DNA from: Campylobacterales bacterium
Lineage (GTDB): Bacteria; Campylobacterota; Campylobacteria; Campylobacterales; Campylobacteraceae
Direction of reading: 5' to 3'
NCBI GenBank assembly: GCA_014859645.1
Contig: JACUTV010000011.1
Location: forward strand, 1-42,406
DNA: 42,406 nucleotides
Made by a program: the position numbers and the translations under genes. This document shows positions 1 to 42,406 of this stretch, piece by piece. Position 1 is the stretch's first letter. Every line of letters begins with the position of its first letter. A model generated the notes under the pieces. It worked only from the letters and a program-made list of their open reading frames with translations, was not told where the DNA came from and searched no databases.

Positions 1-909
1 GCCAATGGCATTAGGGCTTGTCCAAGAGATCAGCGTAGGCTTTCCTAGTTTGTTCATCACCTTGGTACAGGCATCGGCACATTCAAGGCAGTTAATGCAC
101 TCAAGTTGCATTCCCTTGCGAATATCGATGTGGGTAGGGCAAATACGTACACAGGCTTCACATCCTGTGCATTCATCCATTTCGCCAGGAGGTTTGCTCC
201 ATAGTTTTTTCCCTTTGGCGTCAAAGACAACACCGCCACGGCTAGAGTCGTAAATCGTTTGAATCGTATCTTCATCGTACATGACCGACTGAATCCGCGC
301 ATAAGGGCAAACGTAGATGCAAAAGTTTTCTTTAAGAAAGAGAATATCGTAGATTAAAAACCCTGCGATAGCAAAAATAAATCCAAACAAAACAGGGTGA
401 TCACCAGGCGATTGAAGGTAGGAGAAAAAATCTTCAGGGGGAATGAAATACCACATAAAGTTAGAAGCAGCAAGAAAAGCAAGACAGATCCACAAGAGGA
501 CGGCCACTGCTTTTTTAACAAGTTGTCCTTTTACGACGCCTTTTTGCTTGTTAGCAATATTTTGACGAATTCCCAACAGTGTTGTTTCAATCAAATCACG
601 GTAAAAGGTGCGAAAGATGGTTTGGGGACATGCCCATCCACACCACACCCTTCCTCCCAGTGTTGTCATGAGAAAAACACCTAGAAAAAGCAATATAAGA
701 AGGAATGGCATCAAATAAAGCTCTTGCATGTCAAAGGTGGTAAAGAACAAATGCAACTGCTTTTTGTCAAAACTAAGCAGAAAGAGATGGTTTCCCTTGA
801 CGGTGATAAAAGGCAACGTCAGCGCAATAAGGGAGATGATGCCAAAGGTGACATAACGTTTTTTGTTATAAAACACAGTATTGCAATCCGTGGCGCAGGA
901 AGAATTCAT
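1..909 (-). CDS. ccoG: Cytochrome c oxidase accessory protein CcoG (3' end cut by window)
   Basis: CcoG/RdxA-type membrane iron-sulfur protein, which in other bacteria takes part in copper reduction for assembly of cbb3-type cytochrome oxidase. The frame is open from ATG 909 to the window edge (303 codons, no stop). The N-terminus has membrane segments around residues 20-35 and 62-80, then GGRVWCGWACPQTIF with the conserved cysteines, further hydrophobic segments at about 135-150 and 165-185, the motif ENFCIYVCPYARIQSVM, and two ferredoxin-type clusters (CTGCEACVRICP and CINCLECADAC). The start is set by ATGA overlap with the stop of the upstream recombinase-like gene, so the two are probably translationally coupled. 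The C-terminal IgG-like domain typical of the family would lie outside the window. Confidence 0.93.
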   Translation of the reverse strand, partial: MNSSCATDCNTVFYNKKRYVTFGIISLIALTLPFITVKGNHLFLLSFDKKQLHLFFTTFDMQELYLMPFLLILLFLGVFLMTTLGGRVWCGWACPQTIFRTFYRDLIETTLLGIRQNIANKQKGVVKGQLVKKAVAVLLWICLAFLAASNFMWYFIPPEDFFSYLQSPGDHPVLFGFIFAIAGFLIYDILFLKENFCIYVCPYARIQSVMYDEDTIQTIYDSSRGGVVFDAKGKKLWSKPPGEMDECTGCEACVRICPTHIDIRKGMQLECINCLECADACTKVMNKLGKPTLISWTSPNAIG

Positions 910-1586
910 AAGGTTGCTCCTAGGGGTGATTGAGCGATAAGTTCACACTCTTTGTTGACCTTCTTTTCTTTGATGGGCAACTTAATTGGGGGGGAATGAA
1001 GAAGTTTTTTCTTTGTTTTAGCCAACTCCTTAAGTCCACGCGAGTTGATATAATCCTTCAAAGAGCTACGGCTTACATGTAAGAGTTTGGCGATTTCGCT
1101 GACGGAAATACCTTCTTCAAGCAATTCAATCACTTTGGCCCGGTAAGTGTCAAATTTTGATTGAGACATGCGTCCTTTTGGCCGTCCTTGCGAGATTTCC
1201 TCTTGGGGATTAATACTCTCTTCCCGAATGCGTACAAGAATCGAAAGTGCATTAAGTGCAGGAAGGGTGCTTGAGACAACCTCTTCGGTATTGCATACAT
1301 GTAAAGTGATGTCGCGCTTTATCAAACACTCAAACACCTTGGCAAGTTCATCTACTTTAGTGCTTAAGGCCCAAACATCGTATACGATAAGGGTTTCGTT
1401 GTTGTTTAGGGAGCGTAAAAACCCCTTAAACTCCTTGCGTTCTTCCAGTACCAAAGACGCGTCGGAAGTTTCGATTTCAGTAGAATGAATCGGAATGCTG
1501 TGGGCGGCCGCATACTTTAAAACGCTCTGCTGCTGTTCAACGATATTGACCCGCTGGGTCATGTTCTTAAGAAGTGCAATTGCCAT
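906..1586 (-). CDS. Degenerate serine-recombinase-like protein with C-terminal HTH
   Basis: 226 residues. Residues about 1-125 follow the resolvase/invertase N-terminal fold: an N-terminal strand, a Q-rich helix, and FLRSLNNNETLIVYDVWAL matching the usual LRxGDxLvVxxLDRL region. The catalytic features are gone: the usual RVSTxxQ segment reads NMTQRVNIVEQQQ without an evident nucleophilic serine, and the DRLxR arginines are replaced by WALSTK. Residues about 145-190 carry a resolvase-type helix-turn-helix (GISVSEIAKLLHVSRSSLKDY) after a basic GRPKGRM linker. ATG 1586 is preceded by AAAGGTG. It overlaps ccoG by 4 bp, so I infer a DNA-binding regulator of ccoG or of itself rather than a recombinase. 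No mobile-element ends are visible. Confidence 0.75.
   Translation of the reverse strand: MAIALLKNMTQRVNIVEQQQSVLKYAAAHSIPIHSTEIETSDASLVLEERKEFKGFLRSLNNNETLIVYDVWALSTKVDELAKVFECLIKRDITLHVCNTEEVVSSTLPALNALSILVRIREESINPQEEISQGRPKGRMSQSKFDTYRAKVIELLEEGISVSEIAKLLHVSRSSLKDYINSRGLKELAKTKKKLLHSPPIKLPIKEKKVNKECELIAQSPLGATL
1073..1082. repeat. TTACATGTAA iterated palindrome, copy 1
   Basis: In the recombinase-like gene, within its HTH, encoding Leu-His-Val (LLHVS). Confidence 0.95.
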
Positions 1587-1614
1587 GATGTCACCTTTTT
1601 ATCACAAGTGGGAA

Positions 1615-1644
1615 AGTATACCGTGAGATGACGCATAAAGTCAA
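1615..1644 (-). promoter_or_regulatory. Promoter of recombinase-like gene / ccoG
   Basis: On the minus strand TTGACT (1644-1639) and TATACT (1620-1615) are separated by 18 bp, about 29 bp before ATG 1586. It is close to the sigma-70 consensus. Confidence 0.6.
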
Positions 1645-1657
1645 GTAATTTTGACAA

Positions 1658-1680
1658 ATTATCGTCAAATTGACGATAAT
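1658..1680. promoter_or_regulatory. 11-bp inverted repeat between divergent promoters (operator candidate)
   Basis: ATTATCGTCAA and TTGACGATAAT are perfect inverted arms around one base. A second, looser GTCAA/TTGAC pair lies just to the left (1640-1655). The repeats sit between the promoter of the recombinase-like gene and that of rpsU, and are a natural target for the HTH protein encoded at 906-1586 (inference). Confidence 0.5.
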
Positions 1681-1711
1681 AATCTAAAAATCGCATTTGC
1701 AAAAAGAGCGG

Positions 1712-1740
1712 TTGCGTAAAAAGGCCTTTTTGGGTACAAT
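1712..1740 (+). promoter_or_regulatory. Promoter of rpsU
   Basis: TTGCGT (1712-1717) and TACAAT (1735-1740) are spaced by 17 bp, about 37 bp upstream of the rpsU start. Confidence 0.6.
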
Positions 1741-1777
1741 ACGCCTCCAAAATCATTTGAAAGGTGGTGAGAGCCAG

Positions 1778-1990
1778 ATGCCAGGAATCAAAGTGCATCC
1801 AAATGATTCGTTTGACGAAGCATACCGAAAGTTTAAAAAGCAAACTGATCGTAATCTTGTGGTTACAGAAACACGAGCACGTCAGTTTTTTGAGCCGATG
1901 ACAGAAATTCGCAAGAAACAGAAAATCAGCGCGCGCAAGAAAATGCTAAAACGATTGTACATGCTACGACGTTACGAGTCACGACTCTAA
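1778..1990 (+). CDS. rpsU: 30S ribosomal protein bS21
   Basis: Seventy-residue, highly basic small-subunit protein that helps mRNA binding during translation initiation. The sequence runs from [20 protein letters not shown] through [16 protein letters not shown] to [14 protein letters not shown], the complete bS21 fold at its usual length. The start is ATG 1778 with AAGGTGGTGAGAG upstream; the open frame extends further left, but those extra residues have no ribosome binding site and are not bS21-like. It has its own promoter and a downstream hairpin, so it is probably monocistronic. In Campylobacter jejuni rpsU also lies next to the UPF0323 lipoprotein gene. Confidence 0.97.
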
Positions 1991-1996
1991 TCAACG

Positions 1997-2019
1997 TATG
2001 GGGCCATCATGGCCCCATA
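1997..2019 (+). terminator. Hairpin after rpsU
   Basis: TATGGGGCCA and TGGCCCCATA form a perfect 10-bp stem with a TCA loop, 7 bases after the rpsU stop. There is no U-run, so it could act as an mRNA 3' stabiliser or a weak terminator. Confidence 0.6.
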
Positions 2020-2073
2020 ACACTTCTGTTAGTCCCAAATCCCCTCTTTTAACCCTTTTTTAGACTTCTTGCG

Positions 2074-2098
2074 TATAATAACCACCTAACGCGTTAGG
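2074..2098 (+). promoter_or_regulatory. -10 box and start-site palindrome before HTH operon
   Basis: A perfect TATAAT (2074-2079) is followed 5 bp later by the perfect 14-bp palindrome CCTAACGCGTTAGG (2085-2098), which covers the expected transcription start. This is the classical position of a repressor site. The first gene of the operon encodes an HTH protein, so autoregulation is a reasonable inference. Confidence 0.55.
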
Positions 2099-2129
2099 CG
2101 ATGGTTTTGAACGACACAAAGGAGACTCC

Positions 2130-2795
2130 ATGGCGAAATTCACGGTTGCAGAAGCTTCAGAGATCTTAGGTATCACCAAAGAAGCAATCTATAATCGCAT
2201 CCGGCGAGGCACCCTTAAAAGTGTGAGCGAAGCAGGCGTGAAGCATGTGCTCCTCGAAGACGAAGCAAGACCTGTCGCTTCAGCTCCCAAGCCCTCTTCT
2301 TCCAAGCCTTCCCTTCAAGAAGACCGCTACGTGGAGCTTTTAAAGGAACAAGTGGGCGAATTTAAAACCCTTGTCAAAAAGCTCGAAGAAGACAAAGAAC
2401 GGTTGATTGCGGAAAAAGAAGCCTTGTTAGTGCGCTCCAAAGAAGAAGTGGAGCGTATTTACAAAGAGCGTGACAAACAACTCAAAGCCATCCTCTCTCT
2501 TGCTACGCGCCCTTTGCTTGAACGCGCGCTACCGATGATGAAAAATGAAACCATCGATGCAGACTTTGAAGAACTAACACCTTATGAAAAAGAGATGGTA
2601 GGCCAACCCGCACCCCAAGAGTGGGTTAATCTAACCCTCTCCATGGAAAAAAAAGGGATGTCTGAAAAAAAACAGAAAAAAATCAGCATGGCCATTCTTG
2701 AAAAAGTGGGCTTTTGCGAAGATGTGAAAGAAGACAATGGAACCTTGTTTATCAAACGAGGAAAAAAACTCAAAGAGATTTTAGGAAAAGCATGA
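2130..2795 (+). CDS. HTH and coiled-coil DNA-binding protein
   Basis: 221 residues. An N-terminal MerR/excisionase-like helix-turn-helix (AKFTVAEASEILGITKEAIYNRIRRGTLK, residues 2-30) is followed by a short Pro/Ser/Lys-rich linker (about 48-62), a long charged coiled coil (about 64-118), and a C-terminal domain starting near TPYEKEM and ending in KEILGKA. It is probably a dimeric DNA-binding or nucleoid-associated protein; the binding target is unknown, but the palindrome at its own promoter is a candidate. Its stop overlaps the next start (ATGA), making it the first gene of a tightly coupled operon. AAGGAG lies before the ATG. Confidence 0.85.
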   Translation: MAKFTVAEASEILGITKEAIYNRIRRGTLKSVSEAGVKHVLLEDEARPVASAPKPSSSKPSLQEDRYVELLKEQVGEFKTLVKKLEEDKERLIAEKEALLVRSKEEVERIYKERDKQLKAILSLATRPLLERALPMMKNETIDADFEELTPYEKEMVGQPAPQEWVNLTLSMEKKGMSEKKQKKISMAILEKVGFCEDVKEDNGTLFIKRGKKLKEILGKA

Positions 2796-3391
2796 AATTT
2801 ATCCGAACGGTTTCAGATTACGCCATTGTTGGTGGCGTAGGTGCATTAGTAGTGATGGGCTTACAAGGATGTGAGCAAAAAAAAGATGAAGCGGCGTTTA
2901 CGCAAGCGAGCCAAACCCAAGGCGCGTTTGTCGTAATCGGCGAAGAACCAGGCGGCGGGTATGCTATTTTAGACGAATACCCTAGTGATGTGACGCGGGT
3001 GATTTTACGCACCTTGGATGGAAATGAACGCATTTTGAGTGACGCGGAATTAGAGGCCTTAGTGGACGAAGAGGCCAAAAAAATTGACGCGGGTACTTCA
3101 TCGCTCACAAACGAATCTGTGCGCTCAGGCATGCCAGGACTGGGTGAGATTGTGTTAGCAAGCATGGCGGGGGCGATGATTGGAAGTTGGATTGGGGGTA
3201 GGTTGTTTAACAACGCAACCTACCAACAGCAACGCCAAAGAGCCTACAAAAGCCCGCAAACATACAGTCGCAGTGTGGACAGTTTTCAAAAAACACGCGC
3301 GACAAGCACTTCAAGTACCGCTCCAAAACGCACAGGTTTTTTTGGCTCAAGCAGCGGCAAGAGTCAAACGGGCGTTGTGAGTGGAGGCTAG
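2792..3391 (+). CDS. UPF0323 family lipoprotein
   Basis: 199 residues, related to the C. jejuni Cj0371 family. The N-terminal hydrophobic stretch (YAIVGGVGALVVMGLQGCEQ) ends in an LQGC lipobox, so Cys-27 is probably lipidated. A conserved GAFVVIGEEPGGGYAILDEYPS core follows, then a glycine-rich hydrophobic segment (about 113-133: IVLASMAGAMIGSWIGGRLF) and a Ser/Gly-rich tail. The start ATG 2792 overlaps the previous stop. In C. jejuni this protein has been linked to virulence and chemotaxis phenotypes; here only the family is certain. Confidence 0.93.
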   Translation: MKFIRTVSDYAIVGGVGALVVMGLQGCEQKKDEAAFTQASQTQGAFVVIGEEPGGGYAILDEYPSDVTRVILRTLDGNERILSDAELEALVDEEAKKIDAGTSSLTNESVRSGMPGLGEIVLASMAGAMIGSWIGGRLFNNATYQQQRQRAYKSPQTYSRSVDSFQKTRATSTSSTAPKRTGFFGSSSGKSQTGVVSGG

Positions 3392-3392
3392 G

Positions 3393-4577
3393 ATGGTTGA
3401 AACCTTACATGTAAAGCCTTTGGAAAAGGCGTTTTTAGAGTCTATTGGCTTTTGGTGGCACACAGACCCTGATGATACTGCATATCTCACCGACACCCTT
3501 GTGTGCGTGAGCGAAGCGGAAGCGCAGGCGTATTATGACGCAGTTAACACCTTATACGAGATGATGAGCGAAGCTGCACAATACGTGATTGACCATGCGT
3601 TGTTTCACGAACTTGGCATTCCTTTTAACCTTGTCAACACCATCAAACGTTCGTGGGAAAACGATGTGCATTGGCACACGTACGGGCGTTTTGACCTTAG
3701 TGGCGGGGTAGGTGGCGCACCTATCAAACTCATCGAGTTCAACGCCGATACGCCTACGGCGCTGTACGAAACGGCTATTGTCCAATGGGCACACTTAAAA
3801 TACAATGGTTTTGATGAAGCGGCCCAGTTTAACACGCTTTATGAAGCCCTCAAAGAAAATTTCAAACGCTTAGTTGTGCTTGGGGGCGATACGGCGGAGT
3901 TTGGGAAGTATTATGAGGGGTGGAAAATCCTCTTTTCGTGCGTGGGCGAGAGTATTGAGGACGAGGTGACCACGAAACTGCTTCAAACAGCGGCCAAAGA
4001 GGCAGGGTTTCATACGGATTTTGCGTTTATTGATGCGGTCGGTTTTAACGATGAAGAGGGGATTTTTAAGGGCGACGAAGCTTTTGAGTACTGGTTCAAG
4101 CTCATTCCTTGGGAAAACATTGCCTTAGATGAGGGCGATTTGGCGCTCAGCCTAGAAGCTATCATTACAAATCAAAAAGCCATCATCTTAAACCCCGCGT
4201 ACACGTTACTGTTTCAAAGCAAGGGAATCATGAAGATTTTGTGGGATTTGTTTCCGAACCATCCTTTGTTGTTAGAAACCTCCTTTGAACCCTTAAGTGC
4301 CAAGCAAGTGAAAAAACCCATGTTTGGCCGTGAGGGCGCAAATGTGGAAATTCTCGATGCACAAGGGGCGCGACTGGAAGGAAAAGAAGGCATCTACGGA
4401 CACCATCCTGTCATCTTTCAAGCGTACGAGCCCTTTGCAAAAGACGCGCAAGGACACTGTTACCAAGCGGGGGTGTTTTTTGCCTATGAGGGGTGCGGAT
4501 TGGGCTTTCGCCGTGGCGGAGAGATATTGGACAATTATTCCAAATTTGTCGGGCACATGATAAAGGAGAAAGCATGA
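3393..4577 (+). CDS. Glutathionylspermidine synthase family protein (ATP-grasp ligase-like)
   Basis: 394 residues, matching the synthetase domain of the Gsp/YgiC/YjfC family (Cj0372-like). Visible family features are WENDVHWHTYGRFDLSGG with a nucleotide-site arginine, KLIEFNADTPTALYE (the conserved E-x-N-x-D-T-P-T substrate loop), LLETSFE and KKPMFGREGANVEIL, and a C-terminal FAYEGCGLGFRRGGEI. The amidase half of true Gsp synthetase is absent. These proteins probably ligate a peptide or amine at ATP cost; the substrate is unknown. ATG 3393 has GGAGG upstream and is preferred over the in-frame GTG 12 bases before. Its stop overlaps the next start by 4 bp. TTACATGTAA occurs near the 5' end. Confidence 0.88.
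   Translation: MVETLHVKPLEKAFLESIGFWWHTDPDDTAYLTDTLVCVSEAEAQAYYDAVNTLYEMMSEAAQYVIDHALFHELGIPFNLVNTIKRSWENDVHWHTYGRFDLSGGVGGAPIKLIEFNADTPTALYETAIVQWAHLKYNGFDEAAQFNTLYEALKENFKRLVVLGGDTAEFGKYYEGWKILFSCVGESIEDEVTTKLLQTAAKEAGFHTDFAFIDAVGFNDEEGIFKGDEAFEYWFKLIPWENIALDEGDLALSLEAIITNQKAIILNPAYTLLFQSKGIMKILWDLFPNHPLLLETSFEPLSAKQVKKPMFGREGANVEILDAQGARLEGKEGIYGHHPVIFQAYEPFAKDAQGHCYQAGVFFAYEGCGLGFRRGGEILDNYSKFVGHMIKEKA
3405..3414. repeat. TTACATGTAA iterated palindrome, copy 2
   Basis: Near the 5' end of the glutathionylspermidine-synthase-like gene, encoding LHVK. Confidence 0.95.
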
Positions 4578-5515
4578 AGTTGGTGTTACTCGACGCAAGA
4601 ACCTTGGAAAAAGACGCGGATTTAAAGATATTTGAACCTTTTGGCGAACTGGTGCGCTATGAGACTACGTCGCCTCAAGAGAGCGCATCACGCCTGCAAG
4701 GCGCTACGATTGCCATTACTAACAAAGTGAAAATCGGCAGGGAAGTGATGGAGGCGTGTCCGGAGCTAAAACTCATTTGCATTACCGCAACTGGTACGGA
4801 CAATATTGACCTTGAAGCGGCCAAAGCATTGGGTATCGAGGTAAAAAACGTAGCGGGGTATTCGACCCATTCGGTAGCGCAACATACCTTTGCGTTAGTG
4901 TTAGAACTGCTAACACACGTGAGTTATTATGATGGATTTGTCAAAAATGACGGCTGGGTACAAAGCCCTATTTTTACCCACATCGACAATCCGATTCGAG
5001 AGATTCACGGCAAACAGTGGGGCATTATTGGTCTTGGAGAGATTGGTAAGCAAGTGGCGCGCATCGCAGAGGCCTTTGGGGCAAAGGTGTGTTATCACTC
5101 CACTTCAGGAAAAAACACCCAAGGCTCGTACCCACACCTCGAGCTTGACGCCTTGTTAAGCACATGCGACATCGTCAGTATCCATGCCCCTTTTAATGCC
5201 AAAACAAAGGGCTTGATAGGCAAAAAAGAGTTGGCATTGATGAAACAAGATGCGCTCTTGATTAACGTGGGACGTGGGGGAATTGTGGATGAGGTAGCAC
5301 TCAAAGAAGCACTCGAAGCCCAAAAGATTTACGCAGGGTTTGATGTGTTAGCTGTCGAACCCATGGATCCCAAAGCACCCTTGCGAAGCCTTACATGTAA
5401 AGAACGTTTGGTGCTTACGCCTCACGTGGCGTGGGCAAGCGTTGAAGCGCGCACGACCTTGTTAGGGTTGGTGGCAAAAAATATAGAAACATTTTTAAGG
5501 AGTTTTCATGGCTAA
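4574..5515 (+). CDS. D-isomer-specific 2-hydroxyacid dehydrogenase
   Basis: 313 residues, NAD-dependent oxidoreductase family (Cj0373-like), probably reducing a 2-keto acid. The catalytic N-terminal part has ITNKVKIGREV and ICITATGTDNIDLEAA. The Rossmann motif is GIIGLGEIGKQVARIAEAFG. NVGRGGIVDE carries the conserved arginine, and the acid/base pair is the Glu in FDVLAVEPMDPKAPL and the His in LTPHVAW. Substrate class (glycerate, hydroxypyruvate or lactate) cannot be told from sequence. The start overlaps the upstream stop (ATGA), and the gene runs 8 bp into yajQ. Confidence 0.93.
   Translation: MKLVLLDARTLEKDADLKIFEPFGELVRYETTSPQESASRLQGATIAITNKVKIGREVMEACPELKLICITATGTDNIDLEAAKALGIEVKNVAGYSTHSVAQHTFALVLELLTHVSYYDGFVKNDGWVQSPIFTHIDNPIREIHGKQWGIIGLGEIGKQVARIAEAFGAKVCYHSTSGKNTQGSYPHLELDALLSTCDIVSIHAPFNAKTKGLIGKKELALMKQDALLINVGRGGIVDEVALKEALEAQKIYAGFDVLAVEPMDPKAPLRSLTCKERLVLTPHVAWASVEARTTLLGLVAKNIETFLRSFHG
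5391..5400. repeat. TTACATGTAA iterated palindrome, copy 3
   Basis: In the dehydrogenase gene; the only exact genic copy in the second frame, encoding LTCK, which shows that conservation is at the DNA level. Confidence 0.95.
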
Positions 5516-6005
5516 AGAGCACAGTTTTGACATTACCGCAGAAGTAGACAAGCAAGAACTCAAAAATGCCCTTGAACAAGCAAAGAAAGAAGTGGCAAAT
5601 CGGTACGATTTTAAAGGTCTTATGGCGGAGATTGACTACAACGAAAAGGGCAAGGTGATTACCATGGTGACCACGAGCGACTCCAAGGCGGAAGCCATGA
5701 AGGAGATTGTGATTTCAAAACTCATCAAGCGCGGCATTGTGGCGCAAGCCATTAAAGAGCTAAAGCGCGAAAGTGTGGGGGGCGGTAACACAAAACTCAC
5801 CCTCCAAGTCATCGACACCATCTCTAGCGAAGATGCCAAAAAAATCACCAAAGAAATCAAAACCCAAAAGCTCAAAGTCCAAGCGGCTATCCGCGGAGAA
5901 GAACTGCGTATCACAGGCAAGTCACTGGACGATTTGCAAGAGTGTATTCGTGTGGTTAAGGGGATGGAGCTTGACCTTCCGCTCTCTTTCACAAACTTCG
6001 CCTAA
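5508..6005 (+). CDS. yajQ: YajQ family nucleotide-binding protein
   Basis: 165 residues, the usual YajQ/UPF0234 length. It carries the diagnostic N-terminus SFDITAEVDKQELKNALEQA, ANRYDFKG, KRESVGGGNTKLTLQV, KKITKEIKT and the C-terminal RITGKSLDDLQECI. Family members bind nucleotides, and some are cyclic-di-GMP effectors; this is family knowledge, not proof for this protein. The gene starts inside the last codons of the dehydrogenase gene, with AAGGAG upstream, and its TAA overlaps the ATG of the next gene by one base. Confidence 0.95.
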   Translation: MAKEHSFDITAEVDKQELKNALEQAKKEVANRYDFKGLMAEIDYNEKGKVITMVTTSDSKAEAMKEIVISKLIKRGIVAQAIKELKRESVGGGNTKLTLQVIDTISSEDAKKITKEIKTQKLKVQAAIRGEELRITGKSLDDLQECIRVVKGMELDLPLSFTNFA

Positions 6006-6295
6006 TGCGCATCCTGGAGCCCACTCCTACGCCAAAACGCACTAGTTGTAAGGTGCTAGTCTTTGGCATTGCCCTTGGACTTGGGGCGGGCCCTTGGGCG
6101 CTTGTTGTGTGGGGATGGTGGCAGTTTCACTGGAGTTTTGGCATACTTTTTGGTGTGTTTGGGTATTTGCTAACAGGCGTTATCAGTAGCAAAATGCGGC
6201 AAGTGAGCATCCCTAAAGACCAACGAGAGATTTCCTTCACTTCTCATGAGATTGCACGGTGGTATGTGGTGCGTTATCTGTGCTGTGATGCGTGA
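6005..6295 (+). CDS. Small inner-membrane protein, unknown function
   Basis: 96 residues, not recognised. Two hydrophobic segments (about 17-42, Gly/Trp-rich, and 44-62) are followed by a soluble tail. It starts at TAATG overlapping the yajQ stop and ends against the next start, so it is cotranslated with its neighbours. The high Trp content in the first segment is unusual. Confidence 0.6.
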   Translation: MRILEPTPTPKRTSCKVLVFGIALGLGAGPWALVVWGWWQFHWSFGILFGVFGYLLTGVISSKMRQVSIPKDQREISFTSHEIARWYVVRYLCCDA

Positions 6296-7161
6296 TGCGG
6301 TTTCAAAAAGTCTATATTGAACTAACAAATGGGTGTGGATTAGCTTGCCATTTTTGCCCTTCGCGCCCTAAAAAAACGCGTGTGATGGAGCTTGGAGACG
6401 CCGAACGTGTGTTAGCGCAGTTAGTGCCTTACACGAAAAACCTTGCCTTTCACGTGTTGGGCGACCCCTTGACCCTTGAAGCTTTGCCACGCTATATGGA
6501 CATAGCGCAGCACTATGGGTTTGGCGTACATCTTGTGACAAGCGGGTTTCATTTGCGTAAGCATTCTCCCGAACTCCTACGTCACCCCGCACTGCGTCAA
6601 CTGAACGTTTCCCTCAACAGCGCCTCGCGCCAAACGCCAAGAGCGCTTAAGGCCTACATGGATGAAGTGCTGACGTGGTGTGATCATAAACGAGAATATG
6701 CTCCCAACCCCTTTGTAAATTTACGCTTGTGGAATCAGCAAGGAGATGCAAAAGATTTAGCATTTACACAAACGCTTTATGCTCTCATTTCTCACTCTTT
6801 TTATCATTCGCTTCAGGTACAATTGGACGCGAAGGCACTCCAAGAAGGTACATACCGTCTAGATGAAAAAATCCGTTTACATGTAGACAGGTATTTTGTA
6901 TGGCCCTCTTTGGATGCACCCGAAGTTCCCGATGGGCCTTGTCATGGGTTGCGGTCGCATATTGGGATTTTGAGCGACGGAACCGTGGTTCCTTGTTGTT
7001 TAGACGGGGAGGGGGTGTTAGCCCTTGGTAACGTGTTTACCACACCGTTGGAGGCGATACTACACAGCCCTAAAGCCCAAGCAATCCGTCGAGGTTTTGG
7101 CGAAAAGAAAGCAGTAGAGTCCTTGTGTCAACGGTGTGATTTTCGAAAACGTTTTTTATAA
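6295..7161 (+). CDS. Radical SAM / SPASM domain protein
   Basis: 288 residues. The N-terminal radical-SAM cluster motif is CGLACHFCPSRPKK (C-x3-C-x2-C near residue 14), followed by FHVLGDPL in place of the usual GGEPL and by NVSLNSAS. The C-terminal half has a SPASM-like second cluster region: PCHGLRSHIGILSDGTVVPCCLDGEGVLALGNVF and a final CQRCDF. Such proteins modify peptides or act as maturases; no obvious precursor peptide lies nearby. ATG 6295 is chosen (TGATG overlap); an in-frame GTG at 6292 adds one residue. Confidence 0.85.
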   Translation: MRFQKVYIELTNGCGLACHFCPSRPKKTRVMELGDAERVLAQLVPYTKNLAFHVLGDPLTLEALPRYMDIAQHYGFGVHLVTSGFHLRKHSPELLRHPALRQLNVSLNSASRQTPRALKAYMDEVLTWCDHKREYAPNPFVNLRLWNQQGDAKDLAFTQTLYALISHSFYHSLQVQLDAKALQEGTYRLDEKIRLHVDRYFVWPSLDAPEVPDGPCHGLRSHIGILSDGTVVPCCLDGEGVLALGNVFTTPLEAILHSPKAQAIRRGFGEKKAVESLCQRCDFRKRFL

Positions 7162-7163
7162 AA

Positions 7164-7195
7164 TTTACACTCAATTTACACAGCCTCGCTAGAAT
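7164..7195 (+). promoter_or_regulatory. Promoter with 11-bp-spaced direct repeats (box P1)
   Basis: TTTACAC at 7164-7170 and again at 7175-7181, exactly 11 bp apart, then 8 bp, then -10 TAGAAT (7190-7195). There is no separate -35, as in promoters activated by OmpR/PhoB-type regulators. The same arrangement occurs before psrA (31460-31491) and before the small gene at 40752-40871. The predicted transcription start near 7202 leaves a leader of about 20 bases if translation starts at 7222. Confidence 0.7.
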
Positions 7196-7221
7196 GACGG
7201 CAAATGAAGGAGAGAGAGACG

Positions 7222-8508
7222 ATGCCATTAAATTTTGTTCAATCATCCACTGTTTTTTGGGCTGAAAAGATTATGCGAAAATCCCTTGCAAATAATTTGG
7301 TGATTACACCCGTTAAAGAAGAAGTTAAACGCAAGGCAAAACCTGGACACACGTACATGCTCTACATCCACGTTCCTTTTTGCCATACGTTTTGCTCCTA
7401 TTGCTCCTTTCACAAATTTTATTACAACGAAGAAAAAGCCCTGCAATATTTTTCCTTTGTGCGCCACGAATTGCGAAAAGTCAAAGAGCAAGGGTATGAT
7501 TTTGAAACCTTATATGTGGGTGGGGGCACGACGCTTATTAACGAGCCAGAACTCATTAAAACCCTCGAATACGCCAAAAGTTTATTTAGCATCAAAGAAG
7601 TCTCTTGCGAGAGCGATCCTAATCACATCGCGCCCGGTAGTTTACGCCGTTTTCGCGGCCTCATTGACCGCTTGTCTATCGGTGTTCAAAGTTTTGATGA
7701 TGGGATTTTAAAGCGCATTGGTCGGCATGAAAAATTTGGTTCAGGAGAGGAGATTCAAGAAAAACTTCTGCGCATCGGGGGGGTTTTGCCCACCACAAGC
7801 ATCGACCTTATTTTTAACTTTCCTGGACAAACAGAAGAAATCGTTTTGCGTGATGTCATTACGGCTCAAGCCCTTGATATTGACCAAATCACAACCTACC
7901 CACTCATGCAGTCAAATTTGATGAAAAAATCCATTTCAAAAGCCTTTGATAGCCAAAAAAGTGACAATGAATACCGCTTTTTTGAGCTGATTCGTGGCGC
8001 TATGAACCAATACCGTCCTATTAACGGATGGGCATTTTCACGCCAAGAAGAGCAATTAAGCGACGAATACGTGGGAAGCCACAGTGAATATGTGGGAGTA
8101 GGGAGCGGCTCTTTTAGCTTTTTGGATGGAACCTTACATGTAAACGCTTTTGACTTAGACCAATACATGCAAAAGATTGCTAACGAAGAAAGTGCGGTGA
8201 TTGCTTCTTGCGCGTTCACGCCAAAACAGCGGGTGCAGTACCAATTTATGACTTCTTTGTTTGATGGAGTGGTGCATATTGATACCTTTAATCAAACCTT
8301 GCACACCAATCTTGAGCGAACGATGAATAAAGAGATTGCGATGCTAAAGCTCGCAGGGGCCATCGACGTCTCCAATGGCATGATTGTTCCTACTGAGTTT
8401 GGGGCGTATGTGAGTTTGGTGTTGATGCGAGAGTTTTATACGGGAATGGATCAGGTGCGTGCCATGTTTCGCCCCCAAGCAGCGTTGGAAAAGATTGTGA
8501 ACTTATAG
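7222..8508 (+). CDS. HemN/HemW-like radical SAM oxidoreductase
   Basis: 428 residues of the coproporphyrinogen-dehydrogenase superfamily. It contains YIHVPFCHTFCSYCSF (cluster cysteines C-x3-C-x2-C), LYVGGGTT, RLSIGVQSFDDGILKRIGR and SIDLIFNFPGQTEE. The fourth cysteine of true HemN (CxC) is absent, so it resembles HemW or HutW/ChuW-type proteins rather than the oxygen-independent coproporphyrinogen oxidase itself; haem handling or haem degradation chemistry is possible. ATG 7222 is preferred over 7204 because AAGGAG lies 9 bases before it and because 7204 sits at the predicted transcription start. First gene of the operon with psrB2, psrC2 and the two-component pair; 19 bp separate it from psrB2. 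Confidence 0.85.
   Translation: MPLNFVQSSTVFWAEKIMRKSLANNLVITPVKEEVKRKAKPGHTYMLYIHVPFCHTFCSYCSFHKFYYNEEKALQYFSFVRHELRKVKEQGYDFETLYVGGGTTLINEPELIKTLEYAKSLFSIKEVSCESDPNHIAPGSLRRFRGLIDRLSIGVQSFDDGILKRIGRHEKFGSGEEIQEKLLRIGGVLPTTSIDLIFNFPGQTEEIVLRDVITAQALDIDQITTYPLMQSNLMKKSISKAFDSQKSDNEYRFFELIRGAMNQYRPINGWAFSRQEEQLSDEYVGSHSEYVGVGSGSFSFLDGTLHVNAFDLDQYMQKIANEESAVIASCAFTPKQRVQYQFMTSLFDGVVHIDTFNQTLHTNLERTMNKEIAMLKLAGAIDVSNGMIVPTEFGAYVSLVLMREFYTGMDQVRAMFRPQAALEKIVNL
8134..8143. repeat. TTACATGTAA iterated palindrome, copy 4
   Basis: In the HemN/HemW-like gene, encoding LHVN. Confidence 0.95.
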
Positions 8509-8527
8509 TTCTCGGATGGAGTAACCC

Positions 8528-9091
8528 ATGAAAAAAGCCTACCGACTTGTGCATGATGAAAACCTGTGTATCGGGTGTCAAGCATGCAGTGTGGCGTGTA
8601 GGGCTGAGAATAAAATTCCCGAAGAAGTATACAGACTCCAAGTAACCGTTTCTATGAGGGCACAAGACCATACGATGGATTTTACAAGACGCTCTTGCGT
8701 GATGTGCGATAATGCCCCTTGCGTGGAAGTGTGTCCGACCCATGCTACCTTTCAAATGCGCGATGGCATTGTTCTTGTGGATGAAAAACGGTGTGTTTCG
8801 TGCAAATACTGCGCTCTTGCTTGTCCCTATGGTGCGCGCTATACCGACCCCTTGACTAAAGCCTTACAAAAATGTGATTTTTGTTATTCTTCCCGTATTC
8901 TCAAAGGAGAATTGCCTGCATGTGTGGAGGTGTGTCCCACTGATGCTCTTGCTTTTGGTGACATCAACGACCCTCAAAGCGCACCAGCGCTAAAGCTAAA
9001 AAACAATGTTAGTATATACCCCAAAGCACACCTTGGTACCAAACCTAAAGTTGTGATTATTCCTAATGCTAAAGGAATGCCCCGTGAATAG
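8528..9091 (+). CDS. PsrB-like four-cluster ferredoxin subunit (orphan copy)
   Basis: 187 residues. It contains four [4Fe-4S] cysteine groups: CIGCQACSVACRAE, CVMCDNAPCVEVCP, CVSCKYCALACPYGAR and CDFCYSS with a later CVEVCP. This is the electron-transfer subunit typical of polysulfide/thiosulfate or tetrathionate-type molybdoenzymes, and is clearly paralogous to the PsrB encoded at 28550-29125 (same VHDENLCIGCQAC start and FGDINDP near the end). No catalytic molybdopterin subunit is adjacent. The last bases overlap the next gene. Confidence 0.9.
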   Translation: MKKAYRLVHDENLCIGCQACSVACRAENKIPEEVYRLQVTVSMRAQDHTMDFTRRSCVMCDNAPCVEVCPTHATFQMRDGIVLVDEKRCVSCKYCALACPYGARYTDPLTKALQKCDFCYSSRILKGELPACVEVCPTDALAFGDINDPQSAPALKLKNNVSIYPKAHLGTKPKVVIIPNAKGMPRE

Positions 9092-10055
9092 CATGTGGGG
9101 AAGTATGGCTCAGCACGAGATTGTTCATTGGCCATGGCCCATTGCGGTGTACCTGTTTTTAGCGGGCCTAAGTGCGGGATCGATGCTTGTAGCGTTGCTG
9201 GTCAAATGGAATCGGCACGAACACAGCACAAACTCCATCTGGGACGCGATGGTAAAAGCAGGCGCGTTGATTGCGCCAAGTGCGATTATCCTTGGGCTTG
9301 GGTTGTTGGTTCTTGATCTTGGAAAACCCCTTTCTTTTTTTTGGCTTTTGGTCTATTATAATCCCACTTCAGTCATGTCTATCGGGGTGATTATTTTACT
9401 GTGTTATACCCCGCTTACCCTACTCTTTACCCTTATGATTTTTGAAGAAAACGTGAAACAGATTCAGGTGTTGCGGGTATTTTTGCCGCTGATTACTTTT
9501 GTTCGCTCTTTTTCGCACCGCGCGAAAGAGTTGGAATATTTTTTGTTTGCTTTTGCCTTGGCTGTAGGGGCGTACACGGGATTTTTACTCTCAGCTATTC
9601 AAGCGTTACCCATGTGGAACAACCCTATTTTGCCAATTTTATTTTTAACTTCAGGAATTTCTGCGGGCATCGCTTCAAATATCCTCGTAGGCCTCTTGTT
9701 TTTCAAGAGCTCCCTCAACCCAGAAAGTGTCAAATACCTTCTGGTGCTTGACATGCGCGCGGTGATGAGTGAAATCCCTTTGCTTATCATGCTGTTCATT
9801 GGGATGTTCTACGGCGGTGAAGCGGGCGTTCTTGCGGCAAAATCAGCACTCACCCAAGGACATTTGGCGTGGATTTTTTGGTGCGGTGTTGTAGGAATTG
9901 GCTTGCTAACACCCCTCACAATCGCCTTTACTGCGCTACGTAATCATGCATACCGCATGGGGTTTATTGTGGCTAATTCGATGATTGTGCTTTTAGGTGT
10001 TTTTCTGCTACGATACTACATAGTTTACGCAGGCCAAACCTTTACTGGCGTCTAA
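9084..10055 (+). CDS. NrfD/PsrC-like quinone-interacting membrane subunit (orphan copy)
   Basis: 323 residues with about eight hydrophobic helices. It opens with MWGSMAQHEIVHWPWPIAVYLFLAGLSAG, closely parallel to the PsrC at 27600-28553. NrfD-family subunits exchange electrons and protons with the quinone pool. The start is GTG 9084: AAAGGA lies 7-8 bases upstream and the N-terminus then aligns with the paralogue. The upstream ATG 9066 would add residues lying inside psrB2. It overlaps psrB2 by 8 bp and is followed after 31 bp by the response regulator. Confidence 0.9.
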   Translation: MNSMWGSMAQHEIVHWPWPIAVYLFLAGLSAGSMLVALLVKWNRHEHSTNSIWDAMVKAGALIAPSAIILGLGLLVLDLGKPLSFFWLLVYYNPTSVMSIGVIILLCYTPLTLLFTLMIFEENVKQIQVLRVFLPLITFVRSFSHRAKELEYFLFAFALAVGAYTGFLLSAIQALPMWNNPILPILFLTSGISAGIASNILVGLLFFKSSLNPESVKYLLVLDMRAVMSEIPLLIMLFIGMFYGGEAGVLAAKSALTQGHLAWIFWCGVVGIGLLTPLTIAFTALRNHAYRMGFIVANSMIVLLGVFLLRYYIVYAGQTFTGV

Positions 10056-10086
10056 AAAATCAACACAACACCTTAGGAAAAAGCCA

Positions 10087-10758
10087 ATGAAGATTCTTCT
10101 GCTTGAAGACGATTATAACTACCGCGAAAGTATCAAAGAGTACCTTGAAATGCTTGGTTTTGAGGTGGACGATTTTGACAATGGTGCAGATGCACTAGAT
10201 AGTATTTATGAAAAAACCTACTACTTACTGATTTTAGACATCAAGGTGCCCGAAGTGAGTGGGCATGAGATTATTCGCTATGTTAAAGAGTCGCAGATTA
10301 AAGTGCCGATTATGATTATTACTTCCTTGGTAGATATTGATAATGTGGCGATTGGGTACGAGCTTGGCTGTAACGAATACCTCAAAAAACCCTTTGATTT
10401 AGTAGAGCTCAAATACCGTGTGCTTGGGCTGATTAATACCTTTTACCCGACTAACAATAAAAACTGTGTTGAGATTGACCAAGAATACACCTTCGACATC
10501 GTGGAAGGGTTGTTGTATAAATCAGGCAAAGAAGTGAGCCTTACGGCTAAAGAAAAAGACCTTATCTTGTACCTTGTGCGCAACAAAAACGCCTATGCGA
10601 GTATTGAGATGCTGCGGGAAGAAGTGTGGGAAGGAAAGGCGATTCACCACGCGGATATTCGGATGCACGTGCGCAAAATTCGCCAAAAAACCACGCCAGA
10701 ATTTATTGAGTCATTTCGGGGGCTAGGGTACAAAATCCATGTTAAAGCAGAGTCTTAA
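10087..10758 (+). CDS. OmpR/PhoB-family response regulator
   Basis: 223 residues. The receiver domain (1-115) has the acidic pocket LLEDD (6-9), phospho-acceptor Asp-51 in LLILDIKVP, the switch Ser/Thr in IMIITS, and the conserved Lys in YLKKPF. A winged-helix C-terminal domain (about 130-220) includes LTAKEKDLILYLV and the terminal FRGLGYKI. It follows psrC2 and overlaps the kinase gene by 20 bp. As the last regulatory unit of an operon that begins with box P1, it is the best candidate to bind the 11-bp direct repeats at P1 and at the psrA promoter (inference). Confidence 0.94.
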   Translation: MKILLLEDDYNYRESIKEYLEMLGFEVDDFDNGADALDSIYEKTYYLLILDIKVPEVSGHEIIRYVKESQIKVPIMIITSLVDIDNVAIGYELGCNEYLKKPFDLVELKYRVLGLINTFYPTNNKNCVEIDQEYTFDIVEGLLYKSGKEVSLTAKEKDLILYLVRNKNAYASIEMLREEVWEGKAIHHADIRMHVRKIRQKTTPEFIESFRGLGYKIHVKAES

Positions 10759-11929
10759 ATCTCCCCTGATGTACACGCTGCTCATTGGGCTGCTTTTTTG
10801 TGTTCCAGGCTTTCAAGTGTTGCAACTCACCCTTAAAGAACAACACACCAATAACAGTATTGAGCTAATGCAGTGGTCCACATTGATTCGTAGTGCTATT
10901 GAAACTTATGAAGGCCAAGAACCCTTACATGTAAAGGTTCCAAGTTCTGTGGTCTACACCTTTGGGCTTTACGACGCTTCGCGCAATATTTTGTATTCGA
11001 CCCTCACCCAAGAACCTTCCACCTTTGCCTTTACAGCGCGGAGCGAAGGGGGATTTTTTTACTACCAAACGGTGTTGGGTAATAACCCTGTGAATGCTTT
11101 GTATTTGATTGTGGCGATGCCAGTGAGCAATACAAAGATTATCTTGATGGCGACGATTATTTTGCTGCTGACGTTGTGCGTGCTGTATGTGACGGCGCAT
11201 TTTATGATTTTGCACAGCATTAAGCCCTATCAAGAGACGCAAAACTACATGAACACGTTTTTTAACGACGCTATGCATGAGCTTAAAACGCCTTTGGGGG
11301 TGATTCACATCAACCTCGAACTCCTAGAGGCAACCCAGCCAGAATCCAAGTATATTGGGCGTATGAAAGCAGCGACAAAACAGATGCAAATGACCTATGA
11401 GGACGTAGAGTACTACATCAAGCACACGCGTTCTAGCTTCAACCCTGAAGTGGTGGATTTGTCCCACTATTTATTTGAACGGGTGCGCTTTTTTGAGGAT
11501 ATTGCCAAGGCAAAACAGATTTTACTCAAAGCGACCATTGCGCCGAAATTAATTGTCTTTATGAATAAAATGGAACTACAGCGGGTCATTGACAACACGA
11601 TTTCCAATGCCATCAAATACTCCAATCCTGCCTCAAGCGTGCTGCTTGAGTTAGAAGAAAAAGAGGGTAAAGCTTCGTTTCGAGTGGAGGATTTTGGCAA
11701 AGGTATCAAAGACACCAAACGGATTTTTGAGCGTTTTGAACGAGAAGATTTGGTGCAAGGCGGCTTTGGATTGGGCCTGAGTATCGTGAAAAATATTTGT
11801 CAAAAGTACGGCATTACCTACCAGGTAAGTTCGGTGCTAGCGCGTGGAAGTACTTTTTCCTATCTTTTGCCCTTATACGAAGAGCGTTGGCTCGATAAAC
11901 TCGAATCCAAAGAAACACTTCCTGCTTAA
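10739..11929 (+). CDS. Sensor histidine kinase
   Basis: 396 residues. A first membrane segment (about 10-30), a small periplasmic domain (about 32-130), a second segment (133-158), then the dimerisation domain with MHELKTP (His-180). The ATPase part has the N-box DNTISNAIKYSN, G1 VEDFGKGI, and GFGLGLSIVKNI. No HAMP domain is obvious. It is the partner of the regulator at 10087. TTACATGTAA occurs inside the periplasmic region, encoding Leu-His-Val. The 3' end overlaps by 4 bp the stop of the convergent sensor-domain gene. Confidence 0.94.
   Translation: MLKQSLKSPLMYTLLIGLLFCVPGFQVLQLTLKEQHTNNSIELMQWSTLIRSAIETYEGQEPLHVKVPSSVVYTFGLYDASRNILYSTLTQEPSTFAFTARSEGGFFYYQTVLGNNPVNALYLIVAMPVSNTKIILMATIILLLTLCVLYVTAHFMILHSIKPYQETQNYMNTFFNDAMHELKTPLGVIHINLELLEATQPESKYIGRMKAATKQMQMTYEDVEYYIKHTRSSFNPEVVDLSHYLFERVRFFEDIAKAKQILLKATIAPKLIVFMNKMELQRVIDNTISNAIKYSNPASSVLLELEEKEGKASFRVEDFGKGIKDTKRIFERFEREDLVQGGFGLGLSIVKNICQKYGITYQVSSVLARGSTFSYLLPLYEERWLDKLESKETLPA
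10925..10934. repeat. TTACATGTAA iterated palindrome, copy 5
   Basis: In the first histidine kinase gene, encoding LHVK. Confidence 0.95.
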
Positions 11930-12774
11930 AAACGCTGGGCAATCTTTCCCCATTCTGCTTGGCGTTCTGTGGTGACACTGAGGGCGTAATACCCCACTTC
12001 TTTTCCTGAAATATCATGAATAGGCAAGGAGGCAAAGTAGTGGCTGTGCCGTTGCGTGATGGAAGGACGGGTAAGGTCTAGCGTGTTGAGAAGGTAGGCT
12101 TTGTCAAAGTTTGCTTCTTTGTTGATGATGATGAAATGTTCCAAAAGGTTCATTTGATGCGGATGAAACACATTGGAAAGGCTAGCAGTTTTTTTGTCTA
12201 GCAGTACGTAAAAATCGACCCCTTGATGGTTGAGAAAGTTGGTAATGTGTTTGAAGTCAAAAATTACTTCAATGGACCCAATGTACTCTTCCTCTTCAAA
12301 GATGGGCGAAACACCTCGTAGAAAAAGACCCTCCCTTCCTGCTTCGATGCCCGAGAGCGGTGCTTTGGTCTCTTTTGCCTGAAGCAGGGAGTGACGAAAC
12401 GATTCAAGGCTGTCGCCGCTGCGTTCTAGATTCCACGCGCGCAACAAACTTTTAAAATCTGCCGTGTGCATGTGAATACGGATGGTGTAGTGGGTCAGAG
12501 GCGCTAAAGAATGCAGCGTATCATTAACAATAGACAAACACCCTTCTTTGTTTTTTGTTTTAATGCACTCTACAACCAAAGGGTTTTTAGAGAGTAAAAC
12601 AGACATGGAGAGCGCAAGACTTTTTTCTTCTTCGAGGGTTTTAGAAAAGAGTAAAATCTGATGGTTGAGATAGCGCTTGGCGTCGTTATGGGTGAGTTCT
12701 TGTTGGTACTGATACCCTGTGTACAGCACCAACAAGACAATGAAAATAGCGCTACATGTAAAGATAAAACGCAA
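11926..12774 (-). CDS. Stand-alone Cache-like periplasmic sensor domain, membrane anchored
   Basis: 282 residues. One N-terminal membrane anchor (FIFTCSAIFIVLLVLYTGYQ) is followed by an entirely extracytoplasmic domain resembling the double-Cache ligand-binding domains of chemoreceptors and kinases (VSPIFEEEEYIGSIEVIFDF, a typical Cache strand pair; DISGKEVGYYALSV near the end). The protein stops with no second membrane helix, HAMP, kinase or methyl-accepting part. TTG 12774 is the first standard start, but it lies about 19 bases from AAGGA (12798-12794); an in-frame ATT at 12786 is at the ideal 7-base spacing and would add MKPL. The gene follows nifU closely, perhaps by read-through. Confidence 0.72.
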   Translation of the reverse strand: MRFIFTCSAIFIVLLVLYTGYQYQQELTHNDAKRYLNHQILLFSKTLEEEKSLALSMSVLLSKNPLVVECIKTKNKEGCLSIVNDTLHSLAPLTHYTIRIHMHTADFKSLLRAWNLERSGDSLESFRHSLLQAKETKAPLSGIEAGREGLFLRGVSPIFEEEEYIGSIEVIFDFKHITNFLNHQGVDFYVLLDKKTASLSNVFHPHQMNLLEHFIIINKEANFDKAYLLNTLDLTRPSITQRHSHYFASLPIHDISGKEVGYYALSVTTERQAEWGKIAQRF

Positions 12775-12796
12775 TAAAGGTTTAATGCGAGGTTCC

Positions 12797-13786
12797 TTAG
12801 ATAGGCATGACGCGAATGACGGGAGAGAGTTTATCGCGCAATACGGATTCTATTGCATACAAGGTTCCTGAGGAACTGCTTGCGCATCCGCTACAAGCTC
12901 CTAAATAACGAATGTAAATGTCGATGTTTTCCTCGGAAGATTTAATGTCGATAATCTCCAAGTTACCTCCGTCCATCATCAGCATAGGGCGAATGTCCGC
13001 ATCAATGATGGTTTCAACTGCTTTAAGTTGCCCTACGACGGTGAGTTGGTCAAAAAGAACCATGTCACTTGCACCTGAAATTTTTGCATCCGCTTGAGCT
13101 TTAAGTTTTTCGTGTTCCATTTCAGCGCGTGTGTCTTTAAGGATGTCTACAAGGTAATGTTCACGGTCTTCGTGACCACCAGGTTTGATGCAGGATTTGC
13201 AAAATGCGCCTGCTTTGGTGTAGTTGGTGATGTCTTCAACGGTTTTGAGGTCGTTGAGTTTGATGACTTCTTTGATGGTGCCAAGGCTCACGCGCGCACA
13301 CTCGCACACGATGATTTCATCTTCAAAATCTTCAGGATTCACGCCTTTGTAAGAAGCAGCCGCGGCTTTGATGACGTCATAGGCCATTACCGAACAGTGC
13401 ATTTTTTGAGGCGGTACCGCAGGGATGTTGGGGTCATCGCGCATGAATTTTTCCACATCAATATTGGTAATCTTAACGGCCTCGTCTACGGTTTTCCCTT
13501 TGCAAAGCTCCGCCATCGTATCAGAGCTTGCAATGGCTGTACCACAGCCAAAGCTTTTGAATTTTGCTTCCATGATGACATTGGTTGTTTCGTTGACGAC
13601 CCAGTAAAGACGTACCGCGTCTCCACAGGATTCTGCGCCAAAATCTGCCACAATGAGTTTTCCGCCCATCGCTGCCGCTTCTTCTTCAGTGATTTGTCCC
13701 ATGTTTTTAGGGTTGTTCATCAAGTCTTGTACTTTTTGGCTGTATTCTTCCCAGATAGAGCCGCCAATCAAACTATTTTTTGCCAT
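12797..13786 (-). CDS. nifU: NifU-type iron-sulfur cluster assembly scaffold
   Basis: 329 residues in the full three-part NifU arrangement. The N-terminal IscU-like scaffold has cysteines in GAESCGDAV, FKSFGCGTAIA and KMHCSVMA. The central [2Fe-2S] ferredoxin-like domain has VCECARVS and CKSCIKPGGH. The C-terminal Nfu domain has GACSGCASSSSG. It receives sulfur from NifS to build Fe-S clusters. In Campylobacterota this pair is the housekeeping Fe-S assembly system, not a nitrogenase-only one. ATG 13786 is supported by AAAGGA. It lies 10 bp after nifS. Confidence 0.96.
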   Translation of the reverse strand: MAKNSLIGGSIWEEYSQKVQDLMNNPKNMGQITEEEAAAMGGKLIVADFGAESCGDAVRLYWVVNETTNVIMEAKFKSFGCGTAIASSDTMAELCKGKTVDEAVKITNIDVEKFMRDDPNIPAVPPQKMHCSVMAYDVIKAAAASYKGVNPEDFEDEIIVCECARVSLGTIKEVIKLNDLKTVEDITNYTKAGAFCKSCIKPGGHEDREHYLVDILKDTRAEMEHEKLKAQADAKISGASDMVLFDQLTVVGQLKAVETIIDADIRPMLMMDGGNLEIIDIKSSEENIDIYIRYLGACSGCASSSSGTLYAIESVLRDKLSPVIRVMPI

Positions 13787-13796
13787 AATATATCCT

Positions 13797-15023
<1,227 letters not shown>

Positions 15024-15081
15024 ATATTTTTTATCTTATTAATCTTTTCCGAATGGTAGACTACTCTTCATTAAAAACTCT

Positions 15082-16407
15082 TTAAGTGGGCCCATTGGCC
15101 TGAGGGCCAATCTTTTGGAGTTCTTGAATCATCGTGCCAAAGGAAACGGCGTCTTTGGGGTTTTGTTGCATAAACTGTTCCATGAACGACCGTTTCTCAA
15201 TGGCACTGTCAAGGTCCTTGTCGGCTCCTTTTTGGTACGCGCCGATGCGTATTAAAATCTCATTTTCTTTGATGAGGGAATTAAGGCGGCGAAAGCGTGT
15301 GGCGTGGCGTTGGTGTTCAGGGGTTATCACGTCTCCCATGACCCGCGAGGCGCTGTTTTGGATGTTGATAGGTGGGTAAATACCAAGATCTGCAAGTTCT
15401 CGACTAAGGACAATGTGCCCATCTAAAATACTACGGCTTTGGTCGGCGATGGGGTCACTCATGTCATCCCCCTCTACAAGAACGGTAAAAAAGGCAGTAA
15501 TAGACCCCTTGCCTTCTTCTTTGCCCGCGCGCTCCATGAGTTGAGGAAGGAGGGTGAGTACGGAAGGCGGGTAACCTTTGGAAGTAGGAGGTTCCCCAAG
15601 GGCAAGGCCGATTTCCCGTTGCGCCATGGCAAAACGGGTCACAGAATCCATCAAGAACAACACATCATGCCCTTGGTCTTTAAAATACTCCGCAATGGTC
15701 ATGGCAGAAAAAGCACCGTATTTGCGCATCAGTGGGGAATCATCGCTCGTGGCGACCACGATCACGGTGTTTGTAAGGTCGCCTCCAAGGCTTTTTTGAA
15801 TAAATTCAGGCACCTCGCGTCCGCGCTCTCCGATGAGTGCGACGACTTTAACGGGAGCTTTGGACCCGCGCACAATCATCCCCATGAGGGTAGATTTTCC
15901 CACGCCACTACCTGCAAAAATACCTACTTTTTGCCCTTTTCCACAGGTTAAAAGCCCGTCGATGGTCTTTACGCCAACTTCAAAAGGCTCGTCAATAAGC
16001 CCCCGTTTCATGGCCTCTAGCGGTGGCTTGATGATCGAAGCGCAGGTTGCACTGTGGATGGGGCCTTTACCGTCTTTGGGGTTTACAAAAGGGTCGACCA
16101 CGCGTCCCAAAAGTGCTTCGCCTACAGGAATCATCATGCCTTGTTCGCTGATAAAGACTTTGTCGCCCGTCTTGAAGCCTTCTACGAATCCAAAAGGGGA
16201 GATGAAAAAACGGTTGCTTTTAATCTCTGTAACCATCCCCAGTTCCCTGCGCAAACCATCCCGCGAAACCAGACGTACGATATCGCCAATGCTAGGGCGA
16301 AGCCCTGCTACTTCGATGGTGGTGGCGCTGATGTTGGTAATGGTGCCAAAAATAGGCGAAAGGGAGGCGCAGTTTTGGAGTTTGGATTTGAGCTGTAAAA
16401 GGCTCAT
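15082..16407 (-). CDS. fliI: Flagellar export ATPase FliI
   Basis: 441 residues, hexameric ATPase at the base of the flagellar type III export apparatus. An N-terminal beta-barrel region leads to LLGRVVDPFVNP, Walker A AGSGVGKST (165-173), IGERGREVPEF, Walker B VLFLMDSVTRFA, and RSILDGHIVLSRELA. Length and motifs match FliI rather than F1 beta subunits. The start (16407) directly abuts the folE stop. The same folE-fliI neighbourhood exists in C. jejuni. Confidence 0.97.
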   Translation of the reverse strand: MSLLQLKSKLQNCASLSPIFGTITNISATTIEVAGLRPSIGDIVRLVSRDGLRRELGMVTEIKSNRFFISPFGFVEGFKTGDKVFISEQGMMIPVGEALLGRVVDPFVNPKDGKGPIHSATCASIIKPPLEAMKRGLIDEPFEVGVKTIDGLLTCGKGQKVGIFAGSGVGKSTLMGMIVRGSKAPVKVVALIGERGREVPEFIQKSLGGDLTNTVIVVATSDDSPLMRKYGAFSAMTIAEYFKDQGHDVLFLMDSVTRFAMAQREIGLALGEPPTSKGYPPSVLTLLPQLMERAGKEEGKGSITAFFTVLVEGDDMSDPIADQSRSILDGHIVLSRELADLGIYPPINIQNSASRVMGDVITPEHQRHATRFRRLNSLIKENEILIRIGAYQKGADKDLDSAIEKRSFMEQFMQQNPKDAVSFGTMIQELQKIGPQANGPT

Positions 16408-16986
16408 TTAGTAGCGAATCCCTTGCGGGGAATTGATAAGGGAAAAAAATTCGCGACGAGTGTCAGGGTTTTTTAAAAAAGAGCCGCGCAGGGCCGAGGT
16501 ATTTGTAGTTGAGTTGATTTTTTCAACCCCGCGCATTTCCATGCACATGTGACGCGCTTGGAGCACTACGCCAACTCCTTTGGGTTTGATGACATCGTGA
16601 ATGGCCCCAGCGATTTGTTCGGTGAGCTGTTCTTGAATTTGAAGGCGTCTGGCAAAGATATTGACCATGCGTGGAATTTTGGAAAGCCCGACGACTTTGC
16701 CATTAGGAATGTACGCTACGTGCGCTCTTCCGATGATGGGTAAAAGGTGGTGTTCGCACATGGAATAAAATTCGATGTCGCGGATGAGTACCATTTCGTC
16801 ATTGCTGCTTTCAAAAAGCGCGTCGCCGAGGACTTGTTTGGGGTCTTGTGTGTACCCTTGGGTCATGAATTCAAAGGCTTTAAAGACACGTGTGGGTGTT
16901 TTTTCTAGCCCTTCGCGGGAAGTGTCTTCGCCAATGAGGGTTAAAATCGTACGAACGGCTTCTTCAAATTTGGCTTGTGTGTCCAT
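16408..16986 (-). CDS. folE: GTP cyclohydrolase I
   Basis: 192 residues, type I enzyme that opens GTP to 7,8-dihydroneopterin triphosphate, the first step of folate (and possibly queuosine) synthesis. Visible are [20 protein letters not shown], the zinc ligand motif [40 protein letters not shown], and [12 protein letters not shown] with the second zinc cysteine. Complete at the usual length. Its promoter side faces the permease gene. Confidence 0.97.
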
Positions 16987-17012
16987 GAGAGTCCTTGGAA
17001 TGAAAGAGCATT

Positions 17013-17074
17013 ATTGTAGCGGATGCTTCCTTTTTAGTTTCTAAAAAGAGTATAATTCTCCTCTTTACATGTAA
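17013..17074. promoter_or_regulatory. Divergent promoter region folE / permease
   Basis: A perfect TATAAT (17051-17056) serves the permease. ATTGTA on the plus strand (17013-17018) gives a minus-strand TACAAT for folE. Between them lies the perfect inverted repeat CTTTTTAG-TTT-CTAAAAAG (17030-17048), ending 2 bp before the -10. The iterated palindrome TTACATGTAA (17065-17074) covers the expected permease transcription start. No TPP-riboswitch-like sequence is visible in the leader. Confidence 0.55.
17065..17074. repeat. TTACATGTAA iterated palindrome, copy 6
   Basis: Intergenic, 8 bp after the TATAAT of the NCS1 permease promoter. Confidence 0.95.
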
Positions 17075-17092
17075 GGAATCCAAAGGAAAATA

Positions 17093-18304
17093 ATGCAACC
17101 AAAACGTGAAACATTTGGCAATTTTACATTGTTGGTACTGTGGTTTGGTGCCTCTGTGTCGATTGCGGAGATTATGACGGGAGGGTTGTTGGCTCCCATG
17201 GGGTTTTCGCCCGCAGTTGTGGGCATCGTCGTAGGCCATGTGATTGGGGCGGCATTGCTCTATTTTGGCGGCACGATTGGGGCGCAAAGCGGGTTACCTT
17301 CTATGGTAAGCACGCGTATGAGTTTTGGACTCGCAGGTTCCCAGCTTTTTGCGGTGCTCAACATCTTGCAGCTCATCGGCTGGACGGCGATTATGATTAT
17401 CGCGGGGGCCAATGCGGCCAATGAAATTGGTGTGTTACTGATGGGTGTTAGCGCTCCGTTGGCCTGGTCTTTGGCTCTTGGCGCGGCGATTATGGTGTGG
17501 ATTTGGCTAGGAGCGCAAGGGTTTACAAAACTCAATGTTATGGCCGTCGTTTTGCTTTTTGGCCTAACCTTAGTGCTCGCCTATGTGGTTTTTGGCAAGG
17601 AAGTACACACGATAGAAGTGGCGCAAACCACCCCTTTTTCCATGGGATTGGCTTTGGAGCTTAGTATTATTATGCCATTATCATGGCTGCCACTTATTGG
17701 TGATTACACCCGTTTTGCAAAAGACAAAACCAAGGGGGTGTGGAGTGCTACAACGGGGTATTTTTTAGGAAGTACGCTGATGTATATCATCGGCCTGGGC
17801 GCAGCGTTGTATTCAGGAAGTGCAGATCCTTCCGCGATGATGCTTGCGGCCAATTTGGGGCTGTTTGCTTTGGGTATCGTAGTACTCTCAACCGTGACCA
17901 CCACTTTTTTAGATGCGTATTCGGCAGGCGTGAGCGCCACGGCTATTTTTCCGCAGGTAAATGAGCGTTACGCCGCTTTAGGGATGGCCTTTGTGGGGTT
18001 GTGTTTGGCCTTGTGGGTGCCGATGCATCAGTATGAGCATTTCTTGTACGCTATTGGGTCGGTTTTTGGGCCTTTGTTTGCGATTATACTGTGCGATTAT
18101 TTTTTCTTTCAAACACGTACGATTCGCCCTACATTGCTCTTACATGTAAACGCGCTAGTAGTTTGGATGGTGGGGGTTGGGGCGTATTATGGATTTAAGG
18201 GGATGGATTTGGGTATTGGCGCAGTGCTTCCAACGATGTTATTTACCGCCTTAGTGTTTACGCTAGTGAAAAAGAGTGTGAAAGCGTGGAATTTGGAGGG
18301 GTAA
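17093..18304 (+). CDS. NCS1-family permease, possibly hydroxymethylpyrimidine/cytosine transporter
   Basis: 403 residues, about 12 hydrophobic helices, with the NCS1 signature region around FGNFTLLVLWFGASVSIAEIMTGGLLAP and LPLSWLPLIGDYTRF (helix 6, the usual SW-x-PLIADY-type substrate motif). Length and pattern resemble CytX-type thiamine-precursor transporters or CodB-like cytosine permeases. The substrate is not determined by sequence; the thiG gene 9 kb away gives only weak support for a thiamine link. AAAGGA lies before ATG 17093. Confidence 0.75.
   Translation: MQPKRETFGNFTLLVLWFGASVSIAEIMTGGLLAPMGFSPAVVGIVVGHVIGAALLYFGGTIGAQSGLPSMVSTRMSFGLAGSQLFAVLNILQLIGWTAIMIIAGANAANEIGVLLMGVSAPLAWSLALGAAIMVWIWLGAQGFTKLNVMAVVLLFGLTLVLAYVVFGKEVHTIEVAQTTPFSMGLALELSIIMPLSWLPLIGDYTRFAKDKTKGVWSATTGYFLGSTLMYIIGLGAALYSGSADPSAMMLAANLGLFALGIVVLSTVTTTFLDAYSAGVSATAIFPQVNERYAALGMAFVGLCLALWVPMHQYEHFLYAIGSVFGPLFAIILCDYFFFQTRTIRPTLLLHVNALVVWMVGVGAYYGFKGMDLGIGAVLPTMLFTALVFTLVKKSVKAWNLEG
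18140..18149. repeat. TTACATGTAA iterated palindrome, copy 7
   Basis: In the permease gene, encoding LHVN. Confidence 0.95.
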
Positions 18305-18315
18305 GCGCGCGGGTA

Positions 18316-18331
18316 GTTGGAATTATCCAAC
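18316..18331 (+). terminator. Small hairpin after permease
   Basis: GTTGGA-ATTA-TCCAAC, 12 bases after the permease stop and upstream of the tig promoter. There is no T-run directly behind it; it may be a weak terminator or an operator for tig. Confidence 0.35.
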
Positions 18332-18348
18332 GATAAGCAAAAATCTGC

Positions 18349-18354
18349 TATATT
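18349..18354 (+). promoter_or_regulatory. -10 box of the tig-clpP operon
   Basis: TATATT in an AT-rich stretch, 31 bases before the tig ATG. No convincing -35. Confidence 0.4.
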
Positions 18355-18385
18355 ATAAAAAATTTTTTTGAAAAAAAGGGACTCT

Positions 18386-19690
18386 ATGGAAGTTACAGCG
18401 AAAATGACAGACGGTGCAAATGCAATTGCTGCGGCAAAGATTAGTAAAGATCAGCTTGAAAAAAAGCAAGAAAAAATCGCCAAATCAGTCGCTAAAGATG
18501 CAAAAGTTGACGGATTTAGAGCGGGAAAAGTACCGATGGCTGTCGTGATGAAACGCTTTGGCGATAAAATTCAACAAGACGCAGAGCAAGAGGCACTGCA
18601 AGGGCTTCTGGATGAAAGTCTCAAAACATTGGAAAAAGACCAAAAAAACATTGTGGGCGAACCTCAAGTGAGCAAATTTGAACGTGCGGAAGATGGTCTT
18701 GACGTGGAAATCAAAATCTCTTTTAGACCCGAAGTTGTGGTAGAGGGTTATGAAGCATGCATCCCTGAATACGCAACGCCTAAAGTTACCAAAAAAGAGA
18801 TTGGTGAGCGCGTGGAAAAATTGCTTGAAATGGTAGCGCCTTTGAAAAAAATCGACGAAGACCGTGGGCTTGAAAAAGGCGACACTGCGTTGTTTGATTT
18901 TGAAGGATTTATCGATGGCGAAGCCTTTGAAGGCGGAAAAGCAGAAGGATATTTGCTAGATATTGGTAGCAACCAGTTTATTCCTGGATTTGAAGAAGGC
19001 ATGGTAGGTCTAAAAGCGGGCGAAGCACGCGATGTGGTTGTAAATTTCCCTGCCGAATACGGCGCAAAACACTTGGCTGGAAAAGAAGCAGTGTTTAAAG
19101 TCAAACTCCACGAAATCCAAGGCAAAGTCGTTTCTAAGACACCCGATGAAGAAACCCTAAAACGGTTGCTTCCTGGTGAAGAAAATGTAACGGTTGAGGT
19201 GTTGGAACAACGCATTAAAGACCAGATTAAAAACGAAAAAATCTCCAAACTTATTGGCGATGAACTGAAACCAAAATTCATTGAAGCGGTCGTAGAAAAA
19301 CTCGTGTTCGACCTTCCTGAAAATATCGTAGAACAAGAGATTGATTTGCAGTTTAGAAGCCAATGGCAAAACTTTACCGAAGAGGAACTAGAAGAGTTCC
19401 GAAGCAACCCAGACAAAGTACAAGAAAAACGCGAAACTTTCCGAGCCGAAGCAACCAAGAGCGTCAAATTGACCTTCATTGTTGACGAACTTGCAAAAAT
19501 CAATGACATTTCTGTAGCCGACCAAGAAGTGCTTCAAACCCTTTACTACGAAGCAATGCAACAAGGCCAAGACCCCAAACAGTATGTAGAGATGTACAAA
19601 AACCAAGGCGTGCTTCCTGCGGTGAAGATGGCCATGATTGAAGACAAACTCTTTACAAAACTTTTTGACAAAGAGAGTAAGGCGAAGTAA
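18386..19690 (+). CDS. tig: Trigger factor, ribosome-associated chaperone and prolyl isomerase
   Basis: 434 residues. N-terminal ribosome-docking domain with the signature [12 protein letters not shown] (about 42-53); FKBP-type PPIase domain about 150-235 ([36 protein letters not shown]); long helical C-terminal chaperone arms. It shields nascent chains. ATG 18386 (MEVTAKM) with AAAGGGA upstream is chosen over the in-frame TTG 18368. The stop overlaps the clpP ATG (TAATG), and pairing of tig with clpP is widespread. Confidence 0.97.
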
Positions 19691-20277
19691 TGAGCTACAT
19701 TCCTTATGTTGTTGAAAAAACAGGACGTGGTGAGCGCAGTTACGACATCTATTCTCGGCTTTTAAAAGACCGCATCATTATGCTTAGTGGCGAAATCAAC
19801 GATCCTGTCGCCTCTAGCATTGTGGCGCAACTTCTTTTTTTGGAAGCGGAAGATCCTGATAAAGACATCTATTTGTACATCAACTCTCCTGGTGGCGTTG
19901 TCACCAGTGGGTTTAGTATTTACGATACGATGAATTACATCAAACCTGATATTTGCACGATTTGCATCGGCCAAGCTGCGTCTATGGGCGCTTTTTTACT
20001 CAGCTGTGGCACCAAGGGCAAGCGTTATGGGCTTCCCAATGCACGCATTATGATTCACCAACCTTTGGGTGGTGCACAAGGGCAAGCAACAGATATTGAA
20101 ATTCAAACCCGTGAAATTTTGCGCCTTAAAAGCAATCTTAATGATATTTTGGCAAAAAACACAGGGCAACGGGTGGCAAAGATTGCCAAAGACACGGATC
20201 GTGATTTTTTTATGAGCGCCAAAGAAGCCAAAGAGTATGGATTGATTGATAAAGTGTTGGAAAAAAGCTTTAAATAG
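19690..20277 (+). CDS. clpP: ATP-dependent Clp protease proteolytic subunit
   Basis: 195 residues, serine peptidase forming the tetradecameric barrel used with ClpX/ClpA. Catalytic triad Ser-98 ([11 protein letters not shown]), His-123 (MIHQPLGG) and Asp-172 (DTDRDFFM). The substrate-strand motif [12 protein letters not shown] is present. It is translationally coupled to tig by a one-base overlap. Confidence 0.98.
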
Positions 20278-20298
20278 GCACTTAAGGAGAGAGAGGCG

Positions 20299-21360
20299 AT
20301 GGTTCGATTGGATAAAAATAAGATTCGTGGTACGCTCACAAGAGCCGCAGTGAAAGACCCAGAGCCTGCAAAGCCAACCGAAACCGCCGCTCCTGTCACT
20401 GCCTCTCCTGAAGGCAGTGACTTGGAGAAGTTTTCCCATTATGTCTTAAAACAGCTCATTGAAGAAAATGTTCCGCCAACCCCTGCGAATTTTCAGATTT
20501 ATTTTGAAAAACTCCTCGAGCAAAAACCCCTCTCTTTTCGTAAGCGCATTAACGAGCTCTTAGAAGCAGATACGGCGAACGATGATGAACAACGTGCCAA
20601 GATTGAGCGAGAAATCAAAGAAGGTTTTTCTCAAATCAAAGGAATGCTTCAAGGGATTGCCACGATTTACAAAAACCTGACAGTGATGAAAGGTTTGGTA
20701 AAAAAACGTCAAGATGAGTTAAATGTCAACACCAGTCAACTTGCAGTTCAAAATGTCATCACTACCTTTGGCGGTGATTTGGGCAAACTTAGCTCTTTGA
20801 TGGAGCGCCAACTTGCAGGCCTAAAAGACGGCTACGAAAAAGCAGGCGCAACCCTAAAATCCATCGAGCAAGAAGCGATTTTTGATACACGCTACGGAAT
20901 TTACAATAAACGCTATTTGATTAAAACCCTAGAGAGCGAAAAAGAGAGTATCAAAAAATATGGCTACTCTAGCACCTTGATGCTTTTGAAGGTTAAAGAT
21001 GCGGCATTAAGTCGCATCATTAACTCCAAAGACCGCGCGGTATTGTTGCGCAATATTTCTAAACTGCTGCTCAAAACATCAAGGCGAAGCGACGTTGTGG
21101 CCCACTATGGTGAGGGCGTTTTTGCCATGGTGATGAAACACACCAACATTGAGAGTGGGAAAAAAGCTTGCGAGCGTATCGCCGAGTTGATTTATGCGAC
21201 AAGTTTTTTTATTGGAGAAATGGAATTGGATATTGATATCGAACTTGCGATTGTAGAGCTTCATGGGGAGAAGGGCGTGGACGAGAGCTTAATTGCGGCG
21301 CTTGACGCACTTCCTTTGAGTGGGCGTGACCAAGAGGCATACGCTGTGGGCACACTGTAA
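20299..21360 (+). CDS. Degenerate GGDEF-domain protein
   Basis: 353 residues. A Pro/Ala-rich N-terminus (15-40), a helical middle (45-185) and a C-terminal domain of GGDEF fold (about 190-345) starting near FDTRYGIYNKRYLIKTLESE. The active-site loop reads HYGEGVFAMVM where active cyclases have RYGGDEF, so metal and GTP binding residues are missing and it is probably not a diguanylate cyclase. It could be a binding or scaffold protein. AAGGAG lies 9 bases before ATG 20299. It sits between clpP and def, which are directly adjacent in Campylobacter and Helicobacter. Confidence 0.82.
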   Translation: MVRLDKNKIRGTLTRAAVKDPEPAKPTETAAPVTASPEGSDLEKFSHYVLKQLIEENVPPTPANFQIYFEKLLEQKPLSFRKRINELLEADTANDDEQRAKIEREIKEGFSQIKGMLQGIATIYKNLTVMKGLVKKRQDELNVNTSQLAVQNVITTFGGDLGKLSSLMERQLAGLKDGYEKAGATLKSIEQEAIFDTRYGIYNKRYLIKTLESEKESIKKYGYSSTLMLLKVKDAALSRIINSKDRAVLLRNISKLLLKTSRRSDVVAHYGEGVFAMVMKHTNIESGKKACERIAELIYATSFFIGEMELDIDIELAIVELHGEKGVDESLIAALDALPLSGRDQEAYAVGTL

Positions 21361-21370
21361 AGGGCGGCCC

Positions 21371-21886
21371 GTGATTTTAGAAGTGATAACTTACCCCGAT
21401 AAACGGCTGTGGGAAATTTCTCGTCCTGTGGAAGTGTTTGATGTCTCCTTGCACATGTTGCTTGATAATATGTACGAAACCATGTTGGCAAAAGATGGCA
21501 TCGGTCTTGCGGCCATTCAAGTGGCTGTACCACTGAATGTGCTCATTATTAACCTCGTCAACGAAGAAGGCTTTCAAGACAAAGCCGAGCTCAAAGAAGT
21601 CATTAACCCTGTGATTTTAGAAAAAAATGGAACAACGGTGTACAAAGAAGGGTGTCTTAGTGTGCCTGAATTTTACGAAGAAGTGGAGCGGGCTAGAGAG
21701 ATTACAGTGCGCTACCAAGACCGCTTTGGCAAGGTAATCGAAGAAAGACTGGAAGATTTGTGGGCCATTGCGATGCAACATGAGATGGACCATTTGGCAG
21801 GGAAATTGTTTATTGAAAAGATTTCCTATCTTAAGCGTAAAAAATTTGATAAAGAGTTTAAAAAACGCCAACGCGAAAAGGTGTAA
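21371..21886 (+). CDS. def: Peptide deformylase
   Basis: 171 residues. It removes the formyl group from nascent N-termini. The three family motifs are intact: GIGLAAIQ (43-50), EGCLS (93-97, metal Cys-95), and QHEMDH (His-137, His-141, catalytic Glu-138). The start is GTG 21371, giving MILEVITYPDKRL, the canonical beginning; the upstream ATG would lie inside the GGDEF gene and add non-homologous residues. The ribosome binding site is weak (AAAGGGCGG). Confidence 0.96.
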   Translation: MILEVITYPDKRLWEISRPVEVFDVSLHMLLDNMYETMLAKDGIGLAAIQVAVPLNVLIINLVNEEGFQDKAELKEVINPVILEKNGTTVYKEGCLSVPEFYEEVERAREITVRYQDRFGKVIEERLEDLWAIAMQHEMDHLAGKLFIEKISYLKRKKFDKEFKKRQREKV

Positions 21887-21888
21887 AC

Positions 21889-23397
21889 GTGAAACGCCTT
21901 GGGTGTGCCACGCTAGAGGCCAACACTGCCCATGTGGTGGAGGTGGAATCTGCTTTCGTGCGCGCCCTGCCCGGGTTTTCCATCGTAGGGCTACCTTCCC
22001 AAGCCATTCAAGAGAGTAAAGACCGCATCAAATCCGCGCTTTTGGGCGTGGGCTTTGCCTTCCCCGCACAAAAAATTACCATCAACCTTTCGCCTTCGGA
22101 TTTGCGCAAAGAGGGGAGCCATTTTGACTTAGGCGTGGCCTTACTGATTGCTTTGCAAAAAGAGCGGGTTGATTTTGGAGCGTTTTTTGTCTTTGGAGAG
22201 CTAGGACTTGATGGCGCGGTAAAATCTACAGCAACCTTGTTTTCATTGCTACTTTCTCTCGCGTCTGTGGTGGAAAATGCAAAGGTTTTGGTGCCTTTAA
22301 GCATCGCTTCACGCGCTTCACAAATCCCAGGACTCCATGTGTACGGCGTAGAAACCTTACACGAGGCTCTGGCGTTTTTTCAAGACCAAAGCACCCAAGA
22401 AAACGCCTTACATGTAAACACCCATCCGCTTTTTGGCGCGCCCGTGTGGATTGCAGGAGCGCCGTATGTGCACAACACTCATTACCCTTTGGACTTTGCA
22501 GACATCAAAGGGCAAGAGCGCGCCAAACGGGCCGCACTGATCGCCGCAGCGGGCATGCACAATATCTTGTTTGAGGGAAGTCCGGGGTGTGGTAAAAGTA
22601 TGAGCGCCAAGCGGTTGCGCTACATTTTGCCTCCTATGAGTGTAAGTGAAGTGCTTGAAACAACGGCACACCGTTCTCTGGATGGAGAAGACGCGGAGTT
22701 TGAACCGTTGCGCCCTTTTAGAAGCCCCCACCACACGTCCTCGCGCCCTTCGATTTTTGGGGGTGGAAGCGGTCAAGCCAAGATAGGCGAAGTGGCATTG
22801 GCGCATCATGGGATTTTATTTTTTGACGAATTTCCCCATTTTACGAAACAGGTACTAGAAAGCTTGCGCGAACCCTTAGAAGACGCAAAAGTACTAATTT
22901 CACGGGTTAATAGCAAGGTGACTTACCCCACAAAATTTGTGTTTGTAGCGGCCCAAAATCCCTGCCCGTGCGGGCATCGCTTTAGTTTGGCAAAGCCGTG
23001 CCGATGCTCGGAAGTTGAAATAGCCCGCTATAAAGCACGCCTTTCTGGACCGTTGCTAGACCGCATTGATTTGTACGTGCAAATGGACGAAGAACGCGGA
23101 AGCGCGTCGGTCTCTTCGGAAACCTTACACCAAAGCGTGCTTGAAGTATTTATACGGCAAAAAGAGCGTGGACAACAAGAACTTAACGGTAAACTTAACG
23201 ATCAAGAATTGACGCGTGTGTGCACGCTCGCTCCGGAGGCCAAAGTGGTCTTGGAAAAAGCAGCTTCGCGCTACGGGCTTAGCCACCGCGCCATCAACAA
23301 AACCCTCAAAGTCGCCCGTACGATTGCAGATTTAGAGGGAAGTGGGGAGCTCATGGAGGCGCATATTTTAGAGGCGCTTAGCTTTCGTCAACGCTAA
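21889..23397 (+). CDS. comM: ComM/YifB family Mg-chelatase-like AAA+ ATPase
   Basis: 502 residues. N-terminal Lon-protease-like fold with VEVESAFVRALPGFSIVGLP and ITINLSPSDLRKEGSHFDL. AAA+ core with Walker A GSPGCGKS (about 227-234), RPFRSPHHTSSRPS, Walker B GILFFDEFPHF, and a zinc-like cysteine group NPCPCGHRF...CRCS. ComM is a branch-migration helicase that supports recombination in natural transformation (family knowledge). GTG start 21889, 2 bp after the def stop. TTACATGTAA occurs in the linker (ALHVNTH). Placement after def is shared with Helicobacter. Confidence 0.94.
   Translation: MKRLGCATLEANTAHVVEVESAFVRALPGFSIVGLPSQAIQESKDRIKSALLGVGFAFPAQKITINLSPSDLRKEGSHFDLGVALLIALQKERVDFGAFFVFGELGLDGAVKSTATLFSLLLSLASVVENAKVLVPLSIASRASQIPGLHVYGVETLHEALAFFQDQSTQENALHVNTHPLFGAPVWIAGAPYVHNTHYPLDFADIKGQERAKRAALIAAAGMHNILFEGSPGCGKSMSAKRLRYILPPMSVSEVLETTAHRSLDGEDAEFEPLRPFRSPHHTSSRPSIFGGGSGQAKIGEVALAHHGILFFDEFPHFTKQVLESLREPLEDAKVLISRVNSKVTYPTKFVFVAAQNPCPCGHRFSLAKPCRCSEVEIARYKARLSGPLLDRIDLYVQMDEERGSASVSSETLHQSVLEVFIRQKERGQQELNGKLNDQELTRVCTLAPEAKVVLEKAASRYGLSHRAINKTLKVARTIADLEGSGELMEAHILEALSFRQR
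22408..22417. repeat. TTACATGTAA iterated palindrome, copy 8
   Basis: In comM, in the linker before the AAA+ core, encoding LHVN. Confidence 0.95.
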
Positions 23398-23407
23398 AGG
23401 AAACCCT

Positions 23408-24787
23408 ATGCACCCTCTCTACAAACAGGTCGAAACGCTAGATAAGCGGTGTTGTGAAGTGTTTGGATTAAGCGAAGAAATCCTCATGGAACACGCTGCC
23501 CTTGCCCTTTGTAAGGCAGTGTTGGAAAAACCGCTCACCTCTGTCCTCATCGTGTGTGGCCCTGGAAATAACGGGGCCGATGGGTTAGCATGTGCGAGGC
23601 TTTTGTGCGGCGTGTGTGATGTTAAAGTATTGCTTCCTTTGGGAGTGAAGTCCCCTTTGGCAACACTCCAATATGCGCGTGCAGTCGCCTTACATGTAAA
23701 GGTTATTAACGCGGTAGAAAAAGCAGATGTGGTGGTGGACGCGCTCTTTGGAAGTGGTCAAACCCGTCCATTAGAAGCGTCCATGGTTGCATTAATAGAA
23801 ACCCTCAATGCGCAAGATGCACGCAAGATTGCTTGTGATATTCCCACGGGACTAGGTGTGGGTACAACTGCGTTTCAAGCGGATGTGACAGTAGCAATGG
23901 GCGCGCTCAAGGAAGTATTGTTTTTAGAAAACGCCAAAAGCGTGGTAGGCAAAATAGTGGTGGCCGAACTTGGTGTGCCCCGCTACATGTATGAAGTGCC
24001 AAGCCAAACGCAGGTCTTAAGCGCTCAAGACATGCATTTACCCCATCGCACCAACCCTGTGTCCCACAAGGGAGATTTTGGCCACGTGTTAGTTGTGGGG
24101 GGTGAAAAAGAAGGGGCGGGCACCTTAGCCGCCATGGCCGCATTTTCTTTTGGGGCGGGATTGGTGAGTTATTTGGGTGAAGCGTCCTTGCCGCCCCACC
24201 TCATGAAAACAGCTTCTTTGCCTCCTAAAACCACCGCAGTTGTTGCGGGAATGGGGCTTGGAAATACCCATAAAGAGACCGCACTCAAAGCACTGCTTGT
24301 GGAAAGTACGTGCGCCGTGGTGGCAGATGCGGACGTGTGTGACATGCCTCTAGCGCAGACGTTATATACCCATGAAAAGCCTGTGGTCTTTACGCCCCAT
24401 CCTAAGGAATTTTGCGCGCTCATGAAACGCGTTGGGTTAGGAGAAGTGGACGTGGAAACAGTACAGGCCAATCGCCTCGCTCTTGCACGCCAGTTTTCCC
24501 TTGGAACCAAGAGTGTGTTAGTGCTCAAAGGGGTGCATACGTTAGTTGCCCATAAGGGTGAAGTTTACCTGTGTCCCTATGGGTCTCCCGCCCTTTCTAA
24601 AGGGGGAAGCGGAGATGTTTTAGCAGGAATGATTGGGGCGCTTTTAGCCCAAGGCTATGCACCAAAAGAGGCAGCTATTACCGCGGTGTTAGCCCATGCG
24701 TTAGCGGCACAAGCTTATGAGGGCAATACGTACGCGCTTACGCCTGAACGGTTGATTGAAGGAGTGGCATGCCTCAAAAACGGCTAG
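23408..24787 (+). CDS. nnr: Bifunctional NAD(P)H-hydrate epimerase / ADP-dependent dehydratase
   Basis: 459 residues, a fusion of NnrE (1-about 205) and NnrD (about 215-459). It repairs hydrated NADH and NADPH. The epimerase part shows ILMEHAALAL, VCGPGNNGADGLACARLL, VVDALFGSG and KIACDIPTGL. The dehydratase part shows KGDFGHVLVVGG, VVAGMGLG, FTPHPKEFCALM, VLKG and GGSGDVLAGMIGALLAQG. AAAGGAA lies before the ATG. The 3' end overlaps purN by 19 bp. The iterated palindrome encodes ALHVK in the epimerase half. Confidence 0.95.
   Translation: MHPLYKQVETLDKRCCEVFGLSEEILMEHAALALCKAVLEKPLTSVLIVCGPGNNGADGLACARLLCGVCDVKVLLPLGVKSPLATLQYARAVALHVKVINAVEKADVVVDALFGSGQTRPLEASMVALIETLNAQDARKIACDIPTGLGVGTTAFQADVTVAMGALKEVLFLENAKSVVGKIVVAELGVPRYMYEVPSQTQVLSAQDMHLPHRTNPVSHKGDFGHVLVVGGEKEGAGTLAAMAAFSFGAGLVSYLGEASLPPHLMKTASLPPKTTAVVAGMGLGNTHKETALKALLVESTCAVVADADVCDMPLAQTLYTHEKPVVFTPHPKEFCALMKRVGLGEVDVETVQANRLALARQFSLGTKSVLVLKGVHTLVAHKGEVYLCPYGSPALSKGGSGDVLAGMIGALLAQGYAPKEAAITAVLAHALAAQAYEGNTYALTPERLIEGVACLKNG
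23690..23699. repeat. TTACATGTAA iterated palindrome, copy 9
   Basis: In nnr, encoding LHVK. Confidence 0.95.
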
Positions 24788-25341
24788 CGGTACTCTTTAG
24801 CGGACAAGGAAGCAACCTTGAATCATTACTCAAAACCTTGCACAGATATACGTTTAATGGTACGACACTAAACGTTGTACTCACGCTAACAAACAAACCA
24901 ACCGCAGGCGGGATTGAAAAATCTCGAAGCTACGGCATCGAACCTGTGGTGATTGACCATACCTGGTTTGAAAGCCGCGAGGCCTTTGATGGGGCAGTGG
25001 TGGAAGCGATTCACAAAGCACAGGTAGATTTGGTGGTGTTGGCAGGGTTTATGCGCATATTGACGCCTGTGTTTACACAGCAAGTTAACGCCATCAACTT
25101 GCACCCTTCGTTGTTGCCGTTGTTTAAAGGTGCCAATGCCATCAAAGAAAGCTACGAAGCTGAGGTTAAAGAAGCGGGTGTGAGTGTACATGTGGTGAGT
25201 GAAGAGCTGGATGGCGGTGCGATTGTCCTGCAAGAAGCGTTTGTCAAAGAGGTGGGGATGTCTTACGAAGCCTTTGAAGCTAAAATCCGCGCTATCGAGC
25301 ACCAATTACTGCCAAAAGCAGTGATTAAACTCTTATGCTAA
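24769..25341 (+). CDS. purN: Phosphoribosylglycinamide formyltransferase
   Basis: 190 residues, folate-dependent GAR transformylase of purine synthesis. It begins AVLFSGQGSNLESLL. The catalytic region is LAGFMRILTPVF, AINLHPSLLPLFKG (Asn and His of the active site) and HVVSEELDGGAIVLQ (catalytic Asp). Full length. The start lies inside the nnr gene (GGAGTGGC before ATG 24769); the two are also adjacent in C. jejuni. Confidence 0.96.
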   Translation: MPQKRLAVLFSGQGSNLESLLKTLHRYTFNGTTLNVVLTLTNKPTAGGIEKSRSYGIEPVVIDHTWFESREAFDGAVVEAIHKAQVDLVVLAGFMRILTPVFTQQVNAINLHPSLLPLFKGANAIKESYEAEVKEAGVSVHVVSEELDGGAIVLQEAFVKEVGMSYEAFEAKIRAIEHQLLPKAVIKLLC

Positions 25342-25346
25342 CTTCT

Positions 25347-25356
25347 TTACATGTAA
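25347..25356. repeat. TTACATGTAA iterated palindrome, copy 10
   Basis: Between purN and the MATE gene, in the position of the missing Shine-Dalgarno. Confidence 0.95.
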
Positions 25357-25362
25357 GCCCTC

Positions 25363-26706
25363 ATGCGCGATAACCGTCTGATTACCCAGCCTATTCCTAA
25401 GCTTTTAAAAGAGCTAGCCATTCCTGCAAGTACGGGGATTTTGTTTAACACCCTTTATAATGTAGTGGACACCTTTTATGCGGGGCTTATTTCCACGGAG
25501 GCAGTAGCAGGGCTTTCGGTAAGCTTTTTTCTTTACTTCGCGGTGGTGGGAGTGGGCTTTGGGTTTGGTTCAGCTATCACGGCGCTTATTGGCAATGCGC
25601 TAGGAAAGAAACGCCCTTTTTTGGCCACTTTGTACGCCCATAAGGGGTTAGTGTTTGTGGTGGTGTTAGGTTCTGTATTGGCCCTGTTGGGAGCGTGGAG
25701 TGCGCCGTGGGTGTTGCGCGCTTTAGGGGCACAAGAGAATTACTTGCCCTTGGCACTTGCGTACATTCAAACCATTTTGGTGGCGACACCGTTGTTCATG
25801 GGAACCTACGCGCTTAATGCCGTCTTGGTGGCCCTTGGTGATACCAAAACCTACCGCAACATGCTCATTGTGGGGTTTTTCCTCAACCTCATGCTGAACC
25901 CCCTGTTTATTTACGGGTTTGGCCCTTTGCCTGCCCTTGGTATTAGAGGGATTGCACTAGCCACAGTGTGCATTCAGGGTGTGAGTGTGGTCTATTTGGG
26001 GTTTAAAGTGCACCAAGTGGGGATGCTCCAGTGGCAATGTCCGCGGCTATTTTTACCAGATTTTCGCATCTACCGCACTTTTTTATCCCAAGGGCTCCCG
26101 CCCAGCCTTAATATGCTTACCATGTCTATGGGTTCGATTATCACCATTTACTACGTGGCCCAGTACGGGTACCAAGCGGTGGCGGGGTATGGAATTGCCT
26201 TTCGGGCGGAACAAATCATGCTCTTACCCGCCCTTGGCATCAGCTCTGCGGTGCTTTCGTTGGTCTCCAATAACTTTGGTGCCAAGCAGTACGCGCGGGT
26301 GAAAGAGACCGTCGTGTTGGCTTTAAAATACGGCTTTGCTATCTGTGCCCTTGGGGTGGTGTTAGGCTACACGGTGGGCGAGTGGGTCGTCTCGCGTTTT
26401 GACGCCACGCCAGCGGTAGTGGAGTATGCTATGACCTACTTGTACATCGAGGTGTTTATCTTCTTTGGATACGTCATCTTGTTTACCTGTGTTTCGACCA
26501 TGCAAGGCATCAAGCAGCCCAAAGTCATTGTCGCAGTGGGACTGTATCGCCAAATCTTTGCTAAAATCGCTCTTTTTTCTATCATCGTCACGTGGCTACA
26601 GATGCCCTATGTGGCCATTTGGATTGGGTTCTTTTTTATTGTCTATTCGGCTGCTGGGTTTATGGGATGGGTAACACATAGAGCTTTAAGTGCCCGTGTG
26701 GTATAA
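25363..26706 (+). CDS. MATE-family efflux transporter
   Basis: 447 residues, twelve predicted membrane helices, DinF/NorM-like. Characteristic features are the repeated halves (NTLYNVVDTFYAGLIST near residue 30, NMLTMSMGSIITIYYVAQYG near 250) and AGYGIAFRAEQIMLLPALGISSA. It probably exports drugs or metabolites using an ion gradient. ATG 25363 has no Shine-Dalgarno; instead the iterated palindrome TTACATGTAA (25347-25356) ends 6 bases before it. Confidence 0.92.
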   Translation: MRDNRLITQPIPKLLKELAIPASTGILFNTLYNVVDTFYAGLISTEAVAGLSVSFFLYFAVVGVGFGFGSAITALIGNALGKKRPFLATLYAHKGLVFVVVLGSVLALLGAWSAPWVLRALGAQENYLPLALAYIQTILVATPLFMGTYALNAVLVALGDTKTYRNMLIVGFFLNLMLNPLFIYGFGPLPALGIRGIALATVCIQGVSVVYLGFKVHQVGMLQWQCPRLFLPDFRIYRTFLSQGLPPSLNMLTMSMGSIITIYYVAQYGYQAVAGYGIAFRAEQIMLLPALGISSAVLSLVSNNFGAKQYARVKETVVLALKYGFAICALGVVLGYTVGEWVVSRFDATPAVVEYAMTYLYIEVFIFFGYVILFTCVSTMQGIKQPKVIVAVGLYRQIFAKIALFSIIVTWLQMPYVAIWIGFFFIVYSAAGFMGWVTHRALSARVV

Positions 26707-26713
26707 AAACCCC

Positions 26714-26723
26714 TTACATGTAA
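26714..26723. repeat. TTACATGTAA iterated palindrome, copy 11
   Basis: Between the MATE gene and thiG. Confidence 0.95.
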
Positions 26724-26744
26724 AGATAATACAAAGGATGCAGT

Positions 26745-27533
26745 ATGAACGATACTTTAACCATTGGAAATGTGACGCTAAAGAGCCGTTTGATTGTAGG
26801 TAGCGGCAAATACCCCGACTTTCAAACCACGCGCGATGCGACGTTGGCAAGCGGGTCAGAACTCATCACCGTAGCGGTGCGCCGTGTGAATATCACCAAC
26901 CCCAATGAAGAGAATTTGTTGGATTATTTTAAAGATACCACCATCAAACTTTTGCCAAACTCCGCAGGATGTACCACCGCTGAAGAAGCCATCACGCTCT
27001 TTCGCATGGTGCGCGAAGCCACGGGCATCGACCTCATTAAACTCGAAGTCATCGGGGACACAGCTAAAACCCTTTACCCTGATGTCATGGAAACCCTTAA
27101 AGCGTGCGAAGTGTTAGCACGCGATGGCTTTACCATCATGACCTACACCAACGATGACCCTATCATGGCTAAACGCCTCGAAGATGCAGGCTCTCACGCG
27201 GTCATGCCTCTAGCTGCGCCTATTGGTAGCGGTTTGGGTATCCAAAACAAATACAACGTGTTGTTTATTAAAGAAGCAGTCAACGTGCCCGTGATTGTGG
27301 ACGCTGGGATTGGGTGTGCTAGTGACGCGGCTATCGCGATGGAGATTGGCGCGGACGGTGTGCTCACCAATACGGCCATTGCCCAAGCTGGGGACCCCAT
27401 CCGCATGGCGCGGGCCATGAAACACGCTGTTCTAGCAGGACGCGAGAGCTTCTTGGCGGGACGCATTTTGAAAAAACCCTTTGCCACGGCAAGTTCACCG
27501 ACAGAAGGGTTGATTGAGTTTGGAAGAAGTTAG
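26745..27533 (+). CDS. thiG: Thiazole synthase ThiG
   Basis: 262 residues, TIM-barrel enzyme forming the thiazole phosphate of thiamine. It begins [20 protein letters not shown]. The Schiff-base lysine is Lys-99 in [10 protein letters not shown]. Other features are [20 protein letters not shown] and [24 protein letters not shown] precedes ATG 26745. It stands alone: thiS, thiF, thiH and thiE are not adjacent, and no TPP riboswitch is visible in the 38-base gap. Confidence 0.97.
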
Positions 27534-27569
27534 GAAACTTTTACTTTAAAAGAAGGGTAAAAGAGGAAA

Positions 27570-27594
27570 TAGGAGCCTCAAAATGAGGCTCCTA
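27570..27594. terminator. Bidirectional hairpin between thiG and psrC
   Basis: TAGGAGCCTCA-AAA-TGAGGCTCCTA, a perfect 11-bp stem between two convergent genes. The minus-strand side is followed by a short T-rich run, so it most likely terminates psrABC and may also serve thiG. Confidence 0.8.
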
Positions 27595-27599
27595 AAATG

Positions 27600-28553
27600 C
27601 TAGCCGACGAACGTTTGGCCAGCGTAGAGGATGTAAAAACGTAGTGCCATAACCCCTGCAAGCACCAAGAAGGCGTTGAAGATGATAAAGGCGGTAGAGT
27701 GTTTCACGCTGTGAGGCATGACGATATTTAAGCCTACTGGAGCCGCAAGACCAACCCCAAAGACGCCTACCCAAAACAAGGTTGCAAAGCCACCTGTGGT
27801 GAGTGCCGCCGCAGCCACACTTGCCGCCGCACCACCTTGGTAGTACATGCCGCTAAAAAGAGCAATCAGGATAAACATTTCAGCCAAGATAACTTTAAAG
27901 TCAAGGCCGTGTAAGTAACTGACGTTTTCTTCATTGGTAGTGTTTTTAAAGAAAAGAAGCCCTACGATAAGGTTAGCCGAGATACCCGCCGAGATACCCG
28001 ATGCCAAGAAAAGCAATGGCAAGGTTGGTGTATTAAGGAGCGGGTAGGTATTCATTGCGGAAAGCAAGAAGCCTGTGTACGCACCGACACCTACGGCAAG
28101 GAGTAGCGTAACCACTTCGAGGAGTTTAGCTTGGCTTTTAGCAATGTTTGCCAACGGTGCCAAGAAGCCAAAAGGGCCCTCATCGATGAGCGGTTTGCGG
28201 AAAATGCCCAAGAAAAAGATGATAATGACAGGAAAGTAAGCAAACAAGGCCAACACCCCGATAGTCATCATGGAGCCAAAGTTGTAGTTAATGAGCAATT
28301 TCCAAAAATGAAGCGGACGGGTAAGGTCAGCGATCAAAAGTACCAAGCCCGCACCAATAGTCACCGGTGCAAGAATCGCACCTGCTTTAATGATGCCATC
28401 CCAAGGAGAACTCTCGTTCCCTTTCATCCATTTAATAACGATTGCCGAAATAATCGCACCTGCTGAAAGACCTGCTAAAAAGAGGTAAACCGCGATTGGC
28501 CAAGGCCAAACGATGCCGCCGTATTGTACGGTAGATCCCCACATTGGACTCAT
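27600..28553 (-). CDS. psrC: Polysulfide reductase membrane subunit PsrC (NrfD family)
   Basis: 317 residues, eight hydrophobic helices. It begins MSPMWGSTVQYGGIVWPWPIAVYLFLAGLSAG. NrfD-type subunits bind quinol and pass electrons to the PsrB clusters. Length fits the Wolinella-type PsrC. It overlaps psrB by 4 bp (ATGA), with GGAGG upstream. It could equally be called PhsC if the enzyme prefers thiosulfate. Confidence 0.92.
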   Translation of the reverse strand: MSPMWGSTVQYGGIVWPWPIAVYLFLAGLSAGAIISAIVIKWMKGNESSPWDGIIKAGAILAPVTIGAGLVLLIADLTRPLHFWKLLINYNFGSMMTIGVLALFAYFPVIIIFFLGIFRKPLIDEGPFGFLAPLANIAKSQAKLLEVVTLLLAVGVGAYTGFLLSAMNTYPLLNTPTLPLLFLASGISAGISANLIVGLLFFKNTTNEENVSYLHGLDFKVILAEMFILIALFSGMYYQGGAAASVAAAALTTGGFATLFWVGVFGVGLAAPVGLNIVMPHSVKHSTAFIIFNAFLVLAGVMALRFYILYAGQTFVG

Positions 28554-29125
28554 GACTGAATTCCTCCCTTCTTATTAGGTACGATAAACATTTTTGGTTT
28601 GGTGCCAAGACTCTCTTTTTGGCGGTATGTCACACGCTCGGAGAGGGCTTTGCTGATTTTACTTTTTGGATCGTTGATGTCACCAAAGATAAGCGCATCC
28701 GTAGGACATACGGTTACACACGCAGGGTCTTCTCCGCGCCCAAGGCGTGTTTCTTTACAAAAGGTACACTTATCAGGTGCTTTGTGCTCAGGGTGTACGT
28801 AGCGCGCTTGGTAAGGACACGCCGCGTTACAGTATAAACAGCCCACGCACAAATCCACGTTGACCAAAGAGATACCGTTTTCATCGATGTAAGAGGCGCC
28901 TGTTGGGCACACTTTTACACAAGGTGTGTCATCACAGTGGACACAAGATTGGCGGTGGAATTCATACAACATATTCCCATTAGCAAGTTTTTTAGGGCCA
29001 TTGACCCACACTTGCAAACGATAAACGCTCTCAGGGATGTCGTTTTCTGACCGACACGCGATATTACATGCTTGGCAACCGATGCACAGATTTTCATCGT
29101 GAATCATTCCATATTTTTTAGCCAT
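28550..29125 (-). CDS. psrB: Polysulfide reductase iron-sulfur subunit PsrB
   Basis: 191 residues with four ferredoxin-type cysteine groups: CIGCQACNIACRSE, CVHCDDTPCVKVCP, CVGCLYCNAACPYQAR, CTFCKET with CVTVCP. It transfers electrons between PsrC and PsrA on the periplasmic side. It lies 14 bp after psrA with a good ribosome binding site (GGAAGGGAA). Confidence 0.93.
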   Translation of the reverse strand: MAKKYGMIHDENLCIGCQACNIACRSENDIPESVYRLQVWVNGPKKLANGNMLYEFHRQSCVHCDDTPCVKVCPTGASYIDENGISLVNVDLCVGCLYCNAACPYQARYVHPEHKAPDKCTFCKETRLGRGEDPACVTVCPTDALIFGDINDPKSKISKALSERVTYRQKESLGTKPKMFIVPNKKGGIQS

Positions 29126-29139
29126 GACCGTTCCCTTCC

Positions 29140-31428
29140 TTATACTTTTCTAATTTTGACGCCAACAACATGCAAGTCCATACCGGAATTTTGTCCAGTA
29201 AAAGAAGGATATAGCGCATTGCTATGAATTCCCTTGCTATGGTGACGCAAATCTTTGCTAATGTGCCCAAATCCCATGTAGGCAAACACGGTGTCTTCAC
29301 GAATACCCTCTGTAACCAACGCTTTACCCCGTTGTGCGGAGTATTTGTTGTACAGTTCGATATCATCGCCATCTTTGATGCCAAGTTTTTTGGCAGTATT
29401 GGGATGAACCCATGCGCCAGCATCACTTTGGAGGTTGTTGAGCCATACGTTGTTGCCTCCTGCGCCATTGGTGCGCACAGCAGATTTTCCGTTAATGAAA
29501 TACAATTCATCAGACTCTTTGTATTTGAAGGGGTTGTATTTTAAGCCACCTGTGCCAGAAACTTTTTCAAGTTTTGGGCTAAAAAGTTGAATCTTTTTAG
29601 GAAGGTCAAAGGTGCCCTCTTCGTTTACTTTGGCAGCAGCTCCTGGGAATTGCTTGACAAACTTAGCAACACTTTCTTTTTCTTGAAGCATCAATGGAAC
29701 ACCGTAACCTTTTAAGCCTTTGAGTTTAAGCTCTGCTAAAAGGCCGACGTTGTCGCCTACTTGTTGTAGACGGTAGTCTTCAATGTCTTTCCACTGGAAG
29801 TATTCGCCAAGATTCATTTTAGCGGCAAGCTCTTTGGCAATCATCCATGTAGGTTTAGAGTTTCCAATAGGGTCAACCACTTTTTGGCGCCCAATGCTAT
29901 AACTTGGGTTTTTGCCTCCACCTGCTGTGAGTTCTTGGTCGCGCTCAAGGTAGGTAGTGTCTGGAAGAACAACATCAGCAAACCATGCAGTGTCAGAAAC
30001 TTGATAGTCTACTGCCACAATCAAATCCATCGCCTTCATACCTTTTAAAACGGTGTCTAGGTTTGAATAGTTCATGACAGGGTTATTACGCGCAATGAAC
30101 CATCCATGGATTTTGTAAGGAACGCCAGGAAGTTCTTCTAAGGCTGCTTTAGGAACCAATGTCGTAATCCCTTGTCCTTTACTGGCTAAGAAAAATTCAG
30201 AATCTTCTTCGCCAATGCGGTCAATGCGTGGCATCTCAATTTTGGGATACGCTGGTGATTTAGGTTTCTTGAGCCCTGGTGCTTTAGGATCTTCTTCGCC
30301 CAAGAAAGAGTTGTAAAGACTTGCACTTTTAGGGAAGTAATAACCACCGTCTTTTTCAACAGCACCCACAAGCGCATTGACCATCATCATGGCGCGGCGC
30401 AATTCAAGCTCTTGAGCTGAAAGGGTAACACGGTGGCCATAATCAAAGATAGCCTTAGGAGCAGCCGCAGCAAACTCGCGGGCAATACGGCGAATAGTTT
30501 CAGCTGGAATGTCGCACTCAGAAGCCATTTTTTCAGGGGTATATTCAGCCACAGAAGCTTTGAGTTCTTCAAACCCTACACAGTTTTTCTCAACGAATTT
30601 TTTGTCGTAAAGGTTTTCACTAATGAGAACATTTATAAACGCTAGCACAAACGGATAATCGTGCCCTGGTTTAATCGCATGCCATTCGGTTGCTTTAGCA
30701 GCCATGACAGAAAGGCGTGGTTCAAAGGTAACAACTTTAGCTCCTTTTTGCATCGCGCTCATGTATTGGCGAGCATAGGAGATGACAATACCTTCAAAAA
30801 CATTGTGGCCCATGTTGATGATGTATTTGGCGTTAGAGAAGTCACGGTTAACCCCGCTGCCATAAACATCTTTACCTGACATGCCATAGGCCAATGGACA
30901 GGTTGCTTCATGACCAAAAATGTTCGGTGAGCCATAAGCTTGCGCCAAGTGGTGAAACCAAACTTTTGTCCATCCACTGCGCGCAGTAAAGGCCATGGTG
31001 TGCGCGCCATATTTTTCTTTTATTTCGTCCATTTTTTTCGCAATAAAAGTGTAAGCTTCGTCCCAACTGACTTCTTTCCACTTTCCTTCGCCCCGCTCAC
31101 CCACACGCATAATAGGGTTAACTAAGCGCATTGGATCGTACAGCTGATTAAAGCCTGAGCCTCCTCTAGCGCACACCCTTCCACCACGACTTTTGTCATT
31201 GGGATTGCCGCGAATAAAGACACCTTTGCCATCCTCTACACGGGCTTCAATAGTACAAGAACTCGTGCACATTTCGCAGATACTAGGTACGAATTTAGCA
31301 CTCCCAGTTACGGCTTTTTGGTCCTTGCTGAGCGCGCCAAGCGTGCCTGGAATGGTCGAGAGACCAACCGCAGCCGCTGCTCCTGAAGAGAGCTTTAAAA
31401 AGCCTCTTCTACTAAGCGTTTGAGTCAT
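29140..31428 (-). CDS. psrA: Molybdopterin polysulfide/thiosulfate reductase catalytic subunit
   Basis: 762 residues. A twin-arginine signal ([17 protein letters not shown]) directs folded export. The N-terminal [4Fe-4S] binding motif is CEMCTSSC with a later [11 protein letters not shown]. The molybdenum-site region is [10 protein letters not shown], where the cysteine is the probable Mo ligand. Further bis-MGD binding regions include [22 protein letters not shown] and [19 protein letters not shown]. Length and order psrABC match Wolinella-type polysulfide reductase; PhsA thiosulfate reductase is the close alternative. It is transcribed from box P2, divergent from the tRNA cluster. Confidence 0.92.
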
Positions 31429-31459
31429 TTTTCATCCTTTTCTAAGATATGATGAGCGC

Positions 31460-31491
31460 ATAGTAGACTAGCTGCGTAAACTGAGCGTAAA
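31460..31491 (-). promoter_or_regulatory. psrABC promoter with 11-bp-spaced direct repeats (box P2)
   Basis: On the minus strand TTTACGC (31491-31485), N4, TTTACGC (31480-31474), then 8 bp and the -10 TACTAT (31465-31460). Compared with box P1 the 20-base core differs only by four G/A transitions. The leader to ATG 31428 is about 25 bases. This is the likely binding site of an OmpR-type regulator. Confidence 0.7.
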
Positions 31492-31586
31492 TTCTTAATC
31501 TAAAAAGTTAATTCGTCAAAATAATCGTTCTTTTTGGTGAAGAATAGAGTAAAATAAGGAGATATTTTCGTCAGACGTAAAAATCC

Positions 31587-31615
31587 TTGACAAAAAAAGT
31601 AAATTTGTCTAAAAT
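31587..31615 (+). promoter_or_regulatory. Strong sigma-70 promoter of the tRNA cluster
   Basis: Perfect -35 TTGACA (31587-31592), 17-bp spacer, -10 TAAAAT (31610-31615), about 42 bp before the first tRNA. Unusually consensus-like for this phylum. An inverted pair GACAAA/TTTGTC lies across the spacer. Confidence 0.8.
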
Positions 31616-31656
31616 TACGTCCTCAAAACGTCTGCGGGAAATGTCGTCCCGATTTT

Positions 31657-31734
31657 CGGGGTGTAGCGCAGCCTGGTTAGCGCACTTGGTTTGGGACCAA
31701 GGGGCCGAAGGTTCGAATCCTTTCACCCCGACCA
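31657..31734 (+). tRNA. tRNA-Pro (TGG)
   Basis: Acceptor CGGGGTG pairs with CACCCCG, CCA is encoded, and the anticodon loop TTTGGGA gives TGG. First of five clustered tRNA genes. Confidence 0.95.
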
Positions 31735-31754
31735 TTCGTAAGGCTTTTTGAGAT

Positions 31755-31832
31755 GGTGAGTGTAGCTCAGTCGGTTAGAGCATCAGGTTGTGGTTCTGAG
31801 GGTCGTGGGTTCGATCCCCATCACTCACCCCA
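31755..31832 (+). tRNA. tRNA-His (GTG)
   Basis: The extra 5' G (-1) faces C73, as required for histidine tRNA. Acceptor GTGAGTG/CACTCAC, anticodon loop TTGTGGT, CCA encoded. Confidence 0.95.
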
Positions 31833-31851
31833 TTTTTTCTAAAGCGCGTTT

Positions 31852-31928
31852 GCGTTCGTAGCTCAATTGGATAGAGCAACAGACTTCGGATCTGTAGGTT
31901 ATAGGTTCGACTCCTATCGGGCGCACCA
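31852..31928 (+). tRNA. tRNA-Arg (TCG)
   Basis: Acceptor GCGTTCG/CGGGCGC with two G-T pairs, anticodon loop CTTCGGA reading TCG, encoded CCA. Confidence 0.93.
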
Positions 31929-31950
31929 TTTAATGCTTCAGTCGAAAGAT

Positions 31951-32027
31951 GCGCTCGTAGCTCAGTTGGATAGAGCAACGGCCTTCTAAGCCGTAGGTCT
32001 CAGGTTCGAATCCTGACGGGCGTACCA
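31951..32027 (+). tRNA. tRNA-Arg (TCT)
   Basis: Acceptor GCGCTCG/CGGGCGT, anticodon loop CTTCTAA reading TCT, encoded CCA. The first acceptor pair is G-T. Confidence 0.93.
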
Positions 32028-32051
32028 CTGAAATGTTCTTCTTTTTTATGT

Positions 32052-32136
32052 GCGGATGTGGTGAAATTGGTAGACACGCCAGACTTAGGATCTGGTGCCT
32101 GACGGTGTGGAGGTTCGAGTCCTCTCATCCGCACCA
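32052..32136 (+). tRNA. tRNA-Leu (TAG)
   Basis: Class II tRNA with a long variable arm, acceptor GCGGATG/CATCCGC, anticodon loop CTTAGGA reading TAG, CCA encoded. Confidence 0.95.
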
Positions 32137-32152
32137 CCTTTTTTAAAAGGTG
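32135..32152 (+). terminator. Hairpin at end of tRNA cluster
   Basis: CACCTTTT-TT-AAAAGGTG overlaps the CCA end of tRNA-Leu. T-rich sequence follows within 30 bases. Possible terminator. Confidence 0.4.
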
Positions 32153-32211
32153 ACCACAAAACTTCTTTTTAAAACCAATCTTTTTTTATGTTACATTTGT
32201 GTTTGAGTCTT

Positions 32212-32238
32212 TTTGGGTGCCTTACATGTAAAGCACCC
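32212..32238. terminator. Hairpin between tRNA cluster and bacterioferritin gene, built around TTACATGTAA
   Basis: GGGTGC and GCACCC arms flank the self-complementary TTACATGTAA core, giving an almost complete palindrome just after the bacterioferritin stop (minus strand). It lies where a terminator for either side is expected, though T-runs lie only on the 5' side of the plus strand. Confidence 0.5.
32222..32231. repeat. TTACATGTAA iterated palindrome, copy 12
   Basis: Core of the hairpin downstream of the bacterioferritin gene. Confidence 0.95.
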
Positions 32239-32244
32239 AAGGGC

Positions 32245-32739
32245 TTACTGAGGACGACCTGCGGGAGCTTCGGCACCACCACCCATGGATTGGAGGGCAA
32301 GGTATTTGTCACCAAAGCGTTTGAGGTTGTCTAATTCGCGGTCGTATGCGTCGTAGTGACGTTCTTCATCTGCTACTAATTCTTCAAAAATCTTCTTTGA
32401 AACCGAATCGGCATTGGTGGCACAAGCTTGCGCCATTTTGTTATAATCTTTTGCACTGATTTCTTCCATCGTAACTGCCATTTCAAGCATTTCTTTGACA
32501 TCTTGAATGCGTTTTACGGGGTCTTTTGGCTCCATGCTAACATCCCCTTTTAGGAACAAAATACGGTCGGCTAGCTTTTCTACATGTAACATCTCTTCGA
32601 TGGCCGTGCGTTTAAACAAGTTAGAAAGCAAGGTGTAACCTTGGTCGTCACAGTGAAAGTGGAAGTACATGTATTGGTGTACAGCACTTAGCTCATCTGC
32701 AACCGCAGCATTGAGTAACTCGATACTTTTTTTATGCAT
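32245..32739 (-). CDS. bfr: Bacterioferritin
   Basis: 164 residues, four-helix ferritin-like iron-storage protein. ADELSAVHQYMYFHFH, AIEEMLHVEKLADRILFL and ELVADEERHYDAYDREL carry the diiron-site Glu/His residues in Bfr positions. The C-terminus is Gly/Ala-rich. ATG 32739 with AAGGAGA is chosen over an upstream start. It contains a one-mismatch copy of the iterated palindrome. Whether it binds haem cannot be settled from the sequence alone. Confidence 0.88.
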   Translation of the reverse strand: MHKKSIELLNAAVADELSAVHQYMYFHFHCDDQGYTLLSNLFKRTAIEEMLHVEKLADRILFLKGDVSMEPKDPVKRIQDVKEMLEMAVTMEEISAKDYNKMAQACATNADSVSKKIFEELVADEERHYDAYDRELDNLKRFGDKYLALQSMGGGAEAPAGRPQ

Positions 32740-32841
32740 AGAAATCTCCTTGAGGGTGTAATCAAGCAAGTGTAGCATAATCTCTCTAAGGCGAAATTTA
32801 CCCACAATACCCTAGGATGTCTCACCACAAAAAGGAATCCC

Positions 32842-33288
32842 ATGCTGCCTTCTTGGAAGCCTCAATACAGTGTCAATCACTCCGAACTCGACGCCCAACA
32901 TCAAGAATTGTTTCGCTTGGCGTTGAATGTGTACACACTCAGTCCCCAACGCGCTACCAAAGAAAACATTCGTGGGCTGCTCAAAAATTTTTACATGTAC
33001 ATGCAAAAACATTTCAATGAAGAAGAAGCGTACATGAAAGAGATTGGCTACGAAGGACTTGAGGAGCATTGTGCGTACCATGCAGATATTATTGAGTCAA
33101 TGAACGGTATTTTGCAACAAAGCCACTCTTTTTTACAGATGCAAGCGTCCATGCGAAAGATTGTGCGGGTATGGTTAGTGGAACACATCTTGGTGCACGA
33201 CATGCAGTATGAGGCATGGCGCAAGGTAAAGCGCCGTGAAACAGCAAAAACCAAACCCCTTTTGGACGAGGAAATCTCCCCTCTTTAG
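32842..33288 (+). CDS. Bacteriohemerythrin
   Basis: 148 residues, diiron oxygen-binding four-helix protein. All seven ligands are in place: His-20 (DAQHQELF), His-57 and Glu-61 (KHFNEEEAYM), His-76 and His-80 (EEHCAYHADI), His-115 and Asp-120 (EHILVHD). It may carry or sense oxygen for a microaerophile. AAAAGGAAT precedes the ATG. Its stop overlaps by 4 bp the stop of the convergent msrA gene. Confidence 0.94.
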   Translation: MLPSWKPQYSVNHSELDAQHQELFRLALNVYTLSPQRATKENIRGLLKNFYMYMQKHFNEEEAYMKEIGYEGLEEHCAYHADIIESMNGILQQSHSFLQMQASMRKIVRVWLVEHILVHDMQYEAWRKVKRRETAKTKPLLDEEISPL

Positions 33289-33812
33289 CGCCGCAAGTCG
33301 GGGTAGGTTTGTTGAAATTTTTTCACTTTTGGCGCAACAACAACACGGCAATACCCTGCATCTGGGTTATTTTTAAAATAATGCCGATGGTATGCTTCTG
33401 CTTCATAAAAAGCCAATGCCGGCACGATGTCTGTGACAATAGGCGCTGAAAATTTCCCTTGGGCTTTTTCCTGTGCGTGCAGTGCACATTCGTACTGGTC
33501 TTGGTTGTGGTAAAAGATGACAGAGCGGTATTGGGGGCCTGTGTCGTGCCCTTGTTGGTTGCGTGTGGTGGGGTCGTGGATGTTCCAAAAGATAGCGAGG
33601 ATTTTTTCAAGGGAAATAACCTCTGGGTTAAAAGAGAGTTGTACCACTTCTGCGTGCCCTGTTTGGCCCGTGCTTACGTTTGCGTAGGTGGCTTCTTCTT
33701 GGGTGCCACCCATGTAGCCGCTGAGTGCTTCATGGACACCTACCACGTCTTCATAAACGGCCTCAAGGCACCAAAAACAGCCACCTCCGAGGGTGATAAC
33801 ATCGTAATCCAT
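33285..33812 (-). CDS. msrA: Peptide methionine (S)-S-oxide reductase
   Basis: 175 residues. It repairs oxidised methionine. The active site is GGGCFWCLEA (Cys-12 nucleophile). GYMGGTQEEATYANVSTGQTGHAEVV and HDPTTRNQQGHDTGPQYRSVIFY are hallmark segments. A second cysteine near the end (AGYCRVV) may resolve the disulfide. Single-domain form, no MsrB fusion. Starts at ATG 33812 with AAGGAGG. Confidence 0.96.
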   Translation of the reverse strand: MDYDVITLGGGCFWCLEAVYEDVVGVHEALSGYMGGTQEEATYANVSTGQTGHAEVVQLSFNPEVISLEKILAIFWNIHDPTTRNQQGHDTGPQYRSVIFYHNQDQYECALHAQEKAQGKFSAPIVTDIVPALAFYEAEAYHRHYFKNNPDAGYCRVVVAPKVKKFQQTYPDLRR

Positions 33813-33868
33813 GATGCCTCCTTTTGGGTAAAGTCAATCCTCTTCTACGAAAAGCACGCGTTAGCGTT

Positions 33869-33897
33869 TTGCATCATAGTATGGCGGGATTTAAAAT
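33869..33897 (+). promoter_or_regulatory. Promoter of the mla-type operon
   Basis: TTGCAT (33869-33874), 17 bp, TAAAAT (33892-33897). GGGATTT (33886-33892) and AAATCCC (33914-33920) form an inverted pair around the start site. Confidence 0.55.
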
Positions 33898-33934
33898 ATG
33901 CTAAAATACTTTCAAATCCCAAAAAAGACGGTTT

Positions 33935-35053
33935 ATGCAAAAGCTTTTTGTCTCACACACCACCCCTTCTGGTTGCCGCATTGTATGCCAAGGTGAGTGG
34001 ACCCATGGGAGTGTAGCTTTGGTGCTTAACTCCTCTGTTTGGAGTGAGATTAAGACAAATACAACCTTTGATTTTTCACACGTTATTTCCATGGATACAG
34101 CCGGGGCTTTAGCGTGGTTACATGTAAAGGCGCGTCTTGAAGCAACAGGGGTAAATGTAGAGGTGAGTGGCATGCACGCTAGCATAGAAAAATTGGTTGA
34201 TTTGTGCAAAACACACCACACCACACCAACGCCCCCTAGGCCAACTCCAAACCTGTTTAGCGAAGCGTTTGTGATACTGGGAAAGCGCGTCGAAACCACA
34301 TGGCAAGCCTTTTTACTCTTCGCTTCTTTTGCAGGGGGTGCTATGTATGCGTTGTTGCAAACCTTGCGTGACCCTAAAAAAATCCGTTTTCGTGCTACCT
34401 TGTACCATTTGGAACAAAGCGGACTAAATGCCCTTCCTATCATTATTATCACCGCATTGCTCATCGGCGTGGTCATCGCGTATCAAGGGGCGGTGCAGTT
34501 GGAAAAATTTGGTGCCAATATCTTCATCGTGGAGATGGTAGGCATCGCCGCTACGCGCGAACTTGCGCCCATGATTGTCGCCATTGTTATTGCAGGGCGG
34601 AGTGCCTCGGCGTTTACGGCGCAACTTGGGGTGATGAAAATCACCGATGAAGTGGATGCCATGAAAACCATGGGATTTGGGCCTTGGGAATTTTTAGTCT
34701 TGCCACGGGTTGTAGCTTTGATTGTGGCTTTGCCTTTGTTGGTACTTTTGGGTGATGCGGTGGCTATTCTTGGGGGAATGATTATAGCACGGGCAGAGCT
34801 TGGGATTAGTTTTGTAGAATTTATAGACCGTTTTCAAGAAACCGTACCCCTTAAACACATTGTTATCGGCCTTGTTAAAGCCCCTATTTTTGGCATTATT
34901 ATTGCACTCATTGGGTGTCATCGTGGGTTTCAGATTAGCTCTTCAACAGAAAGTGTGGGTAATTACACAACCATTAGCGTTGTGGATGCAATCTTTTGGG
35001 TCATCGCCTTCAACGCCCTTTTTTCAGTGCTTTTAACGGAGCTTGGGATATGA
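33935..35053 (+). CDS. MlaE-type lipid ABC permease with N-terminal STAS-like domain
   Basis: 372 residues. Residues 1-about 95 resemble a STAS/MlaB-like domain (ISMDTAGALAWLHVKARLEATGVNVEVSG). The remainder is a MlaE permease with five to six helices and the family signatures RATLYHLEQSGLNALPIIIITALLIGVVIAYQ, GIAATRELAPMIVAIVIAGRSASAFTAQLG and DEVDAMKTMGFGPWEFLVLPR. It probably moves phospholipid between the inner and outer membrane, as in Mla/MCE systems. It corresponds to the iamB position in C. jejuni. The stop overlaps the ATP-binding gene start. Confidence 0.9.
   Translation: MQKLFVSHTTPSGCRIVCQGEWTHGSVALVLNSSVWSEIKTNTTFDFSHVISMDTAGALAWLHVKARLEATGVNVEVSGMHASIEKLVDLCKTHHTTPTPPRPTPNLFSEAFVILGKRVETTWQAFLLFASFAGGAMYALLQTLRDPKKIRFRATLYHLEQSGLNALPIIIITALLIGVVIAYQGAVQLEKFGANIFIVEMVGIAATRELAPMIVAIVIAGRSASAFTAQLGVMKITDEVDAMKTMGFGPWEFLVLPRVVALIVALPLLVLLGDAVAILGGMIIARAELGISFVEFIDRFQETVPLKHIVIGLVKAPIFGIIIALIGCHRGFQISSSTESVGNYTTISVVDAIFWVIAFNALFSVLLTELGI
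34118..34127. repeat. TTACATGTAA iterated palindrome, copy 13
   Basis: In the STAS-like part of the MlaE-type gene, encoding LHVK. Confidence 0.95.
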
Positions 35054-35772
35054 TGGTTGAGGTCAATGATGTGGTGACTGCCTTTGGAAGCCATGTGGTG
35101 CACGATGGTGTAAGCTTACATGTAAAGAAAGGGGAAATTTTCGGGCTTTTAGGGGGAAGTGGGAGTGGAAAAACCGTATTGATGCGCGAGATGATTTTGC
35201 TTAATCGCCCCAAAAGTGGCCAGATTCGCGTCCTTGGCAAAGAACTTTCTTCTCTTGATGAGACTGACAAACAAGCCTTGCGCCTGCAGTGGGGTGTATT
35301 GTTTCAATTTGGCGCCTTGTTTAGTTCACTGACCGTGTTAGAGAATGTCATGATTCCCTTGCAAGAATACACCGCACTTCCCCGTGCGTTTATCGAAGAT
35401 ATGGCACGGATGAAGCTTCGGATGGTGGGATTGCCCGAACACGCCGCATCCTTGTGGCCCTCGGAACTTAGCGGTGGGATGAAAAAACGCGCAGGGCTTG
35501 CGCGCGCATTAGCGCTAGACCCAGCACTTGTGTTTTTGGATGAGCCTACCTCGGGGTTAGACCCCTCTAGCGCGCGGGCGTTTGATGCGTTAGTATTGGA
35601 GCTCCGAGAGCTTTTGGGGATAACCGTTGTGATGGTAACGCACGATAAAGACACCATTAAACAGGTGCTAGATAGGTTTGTGATTTTAGGTGAAGGAAAG
35701 GTGCAAGCGCAAGGGTCGTATACTGCGCTTATGGACACGCATCCCGCGCTTATGAAACGATTTATGGAGTAA
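35050..35772 (+). CDS. MlaF-type ABC ATP-binding protein
   Basis: 240 residues. Walker A GGSGSGKT (about 36-43), Q-loop FQFGALF, signature LSGGMKKRAGLARAL, Walker B LVFLDEPTSGLDP, H-loop VTHD. FQFGALFSSLTVLENV is typical of MlaF/Mkl proteins. It energises the MlaE-type permease; Campylobacter IamA is the comparable gene. Start ATG 35050, with a second ATG directly after. TTACATGTAA encodes SLHVKKG just before the Walker A motif. Confidence 0.93.
   Translation: MMVEVNDVVTAFGSHVVHDGVSLHVKKGEIFGLLGGSGSGKTVLMREMILLNRPKSGQIRVLGKELSSLDETDKQALRLQWGVLFQFGALFSSLTVLENVMIPLQEYTALPRAFIEDMARMKLRMVGLPEHAASLWPSELSGGMKKRAGLARALALDPALVFLDEPTSGLDPSSARAFDALVLELRELLGITVVMVTHDKDTIKQVLDRFVILGEGKVQAQGSYTALMDTHPALMKRFME
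35116..35125. repeat. TTACATGTAA iterated palindrome, copy 14
   Basis: In the MlaF-type gene, encoding LHVK. Confidence 0.95.
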
Positions 35773-35774
35773 TC

Positions 35775-36767
35775 ATGGAACACCGTGTACGCTATTTGCT
35801 GTTAGGACTGTTTGTTTTTGGGGTAGGGATTGCTGGAGTGTGGTTTATCCTGTGGCAAGGAAAATACGCCCAAGGCGACGCCTTTGACCACTACAAAGTC
35901 AACACCCGTGAGTCTGTTTCAGGATTAAACGACAAAGCTCCCGTGAAACTTCGCGGGGTGAATGTGGGCGAAGTAGAACGGCTTTTTATTAACCCACAAA
36001 ATAGCGAAGAAGTGAGCATTATCATCAAAATTAAAGCCGACACTCCTATTAAAATAGACACGTACGCGCTCATTGAGCCCCAAGGGATTACGGGGTTAAG
36101 TTACTTGCAACTAGAGGGAGGCGCGCACGAAGCACCGCTTCTTCCGACAAGCAATGAAGAAAAAACCATGGGTATCATTCTGACAAAACCCTCATTATTT
36201 TCGCGGGTAGACCAATCTTTTGGGCGGGTGATGGAAAAGGTAGAGGCGATTTTAGAATACGCCACTAACGTAGCGGAAAAATCCAATCTTTTGCTCGATG
36301 AAACAAACATACATCACTTTCAAACAATGCTAGAAAACAGTGCCAAAACCACCGAAGCGTTAGCGGTGATTACGCAAGCATTGGCCAAAGAACGCGAGCA
36401 ACTTGGCACTCTAATTCGCCAAGGTGTGGTGCTTGAGGAAGAGGTGATTGACGCGGCCAAGGGGGTGAGAATAGCCTCGGATACCCTCGCTCAAGTGGTG
36501 GAAAACCAAGGGGTTGCAATGATGGAAAAGGTGAGCACTTCTGCCCAAAGCGTGCAAGGAGTGATGCAAGCTATCGACCAAAAAGTCGGCGAAGGGATGT
36601 TTGATGTGGCAAGCATCGTTCAAGACGCCCTTGTGCCAACCCAACACACCATGTATGAACTTGAATTGTTAATGGTACAGTTGCGCCAACTGGCCCAGCG
36701 TTTAGAAGAAAGCCCTTCAGATTTGTTGTACCGTTCTGCCCCAAGACCCCTAGGACCAGGAGAGTAG
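35775..36767 (+). CDS. MCE/MlaD-domain substrate-binding protein
   Basis: 330 residues. One N-terminal membrane anchor (8-27), then the MCE domain about 40-115 (YKVNTRESVSGLNDKAPVKLRGVNVGEV and YALIEPQGITGLSYLQLEGG), then a long helical, coiled-coil-like tail to about 320. It presents lipids to the permease from the periplasm. It starts 2 bp after the ATPase gene with TGGAG upstream. Confidence 0.92.
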   Translation: MEHRVRYLLLGLFVFGVGIAGVWFILWQGKYAQGDAFDHYKVNTRESVSGLNDKAPVKLRGVNVGEVERLFINPQNSEEVSIIIKIKADTPIKIDTYALIEPQGITGLSYLQLEGGAHEAPLLPTSNEEKTMGIILTKPSLFSRVDQSFGRVMEKVEAILEYATNVAEKSNLLLDETNIHHFQTMLENSAKTTEALAVITQALAKEREQLGTLIRQGVVLEEEVIDAAKGVRIASDTLAQVVENQGVAMMEKVSTSAQSVQGVMQAIDQKVGEGMFDVASIVQDALVPTQHTMYELELLMVQLRQLAQRLEESPSDLLYRSAPRPLGPGE

Positions 36768-36769
36768 CC

Positions 36770-37369
36770 ATGCGTTGGATTGTTATTGTAGGTATTGTTT
36801 TAATGATGACAGGTTGTGCCCTTAAGCCCACTTCTGGCCAACCAACGGCACAAATGCGCCTTGGGGAAGTGTCCACACCTAAGGTTGCTAGCGGGTTTCC
36901 TTATGTGTTGCAAGTGCGTCCTATGGCAGGTAGTTTGGACTCTACGAAATTGCTGTACCAAACACCCGATGGATTGCGCCGTGCGTACGCACACCATCGC
37001 TGGGAAGAGCCCCTTTCCAAACAAATGCAACAGTTAGTGGTGTTAGCGCTGGCTCAAAGTGCAGTATTTGAAGATGTTGTGAGTACCACAAGTAAGGCGC
37101 GCGCACAGCGAGTCTTGGAAAACACGGTGTTTGCTTTTGAACAGTACATGCTTCAAGGTGGCGCTTCTGTGGTGCGCTTACATGTAAGGGCGCGGATGGT
37201 GAATGTTGTGGATAATGCTTCGGTGGCCCACCGGATGTTTCGCATTGAAATGCCCGTACTTGTGCAAACACCTGCGGGGGCGTTGGACGCTTATAACCGT
37301 GCCTTTGAAGCGTGGGTGCGAGAACTCACGCTGTGGTTAGCATCTCTGGGAGAAGCCCATGCGTTCTAG
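36770..37369 (+). CDS. ABC-type transport auxiliary lipoprotein (PqiC-like)
   Basis: 199 residues. Signal with lipobox MMTGC (Cys-16). The body matches the PqiC/YmbA-type domain: PYVLQVRPM, KLLYQTPDGLRRAYAHHRWEEPLSKQMQQLV and ending in AFEAWVRELTLWLA. It probably forms the outer-membrane side of the MCE transport path. TTACATGTAA encodes RLHVRAR. Confidence 0.85.
   Translation: MRWIVIVGIVLMMTGCALKPTSGQPTAQMRLGEVSTPKVASGFPYVLQVRPMAGSLDSTKLLYQTPDGLRRAYAHHRWEEPLSKQMQQLVVLALAQSAVFEDVVSTTSKARAQRVLENTVFAFEQYMLQGGASVVRLHVRARMVNVVDNASVAHRMFRIEMPVLVQTPAGALDAYNRAFEAWVRELTLWLASLGEAHAF
37178..37187. repeat. TTACATGTAA iterated palindrome, copy 15
   Basis: In the PqiC-like lipoprotein gene, encoding LHVR. 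Confidence 0.95.
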
Positions 37370-38432
37370 TGCGCTCATGGCGTTGGCCGCTTTTGTGATT
37401 GTTATTGCGGGGGTGAAGGCGGCGCAGGTGATTATGGTGCCGTTTTTATTGGCGGTGTTTATTGCTATCATTAGTGCGCCCTTGTTGCTTTTGCTTGAAA
37501 AACTTGGGATGCCTCGCATCTTGTCTTTTTTGATTGTCCTTGCGGGTGTGGTGGGGATTATGATGGGCGTGGGAATGATTGTGGGCAATTCCATGAACGG
37601 CTTTTTGAGCTCTTTGCCCGAGATTCAGCGCAAACTCTCTTTTGTGGTCAATGATGGCATCGCATGGCTTAAAGGCATGGGCGTGCCTATCGATATGAGC
37701 GCGCCACCCCAAGGGTTTGACCCTTCCAGTGCCATCACTACAGCGGGAGCGTTTTTGCGCTCTATGAGCCAGATTCTTTCCAACTCTTTTTTGATTTTCT
37801 TGATGGTGACGTTTATGCTCTTTGAGACGGTAAGCATGCGCGCGAAAGTAAGCTTTTTTGCCCAAAAAAATCCTGAAAACTTGCACATTGTAGAAACTTT
37901 TATTCAAAACCTCAAGCGCTATTTGGCCATTAAAACCGTGGCGAGTTTTGCTACGGGGGTGCTGATTGGGGTGGTGCTGTCTGCCATGGGAGTGAAATAC
38001 GCGTTGTTGTGGGGACTGCTTGCTTTTTTGCTCAACTACATTCCGACCATCGGGTCGATTTTGGCGGCTATTCCTGCGGTACTGGTGACATTGGTGGAAC
38101 TAGACGTAGGCGCGGCCCTATGGGTGCTTTCGGTCTTTGTGGCGGTAAATGTTGCTATTGGAAATTTCATCGAACCTCGCTTTTTGGGGCGCGGCCTTGG
38201 GATTTCTACCTTGATGGTTGTGGTATCGTTGTTGTTTTGGGGATGGGTTTTGGGGCCAGCGGGAATGTTTTTAGCCGTTCCTTTAACCATGAGCGTGAAA
38301 ATCGCCCTTGATGCCAACCCGCGTACGCGGTGGATTGCAATGATTTTGAGCGATTACCGTGGGGAAACGGCGGCGTCTAAAGCCGAAGAGAGTTCGGTGA
38401 TTCCCCTTAAAAAGTTAAAAAACGATGCATAA
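37359..38432 (+). CDS. AI-2E family transporter (PerM/YdiK-like)
   Basis: 357 residues with about seven to eight helices. Family features are the N-terminal helix pair (VIMVPFLLAVFIAIISAPLL), a soluble stretch (about 85-130), LLNYIPTIGSILAAIPAVLV and NFIEPRFLGRGLGISTLMVVVSLLFWGWVLGP. Despite the family name, many members have no shown role in AI-2 export; a transport function is inferred. It overlaps the lipoprotein gene by 11 bp and the next gene by 8 bp. Confidence 0.9.
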   Translation: MRSSALMALAAFVIVIAGVKAAQVIMVPFLLAVFIAIISAPLLLLLEKLGMPRILSFLIVLAGVVGIMMGVGMIVGNSMNGFLSSLPEIQRKLSFVVNDGIAWLKGMGVPIDMSAPPQGFDPSSAITTAGAFLRSMSQILSNSFLIFLMVTFMLFETVSMRAKVSFFAQKNPENLHIVETFIQNLKRYLAIKTVASFATGVLIGVVLSAMGVKYALLWGLLAFLLNYIPTIGSILAAIPAVLVTLVELDVGAALWVLSVFVAVNVAIGNFIEPRFLGRGLGISTLMVVVSLLFWGWVLGPAGMFLAVPLTMSVKIALDANPRTRWIAMILSDYRGETAASKAEESSVIPLKKLKNDA

Positions 38433-38640
38433 AATCCTCTTGGCACTCTTGTTGGCACTAGGATGCCTTGTGGCGCGGACGGATTTTTCAGCCCTAAGCA
38501 ACCAAGAGCTCATCGCCCTCATTGGGTACGTGAAGCCAAACGAACGCCCTTTGCTTCTTAGGGAACTTGAAGTGCGTAAACCCACGTTTTCGCCCAATGA
38601 ACGTCAACAGTTTGAGCGTGCCACGAAGGAGAAGCGTTAG
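38425..38640 (+). CDS. Small exported DUF1104-like protein
   Basis: 71 residues. A signal peptide (KILLALLLALGCLVARTD) is followed by DFSALSNQELIALIGYVKPNERPLLLRELEVRK, which resembles the DUF1104 family found in Campylobacterota. A cysteine within the signal (LALGC) could be a lipobox. Periplasmic, function unknown. It is wedged between the AI-2E gene and the response regulator with overlaps on both sides, so it may be part of the sensing module. Confidence 0.78.
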   Translation: MHKILLALLLALGCLVARTDFSALSNQELIALIGYVKPNERPLLLRELEVRKPTFSPNERQQFERATKEKR

Positions 38641-39308
38641 TGGCGCGGGTGCTGCTCTTGGAAGATGACATGAACCTCTCCCAAACCCTGTGCGAGTTTT
38701 TGGAAGATGAGGGGTTTGAGGTCGTGTGCGTGTACGAGGGCGAAGCGGCCCAAGAAGCGTTATATGAGGGAAAATTTGATCTGTTGCTACTGGATGTGAA
38801 TGTGCCTAATATCAACGGCTTTGCCCTTTTGAAGGAAGCAAGGAAAGAAGCGGTGGTGACGCCTGCGATTTTCATGACATCGCGGGATGGGCTTGAAGAT
38901 GTGGAGAACGGATTTGTCAGTGGGTGTGATGACTACTTGCGTAAACCTTTTGCCCTCAAAGAGCTACTGCTTCGGATGCACAGTTTGTTGCGGCGTGAAT
39001 TTGGGCATGTGCGTAGCGCGGTGGTGGCTTTGGATGAGGAGGTGGCCTTTGACACGGCGGGAAATGCCTTACATGTAAAGGGCGAGACCTATCCTCTTGG
39101 GCGTAAAGAAGCGCAATTGTTGGCCTATTTTTTAAAACGTCGTGGGGAAGTGTTGAGCCATGAAGCCTTGCAAGAAGCCCTGTGGTCATACGACGAAACG
39201 CCCAGTGAAGCGGCCCTTCGCACCTACATCAAAAACCTGCGAAAATTGATTGGAAAAGAAAAAATTGTCAGTTTCAAAAAACTGGGATACAAACTTACAA
39301 CGGCGTGA
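38640..39308 (+). CDS. OmpR-family response regulator (second pair)
   Basis: 222 residues. Receiver with LLLEDD (5-10), phospho-acceptor Asp-52 in LLLLDVNVPN, IFMTSRD and YLRKPF. Winged-helix effector domain about 130-220 with LGRKEAQLLAYFLKRRGEVLSHEAL and FKKLGYKL. GTG start overlapping the previous TAG by one base. It carries TTACATGTAA in the linker (NALHVKGE). It is related to the regulator at 10087 but is not a recent duplicate. Confidence 0.93.
   Translation: MARVLLLEDDMNLSQTLCEFLEDEGFEVVCVYEGEAAQEALYEGKFDLLLLDVNVPNINGFALLKEARKEAVVTPAIFMTSRDGLEDVENGFVSGCDDYLRKPFALKELLLRMHSLLRREFGHVRSAVVALDEEVAFDTAGNALHVKGETYPLGRKEAQLLAYFLKRRGEVLSHEALQEALWSYDETPSEAALRTYIKNLRKLIGKEKIVSFKKLGYKLTTA
39069..39078. 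repeat. TTACATGTAA iterated palindrome, copy 16
   Basis: In the second response regulator gene, encoding LHVK. Confidence 0.95.
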
Positions 39309-40446
39309 AAGACGCACGCTTGTGGCGTTTTTGGCGTTGTACCTCACCCTCTCGTGTACGATTTTGGGCTTGTTTGGCACGGGGTATTATGCCCTCCAAA
39401 AAGAAGCGATGCTGAGTGCGAAGCGGGGCGAACTCAATGCGTTGGCAAACGAACACGTCAAAGCCTTGCGCGCTTTGCATGTTGCCTTTGATAAAACCCA
39501 GTACTATCCGCGTCACGAAGCCTTTCGCTCAGGGATTTTTGATGGAGCGGCGGTGGAGATTTTTTCCCTCTTACATGTAAGCCCTTTGCTCTCACGCATT
39601 ATCTACCTCAAAGAAGGGGTGATTCACTACATCAAAGAGCCCGAAGCCCACTATTTGGGGACGCAGTACTTGGTCTTGGAGGTGGAGGATGATGGGGCGT
39701 GGCGCCACGAAGCCTTGCGAAACATGGCGTGGTTTGGCGGGGGGATTTTTCTCTTTTTGGCGGTTGGGGGGTATTTTTTATTGCGCTTGTTGTTGCGTCC
39801 TATGCGTGAAGCCATCGCCCTTTTGGACCGTTTTATCAAAGATACAACCCATGAGCTTAACACCCCGATTCACGCGATTTTGTCTAACATTGAGATGATT
39901 CCCTTGGAGAGTCTGGAGCCTAAAACCGCGCGTAAACTTGAACGCATTCGCCTTGGGGCGCAGGGCGTGTCGCACTTGTATCAAGACTTAACCTACTTAA
40001 CCCTCGGGCACCGCCAAGCGCGCCATGAGAGCGAAGTAAGGGTGGATGAGGTTGCGCAAGAGCGGGTGGAGTATTTTGGATTTGCGCTTGAGGCAAAAAA
40101 GATTGCTGTACATGTACAAGCGCAACCTGCTGTGCTGTGGATTGACCAAGGGGCATTGACGCGCTTGGTGGATAACGTGCTTTCCAATGCCATCAAATAC
40201 AACCGCGTGGGCGGAAGCATCCATGTAAAGGTAGCCCCTGGGCTGTTGGAAGTCAAGGACACAGGCATTGGGATTGAAGCGTCCCAACTCAAAAACGTCT
40301 TTGACCGTTACGTGCGGTGTCATGAGAGCGCGGGCGGGTTTGGCATCGGGTTAAACATCGTGGGGATGATTGCCAAAGAATACGGACTTAAGCTTTCGCT
40401 TGAATCTGTCAAAGGAGAGGGAACATGCGTACGGGTTTGTTGGTAG
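39250..40446 (+). CDS. Sensor histidine kinase (second pair)
   Basis: 398 residues as drawn. Membrane segments about 23-47 and 158-181 flank a periplasmic sensor. HisKA has THELNTP (His-201). The ATPase part has LVDNVLSNAIKYNR, VKDTGIGI and GGFGIGLNIVGMI. The start is uncertain: no ATG is available, and the drawn TTG 39250 overlaps the regulator by 59 bp without a clear ribosome binding site; other TTG/GTG codons follow (for example GTG 39322). The 3' end overlaps the cytochrome gene by 22 bp, suggesting that the cytochrome belongs to the same signalling unit. Confidence 0.9.
   Translation: MEKKKLSVSKNWDTNLQRRERRTLVAFLALYLTLSCTILGLFGTGYYALQKEAMLSAKRGELNALANEHVKALRALHVAFDKTQYYPRHEAFRSGIFDGAAVEIFSLLHVSPLLSRIIYLKEGVIHYIKEPEAHYLGTQYLVLEVEDDGAWRHEALRNMAWFGGGIFLFLAVGGYFLLRLLLRPMREAIALLDRFIKDTTHELNTPIHAILSNIEMIPLESLEPKTARKLERIRLGAQGVSHLYQDLTYLTLGHRQARHESEVRVDEVAQERVEYFGFALEAKKIAVHVQAQPAVLWIDQGALTRLVDNVLSNAIKYNRVGGSIHVKVAPGLLEVKDTGIGIEASQLKNVFDRYVRCHESAGGFGIGLNIVGMIAKEYGLKLSLESVKGEGTCVRVCW
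39571..39580. repeat. TTACATGTAA iterated palindrome, copy 17
   Basis: In the second histidine kinase gene, encoding LHVS. Confidence 0.95.
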
Positions 40447-40760
40447 GCATCCTGTTAGCCTTACATGTAAGCCTTGGGGCAAATGTGTACGAAAAAGAGT
40501 GTGTGGGGTGTCATCAAGACTTGGACGTGGGGATTGACAAATTTTTCTATCGTTACGTGTTGGTGTTTAGTTCCGAGGCGTCGGTGAAAGCAGCGCTAAA
40601 AGATTACCTCCTGTATCCCATGAAAGAAAAAACCCTTTTGCCCGAAGGACTTGTGGAAAAATACGGTATCAAAGCCCCGTGGGCTCTTAGCGAAGAGACG
40701 CTAGAAGAGGCCATTGATACCTATTGGGAAACCTACACCTTTATAGGGCGGTTAAAATAG
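40425..40760 (+). CDS. Small periplasmic monohaem c-type cytochrome
   Basis: 111 residues. Cleavable signal (TGLLVGILLALHVSLGA) then one haem-binding CVGCH at about residue 26-30. No obvious distal methionine. AAAGGAGAGGGAAC precedes the ATG. It starts inside the kinase gene, so it is produced with it; a redox-sensing partner for the kinase is an attractive inference. The signal peptide is partly encoded by TTACATGTAA (ALHVS). Confidence 0.82.
   Translation: MRTGLLVGILLALHVSLGANVYEKECVGCHQDLDVGIDKFFYRYVLVFSSEASVKAALKDYLLYPMKEKTLLPEGLVEKYGIKAPWALSEETLEEAIDTYWETYTFIGRLK
40461..40470. repeat. TTACATGTAA iterated palindrome, copy 18
   Basis: In the signal peptide of the monohaem cytochrome gene, encoding LHVS. 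Confidence 0.95.
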
Positions 40761-40871
40761 GGTTAGGGCTGTGGCAATGCTAATCATCAAAAAACCAAGC
40801 CCTACCAAGTGACGCTGGCCTATCACAAGCCCCGCAAATCCCCCTGAATACAATCCAATAATAAGTTCCAT
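40752..40871 (-). CDS. 39-residue membrane microprotein
   Basis: Starts at ATG 40871 (minus strand) with a strong GGAGG 5-6 bases upstream, ends at TAA 40752. The sequence starts MELIIGLYSGGFAGLVIGQR and continues HLVGLGFLMISIATALTLF: two hydrophobic stretches joined by a short polar GQRH turn, so probably a hairpin in the membrane. The last 9 bp overlap the convergent cytochrome gene. The promoter (box P3, 40901-40932) shares the repeat architecture of the psrA promoter. No family recognised. Confidence 0.7.
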   Translation of the reverse strand: MELIIGLYSGGFAGLVIGQRHLVGLGFLMISIATALTLF

Positions 40872-40880
40872 AACACCTCC

Positions 40881-40890
40881 TTACATGTAA
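40881..40890. repeat. TTACATGTAA iterated palindrome, copy 19
   Basis: Intergenic, directly before the ribosome binding site of the 39-residue membrane protein. Confidence 0.95.
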
Positions 40891-40900
40891 AAGTAACGTT

Positions 40901-40932
40901 ACTCTAGCCAACGTGCGTAAATTTTACGTAAC
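40901..40932 (-). promoter_or_regulatory. Promoter with 11-bp-spaced repeats (box P3) for the microprotein gene
   Basis: On the minus strand GTTACGT (40932-40926), N4, TTTACGC (40921-40915), 8 bp, -10 TAGAGT (40906-40901). Same spacing as boxes P1 and P2; the first repeat is weaker. The palindrome AGTAACGTTACT (40892-40903) overlaps the -10 and start region. The leader is about 25 bases and includes TTACATGTAA. Confidence 0.55.
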
Positions 40933-40996
40933 CGCTTCACGATTACTTCACAATGGCGTGTTAGACTGCGGACAATCAAACCCTAAGGAGGAAGCG

Positions 40997-41353
40997 ATGA
41001 AACTCTTCAAACCTGCGTTAGCAATGTTGTTAGTGAGTTCTTTGGCGGTTGTGAATGCCAATGCGATTGGAAAACGCGAACAAGGGGCACTCATGGGCGC
41101 TGGCATTTTATTGCTCTTGCCTACACTTACCCAAAATATGGGAAATTTATTTGGCGGGACGCAAAGCACTCAACCCGTAGTTGTCTATCAAGAGCCTGTC
41201 GTGCAGCGTGAGGTGGTGTATGTAGAGCGTGCGCCTCAAAAACGCCGTTATTACAACGAACGGTATGATAACCGCCGTTATGACCGTGGCTATGAGCGTC
41301 ACTACGACCGCCATGAGCCTTACAGCCGCAAAACAATTATTATAGAACGTTAA
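40997..41353 (+). CDS. Exported Arg/Tyr-rich small protein, unknown function
   Basis: 118 residues. A signal peptide (KPALAMLLVSSLAVVNANA) is followed by a hydrophobic glycine-rich stretch (IGKREQGALMGAGILLLLPTL), then a Val-rich strand and a low-complexity tail in which Arg and Tyr alternate (about 75-110). ATG 40997 follows AAGGAGG. It may be a periplasmic or envelope-attached structural protein. It lies 10 bp before the cytochrome gene, so the two are likely one operon. Confidence 0.72.
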   Translation: MKLFKPALAMLLVSSLAVVNANAIGKREQGALMGAGILLLLPTLTQNMGNLFGGTQSTQPVVVYQEPVVQREVVYVERAPQKRRYYNERYDNRRYDRGYERHYDRHEPYSRKTIIIER

Positions 41354-41363
41354 GGAGAAAACG

Positions 41364-41663
41364 ATGAAACGATGGATGATGACATTAGGACTTTTAGCAA
41401 GTGTTTCGTTGATGGCTGCGGATGGTGCGGCGTTGTATCAAAAATGTATCTCCTGCCATGGAGCAAGCGCGGAAAAGAAAGCGTTAGGCAAAAGCGAAGT
41501 GATTGCTAACTGGAGTGTTGAAAAAAATGTGGCCGCCTTGAAAGGTTACAAAGACGGCACCTATGGCGGGCCTATGAAAGCGCTCATGAAAGGCCAAATC
41601 GCCACGTACTCAGACGCAGAAATACAAGCGGTTTCTGAGTATGTGGTAGGATTAAAAAACTAA
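41364..41663 (+). CDS. Periplasmic cytochrome c (c553-like)
   Basis: 99 residues. Signal peptide up to about LMAADG, haem motif CISCH (about 28-32), and a probable axial methionine in YGGPMKALMKG. Class I c553-type electron carrier, the usual donor to cbb3 oxidase in this phylum. AAGGAGAAAACG precedes the ATG. Confidence 0.92.
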   Translation: MKRWMMTLGLLASVSLMAADGAALYQKCISCHGASAEKKALGKSEVIANWSVEKNVAALKGYKDGTYGGPMKALMKGQIATYSDAEIQAVSEYVVGLKN

Positions 41664-41682
41664 CACGGGGTTTCCCGTGTTA
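41661..41682. terminator. Hairpin terminator after cytochrome c
   Basis: TAACACGGG-GTTT-CCCGTGTTA, a 9-bp stem that includes the stop codon of the cytochrome gene. It lies between convergent genes only 23 bp apart and may serve both. Confidence 0.7.
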
Positions 41683-41686
41683 GTAT

Positions 41687-42193
41687 CTACAGGGACAGAG
41701 GCGCACGTGGTTCGCTTAAACGGTTAAATTCTGCATCTTCAATCCAACGTTCAGGATAGGTGATGTACTCGATGAGGTTTTCAAGCAATGTGGCATGCTG
41801 TTTTTCTTCTTCTGCAATGCGCAAAAACGCTGCTTTTTCTTCTGCGTCTTCTAAGAGTTCCGCTTTTTCAATGTAAAACGCGTAACTTTTTTCTTCAAGC
41901 GCCAATGCGTGGGTATAAAAATCGACCTGCTCTTTGGTAAATACTGCCGTAGGGTTGGTCGCTTTCATTTTTTGAAAAATGGTTTTTGCCCCTTTGAAAA
42001 TATCTACCGAGGGAGTGGAGGGCAATGGCGCGCGCCCAAGCATGGCTTCAAAGGTCGCATAATGCTTTACCTCTTCGTCGGCAAGCATGGTCAACACCTG
42101 TTTTAGGCCCATATCTTCTGTTTTTTGGGCCAAGTCTCGGTAGTACTTTTCGCCCTCTTTTTCTACTTTCATGGCATATTCATAAACGTTCAT
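41687..42193 (-). CDS. Ferritin-like / rubrerythrin-type diiron protein
   Basis: 168 residues. Two E-x-x-H-type repeats (LADEEVKHYATFEAML and RIAEEEKQHATLLENL) plus helix glutamates near YAMKVEKEGEKYY and LALEEKSYAFY give a rubrerythrin-like diiron site. The C-terminal rubredoxin domain of true rubrerythrin is absent. It probably has a role in peroxide or iron handling. The start ATG 42193 has AAAGGGGG. Confidence 0.88.
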   Translation of the reverse strand: MNVYEYAMKVEKEGEKYYRDLAQKTEDMGLKQVLTMLADEEVKHYATFEAMLGRAPLPSTPSVDIFKGAKTIFQKMKATNPTAVFTKEQVDFYTHALALEEKSYAFYIEKAELLEDAEEKAAFLRIAEEEKQHATLLENLIEYITYPERWIEDAEFNRLSEPRAPLSL

Positions 42194-42359
42194 TGCGGTC
42201 CCCCTTTAACGTGATGTCCTTAGATTGTATAGCAAAATCATGACAACCGCCTGATATACATGCAGCCTGTCTCGGAAAATCCCACTAAATCCAAAAAAGT
42301 GAGTGATTTGTACGCAGTGCGGGTGTGCTTTACCCTCTTTTTAGGAGGAGTTGATTACT

Positions 42360-42380
42360 ATGAAAGTCATTGTATTGTAA
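42360..42380 (+). CDS. Possible leader peptide MKVIVL
   Basis: A six-codon frame with AGGAGG 11 bases upstream and a stop that is part of the ribosome binding site (TAAGGAG) of the next start at 42390. It is too short to judge on its own. A longer frame opening at ATG 42260 also crosses this region without a stop, so the reading is uncertain. Confidence 0.25.
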   Translation: MKVIVL

Positions 42381-42389
42381 GGAGTATTC

Positions 42390-42406
42390 ATGGGAAAACT
42401 AATGAT
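42390..42406 (+). CDS. Start of an unidentified gene (cut by window)
   Basis: ATG 42390 is preceded at 5-base spacing by AAGGAG and encodes MGKLM before the edge. Too short to identify. The 200 bases upstream contain no other clear feature. Confidence 0.4.

Follow-up and report, generated by a model that had tools for sequence, protein, structure and literature searches.

The whole stretch of DNA analysed here (42,406 nucleotides, hereafter the window) comes from a member of the Campylobacter group that respires sulfur. As the preliminary description had proposed, it encodes at 8528-10055 a PsrB/PsrC pair that lacks a PsrA, made up of a complete four-cluster PsrB (psrB2) and an NrfD/PsrC subunit (psrC2), and the next genes are a regulator (RR) and a kinase (HK), whose domains are those of a two-component system (Table 1). 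The pair does not consist of chance ORFs, because of its matches to the NrfD family and to NrfC/TtrB-type models. The limits first given to the unit are right for psrB2, psrC2, RR and HK, but the radical SAM gene counted with them, mqnK, lies outside, and a convergent dCache gene is also a member. A complete psrABC operon (psrA1B1C1), whose PsrA1 carries the Tat motif SRRGFLK, starts about 19 kb away, again as claimed. With regard to gene starts, the psrB2 ATG has an in-frame TAA two codons upstream, a longer psrC2 ORF starting at 9066 is unlikely, and the true start of mqnK is likely 7222, downstream of AAGGAG.

Table 1. Genes and promoter elements in the window.
Feature	Coordinates	Strand	Remarks
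Box TTTACAC-TCAA-TTTACAC, direct repeat with 11-bp period, TTTACACTCAATTTACAC	7164-7181	+	Upstream of mqnK, at the -35 position
-10 hexamer TAGAAT, 8 bp past the box	7190-7195	+	Upstream of mqnK
mqnK, class C radical SAM menaquinone methyltransferase family	7204-8508	+	NF006385, 597 bits; MKMT motifs 6/6
psrB2, PsrB/NrfC subunit with four [4Fe-4S] clusters, no signal peptide	8528-9091	+	Profile match to NrfC/TtrB-type models
psrC2, NrfD/PsrC quinol-reactive membrane subunit	9081-10055	+	NrfD family match, E = 1e-73
RR, OmpR/PhoB-type response regulator	10087-10758	+	Receiver and Trans_reg_C
HK, sensor histidine kinase with small alpha/beta periplasmic domain	10739-11929	+	HisKA/HATPase; phospho-acceptor H180 invariant
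dCache_3 protein, periplasmic with membrane anchor, no kinase domain	11926-12774	-	Conserved beside HK; convergent
psrA1B1C1, complete polysulfide/thiosulfate reductase operon	27600-31428	-	PhsA model, 1079 bits
psrC1	27600-28553	-	Within psrA1B1C1
psrB1	28550-29125	-	Within psrA1B1C1
Box and -10, TTTACGCTCAGTTTACGC-N8-TACTAT	31460-31491 (box 31474-31491)	-	Upstream of psrA1

Ancestry of the unit and the missing PsrA

No PsrA-like gene was found next to psrB2, where the space from 8508 to 8528 amounts to only about 20 bp, and the unit has no Mo-containing catalytic subunit of its own. PsrA2 is missing from three genomes, namely that of the window, that of one congener and a third one. A PsrA2 encoded elsewhere in the own genome was ruled out, since none was found there and the best match was the PsrA1 of the window (41%); the searches of G298 and G299 gave no PsrA2 either. 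Among 298 genomes of the phylum, PsrA lies directly upstream of 87 of the 90 PsrC-type genes, the three exceptions being G014 (partial), G141, whose psrA2 is broken into two ORFs, and the window. This proportion indicates that the pair is the remnant of a psrA2B2C2-RR-HK operon, and its reading as a primordial sensor module was ruled out. The orphan B2 and orphan C2 proteins form one clade each, with 100% support, nested among proteins partnered with PsrA2.

The genes left behind are under strong purifying selection, with dN/dS values against G298 (0.056 for psrB2 and 0.041 for psrC2) similar to those of psrA1B1C1. All 16 cysteines of PsrB2 are invariant across 44 PsrB sequences, as in a four-cluster protein, and PsrC2 keeps the eight quinone-site residues scored, Y23, D76, S94, Y159, T160, D218, E225 and R305 (W. 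succinogenes numbering), five of which are named in PMC8076601. PsrC2 has lost none of 102 conserved columns and PsrB2 five of 78, four of these five in one loop; residues 45-49, which form a conserved loop of PsrB2, have been lost in each of the three orphan species. The concentration of the losses in one loop is as expected if only the contact with PsrA2 had been released. A phmmer search of PsrC2 against PDB sequences gave no match at E<0.001.

Since the orphan units are monophyletic, with their residues kept and strong purifying selection, the comparison indicates that the catalytic subunit PsrA2 was lost long ago and that the remainder of the operon was kept, in no fewer than three related species. 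A PsrA-like gene adjacent in all relatives had been named beforehand as the mark of a recent loss; outside the orphan clade such a gene is indeed adjacent, but the loss is not recent, because it is common to three genomes and purifying selection still acts on the remaining genes. A neutral relic, retained merely by its position between mqnK and RR-HK, would fit the disappearance of the catalytic gene and the broken-looking psrA2 of G056 and G141, but dN/dS near 0.05 against G298 and the retention of 16 of 16 cysteines and of every known quinone-site residue, in three species, make it highly improbable.

The unit is best explained as a remodelled operon of a second polysulfide reductase (Psr2). 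In this history the ancestor had psrA2-psrB2-psrC2-RR-HK and the dCache gene, as still found in Campylobacter-type and Sulfurospirillum-type relatives, and in the ancestor of the present lineage psrA2 was lost and psrB2C2-RR-HK was placed behind mqnK, giving mqnK-psrB2-psrC2-RR-HK. The relatives with psrA2 show B2, C2, RR, HK and dCache in identical order, and in most cases the box is close by as well, but their catalytic gene is present and their mqnK lies elsewhere or is divergent or convergent, and is not the first gene of the operon. The RR identity is 86% in L013 and 47-61% in relatives with psrA2, and the HK has an orthologue in G298 (86%).

The radical SAM gene mqnK

The product of mqnK had been described as a haem-type radical SAM protein, which proved not to be the case: it belongs to the menaquinone methyltransferase family, having the full set of MKMT signature motifs (taken from Table 2 of PMC10320005) and lacking the HemW motif HNxxYW. 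The own HemW-like protein has the opposite pattern, with HNxxYW present, and most MKMT motifs are missing from both the separate HemW-like and HemN-like proteins of the genome. HemN, HutW and HemW models scored far under their cut-offs and the motifs disagree, so haem biosynthesis or degradation was rejected, and the product is most likely methylmenaquinone rather than haem. A role in haem metabolism, which would make the unit a haem/respiration cluster, is very doubtful; C. jejuni CgdH2, placed in the MenK clade, is a haem-binding protein to which ferrochelatase delivers haem (PMC10320005), but the motif pattern, the separate HemW-like and HemN-like proteins and the repeated occurrence of mqnK beside psr genes, in several arrangements among relatives, all speak against it.

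Promoter box and two-component system

The pattern TTTAC-N6-TTTAC-N10-TANNNT precedes mqnK-psrB2C2-RR-HK, psrABC and a chemoreceptor. The earlier observation that the complete psrABC carries the same promoter box was thus confirmed, and in both the mqnK and the psrA1 promoter the -10 hexamer follows at a distance of exactly 8 bp. Two full-pattern matches occur in the window, versus 0.00 expected from shuffles, and perfect TTTACRCTNARTTTACRC matches number exactly two in each orphan genome (n=3), before the same two operons. A TANNNT -10 stands at the identical +8 spacing in 26 of 26 distinct box sites. In genomes with RR-HK the box lies upstream of psrA1, psrA2 or mqnK and upstream of none of 672 other ORFs, and its distribution largely tracks the RR-HK system across the order. 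The box is probably the RR operator site at the -35 position, a concrete sequence with which the control of polysulfide respiration can be tested directly in Campylobacterota that have no PsrR. We have high confidence in the derived Psr2 operon, the MqnK family and the shared box taken jointly. In front of psrA2, some relatives that have RR-HK do not show the exact box (e.g., L142, L149 and all Sulfurospirillum-type psrA2), an observation that counts against the overall explanation.

The literature searched held no description of this RR-HK system or of its box. The dCache protein has the invariant residues C70, C79, H101, H103, R112, E144 and R153; its AlphaFold model is good and resembles PDC/Cache sensor domains, that of the kinase is moderate (pTM 0.48), and for both sensor domains the models gave the sensor class and no ligand. 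The kinase and its periplasmic dCache partner would sense an external cue that is probably a sulfur compound, leading to phosphorylation of the RR, which may then bind the TTTAC repeats with their 11-bp period and switch on mqnK-psrB2C2-RR-HK, psrA1B1C1 and perhaps the chemoreceptor. In this way the control of sulfur respiration would be tied, within one operon and one probable regulon, to a quinone-reactive electron module and to low-potential quinone synthesis. ThsSR (Shewanella) and TtrSR (Salmonella) are likewise encoded beside thiosulfate or tetrathionate reductase operons, which they control, but they have PhnD-like sensor domains and ThsR is FixJ-like (PMC5408782), whereas the present system combines an OmpR-type RR with a kinase whose sensor domain is small and alpha/beta, the dCache protein being separate.

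A redox-sensing module reporting to the kinase, as suggested in the preliminary description, received no direct support. PsrB2C2 could act as a quinol-state sensor in which (methyl)menaquinol oxidation reduces the PsrB2 clusters and signals to the co-encoded kinase, in line with the operon organisation and with the long time for which the pair and RR-HK have been kept together since the enzyme was lost. We consider this improbable: signalling needs no orphan pair, because RR, HK and dCache also accompany complete psrA2B2C2 operons, where the pair is part of the enzyme; the kinase itself carries a periplasmic domain; L143 has psrA2B2C2 without adjacent RR-HK; and PsrB2, having no export signal, would still need a Tat partner for a periplasmic sensor role. 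There is little likelihood, too, that the quinol-oxidising pair, once separated from its enzyme, took on a new role in which it reports the state of the quinone pool to a two-component system tuning methylmenaquinone synthesis by MqnK and polysulfide reductase together.

Candidate partner of PsrB2C2

W. succinogenes requires methylmenaquinone for its polysulfide respiration, and this quinone acts at PsrC (PMC13209400; PMC6682613). In the present organism MqnK would provide low-potential methylmenaquinone, PsrC2 would oxidise the quinol and PsrB2 would hand the electrons on, most likely to PsrA1. PsrB2 needs a Tat-exported partner because it carries no export signal itself; it could be co-exported with PsrA1 by the Tat pathway, PsrB2C2 forming a second anchor for PsrA1. 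The suggestion that the pair is an alternative electron entry for the distant PsrA is supported by the missing export signal and by PsrA1, which has the box too and is encoded in each of the three orphan genomes. Taken as a whole, with PsrA1 as partner, the proposed explanation is tentative, its chance falling just short of even. A complete psrB1C1 already serves PsrA1, which counts against this partner, as does the absence of convergence of PsrB2 toward PsrB1: its identity to PsrB1 (54.9%) is hardly above that of other PsrB2 proteins (53.8%), and its shortened loop is unlike that of PsrB1.

PsrB2C2 might instead serve another Tat-exported enzyme or a periplasmic or cytoplasmic acceptor, the lost loop being a new docking surface. 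NrfCD-type pairs do serve many unrelated catalytic partners (PMC13059093, PMC8076601), and the loop was lost in three orphan species with the rest kept. This is nonetheless unlikely, as the unit contains no conserved candidate gene besides mqnK and the regulators, and the unchanged PsrC1-like charge pattern of PsrC2 does not suggest an inverted, cytoplasm-facing orientation. A PsrA-like enzyme without its own B and C was also rejected as partner, since the other complete PsrA-like operons examined all have both; a Mo-enzyme ORF cut by a contig end (C126) fell outside this survey.

The PsrABC, MqnK and PsrR system of W. succinogenes resembles the present one in its PsrC quinol-site residues, in methylmenaquinone as quinone and in having mqnK near psrABC (genome G167, presumably this species). 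The box was not found in the two W. succinogenes promoters tested. Unlike here, a single complete psrABC stands under the AraC-type PsrR (PMC6682613), with no PsrA-less copy and no linked RR-HK of the same family. QrcCD, MccCD and NrfCD likewise combine a four-cluster Fe-S protein with an NrfD-like quinone subunit as an exchangeable module, but they are encoded with their catalytic partner and psrB2C2 is not. The orphan unit offers a natural experiment that asks if one NrfCD-type module can serve more than one catalytic subunit.

Gene content and the identity of the radical SAM gene

The window is contig C143 of G000, a Campylobacterota genome of 2.78 Mb. In the orphan unit, the genes for psrB2, psrC2, the regulator and the kinase overlap or are separated by short gaps, and catalytic PsrA is not present beside psrB2C2 in the window; the PsrB/PsrC pair without PsrA, followed by a regulator and a kinase, was confirmed as first described. 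The SPASM radical SAM protein encoded ahead of mqnK is found also in G298, from the same genus, and is fast-evolving (45% to locus L013 of the third orphan genome, G299). G000 is rich in Mo-enzymes of the PsrA superfamily, and two more PsrA-like operons on C172 and C210 (L170, L171) have their own B and membrane subunits, each with a lipoprotein-like gene downstream.

Coordinates of the features (window positions unless another contig or locus is named)
Feature	Position	Remark
Small membrane protein and SPASM radical SAM protein	6005-7161	ahead of mqnK; both also in L013
Radical SAM gene (mqnK)	7204-8508	20 bp upstream of psrB2
PsrB/NrfC-type Fe-S protein (psrB2)	8528-9091	
NrfD/PsrC-type membrane protein (psrC2)	9081-10055	
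OmpR-type response regulator	10087-10758	
Histidine kinase	10739-11929	
dCache_3 protein	11926-12774	
Complete psrABC (psrA1B1C1)	27600-31428	strand opposite to orphan unit
Run of tRNA-like genes	31640-32120	upstream of psrA1; read by eye
Second response regulator/kinase pair	38640-40446	32% and 29% identical to orphan-unit pair
Chemoreceptor box and -10	G000:C49:15704-15735	L197, L217
Chemoreceptor box and -10	G298:C25:16467-16498	
Chemoreceptor box and -10	G146:C1:1680896	L213
Split psrA2, G056	L147: 7255-9538	two overlapping or abutting ORFs
Split psrA2, G141	L140: 6228-8503	two overlapping or abutting ORFs

The radical SAM gene matches NCBIfam NF006385 at 597 bits (cut-off 355), and it had been called haem-type because this family bears the name 'coproporphyrinogen III oxidase family protein'. 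This label was not supported: of the six signature motifs that PMC10320005 gives for menaquinone methyltransferases in its Table 2, following Wilkens 2021, the protein carries all six, and the HemW motif was not found in it. mqnK is the best name for this gene, whose product is a putative menaquinone methyltransferase. Two G000 proteins served as controls: in the HemW-like L010 the HemW motif is present and four of the six are missing, and the HemN-like L011 has only one. The G167 copy, the sole one found there at 1e-60, again shows 6/6; its neighbours are psrABC and a psrR-like gene for an AraC-type regulator. The activity should be assigned with caution, since haem is bound by C. jejuni CgdH2, a protein from the clade to which MqnK belongs (PMC10320005). 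The pairing of mqnK with an NrfCD module recurs: in some genomes (L053, L069, L073, L080), another PsrB/PsrC-type pair has a second mqnK-like gene within a few kb.

Probable loss of PsrA2 and conservation of psrB2C2

Across the 298 genomes searched, a PsrA gene lies directly upstream in 87 of the 90 PsrC-type matches, the exceptions being the window, one incomplete match and a genome in which two ORFs make up psrA2. Campylobacter-type relatives have the order psrA2-psrB2-psrC2-regulator-kinase with the dCache gene convergent; Sulfurospirillum-type genomes have psrA1B1C1, then psrA2B2C2-regulator-kinase-dCache and then a convergent mqnK, and family f6 has the same second block with mqnK divergent. 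PsrA2 was not found in G000, G298 or G299 (UBA1877); all three keep psrABC, and in all three mqnK is followed directly by psrB2 and psrC2. In G298 the contig ends after psrC2, and the kinase of this genome (86%) stands at the end of the psrABC-bearing contig, ~19 kb from psrA, matching the distance in the window. In trees of B and C, the three orphans group as a single clade with 100% bootstrap support, and this clade is nested within operons that have PsrA. Because the relatives carry PsrA, three orphans are without PsrA2 and their clade is nested, the parsimonious reading is loss of PsrA2 with the rest retained, and not an ancestral sensor pair. The split psrA2 of G056 and G141 may reflect repeated PsrA2 decay, sequencing error being the alternative.

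Between the window and G298, dN/dS was 0.056 for B2 and 0.041 for C2, similar to psrA1, psrB1 and psrC1; synonymous sites were saturated in the comparison against L013. All 16 PsrB2 cysteines are invariant. PsrC2 keeps D218, E225 and R305, which we take to be key PsrC residues, and the orphans retain all 102 conserved C2 columns. It also keeps Y23, D76, S94, Y159 and T160, important by mutation in W. succinogenes PsrC (PMC8076601). These sequence features indicate that psrB2C2 keeps its function in the orphan lineage. B2 has lost 5 of 78 conserved columns, four of them in a single loop at residues 45-49. Taken as a whole, the orphan B2 has diverged more, with 55.5% identity to the relatives that have PsrA2 against 63.3% among those relatives, and C2 has not (57.8% against 59.0%); the drift and the loop loss in B2 are such as the release of a PsrA2 contact might leave.

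The promoter box common to mqnK and psrABC

The sequence TTTACACTCAATTTACAC lies upstream of mqnK and TTTACGCTCAGTTTACGC upstream of psrA1, and after 8 bp each is followed by a -10 hexamer. Perfect matches to TTTACRCTNARTTTACRC number two, and no more, in each of G000, G298 and G299, at the mqnK and psrA1 promoters, which bears out the preliminary description in placing the same box at both units. With a looser definition (exact TTTAC-N6-TTTAC within 120 bp upstream of a gene), the repeat precedes psrA1 in 8/8 Sulfurospirillum-type loci examined, 10 of 14 other readable psrA2 genes encoded with the regulator and kinase (a count that includes the three f6 genes), and mqnK in f6 and the orphan lineage. 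Exceptions that have the regulator and kinase but lack the exact repeat before psrA2 include L142, L149 and every psrA2 of Sulfurospirillum type. It was found upstream of none of 672 other ORFs, nor before psrA in four loci without this type of regulator and kinase (L143, L150, L151, L078). TANNNT stands exactly 8 bp downstream of the box in all 26 distinct sites. OmpR/PhoB-type activators usually have as their site a direct repeat of 11-bp period placed at -35, and since the orphan unit's response regulator is of OmpR type, it is the likely candidate for binding the box.

A third box match, conserved in G000 and G298, precedes a chemoreceptor gene, and a related chemoreceptor of another genus (G146, 42% identical) also has the box. 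The box and -10 are ~60-66 bp upstream of the methyl-accepting chemotaxis protein gene, hinting that chemotaxis may belong to the same regulon as psrABC and the mqnK operon; this membership is less certain because chemoreceptors are numerous.

Exchangeable modules of NrfCD type, MqnK and regulator-linked sulfur reductases such as ThsSR (PMC5408782) are already known. What is new is the combination of an orphan PsrBC inside the mqnK operon with a conserved operator that psrABC shares; no description of it was found in the literature searched, which takes in few of the subscription papers.

Candidate partner of PsrB2 and signal input

PsrB proteins are thought to be co-exported with the Tat-signal-bearing PsrA (Tat hitch-hiking). 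The PsrB2 start is two codons after a stop, and no signal peptide was found on the protein; since it has none of its own and PsrA2 is lost, it would depend on a different partner for its passage to PsrC2 on the P-side face. The charge pattern of PsrC2 is unchanged. The leading candidate is PsrA1, with which PsrB2 would be co-exported: PsrA1 has a Tat motif, is encoded behind the shared promoter box and occurs in every orphan genome. We give this pairing roughly even chances, as adaptation of PsrB2 to PsrA1 was not seen at the sequence level.

The periplasmic domain of the kinase is small and alpha/beta. Conserved beside the kinase is the dCache_3 protein, a membrane-anchored periplasmic sensor domain without a kinase; the model of this protein, with a pLDDT of 88, resembles sensor domains of the PDC/Cache class. 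Its invariant residues are C70, C79, H101 and H103, and from the cysteine pair and the HxH it is possibly a sensor of sulfur species; we conjecture that the cysteine pair would sense sulfane sulfur.
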